Shown here one piece after another: positions 1 through 64,000 of a DNA stretch of 64,000 nucleotides. Made by a program: the position numbers and the translations under genes. The stretch lies in assembly GCA_002104985.1 (NCBI GenBank), contig MCGO01000095.1, positions 92,163 to 156,162 on the forward strand. Reading direction: 5' to 3'. The notes under the pieces are model-generated. The model was not told where the DNA came from and did no database searches. It was given only the letters and a program-made list of their open reading frames with translations. How positions within the stretch are numbered: the first letter of the stretch is position 1; the number at the start of each line of letters is the position of its first letter. The DNA is from Rhizoclosmatium globosum (taxonomy: Eukaryota > Chytridiomycota > Chytridiomycetes > Chytridiales > Chytriomycetaceae).

Positions 1-150
1 TCTGAATAAGGTTTCCTTTGGAGTTGTCAGCGATTTAACTTCAACCAGCAGATGCAGTCGCCACTTACCAGCTGGAGGGACTTTACCAAGTGTGGCATCT
101 ATTTGAGTAACCAACGAGGCAAGTATTAGAAGGAGCATTTGTGGAAGCAT
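1..150 (-). CDS. 5' end of a secreted protein gene (partial)
   Basis: The minus strand has an ATG at 150 followed by a hydrophobic N-terminus (MLPQMLLLILASLVTQIDA), a typical signal peptide. A GTAAGT donor follows at 68 and an acceptor near 16, giving an intron of about 53 nt, and the coding frame then runs off the left edge. Too little remains to name the product. It is divergent from the PI31 gene, with about 160 bp between the start codons. The splice sites and signal peptide are seen directly; function is unknown. Confidence 0.5.
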   Translation of the reverse strand, partial: MLPQMLLLILASLVTQIDATLGKVPPAGKWRLHLLVEVKSLTTPKETLFR

Positions 151-308
151 CTTTGTCGGCAAAGTGGAAAGCTGTTGTGTCTAGCTTTGCCGCTGTTGGG
201 GATCTTTCGTTCAAGTTCAATTACCAAAGATCCAAGAAACAAGATAAATAAATGATAGTTAATAGAAGTAGTAAACGCGCGTTCCATCCATGATTTCAAA
301 CAGCAGAA

Positions 309-1677
309 ATGAGCTCACAAACCAGCCTAATATCGAGCACGCTCCTCCGTATTCTCCCCTCGAACCCGAACCCGAACCCGAACCCTGGAACGCCCGCCCA
401 ACCAACCGTCACTTTAAATGCGGCACCGGACCTTCTCTTTGCGTTTCTCCATTCGCACTTGACCAATCTCGGCTTCAAACAAGTCCCTGAAACACCAGAA
501 AACCAGCTTGAAAGTCCGTGGCCTTTGACGCCTGAATCCTACTCGCTTCAATACAAACACGATCGGTCGTCGCTTTCCTTTGTTTTGAAGGGCGTTGTTG
601 TCGCGACAAAGTTGATGGTGCATTGTGTGGCGGTAGAGGTTAGTTTGGCTGTCAAGTCCTGGCTTATTATCTTACCTTTGTTGGGTACAGGATGGCTCGG
701 TTCACTCTCTCGAATACACTATCCCGGATATCGTAACAGCAACCTTCCCTGTCACCCTCACTGTCCCGCAGTCAGCCCTTGCTGAAACTCCAACCCTTCC
801 TGCAGACGAGAACCCCATCCTCCCACTCCTTAAAGACAAAGAACGAACCCTCGAAGAAGTGCTGTACACATTCAAGACCCGTGTCGTGGATAAAGTCGCA
901 CCCAATTTGAATAAGGATGGGTACCAACCTCCCTCTGAAACTACTGCATCTAGAAACGAACAAGATCGAAGGGATTTACGGGATTATGGAAGAGAAGGTG
1001 GTCGTGATGGTGGATGGGTCGGTGGTGTTCCTGACCCTTCGTTCCGTGGAGGTCCTTCTCGTCCTTTTCCTATGGGTGGCGTAGGGGGTGGATACGGAAC
1101 TGGAGACCTTGATTTGGATCCTTTTGCAGCAGCTCCAGGTTTGATTCCTCCGCGTGGCGGACTCGGTGGTATTGGAGGTGGGGGAATGTTCGTTGGGCCT
1201 GGCCATCCAATCTTTGGTGGAGGAGGTAGCGGTAGTGGTAGTAGTGGACCGATTTATGGGGGTCCTGGAGCCGGTGGATATTTACCACCTGGTGCTGTCC
1301 CTCCAAATGCACGTTTCGATGTAAGCCTTGTGATGTTTCGTGTGGAAATAACTTAATTATGATATAACAAAGCCAATCGGTCCGTTCGGTCCTGCCCCTG
1401 GATATGGACCTGGGTACAACGGTCCAAGTGGACGTGGTGGTTTTGGAGGTGGAATCGGTAGTCCTTTTGGGGATGGTGGAATGGGTGGAGGTGGATTTGC
1501 CGGTGGCGGTGTTCCAAGAGGTGGATTTGGAGGACGTGGTGGAGGGAGAGGTGGTAGAGGAGGGTTCAGGTGAGTTTATTTGATACTGATACGCTGTAGT
1601 AACAACTAGAATATTATAGAAGCGGACCTGATAATGATGAAATGCCTCCACCAGGTTTTGATGATTACTATTCCTAA
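309..1677 (+). CDS. PI31-like proteasome regulator (PSMF1 family)
   Basis: Four exons can be read: 309-638, 691-1320, 1373-1569 and 1620-1677, with introns of 52, 52 and 50 nt, all GT-AG. The N-terminal half matches the FP domain of PI31. The C-terminal half is the Gly/Pro-rich proteasome-binding tail, with the family signatures GDLDLDPF, LPPGAVPPNARFDPIGPFGP and a terminal MPPPGFDDYY. PI31 binds the 20S proteasome, can block its active sites in vitro and is tied to proteasome assembly or transport. The tail has a long Gly-rich expansion (1180-1570). All exons join in frame without a stop, and the gene looks intact. Confidence 0.88.
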
Positions 1678-1835
1678 AGTTGTTTATAATTGAAATGTAT
1701 TGTTTTGCAATAAATCTGTACTAAGTCTGTATGTTTCCGACTTTGCCCAAAAGTAGTCTGTCTAAATATTTGTGAATTAGTCGATGAATAAAAACGCTGT
1801 CAAAAAGCCAGCAGAGATTGACAACCCCACACCAC

Positions 1836-4800
1836 ATGACACTCCCCATCCGCCTATGTGACTACTTTTTCGTCGCAGGCTTCCCACCAGACGGATCCAC
1901 GCACGTCGAACTTCTCCGATCAGAGACATTTGAAAAGCCGCACCCGAAGCCAATCGCGAAACCAAAACCATCTGTTCAGTACGAGTCTGACGACGGCGGA
2001 GACTCAGACACGCCACTATCTCTTCTTGCTGCGAGACTCAAACCTAAAAATGTGAGAAAGTAGTTTTGGGAAGAGAGGGAAGTGGGATTTAAACCTTCGT
2101 AATGAACAGAGTGAGCTGCGAAGATCAAACTCGGCCGCGCGATTCTTTGGAGGTTTATTACATCCATCATCGCGTAGTCGCCACGCATCCGATGTATCCA
2201 ATATTGAACAAGATCCAGGTGCAATGACTCCAGCGCAATCGAAAATGAAGAGAACGCATCCTCTAGAATACAAGTACTCATCTAAAATATTGCAAAGATT
2301 TCCGGAGAAAGATTGGAGTGATCGAGAACGGTTTCCTGAGAATGTTCACATGGTAATATCCCCCCTTATTTTCTCACAATCTCTCAATGATCAAACACGC
2401 GTAGTTCTGCTTCCCAAACGGCCTTCAATTTCGCCATGAACCAGATACACCACCCGAATCAACCTGTCACTCCTTTGTAGTCTCGTCAGAACAAGGCGAC
2501 AAGTCTTTCGGTGTATGTCTCACATTCTACGAAAGGATTCAAGAGCCCGTCGCTTCGCAACTCGAAGAAATCATTGACGAATGGAGGCAAGAGTGTATCG
2601 TACGTACTATCCGTATTCTAGATTTAAGCTCTTACAGTTTGGATACAGGCAACAACAGACCTCGAGTACCTACAGTACCTCCAATCACAACTCGCAGACA
2701 ACCAGGAACGTATCCTCAAAGTAAATTCAAACCAGTTCCCTGATATATCTCTTGACGAACGCGAAGATATCCGGTCTGACGCGGAGGAGAAATGTGCCTT
2801 GTATCGGGAACTGATTCAGGGGATGGAAAAAGTGATGCCTGTTGATATGGAGAACGTTTATGTACCGCGATGTGTGGGGCTTGTGGGACGGTGGCCGTTT
2901 TATGATGTTTTCGGGGACTGGTTGAAAGCTGTTGTGAGGATTGTGAAAGGGGTTGAGAATGAGAATGGGGGTAATGGCGGGAGTGGGAGTTTGGACGAGA
3001 TTCTTGGAGCTGGCAATAAGTTGAATATTCCTTTGGAGAGGTAAGAATTTAATGTCTGATTCAAGTGGCTGATAAACTTTCAAAGGTTACTCACCAACTT
3101 CTTGTATGAGGTTCCATTGCCTCCTCCGGGACGTGTAGAAGTCAAGATCACTGTCGGTCGATATAATTTATTCTGTTCGCGACCACCTGTGAACAGCATT
3201 CAAGCATTGCAGAATGTAAAACTATGCCTTGATATTTCCAAACGAACCACTAAATCCATCAGTAGTTCTCGCTATATCCTCTCTTTCGCGCGCTCTCTGT
3301 GTCAAACATTGTGTCCATATTTGAACATGCCATGACTGAGAAGAGGATTCTCTTCCTCTCTTCACACTACTCGATGCTCACTCTCGCCTGCGAATCAATC
3401 GTGCTTCTTCTTTATCCATTCACATGGCAACATCATTATGTGCCAATTCTCCCTGCAGAAGGAATCAAAATCCTGCAAGCAACAATGCCATTTATTATCG
3501 GTGTGCATAAAGAGTATTACTATAAAGCTGATGAACTCGATGCTGATTGGAAGACGGATGTAAGCGATATCAACTTGTGAATACCTTCTGATGTGTTTCA
3601 AAACCAGCTCTGCATAGTTGACCTCGACACAAACACTCTCGACTCAGACAACCCACCACCCCAAATCCCACCTCGTGACCGCCGAAAACTCATTGCCCGC
3701 CTCCTTAAATACACTGGCGCGCCTCCACTGCCGCCATCTTCCTCCCAAAAGCATAAACACCCACAAACACACCCAGAACCCACACCAAAAGGAATTCCTC
3801 TCCAAACACGAACCGCCTATCCCCTCGGAAAACTCGTCCCTCGTACAAACGTCTCGCGTCGATGGCTTGCACAAGTTGAAGCGGATGCGACAGCGAAAGA
3901 CGATGCCGACGGAATGGACGAAGGAGAAGACGATGAATCTGTGCTCTCACGTCGGCAGAGTACAAAATCGCTGTTACAAAGCCATGAAAGTATTTCACCA
4001 ACCAATACCGAACCTGTACCACCACTTCCCGTCGCGCAATCACATCCAGAGATTCCTAGCGGAAGTCGAGGAAGTTTGGATAATATTAGGCAGGGGATTA
4101 AGTTTCGGTTTGGGATACCTGTGTTACGTGGAAAAGGTGTTGTTTTGAAGACATTGTCAATGGATGAAGGTGCCAGTGTTGGGGTGTCCAGTGAACCGGT
4201 TCAGTCGTCACCGCCTCCGCTTAGTCCGCTTCCGGGAGCTGCTGCCAGCGGTGTTGGAAGTGTGGATGATGATTTACGGAGGTTTGGTGAAGAGTTGCGA
4301 AAGGGAGAGGATAAGGTACGTTGTTTGTGACTGAGATTGTTTGCTATCCTAAATATCTTGAATTAGAGCGGAAGCAGCATTTTGCGAGCGGCGAATGCAA
4401 TCAATTCGGAGAATCCGCCAAAGCAGTTTGAGGACCCAACTGTTGTGAGCGCCGTAAGCTCAAACAATACCTCTGGATCTCGACGCGTACCTGTAAACTA
4501 TGCACCATCTATCACTTCAAGTGTTACAACTGGGCCCACAACATATTACGATCCGTCCATTAAGCAAAGTGCTCCGTCAATAGTTGAAAGTCAAATTTCA
4601 ATGTCTCGACCTCCTCAATCCCGTCCATTCAGTCCACGTTCTAAAGGTCGGCATCATGGAAACCAACCCAAACCAACTCTAACGGAAGGTCATGCATTTA
4701 CGCTTATTCACTTTGATCCTTCCACCGCAACAACTCTCTCATCAAACGACGATCTCCTCTTCTCCCCACAAAACACTGTCGCCGAAGAATACAATGAATC

Positions 4801-7509
4801 AGAATCAGCCGAGTTACCTGCAACAACTGGCCGTCCTTCAAACACATCGAACCAAAACACTACACCCCATAACACATTCAGACGCGGATCCATCTTGAAC
4901 TCTCTCGCTCGAACGAGCAAATCAATCGGAAATTTGGCTCACGTCACATCACCCACGAAACGAGGCAGTCTTTCTGCAGTGCAGCCGCTCAAATCACCTA
5001 CAGGGAGTGAATCAATCCTTTCTCAAAAGAGCGGGGATTCGCCGACAGCGACAGCAGCGTCTTCAAATCAACTTGTATCCTCAAAAGCAGCTTTAAATTC
5101 GGGGAAGCATTTTATGCCTTGGAAGGGAGACTCGAATGATCGGCCAGAGGATTCTCTTGTTTGTCGGTTATGTTTGGATCCATTGGGACGGGAGGGTGAG
5201 ACTACTGCAAGTGCATTGAAGTGCCAGTGTGAGTTACTTTTTTTTGGCATTCGAGTGTTCTTGTCACTTACAGTGTATGACAGATTGTAAAGCAACAATT
5301 CACACTTCTTGTCTGCCGCTCATCGAAGGAAGCCCTTGTATCACGTTCTTCAATGAAAAAAAGATTCAATATTCGTTTTTCAAAGTGTTCACGTCACTCT
5401 TGAAGTCATATCGACAGTTTCTAGTTATGCCCGAGAAGTTGCGACTGGCTAAAGAGCAGGAAGGTGGCGGATCGTCCAGTGAAGCTGCGAATATTGTTGG
5501 ACTGGATTTGATGCCTGAGGATTGGTTCCGAAAAGCTGATTTTTTGGCAAGCGCGGATCGGGAGACAAGGGTGAATCTCAACTTTCTTGACTGTTTTTTT
5601 TTGCTAAAGCTGAGTTTATAGGCGTATCTCACGCATATCGTGGAAACTCAAAACTTTGTCCAGTTTACTTTAGAACGTGTCGAGTTACCTGAATCAGATT
5701 ACGAGATTCTTTTCTTTGACGAAAGCATCAAAGCCAAATTGAATCGATCCAAACTCAAGTTTAGCAAAGAGACGACTCCGTTCTTGAAAGATGGGGCGTA
5801 CAGTATCCGAGCTACCATCACAGCACTCGCTCCGAACTTGGATGGGCTTGATCAGAGTTGAGTTGCAGTTTATTCCAAACCAGCCAGTAACTAATATAGC
5901 ATACAACAGCCAAAACGTACTCAACCTCCCTCTTCCCCCTCATAATCGACAAGTCCCTCCTCGGAACTCCCCGAAAAGCAAACCCCCTCGTAACAGAAGC
6001 CGACCAAAACATGATGCGCTCGCACACAAACGAACTCGTAAACCGCACCCACATGGCCACCACAAAGCGGAAACAAGATTTCAGTAAATGGATGCGGATG
6101 AAACTGAAAAACTTCCAGAGGCCGGAGAACCGACTCAATGTGAAGGATTTGACGGAAGATGAGCGGGATAAGCTGTTTGAAGAGAAAGTGAAGGGTGTGA
6201 ATGAGTGTATTGCTGGGTATGAGAGTGCGCATTTGGCTAGTCAGACAAACGCGGAGTTGCAGGCTGCGATTGAGGCGTTGCATACGCAGCAGTATTTGTT
6301 GATTGATATGACGGAGGCGCATTTGATTGATGCGTGAGTTTGTGATTTGGTTTGGGATGAAGGTTTTTAACTTGTTTTGCGGATAGGGATAACCAAGGTG
6401 CTTACAAGAGCGTTACTAACAGGCTTTTGCAAGTCATGACATTGTACAAGGAGCATTTGTTTGCTCTCGAGAACCCTGAATACGCACATCCTCGAAGTGT
6501 TTCAGCCAAACGGCAGTTTCATGCGGATTCTCCAACTCTCACAAGGACTGCATCTCCTGATCAAATGTCTATTGCGGCATCTATACCTGTTTCTGTGAGG
6601 TCGAGATCTGAAAGTCTACGGAAACCGCAGCAACAGCAAGGATCTGGAGGTATTTCTGCTATGCCGTCGCCAAATACATCCACCAGGGCAATGCGATCTC
6701 CATCAGCAGGTCTAGCCACTGAAAAGAAACAACTACCACCTCTCCCCGCATCACCACCAATATTTGAAGAACATCAACCCTCCTCCACACCCCCACAACA
6801 TCCCGAATCACCTCACTCTGACGACAGTTCCACTCCACCCGCAACAATATCCGACACCCCCATACAAACCCAACAAAGACCCGTATCATCCCACATCTTA
6901 CCCCCACAAGTCCGCCCCCGCAGCGAAAGCATGAACAGCGCCGAATCCCGAAAGAACCATCATCACCACAGCCGCCACCGCTCGAAATCCTCTCAAAAAA
7001 GCTCGGCGCCTCCACGCTCCCCTGCATCACGACTCGCAGACGACGGTACCACGTCATCAATCCATTCTGCGGAGGGAAGGGGAAGTGCAGCTGCACTACC
7101 AAAGTATATTACACGCGTGGATTCCACAACGTCGACGACACCGCCAAATGGGGGTGGTACGGAGTCACCGGCAGCTACAGGGGGTGGTACAAGGAGTCCC
7201 CGCAAGAAGTCGATTGCAGAGAGTATTGATTCGATTGTTTTGAAAGCGTTAGGGAATTCTGAGACGGGTCGGAGTGGGGATGCTATTGATGAGATGGCGA
7301 AAGCGCAGGAAGAGTTGGAGGCGCTTGTTCGGTCTACGCGGTTGTCGAAGGGGGCGAGGAGGAGTAGTACTGGGTCGATTGGGTCGACGGAGACGCCACC
7401 GAAAGCTGTGGTTGTTGGTGGCGTTGGTGGTGGAAGTAAGTTTAAGCATATTTCGGAAGGGGATGTTGTTGGATTGGATGCCAGTCGGGAAGCTGACAAG
7501 TTGCTATGA
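1836..7509 (+). CDS. tripartite DENN-domain protein with a C1-like zinc finger
   Basis: The gene has roughly a dozen exons with short introns. It starts at ATG 1836 (MTLPIRLCDYFFVAGFPPDG), which opens the uDENN module. The conserved FCFPNGLQF follows at about 2404. The cDENN core spans about 2650-3560, with VGLVGRWPFYDVFGDWL and FEHAMTEKRILFLSSHYSML. The dDENN part includes THIVETQNFVQF at about 5630. A C1-type Cys/His finger is split by an intron near 5230 (CRLCLDPLG, then CMTDCKATIHTSC). DENN proteins are usually guanine exchange factors for Rab GTPases in membrane traffic. Long Ser/Pro-rich disordered stretches separate the modules and make up the C-terminus (6480-7500). Its Rab target cannot be told from the sequence. 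Confidence 0.85.
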
Positions 7510-7769
7510 TTTTTTAAGGAGAAGGAGGAATAAAAGTAAGGGCACAGATGTATAAAAAGCGTTGAAGTACTGGAGCACGAAACTCCAAAATGTATTACAC
7601 CACCTTTCCACCAAACAAAAGTACTTCCAAACAAATGTATCCTCCTTCAGCCGCGATGACTGACATAAAACAAAAAAACAAAAACTGTGTAAAGCTCCCG
7701 TCATCCACCGAATCACCGCAACATCCAGAAAACACAAGTTGATGAAAGTATTCGATCGGGTTAAGGCGT

Positions 7770-8630
7770 TTATTTCTTTCCAGCAGTGGCAGCCTGAACA
7801 AAAGAGCATTTAGATAAATACACAGAGAAACAAAAAGTAGAGAAAAACAAACCTTGGCCTTCTTGGTTCCACGGAACTTCTTGGCTCTGTTCTTTCTCTC
7901 CTTTCTCTGCTTGGAAGAGATGATTCCCTTGGCACCGATACCGTGTCTGATCAAACGGTACTTTGGCTCAACCTTCTTGGCATCCTCAAGAGAGTCGTAG
8001 ATCAAGGCGAATCCAGTGGACTTGCCTCCTCCGAAAGCGGTTCTGAAGCCGAAGGTGAAGACACACTCCTCGGTGGATCCGTACAACTTGGCCAACTTCT
8101 CGCCGAGCTCCTTGTGGGAGACGTTTGGACGGCCTGGGTGGATCACGTCGACAATCATCTGCTTGCGGGAAAGGAGACGGTTGGTGAGGAACTTGCGGGT
8201 TCTCAAGGTAACAGCGTTGTCAGCCTATTTTGGAGGTTATTTGAGGTTAGCCTCTAGAGTCGTTGATTGATTGATTGGTATTGATTGAGGTGGGTAGGTA
8301 GGTTGGTTGGTTGCTGTTGTCAAGTAGGTTCCATGGTTGAAGTCCTTCTCAGTCTCTCCTCCAATCCAATCCAATCCACAGCTCCGAATCCGCACTTTCG
8401 AGCAAGTTGACAGGTTTGTCTGGAACAGTTCCAGAACGGGAGGAAACAGCGAAGCAGATGCCCGTCCCTCCGCCAAAACAAGGTCCATCAGAGCCCAATC
8501 GCACGTTCCAGGTTCATTACGACACTTCATTCGGTGGTGGTTTGATGCGTGCGAGACAGTGGACGAGTCGTTTGCGGTGGTGGATGGTTGGATGGGCAGG
8601 GATGGATCGTGGTGGGTGTGTGCGAACCAT
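7770..8630 (-). CDS. RPS24: 40S ribosomal protein eS24
   Basis: The main exon (7853-8224) and last exon (7770-7793) join through a 59-nt intron into a complete eS24, about 132 residues. It begins [20 protein letters not shown], contains [16 protein letters not shown] and [20 protein letters not shown], and ends in the usual basic [17 protein letters not shown]. The ATG is not in the main exon. The best candidate is an isolated ATG at 8630 directly followed by GT, giving a first intron of about 400 nt and an exon holding only the start codon, a layout common in ribosomal protein genes. A pyrimidine-rich stretch just upstream fits a TOP-like start site. The first exon is inference; the rest is clear. 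Confidence 0.9.
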
Positions 8631-8828
8631 GTTGATTGTGAAGTGAAAAGGGACGGACAAAATGGCCAATCTCTCTCTGCTTCACTCAACTAACTACCTA
8701 GTAACACACCTGCACACTATTTAATGCTTGCTTCTTGGTAACCGTGGGATAGCATTCGATAGATTAATTATGTGTATGAGCCATCAAACGAACCATGTTT
8801 ATTTGTTGAAAACCACACAAGGACACTG

Positions 8829-9988
8829 TCACAGGTATTTATCTTTGTTTGCATGGAATCCAATATCCTTGTAGCTTGCGAGCAAGATGCGATCAATCAA
8901 CCACTGAGGAAGAACGCGATACAGTCCTACAATCACATGCGCCATGAATCCCACCAAATAATAGTTTTCCACATGAGCAGTACGTACAGCTTTCACAATC
9001 ACATCGACCTGTACCGATGAACGAAAATCAGTTTACACACACGAACTTTGAAGAATATCTAAACACTCACCACATCCTGCGCCTTAAGACTCATGAAATC
9101 AGTCATCATCGCTTTCTCCCCACGTTCCATTTCCTCCAGCGGCGGCAGGAAATACGCATTCTTGACTTCCTCATCTGCTTCCTCGTATTTCCTTCGATGC
9201 CCCGCACTCTTTCCAACAACAATCGGCGTTACAGCATAATAAGGCTCAATCACAGTCGTTTGAATCCCAAACTGTCCCAACTCTAACCTCGCAATCTCAG
9301 TCAACGTCTTGACAGCATGTTTCGATGTCGCATAAGCAGATAACAACGGTGGTGCACCTCGATCAGATATACTCGAAATAGTAATAAACCGTGGATATAC
9401 TCTCTTGTTCTTATTGTTCATTTTCTGTGCGAGGGAGAAGCGGCGTAGGAACGGGCTGAATGCTCTAATGATTCTCAATGGTCCAAAGTAGTTTACTTCC
9501 ATGACTTGTTTGTGATCATGCATTGAAATGACTTCGAGTGGGAGACCGACAGATATACCTGCGTTGTTGATGACTGCAAAGATGTTGTTGGCAGATTCGG
9601 CGGTTACTTGGGATGTGAACTTGGCAACGGATTCATCGGAGGTGACGTCGAGGCGGAGAGCGGTTAGTTTTCCTTTTGAGTACTTTGATGGATTGGTGGT
9701 GATGGTGGAGGTAAGATCCAAGATCCCTTGATGATCCAGTTAGTACAGAGTACGTTGGAGACTGTAGCTTTTGTACTCGAACCTGTTTCGGTGTAGCATC
9801 CAGCTGCCACATGGAATCCCAAGGCTACAAGGTCCAGCGCCGTTCCATATCCAAAGCCAGAGTCACCTTCAATTTAAACGTCAAAAACGGCAAGTGAAAC
9901 TAAAAACCTCACATCCTGTTATAACAACGACTTTGCCCGTATACTGTTCCTGTGGGATCAGTCTTGATCCAAAGAGCCAAGTCCACAT
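8829..9988 (-). CDS. classical short-chain dehydrogenase (SDR9C-type, RDH/HSD17B6/BDH1-like)
   Basis: Four exons (9988-9913, 9866-9783, 9726-9071, 9008-8829) join in frame, with introns of 46, 56 and 62 nt. The start MWTWLFGSRLIPQEQYTGKV leads into the NAD(P)-binding motif TGCDSGFG, which an intron splits. NNAG follows in the middle and the catalytic YATSK lies near 9340. A hydrophobic C-terminal stretch ends in GFHANKDKYL. TGCDSGFG is typical of the group that oxidises retinoids, hydroxysteroids or 3-hydroxybutyrate. The substrate cannot be assigned, and the terminal hydrophobic regions suggest membrane association. Confidence 0.85.
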
Positions 9989-10084
9989 TGTGAAAACAAT
10001 TTATTGATAAACACTGTGTTTAAAAGACTATTCGTCTCTAGTCACAATCAATTTCTTAAAGCATAAAGACAGAGAAAGCAAGAA

Positions 10085-10310
10085 CAATACCACAGATCAA
10101 TCTGTGTTCAGTGGCACTGGTGGTACCCTTTGTAGTAGCGACAACAGTTGCTGCCACTGTCTTCATAGCTTATGCAGTAGTAGAGGCACCAGCAGATGGC
10201 ACTTGAGGCGTAATACCGCTGGGCTTTGGTTGACAGCAATGCATTTGCTCCAAGTAAGTTTTGGCGTATGGCCATACACAGATTCTTGAAGCATCACACA
10301 CATTGTTGGG
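10085..10310 (-). pseudogene. decayed copy of the Cys-rich secreted protein gene at 11024-11504
   Basis: The stretch is recognisably similar to 11050-11430 with many changes. Examples are TTGGTTGACAGCAAT against TTTGGCTGACAGTAAT, and the block around 10275-10310 against 11395-11420. No frame stays open. It looks like a tandem duplicate that has decayed. Confidence 0.5.
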
Positions 10311-10414
10311 AACCACTGTGCATCAAGGGTTTATTAATTGGCGATTTACACAGTCTATTTCCCTATCATCTTGGATTGTGTATTATTCTCAAAGTGCGAG
10401 AAGAGAGAGAAGGC

Positions 10415-10535
10415 AGCAATAATACAGCTTTTTCAGCAGCACTAGTGGTACTCTTTGTTGCAGCAAGAGTGGCCGCGACAGTTTTTGCAGCTTCAACAAC
10501 AGTAGTAGCCACACTAGATGTAGCATACTAAGTCG
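10415..10535 (-). pseudogene. second relic, 3' part of the Cys-rich secreted protein gene
   Basis: The segment repeats only the Ala/Thr-rich 3' coding end of the gene at 11024-11504: AGCAGCACT, then a GT-rich run, then GCAGCAAGAGTGGCCGCGAC against GCAACTGTGGCAGCAACAGT. It is disconnected from any 5' half. Together with 10085-10310 it shows repeated tandem duplication at this spot. Confidence 0.4.
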
Positions 10536-10784
10536 TCTTTCTTCACGTGATGGGCTGTAGTTACCGTGTGTGGTATTCCACCACCGTTATTGTTATCTTG
10601 TTATTATGCGCTTATTGTTGTATGTGGTCATCGTTGTTAGTCAGTGGAATTGTCGAATAAACCGGATGTCCAAAGGGATTCTCAGCGCCACCGCCTCCAG
10701 AGTTATTTGGCACACCACACCGTGAGTTGGGTCAATTTTTTCAAAATGCAACACAACCACAGCCACACATTGATGTCTTAATTT

Positions 10785-10870
10785 AAGGAATATAATGCAA
10801 GCTGGTATATTGTTTTCGTCTTCCACAAGTAATAAATAGACGATCAAGCTCTCGCCTCACGCAACTTTTA
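10785..10870 (-). pseudogene. 3' end relic of a fifth homeobox gene copy
   Basis: The sequence matches the 3' UTR and last codons of the homeobox gene ending at 12079. TAATGCAAGCTGGTATATT is shared exactly, followed by ATCAAGC-CTCGCCTCAC over the last codons and stop. Only this tail remains. It lies upstream of the present array, so the homeobox cluster was once longer. Confidence 0.55.
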
Positions 10871-11023
10871 AACGTAACTTTTATTACTTCAAACTGTACA
10901 GATTCACACCTATCCATTTTATTCTTTCTATTTGTTGTTCATCTTCATCGCTCAGTATTTTAATTTCATTCGTTTCACAGCATTCAGTCTTTTCGTTACT
11001 TTCGTGATTCATCTATTTATGAA

Positions 11024-11504
11024 CTAGGCTGCGAACATAATAGACAAAGTAACAACAACGCCTCCAAGGCGAGCCTTTTCAGCGGCACTCTTCGTGGTTG
11101 TAGCAACTGTGGCAGCAACAGTCTTTCCAGCAGTTTCCAACATCCCCGTAGCAGTAGCTACGCCAGACGAAACAGCGGATGGAGCATCAGGCACAGTCAC
11201 CAGAGTTGGTTTTGGCTGACAGTAATAAATCGTTTCCAAGAAAGCTCCACTCTCCTCGTACTTTTGACACAACGTGCCCTGATTCTCAGTTCCACAGAAA
11301 TCATTCACAACGCAGGTAGTGTTACTCGTTGGCAACACCGTAGGCTTCTTGATGCAAGAAGCATGGGATGAATCGTAAGGCCACGCACAGATGCTTGAAC
11401 TGTCACACACGTCACTACTGACTCCATCACCACAGTTGGAACCAATTGGCACTCGCGATCACACTTGCTGCGAGGGCTGCGATGCCAAGAATGGTGGTGT
11501 GCAT
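11024..11504 (-). CDS. Cys-rich secreted protein with C-terminal hydrophobic tail; frame break after the signal peptide
   Basis: An ATG at 11504 opens a clear signal peptide (MHTTILGIAALAASVIAS). About 52 nt later the frame must change by one to enter the long open frame. That frame has eight or more cysteines (SNCGDGVSSDVCDSSSICAW and on), then an Ala/Thr-rich stretch and a hydrophobic C-terminus (GGVVVTLSIMFAA), as in GPI-anchored or wall proteins. No plausible intron explains the frame change, so it is either a real indel or a consensus error. Two decayed copies lie downstream. No family was recognised. Confidence 0.5.
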
Positions 11505-12076
11505 TCTTGATTTCAGCGATTTTTGGATGCCAGTGCCGATTTTAAAGGTGGAGGGATTGCCGCCCAGCTTGATTGACCCAATTTAAAAATGGACTGCCGC
11601 TAGCCCTCCTTGCATCAACCAAATGCATGCACAGATTGCCAAGATGCCACAGAGCGTCTTCAGAAACTTCCATGTTTATCTCAAAAGGAATAACGGCCTT
11701 GCCTGATATCAATTTGCTGACAAAAGAATATGATGAAAAGATGTGACTGTAATAATGTAGTGATTTATGGAAAATAAGAGAGAAACTATAGAACGTAAGC
11801 TTTCCCATCTTAAACATCTTGAAGATGTTGTTGTTCATAGTCTGGTCACGGTGCACAAAAAAGGGTTAATAACCCGATCAAACGTAGCCTGAAACTAAGA
11901 AGTGGTTTGTATTATTGCTCTCAGGTCTATATCATCTGTGATGGGGCTCCAGGATCCTTGAGTTGGGCTCATAGTCTTTCAAGTTTCACCCGAATATGCA
12001 AACCAACTGACTACGTAGTGGAACATAATGCAAGCTGGTATATTATTTCCTCCTTTACGCGCAATAAAAAAGGATG
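11505..12076. other. intergenic region, no gene seen
   Basis: This 570-bp spacer holds no supported gene. It shares short decayed blocks with 10690-10760 (for example TGACCCAATTT), fitting the tandem duplications around it. Confidence 0.4.
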
Positions 12077-12078
12077 GA

Positions 12079-12780
12079 TCAAGCCCTCGCCTCACTCAAC
12101 TTCTTCTGCGCTCTTTGGTTTTGAAACCAAATCCTTACTTTCCCTACATCCATACCCAGTTCCATCGCGATTTCCCTGACTCGCTCTTTACTCGGGTGCA
12201 GGTTCTCAGCCAGGAGCTCCTTCAACCGTCTTTTACACCACCGTGGTGTGGGAATTCTTTTGTACGGTTTAGTAGATGGGCTGGGCGAGTATGATGCAGA
12301 CGACCGGGATCGAGGTATTACAGTCGTTTGAGATGGAGAGTTATTGATTTGTTTGCATGGTTGTGATAGAGCCGAGGGTGGCGGAGCAAGTTGGCTTGGA
12401 CTGGCTGTGTTGGCGACGAAGCCCACTTCCGGCAGAGCAAGTTGTTTGGGCTGTGGTATGAGTGGATGCTTAGAATTCCGAGGCTCAAGTTCGATGGGCG
12501 GCGATGGAAAGCTGGCGAATTGATCAAGGGGACTTGGTTGCCAAAGACTCAAGTCAGCCTGGCTTTGAAGAACTTCCTTTGGCAGAGCAGCAAAGCGAGT
12601 GTGTGATATGTTCAGAATGGCCAAGAGACTGTGCGTCATAGTGAAGGAGGGTGGAGGGGTGGAGACTTGTGGTGAGATTGAGTGATTTATGGAGTATTAT
12701 CGAAAAGACACTATACCTTCATCTCCGAATATATTGTCTCCATGAAGAAACAACCTTGGTTTCAATAATGCGGGTATCAT
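12079..12780 (-). CDS. homeodomain transcription factor, array member 1
   Basis: The C-terminal homeodomain covers about the last 60 residues: YKRIPTPRWCKRRLKELL, helix 2 with REIAMELGMD, and recognition helix KVRIWFQNQRAQKK. It keeps the W-F-N-R core, with Gln where many homeodomains have Arg (WFQNQR). I prefer a two-exon model. Exon 1 is 12780-12717 (starts MIPALLKPRLFLHGDN) and a 51-nt GTATAG...CAAG intron joins it to 12665-12079. The joined N-terminus resembles that of array member 3 (LHxDxxF, then SHTRFAALPKE and LSLWQPSPLDQF). The start exon is inference; the homeodomain is certain. Confidence 0.85.
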
Positions 12781-12872
12781 GCTCCAACGAATCTGACTTG
12801 TGTGCAATGGGTGCGAAAAACGAATGTAATGCTAACTGCTTTTTTTAATTTTGGAATACTAATTAAATGAAT

Positions 12873-13422
12873 TCACTTCTTCATACGATTCTGATACGTT
12901 CGTTGGTTCTGAAACCAGACTCGCACTTTAATACGATCTAACCCAACTTCATCTGCGATTCTTGCGATGGATTGCGGCTTTGGGTGCGGATCGAGAGCGT
13001 AATATTTACGAAGAATGTTTCGTTGGGAGCGTGGAAGTATGTGTCTTTGAGGTAGGGTTGATTGAGAGGAGGTGCCAAGAGATAGGGGCGTTGGGCTTTC
13101 AGACTTGAGAGAATTTGCCTCAATGTGATTGATTGTTGCTGAGTTAGATGCTGCGTGCTGTTGCTGTAATTGATGTTGAAGGATTGGCTGATTGCCCCAA
13201 GACTGTTGTAGATTCACATGGAAATGGGGATGCAGCATTAGATTTGGAGGTTCAGGCTGTCCATCGCAAAGAAGCGCCAACAGTCTTGTTGGAAGATGTT
13301 CGTAATTAGAAAACAGTATACATTGTCGTTTTATCTTACTGATCTAGATCATCTAGATATGTTAGTTGGTCGAGGATGTTGGTTGTCGTTGAATTATCCT
13401 TGTTAAGGTTCGGATTGCTCAT
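12873..13422 (-). CDS. homeodomain transcription factor, array member 2
   Basis: The homeodomain is at the C-terminus, with HILPRSQRNILRKYYALDPH, then IARIADEVGLDRIKVRVWFQNQR, ending a few residues later (TYQNRMKK). The main exon lacks an ATG. A GTAAGA donor at 13339 and an acceptor at 13285 give a 55-nt intron and an upstream exon starting at ATG 13422 (MSNPNLNKDNSTTTNILDQL). The joined frame reads DDLDQLLALLCDG without a stop. The N-terminal region is His/Gln-rich. This copy is the most divergent of the four and the shortest. It lacks the SHTRFAALPKE motif of members 1 and 3. Confidence 0.85.
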
Positions 13423-13642
13423 GGAAGTATAGATAGTCGTTATAGTCTTTGTTGTATCCGAAATAACTTTTCGCTAACGTATTTTGAAGGATGGACTTGA
13501 GGAATCGTGGGTTAACCAGCTCTCCCTCTTCATCACAACGCAACCAACTCGCTACGTAGAGATGCCAATTTAAGAGGCGAAATATTTAAACTCCAACTTT
13601 AATATTATTCTATATTCTATTCTTCACAAGTAAATAAGACAA

Positions 13643-14374
13643 TCACGACCTTTCATTCAATTTCATCTGTGCTCTCTGATTCTGAAACCAAACTCTTACT
13701 TTCCGTGTATCCATATCGAGCTCTTCCGCGATTTCTTTGACCCGCTCTTTATTTGGGTGTATGTCGTCCGCAAACAGTTCCTTAAGGCGTTTTTTACATG
13801 TGCGTGGAGTAGGGACTCGCTTGTAATGTTTCGAATAGCAGAGGGAGATTGGCGAGGGCGAGGCCCTTGTTTGGTGGGTGGCTTGATCTTGGGTGTTATG
13901 CGGCATGATTGGAAGGTCGGCTTGTGGTACGTTGTGGTTTTCAGAGCGTGACAAGCTGGGAAAGCATGACGGATTCACGAGGGAGTGGTGGCTCTCGATT
14001 TGCGTGTGTGGTTGCGATAGAGCGGTGGGTGGCGGTGCGAGTGGGCTTGAATCGACAGTGTTGAAGGCGAAGCCCATATCGGGGAGAGGAAGTTGTTGAA
14101 AGTGGGGTATAGGTAACTGCTCAGACTTCTGAAGGTCGAATCCGAGAATAGGCGATGGATAGCCCACGAATTGATCCAGTGGACTTGGTTGCCAAAGACT
14201 CAAGTCGACTTGGCTATGCAGAGCTTCTTTCGGGAGAGCAGCGAATCGAGTGTGCGACATGTTCAGCATGGAAAGAAGACTGTGCATGTTTTGAGCTGCA
14301 GCAAAGAAGGGTGGATGGAGATTCGCGTAGAGATTGGAGAATGATTCATCGTGGAGACATGACCGCAAGACCAT
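13643..14374 (-). CDS. homeodomain transcription factor, array member 3
   Basis: The C-terminal homeodomain reads YKRVPTPRTCKKRLKELF, then VKEIAEELDMDTRKVRVWFQ and NQRAQMK, ending shortly after. It is a close paralog of member 1 through its whole length, sharing SHTRFAALPKE, SLWQPSPLDQF and SPLAPPP. I chose ATG 14374 (MVLRSCLHDESF) because its first residues align with member 1; a second in-frame ATG lies at 14287. It appears to be a single exon. The linker between the N-terminal motif and the homeodomain is Ser/Pro/His-rich and probably disordered. Confidence 0.87.
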   Translation of the reverse strand: MVLRSCLHDESFSNLYANLHPPFFAAAQNMHSLLSMLNMSHTRFAALPKEALHSQVDLSLWQPSPLDQFVGYPSPILGFDLQKSEQLPIPHFQQLPLPDMGFAFNTVDSSPLAPPPTALSQPHTQIESHHSLVNPSCFPSLSRSENHNVPQADLPIMPHNTQDQATHQTRASPSPISLCYSKHYKRVPTPRTCKKRLKELFADDIHPNKERVKEIAEELDMDTRKVRVWFQNQRAQMKLNERS

Positions 14375-14489
14375 CTCCCAATCCTCTTCAATTAAATAAG
14401 GTCCGATAAAGCAGATAATGCATTCAGCCACCCTCCGCCATACAACGTCATTTACAATATTATTATCTATTCAATTAAACAAAAACGTT

Positions 14490-15215
14490 TCAGGAACTAA
14501 TCTCCCCATTCGCTTTCATTTGACTCCTCTGATTTTGAAACCAAATCCTGATTTTCCTCGTATCCATACCTAGTTCCTCAGCAATCTCTGATACCCGCCG
14601 TTTATCTGGATGCGCGTCGATTGCCAGCAGTTCCTTTAACCGTTTCTTGGCAGCACGTGGAAGAGGCGTGCGTTTATATTCGCGTTTTGAGGAGGGGTTT
14701 GTGAGGGATGTTGGGTTTAGCTGTGGCGATTCGGATTCAGATGATTCGTAACTTTTGTGGCGGTTTGCTGCTGTTACAGTTGATATTACTGTTGAAGTGG
14801 ATGGTATCGAGGCGGAAGATACCGCCGTAGATGGACTGGATGGGAATGTTGAGTTTGGGTTGGGTATTTGGTACATCGGGAAATATGACGCAGTGGTGGG
14901 TTGAGACCATGGCGCGGGTGGCAACGTTGAGAATCTTTCAGAGTCAGGAATAGGTGGCGGGAGAATAGAGCTCCGTTCGGCTTCGAAAAACGTTTGTCCT
15001 GATGTTTGTACACTCAAAAGAGGGTAAGGCAAGGCAGTGAAAGGAGATGGTTGTTGCTGCTGCCCTTGAATTGGGTTGTTGAAAGAATACAAGACTGGAT
15101 ATGACGGTGATGGGATGGTTGGTGTCAAGCTGCCTTGCTTCTCATTCTCAGAATTGGCGGGAAAGAACGGACAATCCAGAAACGACATGAGATCCTCATC
15201 ATTCGATGTCGCCAT
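14490..15215 (-). CDS. homeodomain transcription factor, array member 4
   Basis: Single exon, 241 residues, ATG at 15215 (MATSNDEDLMSFLDCPFF). The C-terminal homeodomain runs YKRTPLPRAAKKRLKELL, then VSEIAEELGMDTRKIRIWFQ and NQRSQMK. The long N-terminal part is Pro/Ser/Thr/Gln-rich and shows no other domain. Its homeodomain is close to member 3, but its N-terminus differs from members 1 and 3. It is the most 5' gene of the array as transcribed. About 400 bp without any gene separate it from the SDR cluster. Confidence 0.88.
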   Translation of the reverse strand: MATSNDEDLMSFLDCPFFPANSENEKQGSLTPTIPSPSYPVLYSFNNPIQGQQQQPSPFTALPYPLLSVQTSGQTFFEAERSSILPPPIPDSERFSTLPPAPWSQPTTASYFPMYQIPNPNSTFPSSPSTAVSSASIPSTSTVISTVTAANRHKSYESSESESPQLNPTSLTNPSSKREYKRTPLPRAAKKRLKELLAIDAHPDKRRVSEIAEELGMDTRKIRIWFQNQRSQMKANGEISS

Positions 15216-15605
15216 CTTGATTTGTTTTTCGAAGGTGTTAGGGTTCAGGTTGAGAAGGAGAGCGGTTTTGAGGGGAAATGCCGCGAAAGTTGTTTTTTCG
15301 TGGGTCAGAAAGAAGAAATTCTAGACAGCCGCCAGCACATCTCCATTACCTTCAAATATCAGGCAGGATGCGAACCTTGGACTAAGTTGGATGGCCGAAA
15401 AGTTACGGATGCAAGTCCACAGCCCCCAAAAGCCACACAACTTCTCTATCATTTGAAATAATGGGACGTATAAAGCAAGAACACAGTGTGTCGGACTAAG
15501 AAATTGAATTTTTAAGGTCTTGACGCCTTCTTCTTGAATATGGAACCATATATTTATATCTGAACTAAACAATTTGCCAACGATATGTGTCTCTACACAA
15601 GGCCA
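15216..15605. other. intergenic region, no gene seen
   Basis: This stretch lies between homeobox member 4 and the SDR cluster, upstream of one and downstream of the other, both on the minus strand. No conserved frame or RNA gene was seen. It presumably holds the promoter of homeobox member 4. Confidence 0.4.
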
Positions 15606-16575
15606 TCAGGATTCAATCTTCTGCGCAATTAGTTTCTCACTCACGTCCCACAACTTTGTTGCCATGTCAGCGTCAGTTGCCTTAGGGTGCATATTCTCAC
15701 CCTGACTCAACTTACAATCGTAATAGTAACCCCCCTTCACAACATCTGGGCTCAATGCACAAAGAACAGTGGTAGAAGCACCCTCAGGAATACTCTTGAA
15801 TCTCTCCTTAAACATTCCCGAACCAAGAGCTCTGCGGAAAATAAGGCCAGCCATTTCACCAATGTTTGTAATTCCAATATGGCGCTTGAGGTCGGTACCA
15901 CTGACGGCGCCTGGGTGCAATGAGACGGAGATGATGTTTTGCGCGGCGTAGCGTGTGTTCAATTCTTTTGAGGACGTTCGCGAGTTTGCTGTGGCCGTAA
16001 CGTGCCCATGGCGTGTATTCTTTTGCAGCGTCCAGGTCTTCGAAGAGAATTCCTTCGAGTGGAGCAAAGATTTGGGCACCAGAGGAAAGGGTTACGATTC
16101 GCGATGGAGACGCGGGAGTTGCGGTCTTGATGAGGAGAGGGAGGAGTAACTGAGTCAAATAGAAATGGCCAAGATGGTTTACACCAAATTGGGTTTCAAA
16201 GCCATCAGTTGTAAATGACTTTGGGCACGCCATGACACCGGCATTGTTGATCAAAATGTTGAGTTCAGTATGGTGAGCAAGGAACTGAGCTGCAAATGCC
16301 TTGACTGATTTGAGGGAAGCAAGATCCAATTCGTAGAAAACAACAGTGGCAGTTGGATACGCTTTCTTGATTGCATCGATCGCAGACTGGCCATTTGTTT
16401 CTGATCTGGCAGTGAGCATAACGGTGGCTCCATGGCCTGCGAGTTGCTTCGCGGTTTCAAGGCCCAGGCCAGTGTTTCCTCCCGTAATTAGGATGGTCTT
16501 TCCTTCAAGTTCGGATTGAAAGGCTTTAGCGACTTGTTCGGCCTCGGAGGAGGCAGAGAAGGTTGTGATACCCAT
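15606..16575 (-). CDS. retinol-dehydrogenase-like SDR, copy A (frameshifted)
   Basis: The start MGITTFSASSEAEQVAKAF leads into the cofactor motif TGGNTGLG, then NNAGVMACPK and the active-site YGHSK. Near 15968 the frame breaks inside SKLANVL. Compared with copies B and C about five bases are missing where FAKE should begin, and the rest of the protein continues in another frame to KLIAQKIES. The family resembles RDH11-14/WWOX-type NADP-dependent reductases. It is the first of three tandem copies in the same orientation. Whether the gap is real or an assembly fault cannot be told here. Confidence 0.75.
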
Positions 16576-16707
16576 TTGGATAGTTTGAAATCAGCTTATT
16601 TTTGAATGTGTGCCCAGTTTCCACTATCTAACTTATAATTCTAACTAAGACTAATAGATTTGTCTATCAAAATAAATGAACAACGTAAAAGATAAGTGCG
16701 AGTCAAA

Positions 16708-17691
16708 TCAAAGCTTTTCAGCGATAAGCTTCTCGCTCACTTCCCACAACTTATAAGCCAATTCCACATCATTTGCTTTAGAATGCAAGCCTTCTCCCTT
16801 ACTCATCTTGCAATCATAGTAATATCCTCCTCCTTCGACGGGTCCCAAAGCACAAAGGACAGTTGTAGAAGCTCCTTCAGGAATGGTCTTGCTCCGTTCA
16901 GTTAGATTACACAAGAGCTCCTTGGGTCTTTTGAGAATATTGGCAACGGCATTCATCAAACTTGAAAAGCTTGAGTAGCGGTACAAGTCAGATGAGAAGA
17001 TCACACCTGGGTGGAGCGAAACGGAGACTACGTGCTGCAATCTGTAGCGATTATTAAGCTCCTTTGCGAAAAGGACGTTGGCGAGCTTGCTGTGACCATA
17101 GCGAACCCATGGGCTGTATGCTTTGGAGGCGTCCAAGTCATTGAACAAGATTCCTTCCTTTGGAGCGAAAAGGTGCTGTGCAGTGGAGGAGAGATTCACA
17201 ATACGGGCTGGAGTCTGGGCAGTTCCAGTCTTGAGAAGAAGCGGAAGAAGGAGTTGAGTTAAATAGAAATGGCCAAGGTGGTTCACGCCAAATTGGGTTT
17301 CAAATCCATCGACAGTCAGCGACTTTGGACAGGCCATGACACCCGCATTATTAACCAGAATGTGTAATTGAGAGTGGTTTGCGATGAACTGATCGGCAAA
17401 TGCCTTGACTGATTTAAGAGACGACAGATCGAGCGAGTAACAGACGGCATTGGCAGTTGGGTACACCTTCTTGATCGAGGCAATTGCTTCTTCGCCGTTC
17501 TTTTCTGAGCGAGAAGTCAGGACAACTGTGGCGCCGTGGCCCGCAAGTTGTTTGGCGGTTTCAAGCCCAATTCCGGTGTTTGCCCCGGTAACGATAACTG
17601 TCTTTCCGAGGCAGTCTTCTTGGAAGGCATCGGCGACTTGCTCGGCGGTTGAGGCTGCAGTGAAGGTGGGCGGGGTTCGGTCTTTGCTCAT
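16708..17691 (-). CDS. retinol-dehydrogenase-like SDR, copy B (intact)
   Basis: A complete 327-residue single exon. It has TGANTGIG (Rossmann cofactor site), NNAGVMACPK, the substrate-side Ser in NLSST and the catalytic YGHSK, followed by SLHPGV. This is the intact reference for copies A and C, which share 60% or more by eye. RDH/WWOX-like SDRs reduce retinal and other aldehydes or ketones with NADPH; the substrate here is unknown. It starts at ATG 17691 (MSKDRTPPTFTAAS). Confidence 0.88.
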   Translation of the reverse strand: MSKDRTPPTFTAASTAEQVADAFQEDCLGKTVIVTGANTGIGLETAKQLAGHGATVVLTSRSEKNGEEAIASIKKVYPTANAVCYSLDLSSLKSVKAFADQFIANHSQLHILVNNAGVMACPKSLTVDGFETQFGVNHLGHFYLTQLLLPLLLKTGTAQTPARIVNLSSTAQHLFAPKEGILFNDLDASKAYSPWVRYGHSKLANVLFAKELNNRYRLQHVVSVSLHPGVIFSSDLYRYSSFSSLMNAVANILKRPKELLCNLTERSKTIPEGASTTVLCALGPVEGGGYYYDCKMSKGEGLHSKANDVELAYKLWEVSEKLIAEKL

Positions 17692-17812
17692 TGATTTGTC
17701 TCTGGTTTCTTCAACCCAGGCTTGAAAGTTTGAAAACGTGATGTTTAACTTTACTAATAATGCCTCATGGATGGAAAGGAAAAAGATAAATATTGAAGTG
17801 AATACGCAGAGG

Positions 17813-18792
17813 CTACTTTTTCAATGCGTCAGCAACAAGCTTCTCACTGACATCCCACAAGCGTTTCGCCAAATCAGCATCACCAGCACGAGGATGCAAC
17901 TTTTCCCCTTCACTGATCTTACAATCATAATAAAACCCTCCACCAGTAATATCGCTCCCAACAGCGCAAAGCACCGTAGTCGAAGCACCTTCCGGAATAC
18001 TCTTGTTCCGTTCCCCCATCACAACGCCCAAGGCGCCTGGCTTCGTCAAAACCTGCCACACCGTATCAATCACATTCCAAAAATCAGAGTGCCTCTTCAA
18101 ATCAGTCCCAATTATTACCCCCGGATGCACTGCAACAGAAATCAAGTTCTTGGAGGCATACCGTGCATTAATCTCCTTAGCAAACAACACGTTCGCGAGC
18201 TTTGCGTGGCCGTAACGAACCCAAGAGTTGTATGACTGGTCTGCGTTCAAGTCATCAAACATGATTCCTTCGGGCGGTGCATAAAGGAACTGGCCGACGG
18301 AGGAGAGGGTGACGATTCGAGATGGAGAAGATTTTGAGGCTGATTTTAGGAGGAGGGGGAGGAGGAGTTGGGTTAAGTAGAAGTGGCCAAGGTGGTTGAC
18401 TCCAAACTGGATTTCAAAGCCGTCAGTAGTGAAGGTCTTTGGACAGGCCATTACACCGGCGTTGTTGATCAAGATATTCAGTGTTGAGTACGTTGCGAGG
18501 AATTGAGTAGCAAAGGCCTTGACTGATTGGAGAGACGCGAGATCCATTTGGAGAAAGGTGACGTTGGCTAAAGGTAAGCTTCCTTGATTGTTTTCACTGC
18601 GGCTTCTCCATTCTTTTCAGAACGAGAGGTGAAGATGACAGTTGCTCCATGGCCTGCGAGTTGCTTCGCGGTCTCAAGGCCCAGGCCAGTGTTTCCTCCC
18701 GTTACTAGGATTGTCTTGCCTTGGATTTGTGATTGGTAGGCCTTTGCTACTTCTTCTGCGGTAGAGGCAGCCGTGAAGACTGTGGTTGCCAT
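17813..18792 (-). CDS. retinol-dehydrogenase-like SDR, copy C (one-base frameshift)
   Basis: The N-terminal part (18792-18568) has TGGNTGLG and ends in KTIKEAYL followed by a stop. The remainder (from about 18570 down to 17813) continues in another frame as LANVTFLQMDLASLQ and on to the C-terminus, with YGHAK as the catalytic motif. One missing base near 18570, beside a CC/TTT tract, explains the break. No intron fits. Both halves are otherwise well conserved with copy B, so the defect is recent or a consensus error. Confidence 0.75.
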
Positions 18793-19440
18793 TGTCTTTT
18801 ACCTTTTTTGTTTTTTGTTGAGTTTGTGATTGGGGGAATTTGATTGCCTCTTTTCAATGAATCCATTTGAAATCCAAAAGCCACCACGTTGACTCAAAAT
18901 TGACAAAAATACAGAATGCAAATAAATTATAAAAAGCTATTGATGGACGAGTCAGTTCCATCATCAATACGAAAGAATTGTACAACTCAAGAACAATCCT
19001 TGTAGGCCAACAGCGGGTCCATTTTTATATTAAGTTGAAAGATGAACCAAAAAAATACAATGGATATCCGAAACGTAGGGCAGTAGCCGAAGCACCGAGT
19101 TGTTCACAGTACCTTGAAAAGTATGCGTCTGATTCTTTTTCAGTGTCTTTCCGTCGCTGAAAGTACAAGGACACTCTGAATCTTATGAGGCCTTGAGATT
19201 CGTGTCGGAGTTTACGTCCTGAAAAAATTGTTGTAAAAATGACACTCGGTTACGAGAACACCTACTTTTCTTGGAATTTCGGACACGCTTTTTGAGGTTT
19301 TTTGGCATTCTTGCTTTGGAAATGCGGCTGCCATAAAGATATTGATGTGGCTAGTTGAGGAACTGGTTGAATACCATTCTTTGACTACTACACACGGACT
19401 TCAATCAAAGTCTTCATCACCAAGTCTACACTTTCTGAAA

Positions 19441-19475
<35 letters not shown>

Positions 19476-19878
19476 TGTTTTCAGGCACGATGGTCAATGT
19501 AACTGTGTTATTTCAATTGAGAGGTTTTGATTTGGGAGAGTGTCGAACATATGTCTCTAATTTGGCAAAATACTATGCCTTGCATCCGGCACTTGTGCTA
19601 TTCGACTCTTGACAGATTTTCGAGGATTGCAGAATGCATTTTCTGTTTGAGAAGAAGAAAAAAGAATTTGTCAGATTTTTCAACTTACGTTGATTCCCAA
19701 CACGTACAACCGCCATGAACATTTTAAGCAGTATCTTTGGAATCATTGAGTATCAAAGAATTGTCAATAGAGAGACTTAAAACAGATACAGTGCTCCCTT
19801 GGATTTTGGGCTTGTTGGATTTTTACCCATCGCACTTACAATATCGTGGGTTTCAAAAGACCAATTTTTTCTTCGAAA
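18793..19878. other. intergenic region with poly-T tract and a duplicated flank
   Basis: No gene is supported here. A run of 32 T lies at 19443-19474. The segment at about 19055-19180 resembles 20860-20975, which lies just upstream of the second small membrane-protein gene: CAGTAGCCGAAGCACCGAGT against CAGTCGCCGAAAAACCGAGT. The duplication unit of that gene family therefore included several hundred bases of upstream DNA. Confidence 0.45.
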
Positions 19879-20229
19879 ATGCCACTCTCGGAGGCAACCG
19901 CCTTCCTTTACCAACGCTTCAGCACCATGTGTCTTCTCGGGTTCGCAGGAATGACGTTCGAGATCCTCGCGTTTCTGCGCTGGCGATGTGTTGATCTTGG
20001 GGATTGTAAACCGACGCTTGCAAACCAAGTACCTGTGCTGGCATACATTTGCTTTGCTGCCTTGTCGTTTCTCGGGGCTGGTCTTTGTGCTATGCAACAT
20101 TGGAGGGATGTTGAATTGTTGGTCAGTGTGCTTGCGGCAAGGGAACCGGCGCACGAGAGGGGAGACAGATTTGATAAGTACATGGATTTGAAAAAGGAGG
20201 AAGGTTGTGTTCAACAATTAGTTTGTTGA
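19879..20229 (+). CDS. small two-helix membrane protein, family member 1
   Basis: 116 residues from ATG 19879 (MPLSEATAFLYQRF). Two hydrophobic segments are visible, around FSTMCLLGFAGMTFEILAFL and VLAYICFAALSFLGAGLC. A short loop with two cysteines (RWRCVDLGDC) separates them, and a charged C-terminal tail follows. I recognise no family. A close paralog lies at 21071-21382, a divergent one at 23303-23647 and a decayed one at 20400-20650. Reading frame, start and hydrophobic pattern are shared between members 1 and 2, which supports a real gene. Confidence 0.6.
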   Translation: MPLSEATAFLYQRFSTMCLLGFAGMTFEILAFLRWRCVDLGDCKPTLANQVPVLAYICFAALSFLGAGLCAMQHWRDVELLVSVLAAREPAHERGDRFDKYMDLKKEEGCVQQLVC

Positions 20230-20399
20230 GTTTGTATGCATAATAGACAGTAATATACTTTTAAATCTACCTCCTTCGTGGCTATGTTCCAAAAAGAATG
20301 AATTGAATGATGAGTCCCAGAAGAGAGATGGAGATTTGGCAATGAGATGCAATAGCGAAAAAATTCTTGCTGCCCACATTAAGGAGGAACGAACGGTTA

Positions 20400-20650
20400 T
20401 CTAAACTGTCACACCGTGATGTACTCCGGCGTCTCTATCAACGCTTCTTCATCTTACGTCCTTTTTGATTTGCGGATATGAGGTTCGAGATTATTGGCGT
20501 TGCGGTCTTTGATTTTGGGAAATGCAAACCGATACTTCCGAATCGAGTTTCCATGCTAAAATATTGTATTTCTTTTGCTGCTTTATCGTTTATTTGGGCT
20601 GGTGTTTATGCTGTATGACATTGGAGAGATTTTGAGGTGTTGTAGAGCGA
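20400..20650 (+). pseudogene. decayed copy of the small membrane-protein gene
   Basis: Base-level similarity to 19900-20130 is clear: GAGATTATTGGCGTT against GAGATCCTCGCGTTT, then CTGCTTTATCGTTTATTTGGGCTGGT against CTGCCTTGTCGTTTCTCGGGGCTGGT. The copy has several stops and indels and no open frame. Confidence 0.6.
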
Positions 20651-21070
20651 ATTAACTACAAAGAGCCTCGGTTCATGTGAGTGGAAAAAGTTCGGGGTAT
20701 ATGGCATACTATAAAGCGACAGTTAATAATAGTCGTTTGTTTTTTTGGCCATTCCCTCTCATTCAGCATGACAGTCTAGATTACGACCTTGGTTTTAAAC
20801 CATCCCGACAACAGCTACAAGAAGCCAAAGCTATGCAAAAGGGCAAAACAAGAAGATGGAAAAGATGGAGATTTGAACCAAAGGCCAGTCGCCGAAAAAC
20901 CGAGTTATTCAAGGTTCTCTTTAAGAAGGGACTAATTTTTCATTCAACATTTCCTCAGACTAAAAGTGCAAGGCACATTCATGTTTACGAAGTTTTCTAG
21001 AGCGGCAGTTGGGGCTGACTTTTGTGTTTTGATTGTTTTGGCCGTTATGATAAAATTGATATTAACACAA

Positions 21071-21382
21071 ATGCCACTCACGGATGCAAACACCTGTCTT
21101 CAGCAACGCTTTCTCGCTATATGTCTACTTGGCTTCATGGGCACCGTATTTGAGGTTATGGCTTTGCTCCAGTGGCGTTGTATTGATCAAGGTCATTGTG
21201 AACTGACTCGTGCAAATGAAAGACCCATATTGGGATATCTCTGCCTTGCGACTTTATTGTATTTCGCTGCGGGGGTTTGTACTATTCGATTCTTGATTGA
21301 TGTGCATGTATTGGTGGATGTACCAGAACAAGAACTGAATCTGCGGGAAATAGGAGAATCTGGCATAGAAAAGCTGTTATGA
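21071..21382 (+). CDS. small two-helix membrane protein, family member 2
   Basis: 103 residues from ATG 21071 (MPLTDANTCLQQRF), the position equivalent to the start of member 1; an upstream in-frame ATG at 20981 is less likely. It shares the pattern FLAICLLGFMGTVFEVMALL, a Cys-containing loop (QWRCIDQGHC) and the second hydrophobic stretch ILGYLCLATLLYFAAGVC. The function is unknown. It lies tail to tail with tRNase Z, about 100 bp from that gene's stop. Confidence 0.6.
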   Translation: MPLTDANTCLQQRFLAICLLGFMGTVFEVMALLQWRCIDQGHCELTRANERPILGYLCLATLLYFAAGVCTIRFLIDVHVLVDVPEQELNLREIGESGIEKLL

Positions 21383-21481
21383 TGTTTTCTTTCAATGGCT
21401 CAAATAAATGACAATTGAGAAACCTGAAGTACTGTATGTCATATCATCAACACCACTTCATGTAATGCATTTACAAGTAAT

Positions 21482-22815
21482 TTATTCCGCAACAACTCGC
21501 ACCTGCATAAAATCCCTCGCACAAACCACATTTTCAGACCCAAACTCATTCACCGCCAACATGCGTACTTCATCCATAACACCAAGACTTTCCACAGACG
21601 AATCCCCCTTATACCGACTACTAAAATGATTCAAAACAAGTTTCCTCGCACCCACACGCTTCGCAAAGCGTGCGGCAAGGTCCGGTGTCGAATGTCCATG
21701 CTCCTGGGTCGTCTGAAGGACTTGATCGGGAGTCAGTCCTGATTCAATGTCTGACTTCAAACACGCATTTGTGGATTCGTGAATGACGAGGTCGACGATA
21801 GAAGGTGGGTCCAGTGTATCAATGAGCGTTGGGAAGGAGGAATCCAAAGCGTTAGATGTATCTCCAAGTATCACGACGCGACGTCCTCGTTTCGGAGGGT
21901 CTGTGTATTCAGAGGGGTGGAGGATAGTTCCGTCGGGTAGGTGGATGGGTTCGTTGCTTGATTTGAATTTTGCGAGGAGGGAGAGTGGGTTTTTGAGGTT
22001 GAGAGCTTCTTTGTTGCGGAGGAGGTGGGGAGTTATGAGATCTGCACGCAGTTTTCCGGGGAGGGAGGGTTCTGCGAGGAGGTAGCCGATTGTAGGGACT
22101 GTGTGGGGGATTGGGGCTGCTTTTATGGAGAAGGTGGAGAGTTTGGAGGGGGATTGGGAGGGGGAAGGTATTTTCCAGAATACGCCATCGTTGATTGTTT
22201 CAGGTTGGTAATCTTCACCGAGTTGTTCGTCGATATGTGGAGCTGTGGTTGATGGTGAGTCTGAAGGAAGGAGGAGTTCATGGATCACAAAGCCCCGCCC
22301 AATTCGCGACATTGTGTGAAGCAGGGCATTTCGCACATAGTTTTTAGTTCCACTTGGACCGTAAATGTGGATTGGATTATTAGGGACTGTTTCGGCATCG
22401 AGTCGCACGACTGATCCAGCTGTGCACAGGAGACCAGGAAGGCCGAAGCAGTGGTCGCCGTGAAGATGGCTGTGTAATAATAAGCTACGATGCATGTAGT
22501 AGTTTGTAATAGCTGAATAGGGTGATCGTACGTGAGAAAGATGGCATTGATGCGAGCCAGTCGAGGCGTGCTTCCCACTTGAGTTAAGTCCAGTGGATCT
22601 TGCACAACCAACGAAGAGTCCGAATTCAATTTGATCAGTTGGTGCTGCGTTGCCTCGCCACAGTCAAACAAGAACACTTCTGTTCAGTTCAAATTCAGCT
22701 TTCCTTCACAACCGAGGAACTCAACCAAACCTCCTTCAATCCGAAGTGCCAATGATGAATGGTTTCGTGTTGGTGATGGCTGCGCAGATGCCGTGCCAAG
22801 AAAGGTTATGTCCAT
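21482..22815 (-). CDS. tRNase Z, short form (ELAC1-type ribonuclease Z)
   Basis: Three exons (22815-22731, 22679-22532, 22469-21482) join in frame, with introns of 51 and 62 nt. The start MDITFLGTASAQPSPTRNHS contains the family opening. FDCGEATQHQL follows, and an intron splits the metal-binding HLHGDHCFGLPGL. Later metal ligands are in VILGDTS, EHGHST and NHFSSRY. The enzyme cuts the 3' trailer from tRNA precursors. The length of about 405 residues is that of the short form; many fungi have only the long form. Confidence 0.88.
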
Positions 22816-22914
22816 TGAATCGGGTTTGTTGCGTGATTTTGTTGAGGCTTCGTTGATGAACGCAGATGGCACAGTCACCTTAGCATTAACGAGTATACTT
22901 CGCTTTATTCTTGT

Positions 22915-23231
22915 TTATTCACTCGTCCACATTGATACACTGCATCCAACTCTTGCAACACCCCCTTGCACATGCACAACATCCCGGCACTGCTTCACAA
23001 CTTCCAACACTGCATTCCACTCTCCCGTCAAATTCGTCCCATTCGAATGCATCGTGTATTCAACTTTTAGTAAAGGACATTGTGTGTCAAGCACTTGTTT
23101 AACGAGTGCGATGTAAGATGAAACTATTGCCGAGGAAACGATGTTAATCTATCAAAACTCAATGGCATGGAATACTCGCCTGAAGGTCCAACTCCCATTG
23201 GCGACAATGTAAAATCAGCAACCGTAAGCAT
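22915..23231 (-). CDS. ECM15/MTH1187-like (thiamine-binding fold) protein, copy 0
   Basis: Two exons: 23231-23180 (MLTVADFTLSPMGVG) and 23123-22915. The 56-nt intron starts with GCGAGT, a GC-AG donor; the only nearby GT would leave the wrong frame. The joined protein has the family pattern of an N-terminal strand, then YIALVKQVLDTQCP, LTGEWNAVLEVVKQCRDVV and a last strand (VARVGCSVSMWTSE). It stops before the TRTDK segment found in copies 2 and 3, so it is short at the C-terminus. Members of this family bind thiamine or pyrimidine ligands as small ferredoxin-like oligomers. The gene was too fragmented to stand out as one ORF. Confidence 0.65.
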
Positions 23232-23302
23232 CGCACAGCTGTTACCTCTATTTCTGAACAGACGATAAATCTGTTCCGGAAAACAGCCACCCACATTTCA
23301 TA

Positions 23303-23647
23303 ATGTTTTTGTCCATGACACCCTCGCACGCCTGCCTCCTGACCACGATCCTCTTCTTTATGAACGGAGCAAGCTTCCAAGTTCTTGCTGTCTTCAAGGC
23401 AGTGTGCACTCGATTCGGCGGATTCGATTCCGAGTGCGATTCGATGTTGATGCAAGTCCCGTTTGAAGTGTACACTTGTCTGTCCTCGGCGTGTTTTGTC
23501 GCTGCGTTGGTTGTGTTTGTGAGCGTGTGGACGGATGTGTCGGAGCTTAGGAGGAAGGCGCAGTGGGTGGACTGTGACGGTGAGGATGATGTCGAGGATG
23601 TTCTGGGGCAGGTGCGATTGGTGGCAGATCTGGAACACAAGGCGTGA
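23303..23647 (+). CDS. small two-helix membrane protein, divergent family member 3
   Basis: 114 residues from ATG 23303. The layout matches members 1 and 2: a first hydrophobic segment (LTTILFFMNGASFQVLAVF), a loop with two cysteines, a second segment (YTCLSSACFVAALVVFVSVW) followed by TDVSEL, then an acidic tail. The similarity is in pattern rather than identity, so membership is inference. No known family was recognised. Confidence 0.55.
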   Translation: MFLSMTPSHACLLTTILFFMNGASFQVLAVFKAVCTRFGGFDSECDSMLMQVPFEVYTCLSSACFVAALVVFVSVWTDVSELRRKAQWVDCDGEDDVEDVLGQVRLVADLEHKA

Positions 23648-24100
23648 TCCTTTTAAGCTTTATGTATGTACTATGTATGGTGTATGGAGTAAAGCCTTGT
23701 GCCTCTTTCGTTGTGCTGAGGTGATCTTTGGCTTACGAATCGCATTTCTGAATTGGCTGCAACACAAACGGAAACCTTTCATCTTTTCCTCTAAATCATG
23801 AAGTATTTTCCTTGTCCGTTGTTCCAAAAAGTGTCTTACCTGAATTACAGCTTCGAGGTTCTAACATCCTTCTCAACAGTTGCATCGTAGAATTGATGCA
23901 CCGATATCTGCGTGTCAATCAGAGTGATGCCAAAGTTGCGGTATAACATTGCCCTTCCAACAAAATCTCGAAGTTGCTTCACACCAGGTCGAAAGGATCC
24001 CACCCCGAATTCATCATTTACCAGAGAAATCTTTTATTTCTACTCAATTGGGAAATTTTAAAACATAGCTAGTTTTCACCAGTGGATTTCAAGAACGGAT
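23648..24100. other. intergenic region with a short orphan frame
   Basis: No full gene is seen. The minus strand at about 24038-23853 has an open frame of some 60 codons with no ATG (GSFRPGVKQLRDFVGRAMLY and on, ending in VRTSKL). It could be a leftover exon of a lost gene. I could not assign it. Confidence 0.3.
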
Positions 24101-25170
24101 TTAGCAAGTAATACCACAGATTGAACTGACCTCGCCGACACAAGTACTGTCCCAAGAAGAAGTTCCACAGTAGCTATCCTGAGCAATAATAGCACCAACA
24201 CAGTTGTCACAAGAAGAACTCAAAGCAACACCAGCAACACACTTGCTGTGAGCGCACGCGTTTCCGCCAGAACTAGCAGCAGCCACACACGCGTTGTTAG
24301 CATTGGACCAAGTCTTTTGAACCACATAAGTAACACCGTCTCCACCAACAGTAGTTCCTTGCTGAGCGTTACAGATATCTCCGTTCTCTCCGTTCGTCTG
24401 ATCGTACCATGCGATTGGAGCCCCAATATTCGTGGAAACACCAACGGCAGCATCGGTAACAGCTTCAGCAAGCTCGTGAGACGCGACGGAGAACATGTTG
24501 TTCATCTGGGATGGGTTGCTTCCGCAACCTCCTGCACAAGAACCTCCTTGGTCAGGAATAACTCCGTAAAAGAGGTACTGCGTGCCAACGTTCAAGGAAG
24601 AAATATCAATGGTTCCGTGATACGCGCAAAACACTGAGCAGGAAGCACCTCCGCCTTGAGTAATACTGATTCCTGGCGCAAAGTGAATTGGGTAGTATGT
24701 GTTCGCGGTTGGACTGATTTGGCCAGTTTGAATCAAATTGGTGAGGAACGGTTGGATATCATTGACATCATCCAACGTCGTACTTGTAGCAGCAACTGAG
24801 AATCCTGGAACGGCGGATCCACGGTTCACGTTATACTGGGCAAACACGTCGTACCAAGAGGATTGAACTACACCAGCGTAAAAGGCATTGGTTTGAGACT
24901 GGTATTGTGCATCACCGTAGAAAATTGGGTGGACTTCAACTAATGAGGGTTTCAGTATCCCATAATATGTGCGAAAATATACGCGGCATTACCGTTTGAA
25001 ATAACTGGGCCACCGTAGTAGGTTAAATGAGTAGAGGCAGTGGCAAGATTCAATGCTTCGTGCTTTTTAACGCCGTCCTTCAAGTGCCACGAGACATTGT
25101 GTGGAAGAGGTCGAGTGGCTGGAGCGGCTGTCACGAATGAAGCCACAGTAAGGACAAGAGAGAGGAGCAT
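24101..25170 (-). CDS. secreted EXORDIUM/PHI-1-like protein with HELAE motif and Cys-rich tail
   Basis: Two exons, 25170-24993 and 24939-24101, join through a 53-nt intron in frame. A signal peptide (MLLSLVLTVASFVTAAPA) comes first. YYGGPVISNVEVHPIFYG follows, resembling the opening of PHI-1/EXORDIUM-like proteins. SHELAEAVTD in the middle, with following Asp and Tyr-Asp residues, is a zincin-like motif. The C-terminal 50 residues form a Cys-rich module (about eight Cys, with SSCDNCVGAI, YCGTSSWDSTCV and SSICGITC). I know similar modules from secreted proteins of myxobacteria. It is probably an extracellular protein, perhaps a protease. The catalytic function is inference. Confidence 0.7.
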
Positions 25171-25669
25171 TTTTTTAAAAGGTTTCTTTGTTTTGGTGTT
25201 TCGTGAGGACAAGACGGGCATACCGTCTGCTTTATATAGTTCTTTGGTGGCGTTCGCAATCAATCCGCCTTCAACGACAGAGGTCTCGTGGAATTAATTT
25301 TTAAAGGGAAATGCATTTTGAAAATGGCAACGTTGTGATGTTTGCACTCCACAGAGCACTCTCAGGCAGGATCTAATAGCGCCGCCATGAACATTAGTAT
25401 GAGTTGTTTGTGTTTTCGGTTGATACCACGTATCACACTGGAAACTGTTTATTACACGTCCTGCTTTTCTGCATTTCTTTCATTGTCAAGTATTCTTGCC
25501 TTTTCCCATTTAGCTCTAGTCCCACTTCATTATCGAAACAGAGTAGCTGGAGATGTGCGACCTTGTCAAGATCATTTAAGAAATTCGTGACAAACCTGCC
25601 AAGAAAAACTGTGATATTCTTCTTTCTCCTCCTTTATATACGTCTCTACAATTAAATAATAATGGGCCA
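25171..25669. other. intergenic region, no gene seen
   Basis: This stretch lies between the start of the secreted HELAE-motif protein and the stop of ALG13, both on the minus strand. No conserved frame, RNA gene or repeat was recognised. It should contain the promoter of the secreted protein (a TATATAG-like run near 25235). Confidence 0.4.
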
Positions 25670-26260
25670 TCAGGAGAACGCTTCTTCCAAGACAACACGC
25701 ATCACTTTCCTACTTCCCTCGCCCTCTGCCCTGCCCCGTCCCCATTTCTCTGGATCCACGTCCTTGAATAGACGTTTCCAGTCGACGAGTATGGACTCAA
25801 TGTCAGTCACGGATTCACAGCAGACAAGGACACCTTCACTATGCATTTTTTGAGCGATTTCGAGCTGATGGTTGTGCATGAGGATCGGGTTTGGGACTGC
25901 AATCAGGGGCTTTAAGAGACGCAGGGATTCGAGGATAGAGCCGGTTCCTGCGTGAGAGAGGACTAGATTGGCTGAGGAGAGGAAGGGATTGATGTTATTT
26001 GTGAAGGGAAAGACTGTTACAGTGAAGGTGGGAGAGTATGTTATTGAAGTTGCTTCTGTTTCAAATAGAGTTGTTCGGGTGGAAGGGAGGGAAAGAAGGG
26101 TTGGATGAAGGGGAGAGTGGCCGTGTTGAAGTATCAAATGCGTAAACCCGGTTTGGGTTGCGATTGTTTCGAGAACTGATTCAGAGGAAATGTGTGTGAT
26201 GAGAGCGTCAAAGCGTGTGGTGCCAACGGTTACAAAGAGTGTTTGGTTGTGATAGGTCAT
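25670..26260 (-). CDS. ALG13: UDP-GlcNAc transferase subunit ALG13
   Basis: A single exon of 196 residues from ATG 26260 (MTYHNQTLFVTVGTTRFDAL). It has the GT28 C-terminal fold motifs: VTVGTTRFD at the start, then LSHAGTGSILESLRLLKPLI and PNPILMHNHQLEIAQKM. ALG13 with membrane-bound ALG14 adds the second GlcNAc to dolichol-linked GlcNAc on the cytosolic face of the ER. Its start codon lies only 38 bp from the divergent start codon of the ECM15-like gene. The LTR retrotransposon is inserted about 100 bp upstream, so its promoter region is shortened. Confidence 0.9.
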   Translation of the reverse strand: MTYHNQTLFVTVGTTRFDALITHISSESVLETIATQTGFTHLILQHGHSPLHPTLLSLPSTRTTLFETEATSITYSPTFTVTVFPFTNNINPFLSSANLVLSHAGTGSILESLRLLKPLIAVPNPILMHNHQLEIAQKMHSEGVLVCCESVTDIESILVDWKRLFKDVDPEKWGRGRAEGEGSRKVMRVVLEEAFS

Positions 26261-26355
26261 TTTATGATAAATTAAATACCAAAGAAAGGAGAAGAAGAAT
26301 GATTCAAGCTTCCTTCTCTGTTTCAGCTCCGAGCGATTCTGTCTCTCGTGAGTAC

Positions 26356-26359
26356 CGCT
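26356..26359. repeat. target site duplication, left copy (CGCT)
   Basis: The four bases directly before the left LTR equal the four bases directly after the right LTR (36029-36032). Confidence 0.75.
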
Positions 26360-27396
26360 TGTAACGTGTGCAGGCGCACGTTCTGGGGTTTGGTTCGGAC
26401 TTGGACTCGACACGTTTTCTTTATCTATTTTTGGAATTTTAGTTGGGGACTTTAGATTAGAACAGTGTCTATTATTGGAATAAAAAGTTGTTGCGAATTG
26501 AAAGGCGAGCGAGTCGATCAAGGTCGCCCAGAGCGAGACGGACCTCGAGCGAGCGACGGCGTCGACGTGTAACAGACGGGCGTGGCCGCTCTTAGGGAGA
26601 CGCCACCATAGGCCGGTTTCACGGTAGACGCGCCGGAGCGAGTACTCTGGATCAGCGAGACACAAGTCACCTCGACCGAAGGGAAAGGCCGAGTTAGGGA
26701 GTCCGATGCCGGATTAGCGAACTACAGGTTAGCGAACCAAAGGAGGTAGCAGGGGACGAATCGAAGAGAGGAGTGGGCTACCTCTGGACTGAACGAGTAG
26801 GCTGGATGTGTGGGGTACGTGTGCATGGCGGGGGCTGGGGCTAGCGTGTGTGGAGCACCCCAGGTTCCTCCGGCCACGGAGCACGTGCCTTGCCATGGGT
26901 TGTAGGCTTGAACGCTGACCCATGGATCTGTTGCACAGAGGAAGCGGTGGAAAGCCAGCGGCGACTGGAACTATCAGCGTAGACTCCACACTATGGACAT
27001 AAGGGCTATGGTGGCGCACCGAGGCGTTCAGGAATGTTAGCGAAGTCGGGTCTCTCGGGGGTAACGGATCTTGCCTCGGGAGTAACAAGCGGATGAGCGG
27101 AGTGGATGATGTAACGGTAACGGACTACTGGAACATTAGAAGGGAGTGGTAGAGCGTAGCGATGTGTTATTTCTTTTATTGTTCTTTATTTACGTCAGCC
27201 TGGGATTAGTGTCTTAGCGAGCGAAGACCTTGGGTCTTTCAGACAGTACCTGGAATCATTGGAGCCATGGAGGAGGGACCAGGGTACTGATTCGTACCGT
27301 GCTTTTTGGCAAGTAAGCGTAGACCTATGAGCGAGTGTTGTATGATGGTAGCAAGGATTGAAACCTGGAAAGGGGAAGCAACCCTTACTTGTTACA
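26360..27396 (+). repeat. left LTR (1,037 bp)
   Basis: Bounded by TG...CA with a 6-bp terminal inverted repeat TGTAAC/GTTACA. It is richer in GC than the internal region. It contains short open frames on the minus strand that recur identically in the right LTR; nothing suggests they are genes. Confidence 0.93.
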
Positions 27397-27399
27397 GAA

Positions 27400-27412
27400 T
27401 GGGGGCCCAACG
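27400..27412 (+). promoter_or_regulatory. candidate primer binding site
   Basis: TGGGGGCCCAACG begins 3 nt after the LTR. TGG pairs with the CCA end of a tRNA. I could not identify the tRNA. Confidence 0.45.
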
Positions 27413-27758
27413 TAAAAGCGACAACCTAGAGTTGTGAGTGAGATTGACCACACGGGAATGTGTGTAGTACCATGTATTAGACATGAGACTCCATGTAGTT
27501 TAAAACATGAGGCCTCTCTTAGTGAGAGCTGAACTAGTTTATTGGAGAAGCTATGTATAAATAAACAATTTAAAATCGAAGTAAAAGGATGTACTTTGTT
27601 TAAAGTTGGACTTATTTAGTTGGAATGGATTTTTGGGTTCAACGGCATGAACAAATAACAAAACATGATATCACTTAGATGACTGCGTGGCCATAAGCGA
27701 TGTGAAAATCGATTTCCGAATTTGGATTCGCGGATACATTCTGGAAACTCAGCGAATG

Positions 27759-28118
27759 ACAAAGACGTTGACCTCGTCATCCTTGACAGAGGCCGAGAAA
27801 GCAGTAGCTTGTCCAAGAGATTGTGACAAACAAACCGGAGTCGTCGATGAGTCCCTCACACTGGAACAACAGGAGCTGTTGGGAACACTACAATACTTTC
27901 GTGGAACTCGGATTCAAGACGATTTGATCCTGTATCAAGTACAGAGTACAAGATATGGATTTTCTACTTCGCCAAGCGAGTTTCTACAGAATGCTTTAGC
28001 ATTGTACTGTGAACTATCAACACCGGATTTGGCAACGTTGGACGATTTACCAGAACTTGTTGACATCTCTGATGATACATCAATGCCAGACCTAGTTTCG
28101 GATAATGAGGACGATTAA
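27759..28118 (+). CDS. retrotransposon ORF1, unrecognised (possible reduced gag)
   Basis: 119 codons from ATG 27759 (open from 27687 with a non-ATG start). The product is acidic at the C-terminus (LVDISDDTSMPDLVSDNEDD) and has no capsid fold, CCHC knuckle or protease motif that I can see. It lies where gag should be, but only about 770 bp separate the LTR from the large ORF, which is small for a gag gene. It is in a different frame from pol, with a stop-containing gap of about 47 nt between them. Confidence 0.4.
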   Translation, partial: TKTLTSSSLTEAEKAVACPRDCDKQTGVVDESLTLEQQELLGTLQYFRGTRIQDDLILYQVQSTRYGFSTSPSEFLQNALALYCELSTPDLATLDDLPELVDISDDTSMPDLVSDNEDD

Positions 28119-28168
28119 GAAGTCCAGAACCGTAATGACGAGTATACACGTGTTGTTTGACGTGAGAT

Positions 28169-31100
28169 GTGAAGCTAATAAAAGAACGATTGAGTGTACC
28201 ATTAAAATATTATGAAGAGTATGTCCCAGAAGAGAAACCGACGATGGTTCTTAAAGAAAATATACTCCTGAAACCAATGGAAGGAAGAATAGTTTTAGTA
28301 GAGTTGGATAGAAAGCTACCCAACAACCAAGAAAATTGCTTACTTCAAGGTTTCCCTGATATGGCGAGCAGAGGAATTCTCGTAGCAAATACGATATATC
28401 GGGTTGAAGATGTCAACTCGAAAGCAGTTAAAATGCAACTGACTTATGTGGGATCGGAGGAATTAAAATTAGATGAAGGAATATGCTTAGCAACCGTTCA
28501 ATGTGGGGACGTACCTGTATTAGATGTACCTAAAAGTATAGACGTGAACGATCAATCAATGATGATCGAAATGGCGTTACAGGCGAAAATGCATAATCCA
28601 GAGAATAACATAGCGTTTCTTAGCTGTTTAATGGAGGATAAACCACCCGAAACGCCTTTAGAAGAAGAGGTTAGGGTTCAACCTATACTGGTTGACGAAC
28701 TCGACTTTGTCGACCCACCGAATAAAGAGTATTCCGACGAAGACTCAGAGAAGGAGCCAGACGAGGCCGACTACGAAACGGAAGGACGGATGGAACTTTA
28801 CGTTTCATTAGATGAGGATTTCTTCGAGTCTGTGCTTGAACAGAAACCTACCTCAGCAAACAAACTGTTTAAAGAAAAGGACTTCCTCGACCCGATCTTA
28901 CAATCAGTAGGAAGGAAGAAACCCCGTACTCATAAAGAGTTCAGAGCGGTGATGTTGCATATAGAGGACATCGTCGATGAATTGTCAAAGAAGATTGACA
29001 AGAAATATGAATTAGAAGATGAAACTTCGCGTCGGAAGCGAAGAATACGTGAAAAACGCGCTGAATGGATAGACTCTATTCGCGACCCGAGATTTATTAA
29101 AGATTTAAAGACGCTTGACCCTTATACCTACACGAAGATAGTAGAATCGGAATTGGATCCTGACCCAATCATGAATTCAACACCAGGACACGATATTACA
29201 AAAGAGGATAAAAGAGATTACATGCCTGAAGAGTATAAGTCGAACGAAGAAATCTTTAATAAGATTGACTTGAGTCATATGGACTCCGACTTTTATGGCC
29301 CAGACACAAAAAGGAGGCTTCTAGACTTAATTGGAAAATATATTGATGTCTTTAAAAGTGATGTAGTGACAGGAACGAAAAGAGTCCCTGCACATAAAAT
29401 TGAGTTGAAACCAGGAGCTCGCATACCTCATTCACACCCATACCCGGAAGGGGCGGGTCGAACTCAGATATTGCGAGAACATATTGAGAAAATGTTGAAA
29501 GATGACGTAATTGAACCGTCAACGTCTCAATATGCCGCTCCAGTGGTATTGGCGAAGAAAGCCGATGGTAATTGGAGATTCTGTGCTGATTTTCGGAAAC
29601 TAAATCAGATAACGATACCTGACAGATACCCTCTACCAAGAATAGACGAGACCTTTGACATGGTTTCGGGAAAACATTATTTCTCATCAGTGGATTTGAT
29701 GAGTGGATTCTGGCAGATTCCTATGGACGAAGAGAGTAAAGAGAAGACTGCCTTTATCTCGTCACAAGGACTTTACCATTTTAAGGTTCTTCCGTTCGGG
29801 CTTACAAACTCACCACCAACATTCCAACGAATGATGGACGCAGTGTTAGCTGGGTATAAATTTGTTTTCGCGTTAGTATACGTGGATGATATTATAATTT
29901 ATTCGAAGACAGAGGAAGAACACTTTGAACACCTCGAGAAGGTTCTGGAGCGAATGTACTTGTATAATTTGAAAATAAAACCGTCGAAATGTGCACTCTT
30001 CCACCAAGAGTTACCATTTTTGGGACATGTCATTTCAAAGGACGGTTTGAGAAGAGATCCAGATAAGATTTCTAAATTGAGAAACTGGCCTGTACCAACG
30101 GGAATTAGACAATTACAGTCTTTCTTAGGTTTTGGAAACTACTTCCGAAGATTCATTAAAGATTTCGCGTCTATTGCAGCGCCGTTGTACTCGCTCTTGA
30201 AAGGAGATAAATCGTGGGTTTGGACAGAAGCATGCGAAGCAGCGTTTAAGAAATTAATAGCAGCTTTGTGTGACGATAAAATATTATACTTACCGGGAGA
30301 TAACGAAGAATATATCATCGAATGTGATGCTTCTGGCACGGCTTTAGGCGGTGCACTCTACGCAAAAGGACCGAAAGGAACTCGAGCAGATAGAAAACCT
30401 GTTGCATTCATTTCGAGAACGCTGAACGAAGTGGAACAGAAGTACTCGAACACAGACCGAGAAGGTCTTGCGGTAGTATGGGCTTGTGGCTGCTTCGATA
30501 AGTATATCTTCGATCGACCAGTTACTATCGAAACTGATCATTCAGCTCTTGTACAATTGGTGAAAAGCGGTGCTTTGACAGGAAGATTCGCGAGATGGGC
30601 TTACGCCCTTTCAGATTATGATTTGTCAATCATTCACGTACCAGGAAAAAACCAGGTTGTACCAGATACACTATCAAGAGTTGACTTCACAGGAGTGAAG
30701 CACGCGATTAAAAAAGAGGCTGATGGTCAAGAGACCGGGGATTCTGGAAGGGAGAACGAGAATACCCCTTTAAAAACTTTGTACCAAACATACATGTATA
30801 ATAAATATGCTACGACTGACAAACAGAGAGAGTTCGCAAAGAGCGAACACCGTAGATTGTTCTTGGAAACATATACTTCGAATCAGGTTGCAGAAGCAGC
30901 TGAACCTGAGAGCACGAACGATCTTATGACCGACTTAGGAACGAGACTTATGAATAAGTCTAAAACAGATAAGCGCCTGAAAAGCTTGAGAGACGTGCAG
31001 AAAGTACCGAGACAGAAACCTGAGACAATGCCAATCTCGAAGAGTATAAACGTTTCAACATGGAATATCAACGGATTGCGGAGTTTATTGAAGAAATACG

Positions 31101-34100
31101 ACGAAGAACACGACCTTAAACTCTTACCTTTGACAGAAAGAGTCGAACATTTCTTAAATTCACAGAGATGTAGTATCGTTTGTCTACAGGAAACACGAAT
31201 GGGTACGAATAATAAAAGTAAGAAGTTATTCGCTGCTTTAAAGGAGCTTCCGAACTGGAACTGTTCGTTGAATGATTCAGAAACAGGATACGCAGGAGTC
31301 GCAATCTTGTGGAGGAAGGAACTCTACGGAAAAGTAGAAGCCAAGACCATCGAAGGAATGGAGACATCTAAGGGCGGAGAGACACTTGTCTACGATGGAG
31401 ATAAAGGACGAGTGTTAACCCTGATCCTTGGAGATGTAGCAATAGTAAATACTTATGTACCGAGTGGAATGAGACACTCAGAGCGCCAAGAGTATAAATT
31501 GAAGTTTTTAGACGACCTCAAGACACACTGTGACAACTTGAGAGAAGATCACCTTGTAATCTTGTTGGGAGACATGAATATTGCGCCGACAATGAATGAT
31601 GTTTCGCCGATAGTATTAGAAGACAAATTGGTGAACCGATTCCCCTCAACTATTAGTAAGGAAGAACAGGAATGGTTCAAGAGAATGACTGAGAACTATC
31701 ATGATGGTTTTCGAGTGAAACATCCTGATGACTTGGGAGCGACTTGGCTGTTGAAGGCTAAGAATAAGACGGAATATCCCTTTTGGAGAATCGACCATGT
31801 GTTAATAGATAAGCGAATCGAAGAGGAAGGATTCGACGTTCGAATCGATGCAGACATGAGTGGGAGTGACCACTTGAGAGTCGAATTACACACGAGTTTG
31901 AAGGGATTCCCTAAAATAGGAGAAGAAATGTTAGTAGACACCACAGAGTGGCTGAATGGAAAGACAACGTCGGACTTTTCAACATTTGCGATGGAATCAA
32001 TAAAACTCTGTGAGGAAGAATTGGAGATTAATTTAGGAGTTATGTCCTTCACTCAAGGAGAATCCTTGAAAACATGGCGTGAGAAGCAGTTGGAGGATCC
32101 TTATTTAGGACCCATTATTCGCTTCAAAGAGAAGTTCGAAATACCCGATGACTTGGATGCTGAAACTATGGCTACAAGATCAAAGCGAATGGTTTTGGAC
32201 TTGAATGGCTTACTGTTCTTTGTTTCGGACTTAAACACAAATGTGGTTAGGAGGGCATCAGGAAGAATAGCTTTATGCGTACCTGACTCTTTGAAGAGAA
32301 CAATTCTTGAGAGGCACCACGATGATATCTACGCAGGGCATTTCGGCCATGCGAAGGTGTTACCCGTGTTGTTGGATAGATTCTGGTGGCCAGATATTGT
32401 TAAAGATCTGAGGAACCACGTGGAATCGTGTGAAACCTGTAATAAATCTAAGGACTTTCATACGAAAACTGGTTACTTACATCCAATACCTTTGGGAGAG
32501 TTTGCAATGGAGCGAACGTTCCTAGATTTTATGGATACGGGAAAAGAGAACCCTAATGGAAACCGTTATATAATGGTGTGGGTAGATAGCTTTACGAAGT
32601 GGGCTGAAGCCATCCCTATTCCTGACTTGACAGGGGAAACTGTTTGTAAAGCATTAGTGACTCAGATATTCTGTAGGTACGGAATACCTGTCTTCTTACA
32701 CACTGATGGAGGACCGCCGCTTGATAGTACATTGGTGCATCAACTGAGCCGATGGTTGGGATTCGAAAAGACCTTTACCGCGCCTTATTGGCCGAGAGCA
32801 AATGGACCTGCCGAAAGGATGATCAAAACTCTATCACAGGAGATAAGAGCGTATATTGATAAATTTAAGTTTAACGATTGGGAAGAGATACTCCCTTTTG
32901 TAATGTTTGCGTATAGAACGCACCCACATGGAACCACTAACGAGACACCCTACTTTGCATGGCATGGTAGAGACGCGAGACTACCTACGGATATGTTCGT
33001 TGGAATTAGTCCCAGGGACGTTAACCCTGATGACGCGGTTTACGAAGAAGAAGCTGCGGCTGTCGAAAGGATTGAAGCTGAAACGAACATACATATCGAG
33101 GGAAACGCGGAAAGCAATAGGAAACGGGAAGGGCTTCCTAGGATTTCTGTTGCCCAGTTTGTTAGTGTTGAGCAGTTTATAGATAAGTGTTGCAAACACC
33201 TGTACGGATACACCAAAGACGATCAACCTTTGTGGATGATGCTAAGAGACATCCTCGAAAGACACGACTTGGATGTGTTGTGTTTAGTGTACGATCCTAA
33301 AATGAAGTCAAAAGTTAGTCCTTTCCCAAATTGTATTTATTTGAGAGATGGATCGAGAGCTGACTTACGGGACGCGGTGTATCGTTTGAGCCCAGGGAAG
33401 GAGAACGGTTTTGACGAAAGAATGGGTAAGGTACCTGTTTCTCGACTTGTGGCCGTGTATAGCCGAACGAATAGTTTGGAGATTGGACCTTCGCCTGAAG
33501 ATCTTGAGTATAACGATGGCAGACCGGTTGTAACCTTAGGACGCGAACAAGGTGTCGGAGTCGTGAAGTGCACTTATCGTTCGTACGAGAAAGAGGAATA
33601 CTTAGACAAAACTGTTAGTCTTGTTGATCCTCGAAGGAGAGATTTACATTTATTTGGTGCTGAACCGCTTTGGGACAAGGCAGGAAAATTCTGGATAATA
33701 AACCCACCAGAATATTCAGTGGGAGTAAAGTCGACCGAGACCTTCGTATTCGAAGAGAGCCGAGGGAATATCTTTGAAGTTTTTGTCGATGAAGAAGCTG
33801 ACGAGGAAGTTGAGTTAGAAGAGGCAGTTGATCGACCCGTAGTCGATACTAGAAAACTCAAGGATGAGGAGCGGCGTAAACTGTTTATGAAGTACATCCT
33901 TAAAGGACTTCACGCAGCTCAGAGCGTTATAAAAGAAAAGGTGGCCAAGGCAAAAGAGGCCCTTAGGGAAAAATCGTTGGAAAACGACCGCGCACCTCAT
34001 ACCTTTGAGATCGGCGACAGAGCTTGGTTAGCGGTACCTCTTGAAAGTGAGATGCAGAGATTGAAAGCTCCAAAGAAATTTATCTTTAGATGGGTTGGAC

Positions 34101-34843
34101 CTGTAAGAATCATGGATCAGTCTAAAGGTGATTCAGGAACTTTATTTAGAGTGGTGGAAACTTTTCCGGGGGGAGAAGTTGTTCAACGTGAAGCACATGT
34201 GAGTAGGTTAAGACCCTATGTTCATAGGAGACCAATAGAGTCAGCTGAAAGGGCAGTGCGACAAGTGTCAAAAGAAGAGGAGTTAAAAGCTGAAATAGCT
34301 GCGTGGAAGAAACAAGGGCGTATCCTAACGAGGAGACCTTTGTACTCTCACGAACCATTGTTTGCGACTCACCCTTCTTTGAGAAGAAAGATGGAAGAGT
34401 ATGACCATACCGAGGACACAGATCCTTTACATAAAATTTTGGCCATTACTCATGTGGGACGAGAAGGAACAGGATTCTTTTATGTGGTAAAGTTGAAAGG
34501 TGTAAGAGAATTACAAATGCATACCGACGATACACTACCGGAGGAAACATTAAAGATTTTCTGGGGTTACCAGAAACAGATAAAAAGTAGGGCTTACACG
34601 GTGTATCGGAAATGGATTGATGATCGGTATAAAGGAGTGGATGACTTACCCAGAGACATTGTACCTGACGATGAGTTTCTGTTGGGACCTGTGACTGTTG
34701 GCACTTATATAACTAAAGCTGCAGCAGAGCTTAAGAGAACAGAGAAAAGGCGGAAACAAGTGGAAGGACAAGGGGGAGGTCAGAATCAAAGGCCTCGGAG
34801 AAGTAGTAGGTTAGGAGGTGAACAAACACAAGAGGAGGAATGA
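28169..34843 (+). CDS. retrotransposon Pol polyprotein with RT, RNase H, APE-like endonuclease and integrase
   Basis: Open for 2,224 codons; the first ATG in frame is at 28244. Residues are counted from 28169. RT spans about 430-640, with YVDD near 571. RNase H spans about 710-820 (ECDASG, TDREGLAVVWA, ETDHSALV). The ExoIII/APE1-like domain spans about 960-1245. Its catalytic motifs are all present: WNINGLR, CLQETRM, NTYVPSG, GDMNIAP, RIDHVLID, GSDH. The integrase HHCC finger spans about 1380-1430. The DDE core has its second Asp in HTDGG and Glu in NGPAERM, 35 residues apart. Then come an unassigned domain (about 1650-1850), a GPY/F-like module ending HVSRLRPY and a possible chromodomain-like tail. 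No aspartic protease motif lies upstream of RT. Confidence 0.93.
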   Translation: MKLIKERLSVPLKYYEEYVPEEKPTMVLKENILLKPMEGRIVLVELDRKLPNNQENCLLQGFPDMASRGILVANTIYRVEDVNSKAVKMQLTYVGSEELKLDEGICLATVQCGDVPVLDVPKSIDVNDQSMMIEMALQAKMHNPENNIAFLSCLMEDKPPETPLEEEVRVQPILVDELDFVDPPNKEYSDEDSEKEPDEADYETEGRMELYVSLDEDFFESVLEQKPTSANKLFKEKDFLDPILQSVGRKKPRTHKEFRAVMLHIEDIVDELSKKIDKKYELEDETSRRKRRIREKRAEWIDSIRDPRFIKDLKTLDPYTYTKIVESELDPDPIMNSTPGHDITKEDKRDYMPEEYKSNEEIFNKIDLSHMDSDFYGPDTKRRLLDLIGKYIDVFKSDVVTGTKRVPAHKIELKPGARIPHSHPYPEGAGRTQILREHIEKMLKDDVIEPSTSQYAAPVVLAKKADGNWRFCADFRKLNQITIPDRYPLPRIDETFDMVSGKHYFSSVDLMSGFWQIPMDEESKEKTAFISSQGLYHFKVLPFGLTNSPPTFQRMMDAVLAGYKFVFALVYVDDIIIYSKTEEEHFEHLEKVLERMYLYNLKIKPSKCALFHQELPFLGHVISKDGLRRDPDKISKLRNWPVPTGIRQLQSFLGFGNYFRRFIKDFASIAAPLYSLLKGDKSWVWTEACEAAFKKLIAALCDDKILYLPGDNEEYIIECDASGTALGGALYAKGPKGTRADRKPVAFISRTLNEVEQKYSNTDREGLAVVWACGCFDKYIFDRPVTIETDHSALVQLVKSGALTGRFARWAYALSDYDLSIIHVPGKNQVVPDTLSRVDFTGVKHAIKKEADGQETGDSGRENENTPLKTLYQTYMYNKYATTDKQREFAKSEHRRLFLETYTSNQVAEAAEPESTNDLMTDLGTRLMNKSKTDKRLKSLRDVQKVPRQKPETMPISKSINVSTWNINGLRSLLKKYDEEHDLKLLPLTERVEHFLNSQRCSIVCLQETRMGTNNKSKKLFAALKELPNWNCSLNDSETGYAGVAILWRKELYGKVEAKTIEGMETSKGGETLVYDGDKGRVLTLILGDVAIVNTYVPSGMRHSERQEYKLKFLDDLKTHCDNLREDHLVILLGDMNIAPTMNDVSPIVLEDKLVNRFPSTISKEEQEWFKRMTENYHDGFRVKHPDDLGATWLLKAKNKTEYPFWRIDHVLIDKRIEEEGFDVRIDADMSGSDHLRVELHTSLKGFPKIGEEMLVDTTEWLNGKTTSDFSTFAMESIKLCEEELEINLGVMSFTQGESLKTWREKQLEDPYLGPIIRFKEKFEIPDDLDAETMATRSKRMVLDLNGLLFFVSDLNTNVVRRASGRIALCVPDSLKRTILERHHDDIYAGHFGHAKVLPVLLDRFWWPDIVKDLRNHVESCETCNKSKDFHTKTGYLHPIPLGEFAMERTFLDFMDTGKENPNGNRYIMVWVDSFTKWAEAIPIPDLTGETVCKALVTQIFCRYGIPVFLHTDGGPPLDSTLVHQLSRWLGFEKTFTAPYWPRANGPAERMIKTLSQEIRAYIDKFKFNDWEEILPFVMFAYRTHPHGTTNETPYFAWHGRDARLPTDMFVGISPRDVNPDDAVYEEEAAAVERIEAETNIHIEGNAESNRKREGLPRISVAQFVSVEQFIDKCCKHLYGYTKDDQPLWMMLRDILERHDLDVLCLVYDPKMKSKVSPFPNCIYLRDGSRADLRDAVYRLSPGKENGFDERMGKVPVSRLVAVYSRTNSLEIGPSPEDLEYNDGRPVVTLGREQGVGVVKCTYRSYEKEEYLDKTVSLVDPRRRDLHLFGAEPLWDKAGKFWIINPPEYSVGVKSTETFVFEESRGNIFEVFVDEEADEEVELEEAVDRPVVDTRKLKDEERRKLFMKYILKGLHAAQSVIKEKVAKAKEALREKSLENDRAPHTFEIGDRAWLAVPLESEMQRLKAPKKFIFRWVGPVRIMDQSKGDSGTLFRVVETFPGGEVVQREAHVSRLRPYVHRRPIESAERAVRQVSKEEELKAEIAAWKKQGRILTRRPLYSHEPLFATHPSLRRKMEEYDHTEDTDPLHKILAITHVGREGTGFFYVVKLKGVRELQMHTDDTLPEETLKIFWGYQKQIKSRAYTVYRKWIDDRYKGVDDLPRDIVPDDEFLLGPVTVGTYITKAAAELKRTEKRRKQVEGQGGGQNQRPRRSSRLGGEQTQEEE

Positions 34844-34974
34844 GGTTTTTGATTGAGAATAGGGAGTTGTGACTTTTGGGGCTAGATAGTTTTCTTCAAG
34901 GTGGAGTTTTTATACCCAGTTCAAGAAGTCAGGAAAAGTTGGAACCAGTTGTGTATCCAAGGGGCGGATACATA

Positions 34975-34990
34975 GTTAAAAAAGAGGCTA
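34975..34990 (+). promoter_or_regulatory. candidate polypurine tract
   Basis: A run rich in A and G (AAAAAAGAGG) lies directly before the right LTR, where plus-strand priming takes place in LTR elements. It is followed by a few non-purine bases before TG. Confidence 0.5.
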
Positions 34991-34991
34991 C

Positions 34992-36028
34992 TGTAACGTG
35001 TGCAGGCGCACGTTCTGGGGTTTGGTTCGGACTTGGACTCGACACGTTTTCTTTATCTATTTTTGGAATTTTAGTTGGGGACTTTAGATTAGAACAGTGT
35101 CTATTATTGGAATAAAAAGTTGTTGCGAATTGAAAGGCGAGCGAGTCGATCAAGGTCGCCCAGAGCGAGACGGACCTCGAGCGAGCGACGGCGTCGACGT
35201 GTAACAGACGGGCGTGGCCGCTCTTAGGGAGACGCCACCATAGGCCGGTTTCACGGTAGACGCGCCGGAGCGAGTACTCTGGATCAGCGAGACACAAGTC
35301 ACCTCGACCGAAGGGAAAGGCCGAGTTAGGGAGTCCGATGCCGGATTAGCGAACTACAGGTTAGCGAACCAAAGGAGGTAGCAGGGGACGAATCGAAGAG
35401 AGGAGTGGGCTACCTCTGGACTGAACGAGTAGGCTGGATGTGTGGGGTACGTGTGCATGGCGGGGGCTGGGGCTAGCGTGTGTGGAGCACCCCAGGTTCC
35501 TCCGGCCACGGAGCACGTGCCTTGCCATGGGTTGTAGGCTTGAACGCTGACCCATGGATCTGTTGCACAGAGGAAGCGGTGGAAAGCCAGCGGCGACTGG
35601 AACTATCAGCGTAGACTCCACACTATGGACATAAGGGCTATGGTGGCGCACCGAGGCGTTCAGGAATGTTAGCGAAGTCGGGTCTCTCGGGGGTAACGGA
35701 TCTTGCCTCGGGAGTAACAAGCGGATGAGCGGAGTGGATGATGTAACGGTAACGGACTACTGGAACATTAGAAGGGAGTGGTAGAGCGTAGCGATGTGTT
35801 ATTTCTTTTATTGTTCTTTATTTACGTCAGCCTGGGATTAGTGTCTTAGCGAGCGAAGACCTTGGGTCTTTCAGACAGTACCTGGAATCATTGGAGCCAT
35901 GGAGGAGGGACCAGGGTACTGATTCGTACCGTGCTTTTTGGCAAGTAAGCGTAGACCTATGAGCGAGTGTTGTATGATGGTAGCAAGGATTGAAACCTGG
36001 AAAGGGGAAGCAACCCTTACTTGTTACA
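34992..36028 (+). repeat. right LTR (1,037 bp)
   Basis: Same length and, wherever compared, the same sequence as the left LTR. It ends GTTACA at 36028, followed by the second CGCT target copy. Confidence 0.93.
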
Positions 36029-36032
36029 CGCT
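36029..36032. repeat. target site duplication, right copy (CGCT)
   Basis: Matches the four bases before the left LTR (26356-26359). A 4-bp duplication is short but within the range for Ty3/mdg4-type integrases. Confidence 0.75.
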
Positions 36033-36379
36033 TAATACACGCCTTAAAGCTTATCTTCTTGACGCAGTCGCTCCATTCCTTGCCATCGTAAAGCATACCC
36101 TTGTTGCAAAATGTCCAGATGAAAATGTCTCTTTTGAAATGCGTGCCCGTTGTGTAAATCTTGTGGGTGAATGGGACAACGTCTGGAAGGTTGTGACGGC
36201 GTGTCGGGATGCTGTGTATGCCAAAGGAGGAGCGAAGAGGGTCTTGTGTACCGTCAATATACGTTAATTCCATGAGGAATAAAGGGAATATGTTTAACGG
36301 GTAGTTTTACCTCGCAGGCCATTGAAGTTGGTTGATAAAGCGGAAATGCCGACCCGCCAGATTCTATCAAAAAACAGCC

Positions 36380-36813
36380 ATGTTTGCATCTGGAATCATA
36401 TCCATCGAGTATTCTGGAGTTTCCACTACTGATGGTCTGTTGTACTCTTGAACTTGAAGTTCTAACCATTGTCCGAATCAGTACCCCGTCTCACAGATGT
36501 CATTGATTCGACCCTGAAGACAAGCAGCAAGATCCACAATATTCAATATAATGCACATGTGGGTGGAATTGACGTGGAAGGTGAATGGGATGATATTATG
36601 AATGTGCTTGCAAAGTGCCGTGATGCAGTGCGGTTGGCGGGTGCTCAACGTGTTGGTGTCCGGTTTAATCTGCAGTTGAGTTGTATTATTCATGAATCTG
36701 TAAGTGCTTATTTGTTTGTGAACAGCACGAGGACAGATAAGCGAGTTACGTTGCGCGACGAGATGAATGAGGTTGAGGCAGAGTATACGAGACTGATTTG
36801 GATTGGTGAATAA
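36380..36813 (+). CDS. ECM15/MTH1187-like (thiamine-binding fold) protein, copy 2
   Basis: Three exons (36380-36434, 36482-36674, 36726-36813), with introns of 47 and 51 nt, join in frame. The protein starts MFASGIISIEYSGVS and has VPRLTDVIDSTLK, VEGEWDDIMNVLAKCRDAV, then RVGVRFNLHTRTDKRVTL. The order of an N-terminal strand, a helix, EG-x-WDD-V/I and a final TRTDK is that of the ECM15/UPF0045 family, small cytosolic proteins of ferredoxin-like fold that bind thiamine or related ligands. It is complete, unlike copies 0 and 1. It lies about 100 bp from, and convergent with, copy 3. Confidence 0.75.
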
Positions 36814-36912
36814 ATGAGATCATTGAAAATTGCCACCATCATTGGTGACTTGTTGTGTGGAATATAATAATAAATCAAGCGCGATGAAAGAGAGGCGGTT
36901 TACACCATTTTA

Positions 36913-37332
36913 TTATTGAGATGATTGCATCTTCTGCAGATGTGTTTCGACAGCTTCAAGTTTGTTTTCCATCGTGGAATGCTTGTCAATTCGAGTTCTT
37001 TAGACGGAACGCGTAAGTAACTCATTAAGAAACTCAAGAAAGTATATAAAACTGAAAGCATTTTACCCCATTACGATCGAGAGTTTCATTCCAGGGTCGC
37101 TCTCGTTTCCCGCCGTTGCGAGCCCACCAAATGAGTCTTGGCACGCCTTTAGAACAGAGATGATACTGTTCCAGTCTCCCTCAAGATTGTATCCTGTCGC
37201 ATGTGGCGAATACTTAAGGTTGTGGATAGGGCATTGTGTCGTGAGGAATGCAGCAAGCTTGGTTTCAATGTTGATTGCTGTGTATGCGTTCAAGTTGAGA
37301 AAATCGAAGATGTCGGCTATGAGTAAGAGCAT
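36913..37332 (-). CDS. ECM15/MTH1187-like (thiamine-binding fold) protein, copy 3
   Basis: Two exons, 37332-37067 and 36997-36913, with a 69-nt intron (GTAAAA donor). The start is MLLLIADIFDFLNL; LEGDWNSIISVLKACQDSF is the family core. The splice joins GMKLSIVMG to TRIDKHSTMENKLEAV, the standard family C-terminus. It is divergent from the relic frame at 37640. The two upstream regions are similar in inverted orientation. Confidence 0.7.
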
Positions 37333-37639
37333 GGTAAGGGGGGCCACATAAATGAGCTCATTCAAAGAGGGGGTGAGGGGGTTTGTGAAAATATGAGCAC
37401 CGCCAATTCTCTTTATTCTTCTTTAAAACTTAATATTAATAAACTTAGTCTTTTTCTCAGTATTCCGTGTCGCTTTCTTCATAATCATGGTCTTTGCGAA
37501 CACATGTGCTTTTTCTTCCGACTCGTATTCACAGCCCACAAACAATTAATTCGCAAAGATATTAAAGATCCGAATCAAATCTGAATGACTCATACCATGT
37601 CCGCATATGAGCGGGGGGAGGGGGGGTTAGGTCTATTAA

Positions 37640-37897
37640 GTGTCCGGATATGAGCTATTATATGTGGCTCCCCTAACGTATAAGAGTTACTTTGATCCCC
37701 TGCAGTCGCAAATGTCACCGTCAAGTTGGCGACGGTGTGCATTTTCTTCTGGCTTTTTCAAGCAAGAATTAGCCGAGAATCCTGACACTCAACATCTTAA
37801 ATATTGTATCATCCGTCATTTAATTATTGATTATGGCGTGAAATGCATATCAATATGTACCAATCCAAGTGCATACAATCCACTTGACTTTGGCTAG
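37640..37897 (+). pseudogene. possible decayed ECM15-like copy
   Basis: The upstream part resembles the inverted upstream region of copy 3 (ATGAGCTATTATATGTGGCTCCCCT against ATGAGCTCATTTATGTGGCCCCCCT). The frame includes AENPDTQHLKY, which recalls the TTQCPIHNLKYSPH segment of copy 3, but the EG-WDD core is missing. Assignment as a relic is tentative. Confidence 0.3.
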
Positions 37898-37899
37898 AG

Positions 37900-38277
37900 T
37901 TTTATTCAATTTTTGGTTAAAGTTAAAAAGAGTGTGTAGATGTGGTAAGCAGGAATAAGCAAATATGGAACAGTTTGTTTATTTAAGTAACCCCTTACGT
38001 AAGGGAACCGATGATGGTTGGTGTTACACTGAGAACGAACTCGTGCTTGCGAGGCCAGTACCGTTGGTATTAGTACACTGTAGAGTAAATGAGATTATGG
38101 AAGGGGATTTAAAGTGAGGACCAAATCAGTTTCTAAAACAGCTTCAATTGAGTCATCGCACTGTGACAATCCCATCGGAACCCTATTCATCCACTGCTTC
38201 GTATTAAGCTGTAGGATAAGTGGAGGATAATAGCAAAGAGAAGCACGCACCAGATAACCATCAACCACATCGCTCAA
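37900..38277. other. intergenic region, no gene seen
   Basis: No supported frame. It contains the promoter side of the unknown-family gene at 38278. Confidence 0.35.
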
Positions 38278-39227
38278 ATGTCCAAAGCTGTTCTTGAAAG
38301 TGAAACACTCCCACCACCAAAGAAGCCCCGGGTTCTCCTTCAAATCGATTCTTCTCCAACTGATCCAAACAAAGTTGCTCTAACAACAGCGCCTCCAAAT
38401 ACGCTCAATCAAACACTGGTCACCTCAACTTTAAACCTTCTCTCTACTCTCTTCTCTCGCACCCGCGTACACAAAGACAGATTCATTTACGCTCTTGCTG
38501 GATTTCTATTCGACTCGTCTTCACCTACCCCGTTCGGAGGTCCAAAGGCAAAGCCGGGTTACACTTTCTTTAACGGCGATTCACCGGCTCTTTTACTCGA
38601 GTTCATCGTGAAGGAGATTTATCGAGTGCAGTGGAGTATTAAACAGACGAAGGCGCTAAAATTGGTCGTGGAGTGTGTGAATCGGGTGTTGGAGTTGCAT
38701 TTTCAGGGGGAGAAGGATGTTGTTGATGAATTGGTTTTGAAGGGGATGAAGAAGGCGGGACATTGTGAGTGGTTTGGGGTTGTGCGTATACCAGAGTATT
38801 TGGGGTTTGTTGGGGAGGAAGGGGTGTGGGGAGGGGTGTTGTTGAGTTTGTTATGCCGAGTATTGCTATGAAACGGAGGGTGGAAGGTCGAGGGAATGGG
38901 AATACTGATGGGGATTCAAGTAGAAAGTATAGTTTATCTGATGGTGAGACGGTGAGGCCGACTGAGTTACGGGATGGGATAGTCTCAGTGAAGGGGGAGG
39001 CGGGCGTTGACAGTTCAGCAAGTACGTTGGTATCTCCCGCAGCAGAAACGGCTCGATTGAATGAATATGATTTTAGTCGCAGTCTTGTGAAAGACAGGGA
39101 TCCAGCCGCCTCTGACTGTCAATACTATCAAATTGAATCAGCACTGGCCTCCTCTATCAGTTCCTCAGCTGCACAAACAACCCACTCAGCTACACAATCG
39201 ACGATCGAATCCGATCGAAATGACTGA
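38278..39227 (+). CDS. unknown-family protein, copy 1 (frameshift near 38835)
   Basis: Starts MSKAVLESETLPPPKKPR. The conserved core, shared with copies 2-4, includes TRVHKDRFIYALAG, PFGGPKAKPGYTF, KQTKALKLVVECVNRVLELH and ELVLKGMKKAGHCEWFGVVR. At a G-rich tract near 38835 the frame ends early. The next frame carries the expected VEFVMPS and then stays open as a Ser/Thr-rich tail to 39227. That pattern suggests a one-base error or a very recent indel. No known family was recognised; the core is about 190 residues. Confidence 0.65.
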
Positions 39228-39698
39228 AGCAGTCGTGGTCGTTGGATATATAGGGTATTTGGGACTGTTTCCGTTGGACTGGTTTCTAGGCTATAGTCAA
39301 ATAAAAGCCGTACTGTCACATACCAACAACATCATTTGCGTGGAAGCATGTCCCATCTGATGAAATTTGGTGGTTTAAGTTTAGGATTTGACTTGAAACG
39401 CCTCCTTCACTGTCGTCCTTTGCTCTACGCCCCTTACGTTTCAGACCAATTTTTAGTAAGAGAGTTTAGAAGCAATGTAATCGAATTGAAACTGCGTGGA
39501 GCACTGTTAAGACGTGCATGGAAGTATTTCAGTTGATTTAAGATATTAGGGGTCTTTTGTTTTTTTTTTTGAAAGGAAAAGTGTCAATCGGAATGATATA
39601 AAAATAACGCGTAAAAAACCAATTAATAGTGCAATTATTTCAGAAATGAATTATTCTCTTTCGATTGTTGATTTAAAAAGTAAAGCCAACTACAGTGA
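39228..39698. other. intergenic region, no gene seen
   Basis: AT-rich stretch with no supported gene between the unknown-family copy and the S9 peptidase. A T-run lies near 39560. Confidence 0.35.
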
Positions 39699-41965
39699 AT
39701 GACCAACTCTTCCGTTCCTTATGGTCGTTTCACATCCCCCATCAGCGCAGACGCCCTTGCATCCGCTGGCATAAGAATCCCAGTAATTTAATTGAAATTG
39801 AATGACTCACAGAGCTGACTTTCTCTTTAGGGACTTATCGCGGACAAGAAGAAGGGAGTCCTCTATCACATTGAAGGACGTCCCAGCGAAGACGGGCGAT
39901 CCACACTTGTCCTGAATGCAGTCGTTGAACATCCTTTACTTGCAACGTATAACATAAGCTCAAGGTATTAAGTTGTGTGGCGGAGGGTGGCTTTGATATC
40001 GATGAGTATGGGTATTTCTAATGACTCGATTTCTAAAGTGTTCACGAGTATGGAGGTGCACCTGCGACTGTGTTTGATGGGGTTATCGTGTTTACGGATT
40101 CAAAGGATAAACGGGTGTATGTTGTGAAGGGTGGGGATAAGGAGGTGTGTGCTGTGACGCCTGTGGACGCTGTGGCGCGGTATGCGGATTTTGATGTGCA
40201 TCCTTCAAAGGAGTTTGTTGTTGCTGTTCAGGTTTGTTTGTTTTTGGGTTTGAAGGGGTTGTGCGTGGAGCTGATGAGGTTTGATAGGAATCGCATTTGG
40301 AGAATGGGGATGTGGTTAATAAGCTTGTTATTATTTCGTTGACTGGGGATATCACAGAGCCTAAGGTCGTTGCGGCTGGTAATGATTTTTACGCAGCTCC
40401 GAGGCAAGTGTTCAAAAATGTGATTTTGGTGGTTTAACGTTTGGTGTTCCAGATTCTCACCTGATGGCAAAAATATTGTGTGGATTGAGTGGAGTTTGCC
40501 GGAAATGCCTTGGACAAAATCGTCTCTTCATCTTGCTGACGTTGAGGTGAGGAAATATTGTTTCGAAAACCAAGTAGTAACATGGTGGTCAAAGGGAACT
40601 GGCAGCTTCAATTCTCCGCGAATCATCGCGTCAGGCGATTTCAGTGTCTCTCAGCCTCGATGGTCCACAGCAAACGACCTTTACTTCGCGTCTGATGAAA
40701 CTGGGTACTACAACTTGTACCGCCACATCCTTGCTTCTGGCCAAACTTCTCCATTAGTATCCACACCATTCCAAGGAGACTTTTCGTTCCCTGACTGGAC
40801 ACTTGGTCAGCACAAATACGACTTCTTGTCAAGTGGGAATATTGTAGCTGGACACCATAACAAAGACGGTACTGGGTCCATTTCGCTGATTGATCCTGTG
40901 AATGGGGTTATGAAAAGACTTGTGCACGGGCAAATTGTTGATTCTTTGGTTACAGTCGATGATCGCGTTTATATTGTTGCTGGAACTCCCACCTCCCCAC
41001 TTGCACTTAGCCAAGTCTTGTTGAACGATACCTTGACCGAAGTTGTTGAAGTCAAAGAACTCAAAACTACAACAGAAGGATTGAAGGGTTTGAATATTGA
41101 GGAATGGGTCTCTGTCGCGGAGGCGATCGAGTTCCCAACGGAAAAGGGGTTGACTGCTTTCGGGTTCTTTTATGGACCCAAGAATCCGAATCATTCTGCA
41201 ACTGGGTTGCCTCCCTTGATCGTGCTTGCTCATGGAGGTCCTACTGCTGCGAGCGATTGTATCTTGAGTCCGGCTATTCAGTTTTGGACGTCTCGCGGGT
41301 TCGCTGTTTTCGATGTGAATTATGGTGGGTCGTCTGGGTTTGGGCGTGAATATCGGGATCGATTGAATGGACAGTGGGGGATTGTTGATGTAGATGATGT
41401 TTGTAATGGGGCGTTGTACCTCGCGGGGCAAGGACGCGTTGATAGGGACCGGATGTGTATTACTGGAGGATCCGCGGGTGGTTTCACGACTCTTGCTGCT
41501 CTTGCTTTCAGGCCTGACGTGTTTGCTGTTGGTGCTTCAAAGTATGGGATTAGTGATTTGAAGTCTCTCGCGGAACTGACGCATAAATTTGAGAGCAAGT
41601 ACTTGGATCTTGTGTTGGGGACTGTTGGTATGGAGAAGGAGGAGGTTGAGAAGATTTACAGGGAAAGGAGCCCAATTCATCATGTTGGTAAGATTCGAGC
41701 TCCGTTGTTGGTATTGCAGGGTTCAAAGGATCGTGTTGTGCCTGAAGACCAAGCAGAAGCGATCGTGAGAGCAATCAACGCAAAAGGAGGAATCGTTCAG
41801 TATGAAGTAAGTATATTATGCTCTTAATAATTATTACACTCTTTAAATTCTTTATCCTGCCTGCAGTTGTTTGAAGGAGAAGGACATGGATGGAAAATGG
41901 CAAACACCATCAAGAAAAGTGTGGAAGCTGAGCTTAGGTTCTATCTCAAACATCTTCACATCTGA
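39699..41965 (+). CDS. S9C-type prolyl oligopeptidase family peptidase (acylaminoacyl-peptidase-like)
   Basis: Six exons: 39699-39782, 39831-39964, 40039-40231, 40288-40403, 40453-41806 and 41867-41965. One intron (40404-40452) uses a GC-AG donor (GCAAGT); the rest are GT-AG. The N-terminal part is a beta-propeller with HEYGGAPATVFDG and repeated SPDG-like turns. The C-terminal alpha/beta hydrolase has HGGPTAAS and the nucleophile in GGSAGG. The acid is in GSKDRVVP and the His in GEGHGW. The family removes short or acylated N-terminal peptides. No signal peptide is seen, so it is probably cytosolic. The gene is intact. Confidence 0.88.
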
Positions 41966-42178
41966 ACAGGTTCTATTATAACCTTTGTTCTGTCCTCTTC
42001 CTTTCTCTCCATTCAATAAACCAAAGATTTTCACAATTTTCAAACAGTTACGTAAGGCCATCCCTGAAGCTATTAGCCACCGTCTCGCATATCCCACACT
42101 GTAAGTATCCACGCGGAAAGACGGACACGAGCTATGGTGTGATAGTTAACCTTTAAAGCAGAGGTTAAAAACAAAACA

Positions 42179-43003
42179 ATGTTGCACCACAACGTAACCA
42201 CTTCAAAGCCAAACAAGTCTCAATCTCAGCGATCAAAAGATATGCTCTGGATTACATCAGCACCTACAAACACCCTCCGCGTGGCTCTGGCTTTATCTCC
42301 AAAAGATATCACTAAACAGGATATTACTCGCCACTCTCTGGCCACGCTCGAAACCCTCTTTGCCAGCACCCGCGTGAAACCAGACAGATTTATTTACGCA
42401 CTCGCTGGCTGCCTCTTTGACCCGAAATCACCTGCTCCATTTGGCGGTACAAAGACGAAACCGGGATACGCGTCGTTTGAGGGTTGTTCCGCGAAACACC
42501 TCCTCGAATATATTATCCGCGAAGCACAAAAAGTACAGTGGGCGTTTCGACAGACGAAAGCTATTAAACTTGTTGTATTGTCTGTGAATCGGGTAATGGA
42601 GTTGCATTTTCGGGGGATGAAGGATGAGGTTGATGAATTGATGTTGAAGGGGATGAAGAAAGCGGGGCATTGTGAGTGGTTTGGGGTTGTACGCGTACCA
42701 GAGTATTTACGGCATGTTGATGAAGTTGGTGGGTTTGTGCAGTTTGTGGAGTTTGTGATGCCAAGTTCGGCGTTGAAAATTGAAGCGAATGGTGGAGTGT
42801 TAGGTGGTGGGGATGGCTCTTCGAATGGAGAGGAGTTTGGGAGACTTCGGGAAGACTCCATCACGACAAATGATTCAAGTGATGAGACTCAGTCGAATGA
42901 AACCCTTGTTGGCGATTCAATGGATCCAGATGATATGATGGGGTTGAGTCCTCCGATGCTTATTGAAAAGCAGGTGGACTCGAAACCCAACATAACAGCA
43001 TGA
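42179..43003 (+). CDS. unknown-family protein, copy 2 (intact)
   Basis: 274 residues, single exon, from ATG 42179. The core matches copies 1 and 3: STRVKPDRFIYALAGCLFDP, PFGGTKTKPGYASFEG, FRQTKAIKLVVLSVNRVMEL, DEVDELMLKGMKKAGHCEWF, then VRVPEYL and VEFVMPSS. After the core comes a low-complexity acidic tail that differs between copies. There is no signal peptide or membrane segment. I recognise no family. The strong conservation of the core against the free tail suggests a folded domain of about 190 residues. Confidence 0.7.
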   Translation: MLHHNVTTSKPNKSQSQRSKDMLWITSAPTNTLRVALALSPKDITKQDITRHSLATLETLFASTRVKPDRFIYALAGCLFDPKSPAPFGGTKTKPGYASFEGCSAKHLLEYIIREAQKVQWAFRQTKAIKLVVLSVNRVMELHFRGMKDEVDELMLKGMKKAGHCEWFGVVRVPEYLRHVDEVGGFVQFVEFVMPSSALKIEANGGVLGGGDGSSNGEEFGRLREDSITTNDSSDETQSNETLVGDSMDPDDMMGLSPPMLIEKQVDSKPNITA

Positions 43004-43252
43004 TATCTACTTTCTTTACCCTATCCCCTTCTTTCAGCTGTTCTATAAATTAGCCTTGGTGAACCAGTTAATGGTGTCAATTTGTTCTTGATTTTTCTCG
43101 ATTCGAAAGTGAAAAGGATCGTGGCAAAGCCCGGTTCATCTTACCTACTGGCTCACGTTGGAAATTGCACCAAACCATCAAGGTTAGTTCCATATTTATC
43201 CACACGTCGACGTTTGACAGCTAACACGATGAACAGTTGAATATCTTCCCAC

Positions 43253-43999
43253 ATGAGTCCTAAACAAGCACAATCAAAGGGATCATCCAAAAATGCGAAA
43301 ACCTCTAAAGAACGCTTATACCTTACTCAGTCCACCACAACTCCAAACCGCATCGCTTTGACACCCTGTCCTCCTTCGATACCCAAACTCACAGCAATCC
43401 AAGAATCAGTAGAGTCCCTCTTGACCGTATTTTCATCCACCCGAGTTCACAGAGATCGTCTCATATACGCTTTGGCCGGTTGTCTATTCTGTCCACAGTC
43501 TCCACCTCCCTTTGGCGGATCGAAAACTAAACCTGGGTACATCTCTTTCGATGGTGAATCCGCGTACGAGCTATTACACTACATCGTTGCGGAATCACTT
43601 GGGATTCAGTGGAAATTGAAGCAGACGAAAGCTGTCAAGTTGGTTGGGGCGAGTGTGAATCGGGTTCTTGGGTTGCATTATGCGGGGATTAAGGATGAGG
43701 TTGATGAATTGATGTTGAAGGGGATGAAGAAGGCGGGGCATAGTGAGTGGTTTGGGGTTGTACGGGTTCCGGAGCATTTGGTTCATGTTTCGGAGGAGGG
43801 GTGTGTGGGGCCTTTTGTGGCGTTTGTGATGCCCAGTACTACTGTGGAGAAGAAGGAGTTGCAGACTAGTGTTATTGCACGTGGATTGTTGGGTCGTGAA
43901 TGTGCTATTGGAGCTATTGGGTCAGTGAGAAAGGTGGAGGTTGATCATTCGAAGTTGAGTCAGGCTTCAAGTAGTGGAAACACCAGTTTGTTCCTGTAA
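43253..43999 (+). CDS. unknown-family protein, copy 3 (intact)
   Basis: 248 residues from ATG 43253, single exon. The Lys/Ser-rich start leads into the family core: STRVHRDRLIYALAGCLFCP, PFGGSKTKPGYISFDG, KQTKAVKLVGASVNRVLGLH, DEVDELMLKGMKKAGHSEWF, then VAFVMPST. It follows copy 2 by about 250 bp in the same direction, a tandem pair. The tail is unrelated to that of copy 2. Its function is unknown. Confidence 0.7.
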   Translation: MSPKQAQSKGSSKNAKTSKERLYLTQSTTTPNRIALTPCPPSIPKLTAIQESVESLLTVFSSTRVHRDRLIYALAGCLFCPQSPPPFGGSKTKPGYISFDGESAYELLHYIVAESLGIQWKLKQTKAVKLVGASVNRVLGLHYAGIKDEVDELMLKGMKKAGHSEWFGVVRVPEHLVHVSEEGCVGPFVAFVMPSTTVEKKELQTSVIARGLLGRECAIGAIGSVRKVEVDHSKLSQASSSGNTSLFL

Positions 44000-44093
44000 T
44001 AGCCCATTTCCGCTTCTTCAACGTTTTGTATATAGAGTAACCTTTGTTTCGTTGACAAATACATTTTATCATTTTACAAATGGACGAATTATT

Positions 44094-45768
44094 TTAATTT
44101 AGCGGTATTTCCTGGATTCCATAACGAAAGATGTCCTTGTACTGCTCAATCAGATTCTGTTGCTCCAAAGTAAGCTGAAATACTTGCTCATTTGTCTGAT
44201 TCAAACAATGCCCATTCCCTGGACTGACCCAGACGTTCCCATTCACAGATCCTTCCAATCGATGTGTCGCTATATGTGTAAAGTCTTCAAAGTCAAAGTC
44301 CTTACTTGCTGTCCGGTTCCTCAGCACACCTCCTCCATTCCACCAGAATGGGTCGCCTTCTTGATCAATATGTAAGAGCCATACACCGCAAACGGCTGTA
44401 TACCCTTCTGCATTCGATGTTATCTTGGTGGTTTTGCCAATCACACCGCCGTGCGATGGATTGAAATAGTATGGAACTCGCATCAGTTCCGTGGAAAACC
44501 AGAACGCCTCTTTATCGCCGTACGTCATTCTGTAGAGAACCCAGTTTCGCTCCCGGACACCATTCATTTTCGCTGCCATGAGGAGCGAGAATAAAACGCC
44601 GCTACGGCCTTTGTCCATTACAACGAGTCCGGACTCCATCATGTGTGTTGTCGTATATCGCTTCGGGTCTTGGTTCGTGTATTCCAGGGTTCGGCCGTAT
44701 CGTGACAGATGGGGTGCAATTCCTGACAACAGAATCGTTCCTTTCACGAACATATCTTCACGCTTCTTACGGTCCCTGTAAAAGTACGTGCCAGTTTTCA
44801 AGAACTGAGGGGTGTTGAGGATTGAAAGTGGGTTCTTGAAGAATAGGATGTCGGCGTCCATGAATATGACGGTGCGGAAGCGGGACGCGAGCATTGCGAA
44901 TGGTTTCACGCTCCAACCGGACCAGAAATAGGTTTCTTCGTAGAAATAGGCGAGGAGGTTTACGGCGCGGACGTTTTCCATCTCGTTGAAGGATTTGATC
45001 ATGGATGGGTGTAAGTCTTCTTCGCCGCTGTAGAAGACTTCGATGGGGAGGTTGATGTTCCAGATTTCGCGGAGGGTTAGTATCAAGTGTTTAGCCATGT
45101 AGAATTGCTTTGTTCCGCATGTGATTACGATTCCGACGTCGGGGCCGGAGAGGAATGACATGTGCATTTGGGCGATGGACGTGAAGGGTGGGTTTATCCA
45201 AGGGTAGAGCAGTTTTGTGACGTCTTCGATTACTTTAAGGAGTGATGCTTTGAATTCTGTGAGGGATGGTTCTGGGGAGAGAGTTGCGAGGTCTTGAAGG
45301 AGAGCTGGAGGGGTTTCATATAGAATTCGGTATGAGATCAACGCTGCACGCGCGCGAAGGGCGAACCGGTGGAAGAAGCGAATATCGTAGCCCTTTTTCG
45401 CTATTCGCTTGTTGAAAGAGTGAAGGTATTGCCATTTGTCTCGATATGAATATGATTTCGTGAGCGACCCACCAAATACTTCGTCCCTAATCAGAAGTAA
45501 GCGATATTGAATAAAGCCGGTATTATTCTTACTCTTTCATTCCAAGTTCACCGTTTAAATAGTCAAGAAACTGAATCTGCATCAAATCGACGATTTTATC
45601 GTTGTAAGTGAGTTTGTAGATTAAGTCTTCTCTGATGATTGGAACTTCAGGATTCTGGATTGGCTTCTTTGGCAGTGATTTGTATCGTTTTAGGGCATCT
45701 GTTGAGAACCAAAGGACAAGTGCGAGGAGGAAGACTGCTGCCAGTTGGGCTATCCGTTTGGAGTTCAT
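44094..45768 (-). CDS. GT71 alpha-mannosyltransferase (MNN1 family)
   Basis: Two exons, 45768-45533 and 45486-44094, with a 46-nt intron. The start MNSKRIAQLAAVFLLALVLW is a type II membrane anchor. The catalytic domain carries GIVITCGTKQFYMAKHLI, then the metal-binding DxD in FMDADILFF, and ESGLVVMDK. About 540 residues, which fits the family. MNN1-type enzymes add alpha-1,3-mannose to glycans in the Golgi lumen. The gene is intact. It ends about 95 bp from the 3' end of unknown-family copy 3, tail to tail. Confidence 0.85.
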
Positions 45769-46468
45769 TGAAAGATGCTTTGATCGATGAATGAATTGCT
45801 ATCGATGCGATGTGAAGTGATGTGTGGGTATTGATGGTCTGGTGTTGTTTGAGTTAGATGGTTGATGGAGGGTGAGATATTGTCCTCTCTTCTCCAAGCT
45901 GAGATCCTGATTAACGATATGGTCGGGGGATATCCATAAAGCTAATCGCAGTGAGAAGTTGGAAAGCTGTCTGAGTCTTGACAGTTTAACCAACCTGTGT
46001 TTCTTTTTTTAAGTTAATTAAACAACAAACCAAATAAATGCATTCCATCTCTTTACGCTCCTTGTTTAAACAAAGAAACTCAATGATCTGAAAAAGTCCG
46101 CATGGACGCCATACTATGGAGGTAGTGACCGTGACGTACTACGGAGGGGGCTTTTCTTACATTAATCCAAAGTTGACGATGTAAATCAAGTAGAATTTGA
46201 GTGATTAATATCCGAAGAAACTATTTCTGTTCTCGCAAGTCCAAACGCCAAATCAGAATTTCGAATAGTAAACACAGAAGCGGCATTGACAACCACATCG
46301 CCTGTATTTCAAAATAATCATTGATACCTTTTTCGATTCAATCAAAAAGTTTCGCTCAGCATTATTAAATATACATCTGTTGAACTTTTCTCATGAACAG
46401 CACTTACATAAACCCCCCTTGCACAGAATCCCGTGGAATTTGAAACAACGACACAAATACAACTGAAA
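45769..46468. other. intergenic region, no gene seen
   Basis: A 700-bp spacer between two divergent genes, the mannosyltransferase (-) and a secreted protein (+). It likely holds both promoters. No motif was recognised. Confidence 0.4.
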
Positions 46469-46888
46469 ATGCAAGTTCTTTCTCTCCTCGCTCTTGCAGC
46501 CATCGCCATCGCTGTTCCAGCTCCAGTTCCAGCTCCAGGCGATGCCACAGCAACCACAACAGTCAACAACGCGGCCAAACCAACAGCAGCTGCCAACGCC
46601 CCAGCCTCAACAACAGGAGCCGCAGCTCAAATTGCAGGAACCACAGCTGCAGCAACAAGTACTACTTCTGCAGACAGCTTTCTGAATGGAGTTCTCGGCC
46701 CGATTGTATCTATCGGATCTGGATTGCTTGGAGGAAACGGAGGAAGTGGAGGGCTTGGAGGATTACTCGGTGGTGTAGCTACGACTGCGTCCCCACTTCC
46801 AACTGTTCGTCCAAATAGCCAGAATAGTGGAGGCATGAGTGTTGCAGTTGGCGTGTTGGGGTTGGTTTGGTTGGTTATGGTTGTCTGA
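46469..46888 (+). CDS. GPI-type secreted protein, Ala/Thr-rich
   Basis: 139 residues from ATG 46469. Signal peptide MQVLSLLALAAIAIAVPAP, then an Ala/Thr-rich low-complexity stretch. The motif LGPIVSIGSGLLGG is followed by Gly repeats, and the C-terminus is hydrophobic (VAVGVLGLVWLVMVV), as for GPI anchoring. The motif also occurs in the broken gene at 48427-48904. It is probably a cell-wall or surface protein. No known family was recognised. Confidence 0.6.
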   Translation: MQVLSLLALAAIAIAVPAPVPAPGDATATTTVNNAAKPTAAANAPASTTGAAAQIAGTTAAATSTTSADSFLNGVLGPIVSIGSGLLGGNGGSGGLGGLLGGVATTASPLPTVRPNSQNSGGMSVAVGVLGLVWLVMVV

Positions 46889-47123
46889 ATGAGTCGGACA
46901 TGATAGTTTTGTATTTATTTGGGCATAATATGCATTGTTGTGTAATAAACAATTAAATATTTGTTTTTGTCGAAGTTGCCTGTGCACACGCCATTTTTTA
47001 TGTAAAACGATTGATTCAATGTAATCTGATGGGTTGTGGATTTTTGTTCTTTTCCTGCAAGATGTCAATTCTGCACACGCAGATTCAGATTTCTTCATTG
47101 AATTTGATTGTAGCTCTCAAACG

Positions 47124-48110
47124 ATGACCACAACTGCCCCACGCGAAACCATTGAGCTTTGGGTCCAGCTCAAGTCAAACACGCCTGGCGCTGTCAACCA
47201 AGCCGTACTCGTCTCCACGCAGAACTGCCGCTTTGTAACGCACTTTATTGATGCCATCAAACAGAAGCTACACAACAAGCTTATCCATGTCGACCCTGAC
47301 AACATCACCCTCCACACCACCGAGGACAGTCCTGCACTGGAAACAGACGACCCTCTCCCTGCTCAAAACACGAAACAGACAGCCCTGATCGTCAAGCCAC
47401 AGCACTTGTACTCAAGCCGATCTTCTCAAGGTGGACCGCATCCCAAACGTCTCAAGCTCTGGGACAAACTCAACACTGACTTTGCTTTAGCGGGTATAGC
47501 CACCAACGATGGCTTCACCCCCTTCTTGTCCATCACTTGGAATATCGTTGAAGATACATTCCGTCCAGTTTATGTAAAATACCAGCAAGACCTCAAGCCG
47601 ATACCTGATGACAAGTTTAATATCCTCGTGGAGTGGTTGAGCACGATCTATAAGTGCCTCGGCACTCAACTGACTGGATCCAGCAGTAACAACGAGGCTA
47701 AACGGATTCATCTGATTGCTCCAATCATCTGGGTTGTTGCGTCTCTCCTTGATGGTGTGACTGTGGACGTTGAACGAACCATTCGTGGCCGGCGTATCAA
47801 GGCAAATGGGAAGTTTGAGTTTATGCTGGAGCGTCAAAACAAGCGCATTTGTATTGTGGCGGCGAAAAAACAAGACCTTGATCAGGGCCTCGCGCAAAAC
47901 TTGGTTGGATGTGAGGTTGTTTCCGATTTGGATGATACTCACGAGGTTTATGGGATTGTTACGACTTTTGAGAAATGGATCTTCCTCAAGAGTTTGGATG
48001 GAAAGATTTTGTTCGATGAGAATAGCAATCTCTCATTCGACAGCGATGGTGTTCCTGATCGTGCTCAGTTGAAGAATGTTGTCGGCAAAACCTACCATCT
48101 TTTACTTTAA
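47124..48110 (+). CDS. Crinkler (CRN)-like protein with PD-(D/E)XK-type C-terminal domain
   Basis: 328 residues, single exon, ATG 47124. The first 100 residues resemble the ubiquitin-like header of Crinkler proteins (ELWVQLKS, VTHFIDAIKQKLHNKL, DPDNITLH). A linker and a helical region follow. The C-terminal part has FEFMLERQNKRICIVAAKK, which fits the E...xAxK core of the PD-(D/E)XK nuclease superfamily. CRN proteins are known from oomycetes, chytrids and other fungi. Some are effectors; others seem to act inside their own cell. There is no signal peptide. The header and nuclease assignments are by pattern only. Confidence 0.65.
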   Translation: MTTTAPRETIELWVQLKSNTPGAVNQAVLVSTQNCRFVTHFIDAIKQKLHNKLIHVDPDNITLHTTEDSPALETDDPLPAQNTKQTALIVKPQHLYSSRSSQGGPHPKRLKLWDKLNTDFALAGIATNDGFTPFLSITWNIVEDTFRPVYVKYQQDLKPIPDDKFNILVEWLSTIYKCLGTQLTGSSSNNEAKRIHLIAPIIWVVASLLDGVTVDVERTIRGRRIKANGKFEFMLERQNKRICIVAAKKQDLDQGLAQNLVGCEVVSDLDDTHEVYGIVTTFEKWIFLKSLDGKILFDENSNLSFDSDGVPDRAQLKNVVGKTYHLLL

Positions 48111-48426
48111 TTGTTTGTGTAAATTCCTGGAATCCTGCGACAAGGCATAATTGCAATCTTCATTCGGAGTACAAATTCAATGTATGGTATTCTGGTCACC
48201 GAATATTTAGTTTAATACGCCATTACATAAAACGATCAACAAAAAATCGACAAACCAATAATGAATCCAAGCAATTAAAGCATCCCGACCTGAAATAAAC
48301 CTTTGTGTACCCCCTGCCACTGTTGAACTTTATTCACGATTATAAACTAAGTGGGCGGGACAGTATCAAGTACTTCAAAAGACCTTGTGCATTATACTGC
48401 TGTAGTCTGCATCCAATCGAATTCCA

Positions 48427-48904
48427 ATGAAGTTCTTCAGTGTCCTCGCCCTCGCAGTATTCGCCACAGCCCTTCCAGCACCGGCTCCTGCACCAGGCGA
48501 AGCCCCATCAAACAACAACGCAACACTTTCACCCACCGAAACCGTCGCCGGAATTCCAGTCACGATCAAGTCTTCGTATGTCCCCACTTCAACCACCGAT
48601 CGTTGGTAATGCAAACGTTATAGCCACGACAACCACCACAACCACATCCAACTTTGATATTATGGGCGCCCTTGGACCAATTGTGTCGATTGGATCGGGG
48701 CTTCTCGGCGGCGGAGGTGGTTTGGGTGCGTTGTTTGGCGGGTCTTCGTCGGGTTCGACTGGTTCAACGGGGCCTGCGCCGTCTCCGCTTCCGAATGCGG
48801 CGTATCAGGGTGCAAAGAGTGGTGCGGGTTTGGGTGGTGGTCGTGGTGGTGGTGGTGCGAGAGAAGTGGTCGTGGCTGCAGTTGTTGCCTTGTTTGTGCT
48901 CTGA
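48427..48904 (+). CDS. GPI-type secreted protein, paralog of 46469-46888 (frame break)
   Basis: The signal peptide MKFFSVLALAVFATALPAP opens one frame. It ends at 48609, while the shared motif LGPIVSIGSGLLGG and Gly-rich tail with a hydrophobic end (EVVVAAVVALFVL) continue in another frame to 48904. I tested the GT donors and AG acceptors in between and none restores the frame, so an indel lies between about 48540 and 48600. It is the second copy of the family. Confidence 0.5.
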
Positions 48905-49112
48905 GGCCCTGAAGAAGTTCGGACACTTTCTGGACTTGTGTTTCTAAGTAATGCATTCATTTAACTTCTTGTATATAATAAACATTTTTTGATTTGTTAT
49001 TCGTTGACAAATTCGTGGGTTATTTATTAGGCGGGTAAATTCAAAGCGGGACAAAGGTTCTTTCGTTTTTGTGAAGGTTCTTTCTTGCGCCAGAAAAATC
49101 ACACAACTAGGA

Positions 49113-49486
49113 ATGCGTATTGCAGCTTGCCTTATCGTTTTAACAGCAACGGTCTTTGCCTTACCAGCTGATTCCTTGCCGTCAGACAATGGAGTTGTTG
49201 TTGCAGTGAAAACAAGGACTGCCGCTCCAGTTCTCACAGATCTGCATCAAAGAATGCTTCAAATGGAGATGTAGGAGCACTTACAACAACATCAAGTGTG
49301 GATGTTCTTGATGCTCTCGCTCAGGTTGTGCAACAAGGAAACTCGGTGGTCGGTGCTGTCTTGAATCCCTCAGCAACTTCACCTCCACAGTCCCCATTGC
49401 CACCGCAAGCTTTTGTGCAAAAGAGTTCAACATCGAAATTGTATCTTCTTGGCTTTGCATCTGTCTTTTTAGCCCTTGTATTTTGA
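49113..49486 (+). CDS. GPI-type secreted protein, third (frame break)
   Basis: Signal peptide MRIAACLIVLTATVFALPAD starts at 49113. The frame ends at 49274. The next frame reads GDVGALTTTSSVDVLDALAQ, then a hydrophobic C-terminus (YLLGFASVFLALVF). It resembles its two neighbours in layout (signal, low complexity, hydrophobic end) more than in sequence. No intron explains the frame change cleanly. Confidence 0.4.
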
Positions 49487-49541
49487 AAATTACTTTAATA
49501 AATTCATTGAGCATTAATGAAAGAGTATGCGGTAATCCTTT

Positions 49542-50102
49542 CTATATTATAATATTTACGTCCGTTCCCTGATCGACTTTTTGTAGAGGTGGTAACTTCC
49601 TCATGAGGTTCACAGGTTCCATTACTTCTCTTGATGCAAAGTTGTCAACTCCATTCCTTACTTGACTCACAGAAGTTGGTGGCGATGAATCAATGGGCTT
49701 CAGCGATGCTCGGAGCACTGGTATCGTGTCATTAAATCCTTCGAAATGCAAATCATAATCCGGGATGTCTTCAGATTTGGGGATCACTTGCATTCCTTCC
49801 TTATAGATTGTTACAGATGTTTCCATTTGATTTAATGATGGCTTAATAGTGGCTTCCATTTTCGTAGTAACAGAATCAAATGCCTGTTCTCGTACAATAT
49901 TCGCGATCGTTCCAACCGAATCAGCCATAGCATCAAATTGATCTTTCGCATCATTCACCTTGGCGTCGATTGATTTCACCACACTTTCGGCTTGCTGCTC
50001 AGTAGATTCCACAATTTTAGGAATATTATAGACAACTCCGCTCAAGACTGTTGCTTTCGAAAGCTCAAGAGCTCTTTGGCTTAAAATCTTGAGGCTCTTG
50101 AC
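49542..50102 (-). CDS. unassigned helical ORF in frame with the upstream DUF4436 gene
   Basis: About 185 codons without an internal stop, directly following the DUF4436 stop (TGA at 50105-50103) in the same frame. The sequence is helical and charged (ALELSKATVL, then VESTEQQAESVVKSIDAKV), with a heptad-like pattern suggesting a coiled coil. There is no good ATG near its 5' end. It may be the C-terminal part of the same protein cut off by one stop codon, or the remains of a separate gene. Confidence 0.4.
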   Translation of the reverse strand, partial: VKSLKILSQRALELSKATVLSGVVYNIPKIVESTEQQAESVVKSIDAKVNDAKDQFDAMADSVGTIANIVREQAFDSVTTKMEATIKPSLNQMETSVTIYKEGMQVIPKSEDIPDYDLHFEGFNDTIPVLRASLKPIDSSPPTSVSQVRNGVDNFASREVMEPVNLMRKLPPLQKVDQGTDVNIII

Positions 50103-51011
50103 TCAACCGTTGTTCTCATCCGCCAAGTTTTGCCGAACTACAACAACAAACTGCACACAAACGCAACCAGCCAATATCCCCATAACCCACACAAAACAAA
50201 CCAAATCAACCAAACACCCAATCGCAGGAGCTCCCGGCAACGTACTCCTCAGCCCCGGCAACGCAAACAACATCCCCACATGAACAGCCAACACACTATC
50301 ATCCACTCTCTCCCCATAACCAACAAACTCCCCGTATACAAAGTCGCACCAACAGCCAACCCCCACAACTTAATCAACACAATCACTGCGAAAACGCGAA
50401 CCGCCCAACTCCGTCGTATAGTAAGCGTAACCATCACACCGCCATCCATCCCCAAGACTTCCGTACCTGCTTCAAACCCGTGCACGCGGCCTCCGATATC
50501 TAGAATCAGGGGAACTTTCTTTCCACCGATTGTTGCAGTGACCAAGCCCTCGATCGTCCATTCTTCGAACGGGTATAGGTTTACATCGCCGTCCATACCG
50601 ATTGTCGTACTGATCGGGGATATCGGTGTCTTTGCGGGGATCGTGAACGTGAGTCCGAGAACGAGATTGTGACGTGTTCATTTGATTCGTCGTACCGTGA
50701 TTGTCCTGGTGTGGGGGATTTAAGGTCTTGGGAAGTGAGAGGGATAGTTTGAACTTGGTTGTATGTGTCGATGGGTCTATTGTTGTTATGTTTGATGTTA
50801 TTTTGAGGTAGGTTTGGGGAAGGGGTTGTTGGGGTTGTTGGGATGTGATTGACGTTGGGGTTGGTTTTGGGGGTGGTGTTGAGGTTAAGCCTATTGCAAC
50901 TGTTCCGGCGATGATTGTGATTAGGAGGATGAGTGTGTTATGAGTGCTAGGAGTTTGGTTCGTTTTGAGAGGGTATTCCGTGACTGGGATGGTTCGAGGG
51001 ATATATTGCAT
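50103..51011 (-). CDS. DUF4436-family membrane protein (two frame breaks)
   Basis: ATG 51011; N-terminal membrane helix (TLILLITIIAGTVAIGL), then an extracellular beta domain with GMDGDVNLYPFEEWTIEGLV. The C-terminal membrane helices include LFALPGLRSTLPGAPAIG, a hallmark of DUF4436 proteins. The three parts lie in different frames, with breaks near 50650 and near 50300. The second break lies in a GA-rich tract. DUF4436 proteins are integral membrane proteins of unknown function in fungi and actinobacteria. Either the gene is decayed or the consensus is faulty. Confidence 0.6.
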
Positions 51012-51342
51012 TTGAGGTTGACAGAGAGGATTTGGACGGTAAATGAGTTTGATGCGAAGTCGAAGGCGAAGTATGTTCTATCGTTTGTCAATTAGAGAAG
51101 AAAGCGGTGCCATAATGATACCAAACTACTTCTGCCCATGGTTTTGTTGTGGTTTTCTTCAGCGTTGAAAGCTAGTCTGGTAAATCTCTGTCGATCTTTT
51201 CCATGCAATTTGAGATAACTACTATTTATTCAAAGAGAAAAACAATATTATAACTAGCAAAAATCATGATAATGTACACGGGTTGGGCAGCCTTGGATTT
51301 AGCTTGAAAGATACTAAAGAGTTTTACAGGGGATTGGTTGGT
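51012..51342. other. intergenic region, no gene seen
   Basis: No supported gene; AT-rich near 51230-51270. Confidence 0.35.
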
Positions 51343-52315
51343 TCAGGGTTGGTCATTTGAACGAGCGGGATCTTTTTGCCGACGATGATTTGGGTCGTGA
51401 TGTTGCTTGAGGCACAGATGGTGGGGGAGTGTCAGAACCCTTTGCGGGGCTGTTGGAAGAGTTTGAGCGGGAATCTGCGGAGCGAGAATCGACGAGTGTG
51501 TTGTCATCGGATGAAGGAGAGATGGAGTCGTCTCTTCCGTCGTTGGATGATGAAGAGTTTTTCGGCGTTTGGTTTTGTTGGTCTGTGAAAAGTTGGTTAG
51601 CCTATGTCGAAATAGAAATCTGACGGAAGCATGTGTCTCAACGCTTTCGCTCTTTCTCAATGGGTTTATGAACTTACTTTGTGGGAGTAGACTGGGCATC
51701 GTGAATTCCACACCGTGGTTTCCTGCTCTCGGTTCATCACGATGTTGAAGGTGATCAGGGATATAATGCGCGCCAAACCATTCCGAGTGACCCGACTTCT
51801 TGATTCCTTTCAGCATAAGCTCGTCGATGGATCCTTTTCACCACTGAAGTGGAGCGACAGTATATGGTTCGCGGTATTCACAACGAGTTTGACGGGCAGG
51901 ATATTATTTACAGAGCAATACGTCGTGTACGCTTCATTGACGATAAAGTGAAGAAGAGCATCAGGATCCGAGCCCGTGAAACGCGAGTACCCAGGATTCA
52001 TTTTGGATCCCCCAAATGGCGGCGGCGAAGAAGCTGTAAAAAGGAGACCTGCCAGTGCATAACTAGCCGGTCCTTGTTCACGCACGTTCCTCCAAACACG
52101 GATTTCAGGGTTGAAATTCCCGAATTTACGAGATGTTCTTTTGTGAGCGGATCACTACTTGTTGGTTGCCGCTGCTTTTGCAGAGCTATTCTATTTGGTG
52201 TTGAGGAACAGGTTATTTGGAGGAAGCGCTTTGGCGGCTTGATTGGCTTGTTGAGGTTGTTGGAGGCATCTAATGAGAGGTGAAGTAGCCTATGGTTAGC
52301 TGATTCAGCCAGCAC
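51343..52315 (-). CDS. unknown-family protein, copy 4 (two or more frame breaks)
   Basis: Three frames carry successive parts of the family core: TPNRIALQKQ and GGTCVNKDRL; then SYALAGLLFTASSPPPFGG, MNPGYSRFTG and ANHILSLHFSGEKD; then ELMLKGIKKSGHSEWFG and VEFTMPS. Breaks lie near 52060 and near 51833. Each is explained by one missing base relative to copies 2 and 3. No clean ATG was found. It is the only copy on the minus strand, about 7 kb from the others. Confidence 0.55.
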
Positions 52316-52326
52316 CCTCCCCTAGG

Positions 52327-52366
52327 TCGCCCCTAGGTGTCAGGCCTGGGAGCCGCCTAGGACCGG
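52327..52366. repeat. short CCTAGG-rich patch
   Basis: CCTAGG occurs three times within about 40 bp in an otherwise AT-richer region. The base composition is unlike the flanks. Its nature is unknown. Confidence 0.3.
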
Positions 52367-52369
52367 CCA

Positions 52370-52690
52370 GTGTACTCACTTGACTTTGATGGTTTGGCTG
52401 TGAGCTTTCAGGCGCCGTTTCTCGATACTTTGCAAAAGCGAGGCCATGGACTGGTTGCCCGATCTGAAGCAACCGGATCGAATAGGAAATTGCTCAACTG
52501 CAAAATCGTCACCACCAAAGGAGGCGTTGATTTCACATGCGTGATAGCACTGGCGATTCGGGAACGTTACCCTTCCTCGTCAATTAGGAATGCACTTTTG
52601 GTCGATGGGGTTTCTTTTGGCTTTATTATTAAGGATATCGATTGTATCACTCCAGAACTACACAAGCAACTGTATTTGAGTTATAAATGA
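52370..52690 (+). CDS. hypothetical ORF, unassigned
   Basis: About 106 codons open, without an ATG at its start. It reads as a plausible protein (FDGLAVSFQAPFLDTLQK and LNCKIVTTKGGVDFTCV) and could be a last exon. No paralog or family was recognised. Confidence 0.25.
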   Translation: MYSLDFDGLAVSFQAPFLDTLQKRGHGLVARSEATGSNRKLLNCKIVTTKGGVDFTCVIALAIRERYPSSSIRNALLVDGVSFGFIIKDIDCITPELHKQLYLSYK

Positions 52691-52843
52691 TGATATTTAA
52701 GTTTTGACTGTATTTAATTATTGGCGCACCAATAGTACAAGTCATCTGCAAATCTTCAACAATATATACGAAACACCACTTCAAACCATTCAAGACTGTT
52801 TCATCTCCATAACTTTATTATAACAGACTATTGACTTTGGATA

Positions 52844-53437
52844 TCACACTGTAATCATAAACCCAACAACCACAACCAACACCATAGTCCCCCACGCCTT
52901 GACCGTTCCACTATGATAAATAATCGGAACAACCCCCGTTTTCACACTTATATCCGAAGCTACTACACGCGGAATACCTCCCACCGCTTGTGTCTCAACA
53001 GCAACACAATATGGCATTAAATACGTCTCATTCGTCCCTAATTCAAGGTATTCACACGCGTACCCTGACTTTGTGTACTGGTTCGGAACGCAGTCTTGGA
53101 TATAGTGGATGGCTCCTGCTGAACATTGCACGATTTGGTTTCTGTGTGTGGTTGGGTTGTAGGAGCAGGCGTAGAGGCCTGAGAATTTGTACTCGCATGG
53201 GGTTCCGAGAGTTGTTGGAATTGGAGGAATTTGTTTTTGGGATTGGGTTAGGTCAAGTAGTGGGTCTGAGGGAGAGGTGAGGAAGGTGTTGTTGTTGGTT
53301 GTGGGGGTGAGATTTGAGGAGGGATTGTGGATGCAAGCATTTTTAGGAATGATTGGCTTGTGAGTGTTTGTACTATTGAAGCTGTTGCGTTTACTGTTGA
53401 GGAGGGCATTGGTGTTTCGAGAAGGGCGACGCACCAA
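52844..53437 (-). CDS. secreted or surface protein, 5' end unresolved
   Basis: The open frame carries a Thr/Pro-rich stretch. A Cys-containing region follows (CEYKFSGLYACSYNP, VQCSAGAIHYIQDCVPNQY). The C-terminus is hydrophobic (WGTMVLVVVVGFMITV), as in GPI proteins. No ATG fits the frame. A signal-like start (MPCYFIVKSALVLTF) lies just upstream in another frame near 53503, so an intron or indel probably joins them. I could not define the junction. Confidence 0.45.
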   Translation of the reverse strand: MVRRPSRNTNALLNSKRNSFNSTNTHKPIIPKNACIHNPSSNLTPTTNNNTFLTSPSDPLLDLTQSQKQIPPIPTTLGTPCEYKFSGLYACSYNPTTHRNQIVQCSAGAIHYIQDCVPNQYTKSGYACEYLELGTNETYLMPYCVAVETQAVGGIPRVVASDISVKTGVVPIIYHSGTVKAWGTMVLVVVVGFMITV

Positions 53438-53569
53438 TCAAAAATTATCAAAAAGTTAATACCAACGCACTCTTTACTATGAAGTAACACGGCATTAAAA
53501 AAGAAAAATCAAAGCACACATAAAGAATTCAAACAGAACTCATGCCGTACCTTCATACATAACACAAAT

Positions 53570-55466
53570 CTACTTCTTAGCAGCCTTACCTCCGGCAGGA
53601 GCAGCAACAGGAGCCGCCTTCTTAAAGGCAAAAACTCCTTCCCACGCATATACCTTCTCAAAGGCTCCGGCACAACAACACCCTCCGTCGTCTGGAAGTT
53701 CTCCAAAATACAACAAAGAGTTCTCTCCGTCGCCGTCAACGTACAGTTCAAAGCATGCGCGTATCTCTTTGTCGTGTCGTTCAACTTCTTTCCACCGAAT
53801 CGGATCTCAAGGGCACGTGTTTGGTAGTCTGTGCAGTTTGAGCAGGAGACGAGTTCCTTGTATGTTCCTTGGAAGGGGAAGTAAGCTTCCAAGTCGTATT
53901 TCTTGGCGGCGGCGTTGTTGAGGGCTTTGGAGACGATGGAGACGACGCGGTATGGGATTCCGAGCTGATTTTTTTTTTGGAGGTAGCGGGTTAGATGAGC
54001 AGTTTGGGAATGAGAGTACATACGCTTTGGTAAAAGTCTTCAGCGTTCTTGAGCATCTCCTCGTGCATCTCCCATGACTTCTCTGGGTCGGTCAAGACGA
54101 ATTGCTCAATCTTTTCGAATTGGTGGACACGGAAGATTCCCCAGTTGTCACGTCCGTGGGCTCCGGCTTCCTTACGGAAACAGGTGGAGAATCCAGCGTA
54201 CTTGAGTGGGAACTCGGATTCTTCGAGCCATTCGTTGGCGTGGTAGGCGGAGATTGGTTGTTCTGAGGTTGCGATCAAGTATTTTGTTGATTCTTCAGTT
54301 TCTTCGCCGTTTGGACCTGTGGAATTGTTAGTTTTTGTGGGAGAGGGATGAAGGATTTAGAAACGTACCGAGCTCGCCCTTAACAGTGTACAAAGCCTCG
54401 TCAAACTCTTCGAGCTGGGCAGTCTTTGCCATAAACTCCTTTCTCATAAAGTATGGAGTTGAGAGCTTGGTGAATTCACGGTCTCCAAGGAAATCAAGAC
54501 CGTATTGAACGAGAGCGAGGTTGAGTTCGAGACCAGCGTCCTTGAGGAAGTAACCTCTGTGTCCTGCAATTTTGTTTCCACGGTCTGGGTCGTATCTGAA
54601 TTGCTTGTTAGTGGGATACACAGTTTGGAATTAAACGTACCCATCCAAACGATCCAAGACTTCGTGGTGAGAGAGGAGACCTGGAACACCAGCACCAGCC
54701 TTTGAGGACTTCAAGAGCTCAGTGCGTTTAGCGAGGGTTTCGGCTTCAAAGGCTTCAGCTTCGGCACCTTCAACACCTTCGACCTGTTCCTTCTTTTCCC
54801 AGTGAAAATCTCTCCAAGTGAAAGGAGAAGCGTCACCCTGTTTTTCAATGAAAGAGAGGTTTTTTAGAGTCTCGTGGGAGATAATGGGGTTCATAGGTTC
54901 ACCCCTATGATAAAAACCCAAACACACCTTTGGCCACCACTTTTTCGTCACAGCATTATCATCCTCCGTCTCCGAAACAACACAGGATTCATGCACCAAG
55001 TTTCCAATCGCATTCAACTTCTGGTTGAGCACACGTTCCTTCGCATTGGCAGCCTCAGAAAGCTCAAGCTTCTCCTGCGTCAATTGATCCTTCTTTTTGA
55101 GGAGAGAAGCGGCTTCGTCCTTCTTTCCGCTCTTCATGAGGGCTGTGATTTCCTTTTGGAGGGTGTTGATGTCCTTGTTCTTTTCATCGGCGACGAATCT
55201 GGCTGTGTTTTGGGTAAAGTGAGAAAGAGAGGGTTAGTTACTGGATATGAGGTAGGCAGTAGGAAGTATAAGGTAGGTAGGTGGTAGCTAGCATAGCAGA
55301 GTACACCCGCCAAAAAAGGGCAAAACTTACCAGTCTTCCATTCATTGTCCAATTGAATGATTTCATCGACAGTTTCGACTGGAGCAAAGCGCTTTCGTTG
55401 GGACTCGCGGACAATGTCTGGATTGCCGCCCTTGTCCACTCGGAAGAGGTTGATGTCAATTCCCAT
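53570..55466 (-). CDS. seryl-tRNA synthetase, cytosolic type
   Basis: Five exons (55466-55331, 55202-54641, 54595-54369, 54316-54024, 53964-53570). The start [17 protein letters not shown] and coiled-coil arm are followed by the class II core. Motif 2 is in [20 protein letters not shown], motif 3 in [17 protein letters not shown]. It charges tRNA-Ser. Near the end (about 53628) one base seems missing in CCTTTAAG. Without it the literal frame runs on in an unlikely Leu/Arg-rich tail to 53509. Restoring it gives a Lys/Ala-rich tail ([17 protein letters not shown]) and a stop at 53570. I take that as a consensus error. Confidence 0.92.
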
Positions 55467-55785
55467 TTTGGTTTGTTGGTTTGTTTTTGTTGGTTAAAAC
55501 AGCTGGATGTGATTCACTGGTTTATGTAGAACTTATCCACGTTTTTATTGTGAATTGTGAGAGAATTAGGCGTGAATTAGCCGTCATTATGTGAAAAATG
55601 GGATGGTCAAGTAAGGCTGATATCAAGTTACAAGCTGTGTCGATGCACGCAACCTGTTAAGGCTAGGCCATGCACTTTCGTTACGATCACCATCCTTTCT
55701 TTCTTCTTTTCCTAAAATCAATTAGTTCTTACTTTCATTAGTCCAATATCACCACTTCATTTTGACATCAGAATCCTCTTTCCAA
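55467..55785. other. divergent promoter region
   Basis: About 320 bp between the starts of seryl-tRNA synthetase (-) and the YANK-type kinase (+). No gene was seen. Confidence 0.45.
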
Positions 55786-57920
55786 ATGGGCCAGGATCAG
55801 TCCACCATCATCCACAAGGACACATCGCTGGTCGATGGTAAGTTTACTTTAATCCAGCTTATTATGTAACTTTACCCTTATCATTAAACCCAACATCCAA
55901 TCCAATATCAACAACTTGAACCACCCAGTCGACCTCCGATCCTTCAACCTTCTCCGAGTTGTCGGCAAAGGCGCTTTCGGCAAAGTTCGAATTGTGCAAA
56001 AGAAGGATTCGGGTGTTCTGTATGCCCTCAAGTACATTGACAAGCTGCAGTGCATTCGTATGCGTGCTATTCAGAACATTTTCGAGAACGGTGCATTCTT
56101 GGTGGGTTTTAACGTCATTTGATTGGTTGGATTGGATTGGATTGGATTGGATTGGTTGTTGGGGGAAAGGAAAGGTGGTGGTTTGGTACTATGGTGTTTC
56201 AGGTCTCAATACTCTTTCTTGAATGAGGGAGGAAGTACTTGGATTCGTTGATACCAGTAAGAACTTCGGATTAAGAAAGGGATCACATCGCAGCAGCTGG
56301 ATTCTATCACCATCCAAAACTCAATCAACCACCTAACGATTCAAAACAGAGGACATCCAACACCCACTCATTGTTAACCTCCGATACGCATTCCAAGATG
56401 ATACCTACATGTTCATGGTCCTGGATTTGATGGAAGGCGGTGACCTCCGCTTCCACCTCGATCAATGGCATGGTTTCGATGAACGTGTGATCAAAGGATG
56501 GGCCTGTGAAATCGTGTGTGGTGTCGAGTGGCTGCATTCTAGAAGAATATTGCATCGTGACTTGAAGCCTGGTGTGTATTAGTTGCTTTCTTCTGGTAAT
56601 TGGTGACTCTAACGTAATCACGTTGCTAGATAACGTGCTTTTGGATGCTCGGGGACATGCTAAATTGACGGATTTTAATATCGCTGTTAATTTTAGTGAT
56701 AAGCGAATGCTTAAGTCGCATTCGGAACTCTGGCGTACATGGGTACAAGTCCTTTCTTTTTCAGTATTTCGATAGCAGTCACTCATCTCATTGCTAATAA
56801 TAGCACCCGATATCTTATTCGATAAAGGATATATGCATCAAATCGATTGGTGGTCCCTCGGTGTCATCTTTTACGAACTCTTTTACGGGAAACGGCCTTT
56901 CCGTGGCCCCACGAATGCTGATATCGCTAAAGCGATTAAAGAAGGTGTTGTGGTGTTTCATGACGCGAATCAAGTTACTAGACGGCCTGTTCGGATTTCG
57001 CCGGCGTTCAAGAATTTGTTGGAGGGGTTGATGGTTGTGGATCGGGACAGGCGGTTGGGGTGTGGTGAGAGTGGAGGGAGAGAAGTTATGGAGCATGTTT
57101 TCTTTAGAGGGGTGAATTGGGGGTTGTTGCTGAGGGTGGGATGTTGCCTGTCTTCGTACCTGATGTGAGTGTCTTTATTCTCTGATGTGAATCAATTGCT
57201 AATTGGTACGCCCGATGACAGATATCGAAACCGAACTTTGATGCGCAAGAGGATGAAGCTGTGACAGGAGATCCGATGGGTTTCAGACCACGTCAACGTC
57301 AAAACAGAACTGAATTGAATGCATGGCTTGTGAATCAAGGTGCAGGCGCTAGAACTTCGATTCCACCATCTCCAGCTCCTACACCTACAGCCGGCCGCGG
57401 GTCCCTGGCAGCATTCCTTGGTGCTGCACCATTGGAACCTCAGGCCGCCACTCCACCTGTTCAACAAGTAAACCCGAAAATCGTGGAAGTCACACAATTG
57501 TTGAGTCTTGCACAGATTAAAGACATGCATGCTGCGGATCCCAAGGCTCCGAATCAGGAACGCATTGAAGCTGAATTGGATTTCATTGATGCGAATTACG
57601 ATGTGTTTGATTGGGAGGTTCTTGCTGCACAGAAGGAGCGAGAGAGGGAGAGGGAGCGGGGTAGGAGAGGGGAGGAGGTTGGTGGGTTTGGTGGGGATCG
57701 GTTTGGGAGTTTTGGGAGAAGTAAAAGTCGCAGTGGGGACGATGTTCGTGGTGGTGGTGTCGTTAGAGGACGGGAGACTCCTGGACAGACTTTTCAGAGG
57801 CTGCGGAGTAAGAGTATTGGTGCCATGAATAGAGCTGTTGCTCGAGGGAGGGAGGCTGTTGAAGGTGGAGGAAACGGAACGTTGGACCGCAAAAAGAGTG
57901 GTGTGAATTTGAGGCAATAA
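55786..57920 (+). CDS. YANK-type (STK32-like) Ser/Thr kinase
   Basis: The start MGQDQSTIIHK is a likely N-myristoylation site. Kinase motifs, in order: GKGAFGKV (Gly loop), ALKYIDK (Lys), HRDLKPDNVLL, TDFNIA and APDILFDKG. DFN in place of DFG marks the YANK/STK32 group, as does APD for APE. Several exons; the second-to-third junction (56100-56260) is uncertain. Two one-base gaps disturb the frame. One is before GTLAYM near 56724; the other is in a G-run near 57118. After the kinase domain a long tail has an Ala/Pro-rich part, a helical Arg/Glu repeat near 57640 and a Gly-rich end. Confidence 0.82.
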
Positions 57921-58012
57921 CCATATTGAGGATTCTTGTTGAAAGTAATAGAGAATTGCATCTTTATTTTTGCATCTTTAATTTCTCCAACACGCACTTC
58001 CTTCAACTTCAA

Positions 58013-58886
<874 letters not shown>

Positions 58887-59198
58887 TTGCTATGCTGGAT
58901 CGGTGTGAATTCAACAAACTTGAAATTCCTTTCTATCGAATTAAATAAATTTGAGTATCATCGACCAGAATTTCGCCTCTCATTTGAGCTGAGTTTGAAC
59001 CTAACACAGAACCCTAACCATGCCAAAGAGGAGCTTTGTAATGGGAATGAAGAATGTGGAAGAATGTATGAAATGCAAGCCTTCTTATTTCTTGTCATTC
59101 ATAACTGTATTATATTCACATTCAACTCTCAACTCTAATATCAACTGTTTCTCCAAAAGACTCCTTCACACTTGTGCTCACAACGAATATCTCTGATT
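58887..59198. other. intergenic region between convergent genes
   Basis: About 310 bp of AT-rich DNA between the stops of the UBE2W-like gene and the Kre9-like gene. No gene was seen; both 3' UTRs presumably lie here. Confidence 0.4.
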
Positions 59199-59824
59199 TT
59201 AGAACGCAAGCAAGCCAACAAGAGCAGCAGTTAAACCGCTGATGATTTTGAACCCGGAAGAAGTGGTAGCAGCCTTTGTCACAACCGTTGCAACAGCGGC
59301 AGGAGTAACAGAAAATACTGGAGAGAAGCAGACCAACTGCTTTCCACCGACGCTGTCACGGAATTGTGCCTCAACGGTGTAGTTACCGGCAGGAACAGAA
59401 GCTGGAACAGTTCCAGTGACCTTTCCAGCAGAAATAGTAACGTTTGAGGCAATAGTTCCTCCGCTGAGAGGTCTGATGTTGCCGGGGTTGGTTGCATCCT
59501 GGTTGAAGTTTGAATCAGTTATGATGTGTAATTGGGTGGTGCGGACCAAGCAGATACTTACAGCAACGACCAACGTCAATGGAATCGCATTGTACGTGGA
59601 ATCTCCTCCAATTACATCCCAGGTAACTGTCTGCGGAAGAAGAGAGTTGTCAGTGATATGTGGTGGCTTCTCCAGAAACTACTTACGAGTGGCGTTCCGG
59701 CAGCGACAACAGCTCCCTTAGTTGGGTAAATGATGGAAATAGAGGCTCCAGAGGTGGCCTGGCAACCATCACCTGGAGCAGCGATAACAGAGGCAATAAG
59801 GGCGGATGTGATCAAGAACTGCAT
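59199..59824 (-). CDS. Kre9/Knh1-type GPI-anchored cell wall protein
   Basis: Three exons (59824-59687, 59630-59562, 59498-59199), with introns of 56 and 63 nt, join in frame. Signal peptide MQFLITSALIASVIAAPG. The Kre9/Knh1-like domain reads ISIIYPTKGAVVAAGTPLTV then TWDVIGGDSTYNAIPLTL, with SVPAGNYTVEAQFRDSVGG near its end. The C-terminus is a Ser/Thr stretch plus hydrophobic tail (GFKIISGLTAALVGLLAF) for GPI attachment. Related proteins take part in beta-glucan or wall assembly. The gene is intact. It lies head to head with the peroxidase gene, about 560 bp apart. Confidence 0.8.
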
Positions 59825-60029
59825 CGAAAGGTTGAGAATTTTTTTAGAGCACGCTGGAGGGCACGAGGGCTGATTCTCGAATCAAGAGAAAAGAACTGTT
59901 TATTACATATTTATTATTTACTTTCTACGGAAAAGGCAAAGAGAAAGGGAAGTAGATTGTAATTCGATCGTAACTACATCCTAAATCGACAAATATATAT
60001 CTTTTATCTTCAATTCTTCTCATTTTACT

Positions 60030-60116
60030 GAGAGCGTTGCTTTTAGAATGCGTCAGAGTATGTATGTTTGTAACGCTCTCCATTATTCGATGTAAATGGA
60101 GTGTTCCATGACGCAT
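60030..60116. promoter_or_regulatory. interleaved inverted repeats between divergent genes
   Basis: Three inverted pairs lie in 87 bp: GAGAGCGTT (60030) with AACGCTCTC (60072); ATGCGTCA (60048) with TGACGCAT (60109); CTCCATT (60078) with AATGGAG (60095). The order A B A' C C' B' is interleaved. TGACGCA resembles bZIP sites. It could be a shared operator-like region for the flanking genes; that is inference. Confidence 0.4.
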
Positions 60117-60380
60117 GGCCATGGGATTTAAAAAATGAAGGGTCGGCGTTTGTATTTAATATTTAATGAAGGAAAAGAATCTTGCGCTTTCAGGGTAGTA
60201 ATATAGATGAGTAGAACTTTGGTCCTGCTCGACTTAATTCGAGAGTTTGCTATCACGCTAAATCAGATATATGATTCTACAAGTTATCACAAAAGGCTCG
60301 TGTTGAATCAACACGCTGCTTTGCGTTTTGCCTCTGTTCGCAAAAATACCTCATAAACACTCAAACAGTCTCCACCTCAT

Positions 60381-61480
60381 ATGAGCATCGTAACACCAGC
60401 CTACATCCAAGTTGAAGACGATATTCGAGCGATTCTTCGAAAGCCTGGATACGACAATGGCAATATTGGACCCGTCCTTGTTCGTCTTGCTTGGCACTCT
60501 GCGGGAACATTCTCCGGTCTTGATGGAAGTGGCGGAAGCAACGGCGCCACAATGCGATTCGCGCCAGAGAGTACCGATCCTGCCAACGCCGGATTGGATA
60601 TTGCAAGGTACGTCATTTCGATTGCTTCCCTTCACTGGCACTGGACTGAGCAGCATAAAACAGAGCATTCCTTGAACCAATCAAACAAAAGCATCCTTGG
60701 ATTAGCTACGCGGATCTGTGGACACTTGCAGGAGTTGTTTCATTGAGGCACTGGGCGGACCTCGCGTTCCTTGGCTGCCTGGACGTGTTGACTTCGACCC
60801 GACTGCAATCCAAAGTGATAGCGGTCAAGTTGAGTCTGGATGCCCGGTCAGGTCGCGTGTTCCTCCAAATGGACGGCTTCCAGATGCAGCACTTGATGCT
60901 ACCCACCTTCGAGCCATTTTTGGGCGGATGGGATTCACGGACAGAGATATTGTCGCGTTGAGCGGAGCTCATGCTTTGGGAATGTGTCATACTGATAGAA
61001 GTGGGTATGACGGTGTGTGGACTCATTACCCAAATCAGTTTTCGAATCTACTGTACAAGAACCTCTTGGAGATGACGTGGGTCAAGCGGGACTGGGATGA
61101 TTGGGATGGACCGGAACAGTATATGAATGTCGGGGATGAGCAGTTGATGATGCTTCCGACTGATATGGCTTTGATCTGGGACCCAGAATTTAAAAAGTAT
61201 GTCGAAGAGTATGCAGCTAATCAAGACGTATTTTTTAAAGGTATTTGTTCATACATTTCTTGAGGCTTTTTTGTAACATTCGTTGGGATTAGATTTCAGC
61301 TGTGCGTTTGGCAGGCTTTTGGAACTTGGTGTCACAAGAGATGAAAACATTGAGGGTCACGAAGAGGGACCACGTGGAGCTCCACAGAATGAACATCAAG
61401 ATGCAATTCAAACTGTGTCTATCTGGGAAAACGCTAAGATATTCTTTCGTCGTATTGCCTCAATAGTTTTCTTTTGCTAA
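60381..61480 (+). CDS. class I heme peroxidase (cytochrome c peroxidase-like)
   Basis: Three exons: 60381-60607, 60664-61240 and 61293-61480. The start is [19 protein letters not shown]. Distal site residues Arg, Trp, His are in [13 protein letters not shown]; the proximal His is in [23 protein letters not shown] and [16 protein letters not shown] are class I signatures. These enzymes reduce hydrogen peroxide with cytochrome c or ascorbate. No mitochondrial targeting sequence is evident, so it may be cytosolic. In exon 2, near 60749, one base is missing in TTGAGGCACTGG. The restored frame reads [18 protein letters not shown]. The tail beyond the family's usual end ([13 protein letters not shown] and on) is unusual. 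Confidence 0.83.
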
Positions 61481-62327
61481 AGATTTGATTAGCCTAAGAG
61501 CCTGAGATTTATTCGACTTGTATCCCTTGATTGAATAAAGGAACGAATGTGGGTGGACATGTCAATTATTTAATTGGAATAAGGGGTTGTTTTAAACTTG
61601 TTGTTCTGCAAATAATGAGTGATACTATTTTATCTGTGCCGGCCCTTCTCCTATTTCTTTCTTATCTCATTCTTCCTTCTCAGTTCAGAAATGATACTGC
61701 AAAGACTGACAATAGTTGCTTGTCATAACCCGAAATAGACAACGACTGCTACTTCGACAGATACACTTCGAGTCGAAAAGAACGCAAACAAATGGAATAT
61801 TCAGTGCTTGGTTGAGCATTTCTAGTATTCTACAAACTAACACTCTACAAGATGCCTCATTCGCGTTCACATTCGCGTCCCTCTTCTCTAGCAAACCATT
61901 CTCTTTCGTACACGTCTGCTTGATGTCAAATTGATGAAGCACTCTTTTGTGCCCTTTGATTCCTCCACAAATTGATAAACAAAGGTTTCACTGGACTAAA
62001 CAAGAAAGATATCATCTTTGTCATGGGTAATTGCCTGTCGTTTCAGTGGTGTTGCCTATGGAAGTGACATCCTCGAATATCTCGCAGGTAGTTCTGGATG
62101 AGGAACGGAAACTTAATCAACAAAAAAAGGACTTCAATTGGTCTGTTTGGGGGAGGATGATGCCGAGGATAGATTCGGTAATCTTCTCGAGCCTCTGATG
62201 ACTTGATGGGTATTTGTAACCAGTCTTTGAATTGAGGTACAGAAGAAATCCTGCAAATTGGTATTTTAACAGTTATTTTGTCTGTTTGTGTTATCGGTTA
62301 TTTCTCAGTTTGGTTTAACAGTTATTT
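61481..62327. other. subtelomeric spacer, no gene seen
   Basis: About 850 bp with only short chance frames on both strands. No relic of a named family was recognised. Confidence 0.4.
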
Positions 62328-62342
62328 GGGTTAGGGTTAGGG
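62328..62342 (+). repeat. interstitial telomeric repeat
   Basis: GGGTTAGGGTTAGGG, two and a half telomere units in the same orientation as the terminal array. It lies 31 bp before the ATG of the next ORF and 1.5 kb from the chromosome end. Confidence 0.85.
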
Positions 62343-62373
62343 AAATTGTTGTCTTCAAACAGATACGGTGTGT

Positions 62374-63870
62374 ATGGAGACAACATCAAGACAACAGTCG
62401 CAGCCTACAGTGCTCTTCCCCCCAAAGGAGGAAGTACTCGAAGACATGCTCAAGCTTTCGACAAACAATCGACCAGAGCGATTCGAGTTCTGGGAGCGTA
62501 GACTCGCAACCGCGATCCAACCGTTGTTGCGCTGTCCAAACTGCAAGTGCAATGAACCATCAATGAAATCGCATGGAGTTGGTGGAAATTTACTCTCATT
62601 CGGTGCCAGACGCATTCAGCTCGGCTGCCAGGCTTGCACAAAGAAGTGCAGGTTGGAAGAGTCAATGAAGGCAGCTGGCCCTTCTACTGCACATACCTTG
62701 GAAACTATTCAAGCTGCGTATAGTACCCTGCAACCAGCGGCTAAACATACTGGAATGGCCTCTAAGACTGCTGGTCCAAAGCAGACTACATTGAAGTTCC
62801 AGCCAACTGCCAAACAATCAGCCAAACCTCCATCAAAGAGACTTAGACCTTCCAGCTCTTCTGGAGATGCATCTGACGCAGATTCAGACATAATGGAGGT
62901 GTTTCAGGATGCCATGAGTGGGAATGAGTCTGCTGGAGCTGTTGGAGTTGGGGTGCCAAGTGAAAAAGCTATGCAGCAGGTGATCGCCCCAACGGAACCT
63001 TCTCAAAATTTAAACAGGTATTCTACTGATATCTTCGCTCAAATCGACGCTGGTTTGGAGGAAATCGCTCCAACGGTCGAAAAGTTAGCCAGCGCTGCAC
63101 CAGGAGCCCCTGTACAAGTCCCAGCAGCTTCAAACAAGTTCGTGGGTGAAAATAGAGCGAATTTGAGTGGGAATATGGTGTCTGGAAGCGGTGGTGGCAG
63201 TCAGGAGTTGTTGGCTGAGAGTCAGTCAAAAATGCACCAAGTCCAGCAACACCAACAACAACAGCAACAATCCCAACCAAGTAACTGGGAACAATTATAT
63301 CGTGAAGCCAATGCTAGAGCTGCTAGAGCTGAAGCACAAATGGAGGAAATGCGCAAAGAGCTGTTGGAGATGAAACAGCTCATCAAGGAACTTGTTCATG
63401 GGAGAGAGCAAACTAGAGCACCTCAAACAACTAGTAATGTGGAGAGCGTAGCTAGTCGTAATGGACACACTGCTGGTGGTCGAGTTGGGCGTGGTGGACG
63501 CACACCTGGAACTGCAAACCCCTTCAGACCAAAAACAGCAGCAGATTACCTGAACCACAGAACTGCAGCTCAGCAAGCAATTTATGATCGAATCCCTGAA
63601 AACACTTTGATTGAGGTTGGGAACTCTATGGTGAAGAAAGGCAGTGTGTTAGAGAGGGCCTGGTCTGCGCGCGAAGCCCTTGAGTTGAGAGGCATGAGTA
63701 CAACTGAGGCAACAAATGCCCTTTTGGCTGTTGGAATTGAAACCAGGTGGGGCAAGGAACCATCACTTGGTCAAGCTGCTGGAACTTCTGGGTCTGGAGT
63801 CAATGGACGTCATGTACCAGGTCTGGATATTAATAGACCATCTACTTCTCGTGTTAGCTGGGCAGATAGT
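62374..63870 (+). CDS. zinc-ribbon, coiled-coil ORF truncated by the telomere (candidate ORF1 of a telomere-associated retroelement)
   Basis: About 500 codons from ATG 62374, open until the telomeric repeats, where the frame simply reads into TTAGGG (Val-Arg repeats) with no stop of its own. Near residue 50 a zinc-ribbon pattern is seen (RCPNCKCNEP, then LGCQACTKKC). Ser/Lys-rich stretches follow, then a Gln run (residues about 290-300), then a coiled coil (NARAARAEAQMEEMRKELLE). Near the end is a conserved-looking domain (RTAAQQAIYDRIPENTLIEV). This fits ORF1 proteins of non-LTR elements, but no reverse transcriptase remains, so the assignment is inference. Confidence 0.55.
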
Positions 63871-64000
63871 GTTAGGGTTAGGGTTAGGGTTAGGGTTAGG
63901 GTTAGAATTAGGGTAGGGTTAGGGTTAGGGTCAGGATAGGATTAGGATTAGGGTTAGGGTTAGGGTTAGGGTTAGGGTTAGGGTTAGGGTTAGGGTTAGG
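63869..64000 (+). repeat. terminal telomere, TTAGGG repeat
   Basis: The G-rich strand reads 5' to 3' toward the window end, so this is the right end of the chromosome. Repeats at about 63905-63950 are degenerate (TTAGAATTAGGGTAGGG, TCAGGATAGGATTAGG); the last 50 bases are perfect TTAGGG. Confidence 0.97.

Follow-up and report, generated by a model that had tools for sequence, protein, structure and literature searches.

AP endonucleases are a hallmark of LINEs, and DDE integrases are a hallmark of LTR elements. A preliminary description of the window (the 64-kb stretch of DNA analyzed here) claimed that the Pol of an LTR element holds, in one frame of 2,224 codons, a complete ExoIII/APE1-type endonuclease (EEP) domain flanked by RNase H and a DDE integrase. 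We asked whether this is so, whether the domain recurs and is kept, and what it could do for an element that has an integrase of its own.

Structure of the element

The borders of the element were defined by its LTR pair and most domains of Pol by Pfam. The features are located in the window as follows.

26360..36028, + strand: whole LTR element (identical LTR pair and Pol domains)
26356..26359, no strand: CGCT, possible 4-bp target-site repeat, left copy (border sequence; chance about 1 in 256)
26360..27396, + strand: 5' LTR, 1037 bp, TGTAAC...GTTACA (sequence comparison of the LTR pair)
27397..28176, + strand: 780 bp from the 5' LTR to Pol, in place of gag and protease (blastn against sister copies)
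27400..27412, + strand: candidate primer-binding site TGGGGGCCCAACG, just inside the 5' LTR (by eye)
28169..34843, + strand: Pol open frame, 2,224 codons, start undefined (GTG, no gag upstream; frame reading)
29555..30034, + strand: reverse transcriptase (RT; RVT_1, residues 463-622), YVDD kept (Pfam)
30302..30619, + strand: RNase H (RT_RNaseH, residues 712-817; Pfam)
31058..31873, + strand: ExoIII/APE1-type endonuclease (EEP; Exo_endo_phos, residues 964-1235, E = 4.1e-18; Pfam)
32279..32452, + strand: integrase zinc finger (Integrase_H2C2, residues 1371-1428; Pfam)
32522..32791, + strand: integrase core (rve, residues 1452-1541), with D, D, E at 1453, 1513 and 1549 (Pfam, alignment)
34978..34987, + strand: candidate polypurine tract AAAAAAGAGG, before the 3' LTR (by eye)
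34992..36028, + strand: 3' LTR, 1037 bp, same sequence as the 5' LTR (LTR comparison)
36029..36032, no strand: CGCT, possible 4-bp target-site repeat, right copy (border sequence)

Pfam gives the order RT, RNase H, Exo_endo_phos, H2C2 zinc finger and rve core within the single frame, which confirms the claimed layout. RNase H is intact, and the D, D, E residues of the integrase are invariant in an alignment of the window Pol with four public Pols. In an RT tree that contains no Ty1/copia rows, the window RT falls among database Ty3-type Pols. The LTR pair, the RT-RNase H-integrase order and this grouping of the RT identify the window element as a Ty3/mdg4-type LTR element. The window copy shows no chromodomain by Pfam.

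Because the two LTRs are identical, the window copy appears to be a young insertion. CGCT flanks it on both sides; a possible target repeat was thus seen at one of the two copies checked, and none was seen at the borders of the other, copy C363 (131561-143676 by its LTR pair, 12.1 kb). The window copy has neither gag nor protease. The preliminary description did not mention the LTR pair, the flanking CGCT or the missing gag and protease. In the sister copy C43, a zinc-knuckle gag (zf-CCHC), a DTG motif recognized by eye and Pol form one frame. Blastn aligns the bases 27397-28176 to none of the fetched pieces from the sister copies C43, C372 and C324, which begin to match the window at 28177. 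Since those pieces contain no 5' LTR, this region may be the normal leader of the element. No tRNA genes were found within the 64-kb window, and the genes that it does contain suggest a fungal host.

Identity of the endonuclease domain

The NCBIfam profile xth (TIGR00633) scores 136 bits on the window EEP domain against a curated cut-off of 99, and all five element domains that were tested exceed this cut-off. The six motifs named in the preliminary description (WNINGLR, CLQETRM, NTYVPSG, GDMNIAP, RIDHVLID and GSDH) are all present in the translation, and the profile search that it proposed bears out a complete domain. When nine element domains were aligned with 46 free-standing ExoIII-like proteins, ten of the ten columns that we take to be catalytic by APE1 numbering were invariant.

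Compared with repair AP endonucleases, the EEP domain has a best E-value of 2.5e-40, versus 4.8e-4 for LINE endonucleases (L1-EN). Its identity to solved AP endonucleases (ExoA, ARP, APE1 and Mth0212) is 24-30%, and its predicted structure is a good AP-endonuclease fold, so that a loss of active-site geometry, which would have spoken against the domain, is not borne out by the model. Profile comparison and predicted fold place the EEP domain with the repair AP endonucleases, far from those of LINEs. An origin from a LINE endonuclease is ruled out by the far closer match to the repair enzymes.

Recurrence of the layout

We placed the profiles over the whole 57-Mb genome, which gave 67 matches for xth, 60 for H2C2, 66 for RNase H, 132 for RVT_1 and 79 for rve. 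Layouts were then counted around the 60 H2C2 places, using 62 of the 66 RNase H rows; the counts include decayed copies and, since the best candidates were scored, are lower bounds. The order RNase H-EEP-H2C2 occurs at at least 38 of the 60 places, and EEP-H2C2 without an RNase H match at three. The EEP domain adjoins the integrase at 41 places in all, comprising 34 of the window type (layout I) and seven of a distant lineage (layout II: C13, C203, C383, C387, C397, C90 and C54 by profile placement). At seven further places the order is EEP-RNase H-H2C2, with the EEP domain ahead of RT (layout III, of the types C368, C301 and C146). The domain is absent from 12 places, of which 11 have RNase H-H2C2 and one is a lone H2C2. 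In L055, a layout II example, the order is RT-RNase H-EEP-H2C2 and then an integrase core in which D, D and E can be found by eye; Pfam rve is below threshold on it. The layout III domain of C368 (L056) retains the catalytic motifs. The longest open frames among the copies reach 3,901 codons. Several copies have broken EEP frames, and one window-type family includes a copy, C384:148971-151020, from which the domain has been lost.

The layout also occurs outside this genome. With Pol residues 440-1600 as the query, a protein search gave 539 matches, and among the best 120 of these at least four public Pols carry the EEP domain between RNase H and integrase: P0002 and P0003 from JGI, and P0004 and P0007 from ENA, with EEP identities of 31-43%. 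P0002 bears the automatic JGI name exodeoxyribonuclease III, and P0007 is a fragment without RT. A chromodomain exceeds the cut-off in P0002 and P0004 and lies just under it in P0007. The EEP region alone as query returned none of 1985 candidates scored at E 0.001; given that the wider Pol query found EEP-bearing Pols, this empty result reflects a limit of that search. Among the scanned viral_contigs there was one giant-virus-like AP endonuclease and no element. Absence of the RT-RNase H-EEP-integrase order from all other copies, which would have spoken against the claim, is contradicted in this genome and in public proteins. Recurrence of the order at many genome loci, together with the four public Pols, rules out an assembly chimera; a domain unique to the window element is ruled out by those Pols.

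These counts bear on a LINE-like role. LINE endonucleases, which belong to the same superfamily, nick target DNA, and the EEP domain might do the same, either in choosing a site or in a second integration route such as the preliminary description had raised. The weak L1-EN match and the lack of a visible target repeat at the borders of C363 are in keeping with such nicking. Against it stand the far greater nearness to repair AP endonucleases, the invariant D, D, E of the integrase, and the LTR pair and possible 4-bp repeat of the window copy. Moreover, all 35 xth matches above the cut-off across the genome pair with an integrase zinc finger, whereas eleven LINE-like EEP-then-RT pairs without a zinc finger score 28-85 bits, below the cut-off. 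We consider target nicking unlikely, and the case for a second integration route is weakened. Since D, D and E are invariant and a short target repeat may be present, insertion is best left to the integrase.

Number of captures

In the RT tree, the window-type rows and P0002-P0004 form one clade (99/98; SH-aLRT 96 in another RT tree), to which the nearest row is P0009, a Pol without the EEP domain. In the EEP tree, ten window-type domains, including that of P0007, form one clade (100/99). From these two clades it looks as if the domain was gained once within the window-type branch and then inherited. The RT of layout II is 46%, 44% and 36% identical to those of the layout III types C301, C368 and C146, respectively, versus 28-33% to layout I, and the EEP domain of layout II is 43% identical to that of the layout III type C368. 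This nearness in both RT and EEP indicates that the domain changed its place in Pol within the layout II/III branch.

The EEP tree, whose cellular rows are mostly database proteins and do not include eukaryotic APE1, separates the window-type domains from those of layouts II and III; a single clade is not rejected (p-AU 0.41). The RT data slightly favor joining the lineages (p-AU 0.585), with layout II represented by one row whose branch is very long. Two captures of the domain are possible, and one capture for all lineages is compatible with these tests.

Selection on the domain

We compared the EEP domains of copies in pairs. In seven of eight near pairs dN/dS is at most 0.17 (C214-C366, 0.016; C114-C401, 0.054; C114-C246, 0.048; C401-C246, 0.17; C363-C114, 0; C113-C168, 0.093; C113-C384, 0.040). 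The eighth pair, C257-C62, has a dN/dS of 0.64 at a dS of 0.02, and the domain of C62 is frame-broken. Six far pairs have saturated synonymous sites (pS 0.77-0.93) and a pN of 0.10-0.38; in such pairs the EEP domain changes faster than RT or the integrase core, as in C130-C257, where identity is 73% for EEP, 97% for RT and 91% for integrase. The EEP domain is under purifying selection.

The domain might instead be an inert passenger or an artefact of assembly, as the absence of gag and protease from the window copy and the broken EEP frames of several copies could suggest. The recurrence at many independent loci and in four public proteins, the low dN/dS and the invariant catalytic columns contradict this, and we regard it as very improbable.

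Possible function

An explanation has to account for the position of the EEP domain in Pol, its completeness, its recurrence, the purifying selection on it and its kinship with AP endonucleases. We infer an active enzyme that would have cDNA as its substrate and would benefit the element. A cellular AP endonuclease of the ExoIII/APE1 class would have entered the Pol of an ancestral Ty3/mdg4-type element, behind RNase H and ahead of integrase, where it would have kept its catalytic residues and been made as part of Pol. The Pol-borne EEP would cut the element's own cDNA at sites that are abasic or carry other damage, and would also unblock 3' ends; the linked RT would resume from a clean 3'-OH and complete a full-length copy, which the DDE integrase would then insert. 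We give about an even chance to this reading, in which a captured AP endonuclease repairs or trims the cDNA of its element and insertion falls to the integrase. Abasic-site repair of cDNA was also among the roles that the preliminary description offered.

Several observations count against cDNA repair, namely the loss of the domain in C384, the faster change of EEP in far pairs, the dN/dS of 0.64 in C257-C62, and the W preceding the first catalytic N, which is missing in some families. In addition, incision at abasic sites in single-stranded cDNA could harm the element, and catalytic residues alone do not separate AP incision from use as a 3' exonuclease. Since the EEP domain is missing at 12 of the 60 integrase places, it is not required by every element of the genome.

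ExoIII and APE1 also have 3'-to-5' exonuclease and RNase H-like activities. The nearest rival to cDNA repair, ahead of a LINE-like nick, is accordingly that the domain acts mainly as an exonuclease or RNase H-like helper, in proofreading of RT errors or in removal of the tRNA or polypurine primer, which may benefit long elements. In layouts I and II the domain is a neighbor of RT-RNase H, long elements do exist (the 12.1 kb of C363 and the frames of up to 3,901 codons), and passages of PMC5718144 cite rotifer LTR elements that bear a DEDDy exonuclease as ORF3. With RNase H intact, however, primer removal needs no second enzyme, and we judge this role somewhat unlikely. W251 of the domain, the Trp of the AP pocket, is conserved in nine of nine window-type domains shown, P0004 excepted, and layouts II and III have F or M in its place; this pattern neither favors nor excludes exonuclease use.

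APE1 has side roles in animals, and the EEP domain could likewise act on the host (its DNA repair, cell cycle or defence) rather than on element DNA. Nothing here speaks directly for this, and at 41 places the domain is built into Pol between RNase H and integrase, which argues for work in the particle or on its DNA. A host target seems to us quite improbable.

Returning to cDNA repair, the broader reading is that a widespread LTR branch relies on an AP endonuclease within its Pol for inbuilt cDNA repair or proofreading, an enzyme taken up once or twice long ago and kept by selection, either before RT or after RNase H. We hold this tentatively, at somewhat less than an even chance. The hallmark enzymes of LINEs and of LTR elements stand together in one Pol, in several families and in two places, which extends the polymerase-endonuclease grid used to class mobile elements. 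This suggests that cDNA synthesis in some retroelements is served by a DNA-repair enzyme that they carry themselves, a parallel to the lentiviral dUTPase. If so, reverse-transcribing elements would carry their own base-excision step, and one could test directly in cells whether reverse transcription is limited by abasic sites or by damage at 3' ends.

Comparison with known systems

A limited literature search found no description of the RT-RNase H-EEP-integrase layout, and the available portions of PMC5718144, PMC5890265, PMC5348765 and PMC9926174 give none. In those portions, the classification review PMC5718144 assigns AP endonuclease to the non-LTR elements, PMC9926174 names it for chytrid LINEs and for no LTR element, and PMC5348765 has none in an LTR element. 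As far as seen, the layout is undescribed in print, as the preliminary description had supposed.

The window element shares with the chromodomain branch of Ty3/mdg4 (Gypsy, Metaviridae) the LTR pair, the RT-RNase H-integrase order and the DDE residues, and its relatives add the zinc-knuckle gag and DTG motif of C43 and the chromodomains of P0002 and P0004. It differs in the AP endonuclease in Pol and in the lack of a Pfam chromodomain in the window copy. With the ExoIII/APE1 AP endonucleases (ExoA, ARP, APE1 and Mth0212), the EEP domain shares fold, catalytic residues and profile, but it is part of a retroelement polyprotein and is distant from the solved enzymes. LINEs with an apurinic-type endonuclease likewise combine a retroelement RT with an EEP nuclease in a single protein, whereas the window element has LTRs and an integrase, its EEP domain follows RNase H (layouts I and II), and its likeness to L1 is weak.

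Lentiviral pol carries, in this same slot between RNase H and integrase, a dUTPase, an enzyme concerned with uracil in DNA. The dUTPase prevents uracil uptake, whereas an AP endonuclease handles an intermediate of uracil repair. According to the accessible text of PMC5890265, KnitGypsy-Dnmt3 likewise has a captured DNA-acting enzyme in a Gypsy Pol under purifying selection, but its enzyme is a methyltransferase, in an algal host and in another branch. The rotifer elements with a DEDDy ORF3, as cited in the passages of PMC5718144, are also LTR elements with an added nuclease, but theirs is a separate ORF after pol and has another fold.

Position of the endonuclease domain in other Pol genes

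The order of reverse transcriptase (RT), RNase H, ExoIII/APE1-type endonuclease (EEP) and integrase zinc finger (H2C2) that is seen in the window-type element is also found in a second, distant lineage of the source genome (L055), the RT of which is 28-33% identical to the window-type RT. This lineage occurs at the following places:

C383:218347-222159
C90:238-241k
C387:45-48k
C13:469-472k
C203
C397:156-159k
C54

In a third layout (L056), the EEP precedes the RT. This layout is found at seven integrase-bearing places of the same genome:

C368:96181-100122
C412
C301:86637-90977
C383:74804-79141
C146
C411
C347

Since the EEP of the third layout is akin to that of the second lineage, the domain has moved within Pol. 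The EEP has apparently also been lost from one copy, C384:148971-151020 of the source genome, where the RT scores as a C257-family RT and the gap of only ~750 bases from RNase H to H2C2 contains no EEP.

The long stretch 3' of the integrase core (window 32969-33800) gave no Pfam match (best E 0.26), and likewise in relatives. The same region of P0007, a public Pol fragment with EEP between RNase H and integrase, gave a weak protease-like match.

Other observations

On the minus strand of the window, 12079-18547 holds three adjacent homeodomain ORFs and three adjacent short-chain dehydrogenase ORFs, both triplets apparently tandem duplications. On a giant-virus-like contig (L057:1685-2575), a putative AP endonuclease gene adjoins a topoisomerase II-like gene, both named by eye. 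Among public proteins, the Ty3-type Pol P0044 shares a single frame with helicase domains and with a match to a viral fusion glycoprotein, and an HhH-GPD glycosylase-type domain (PF00730) is fused to EEP in the free-standing proteins P0129, P0135, P0164 and others.
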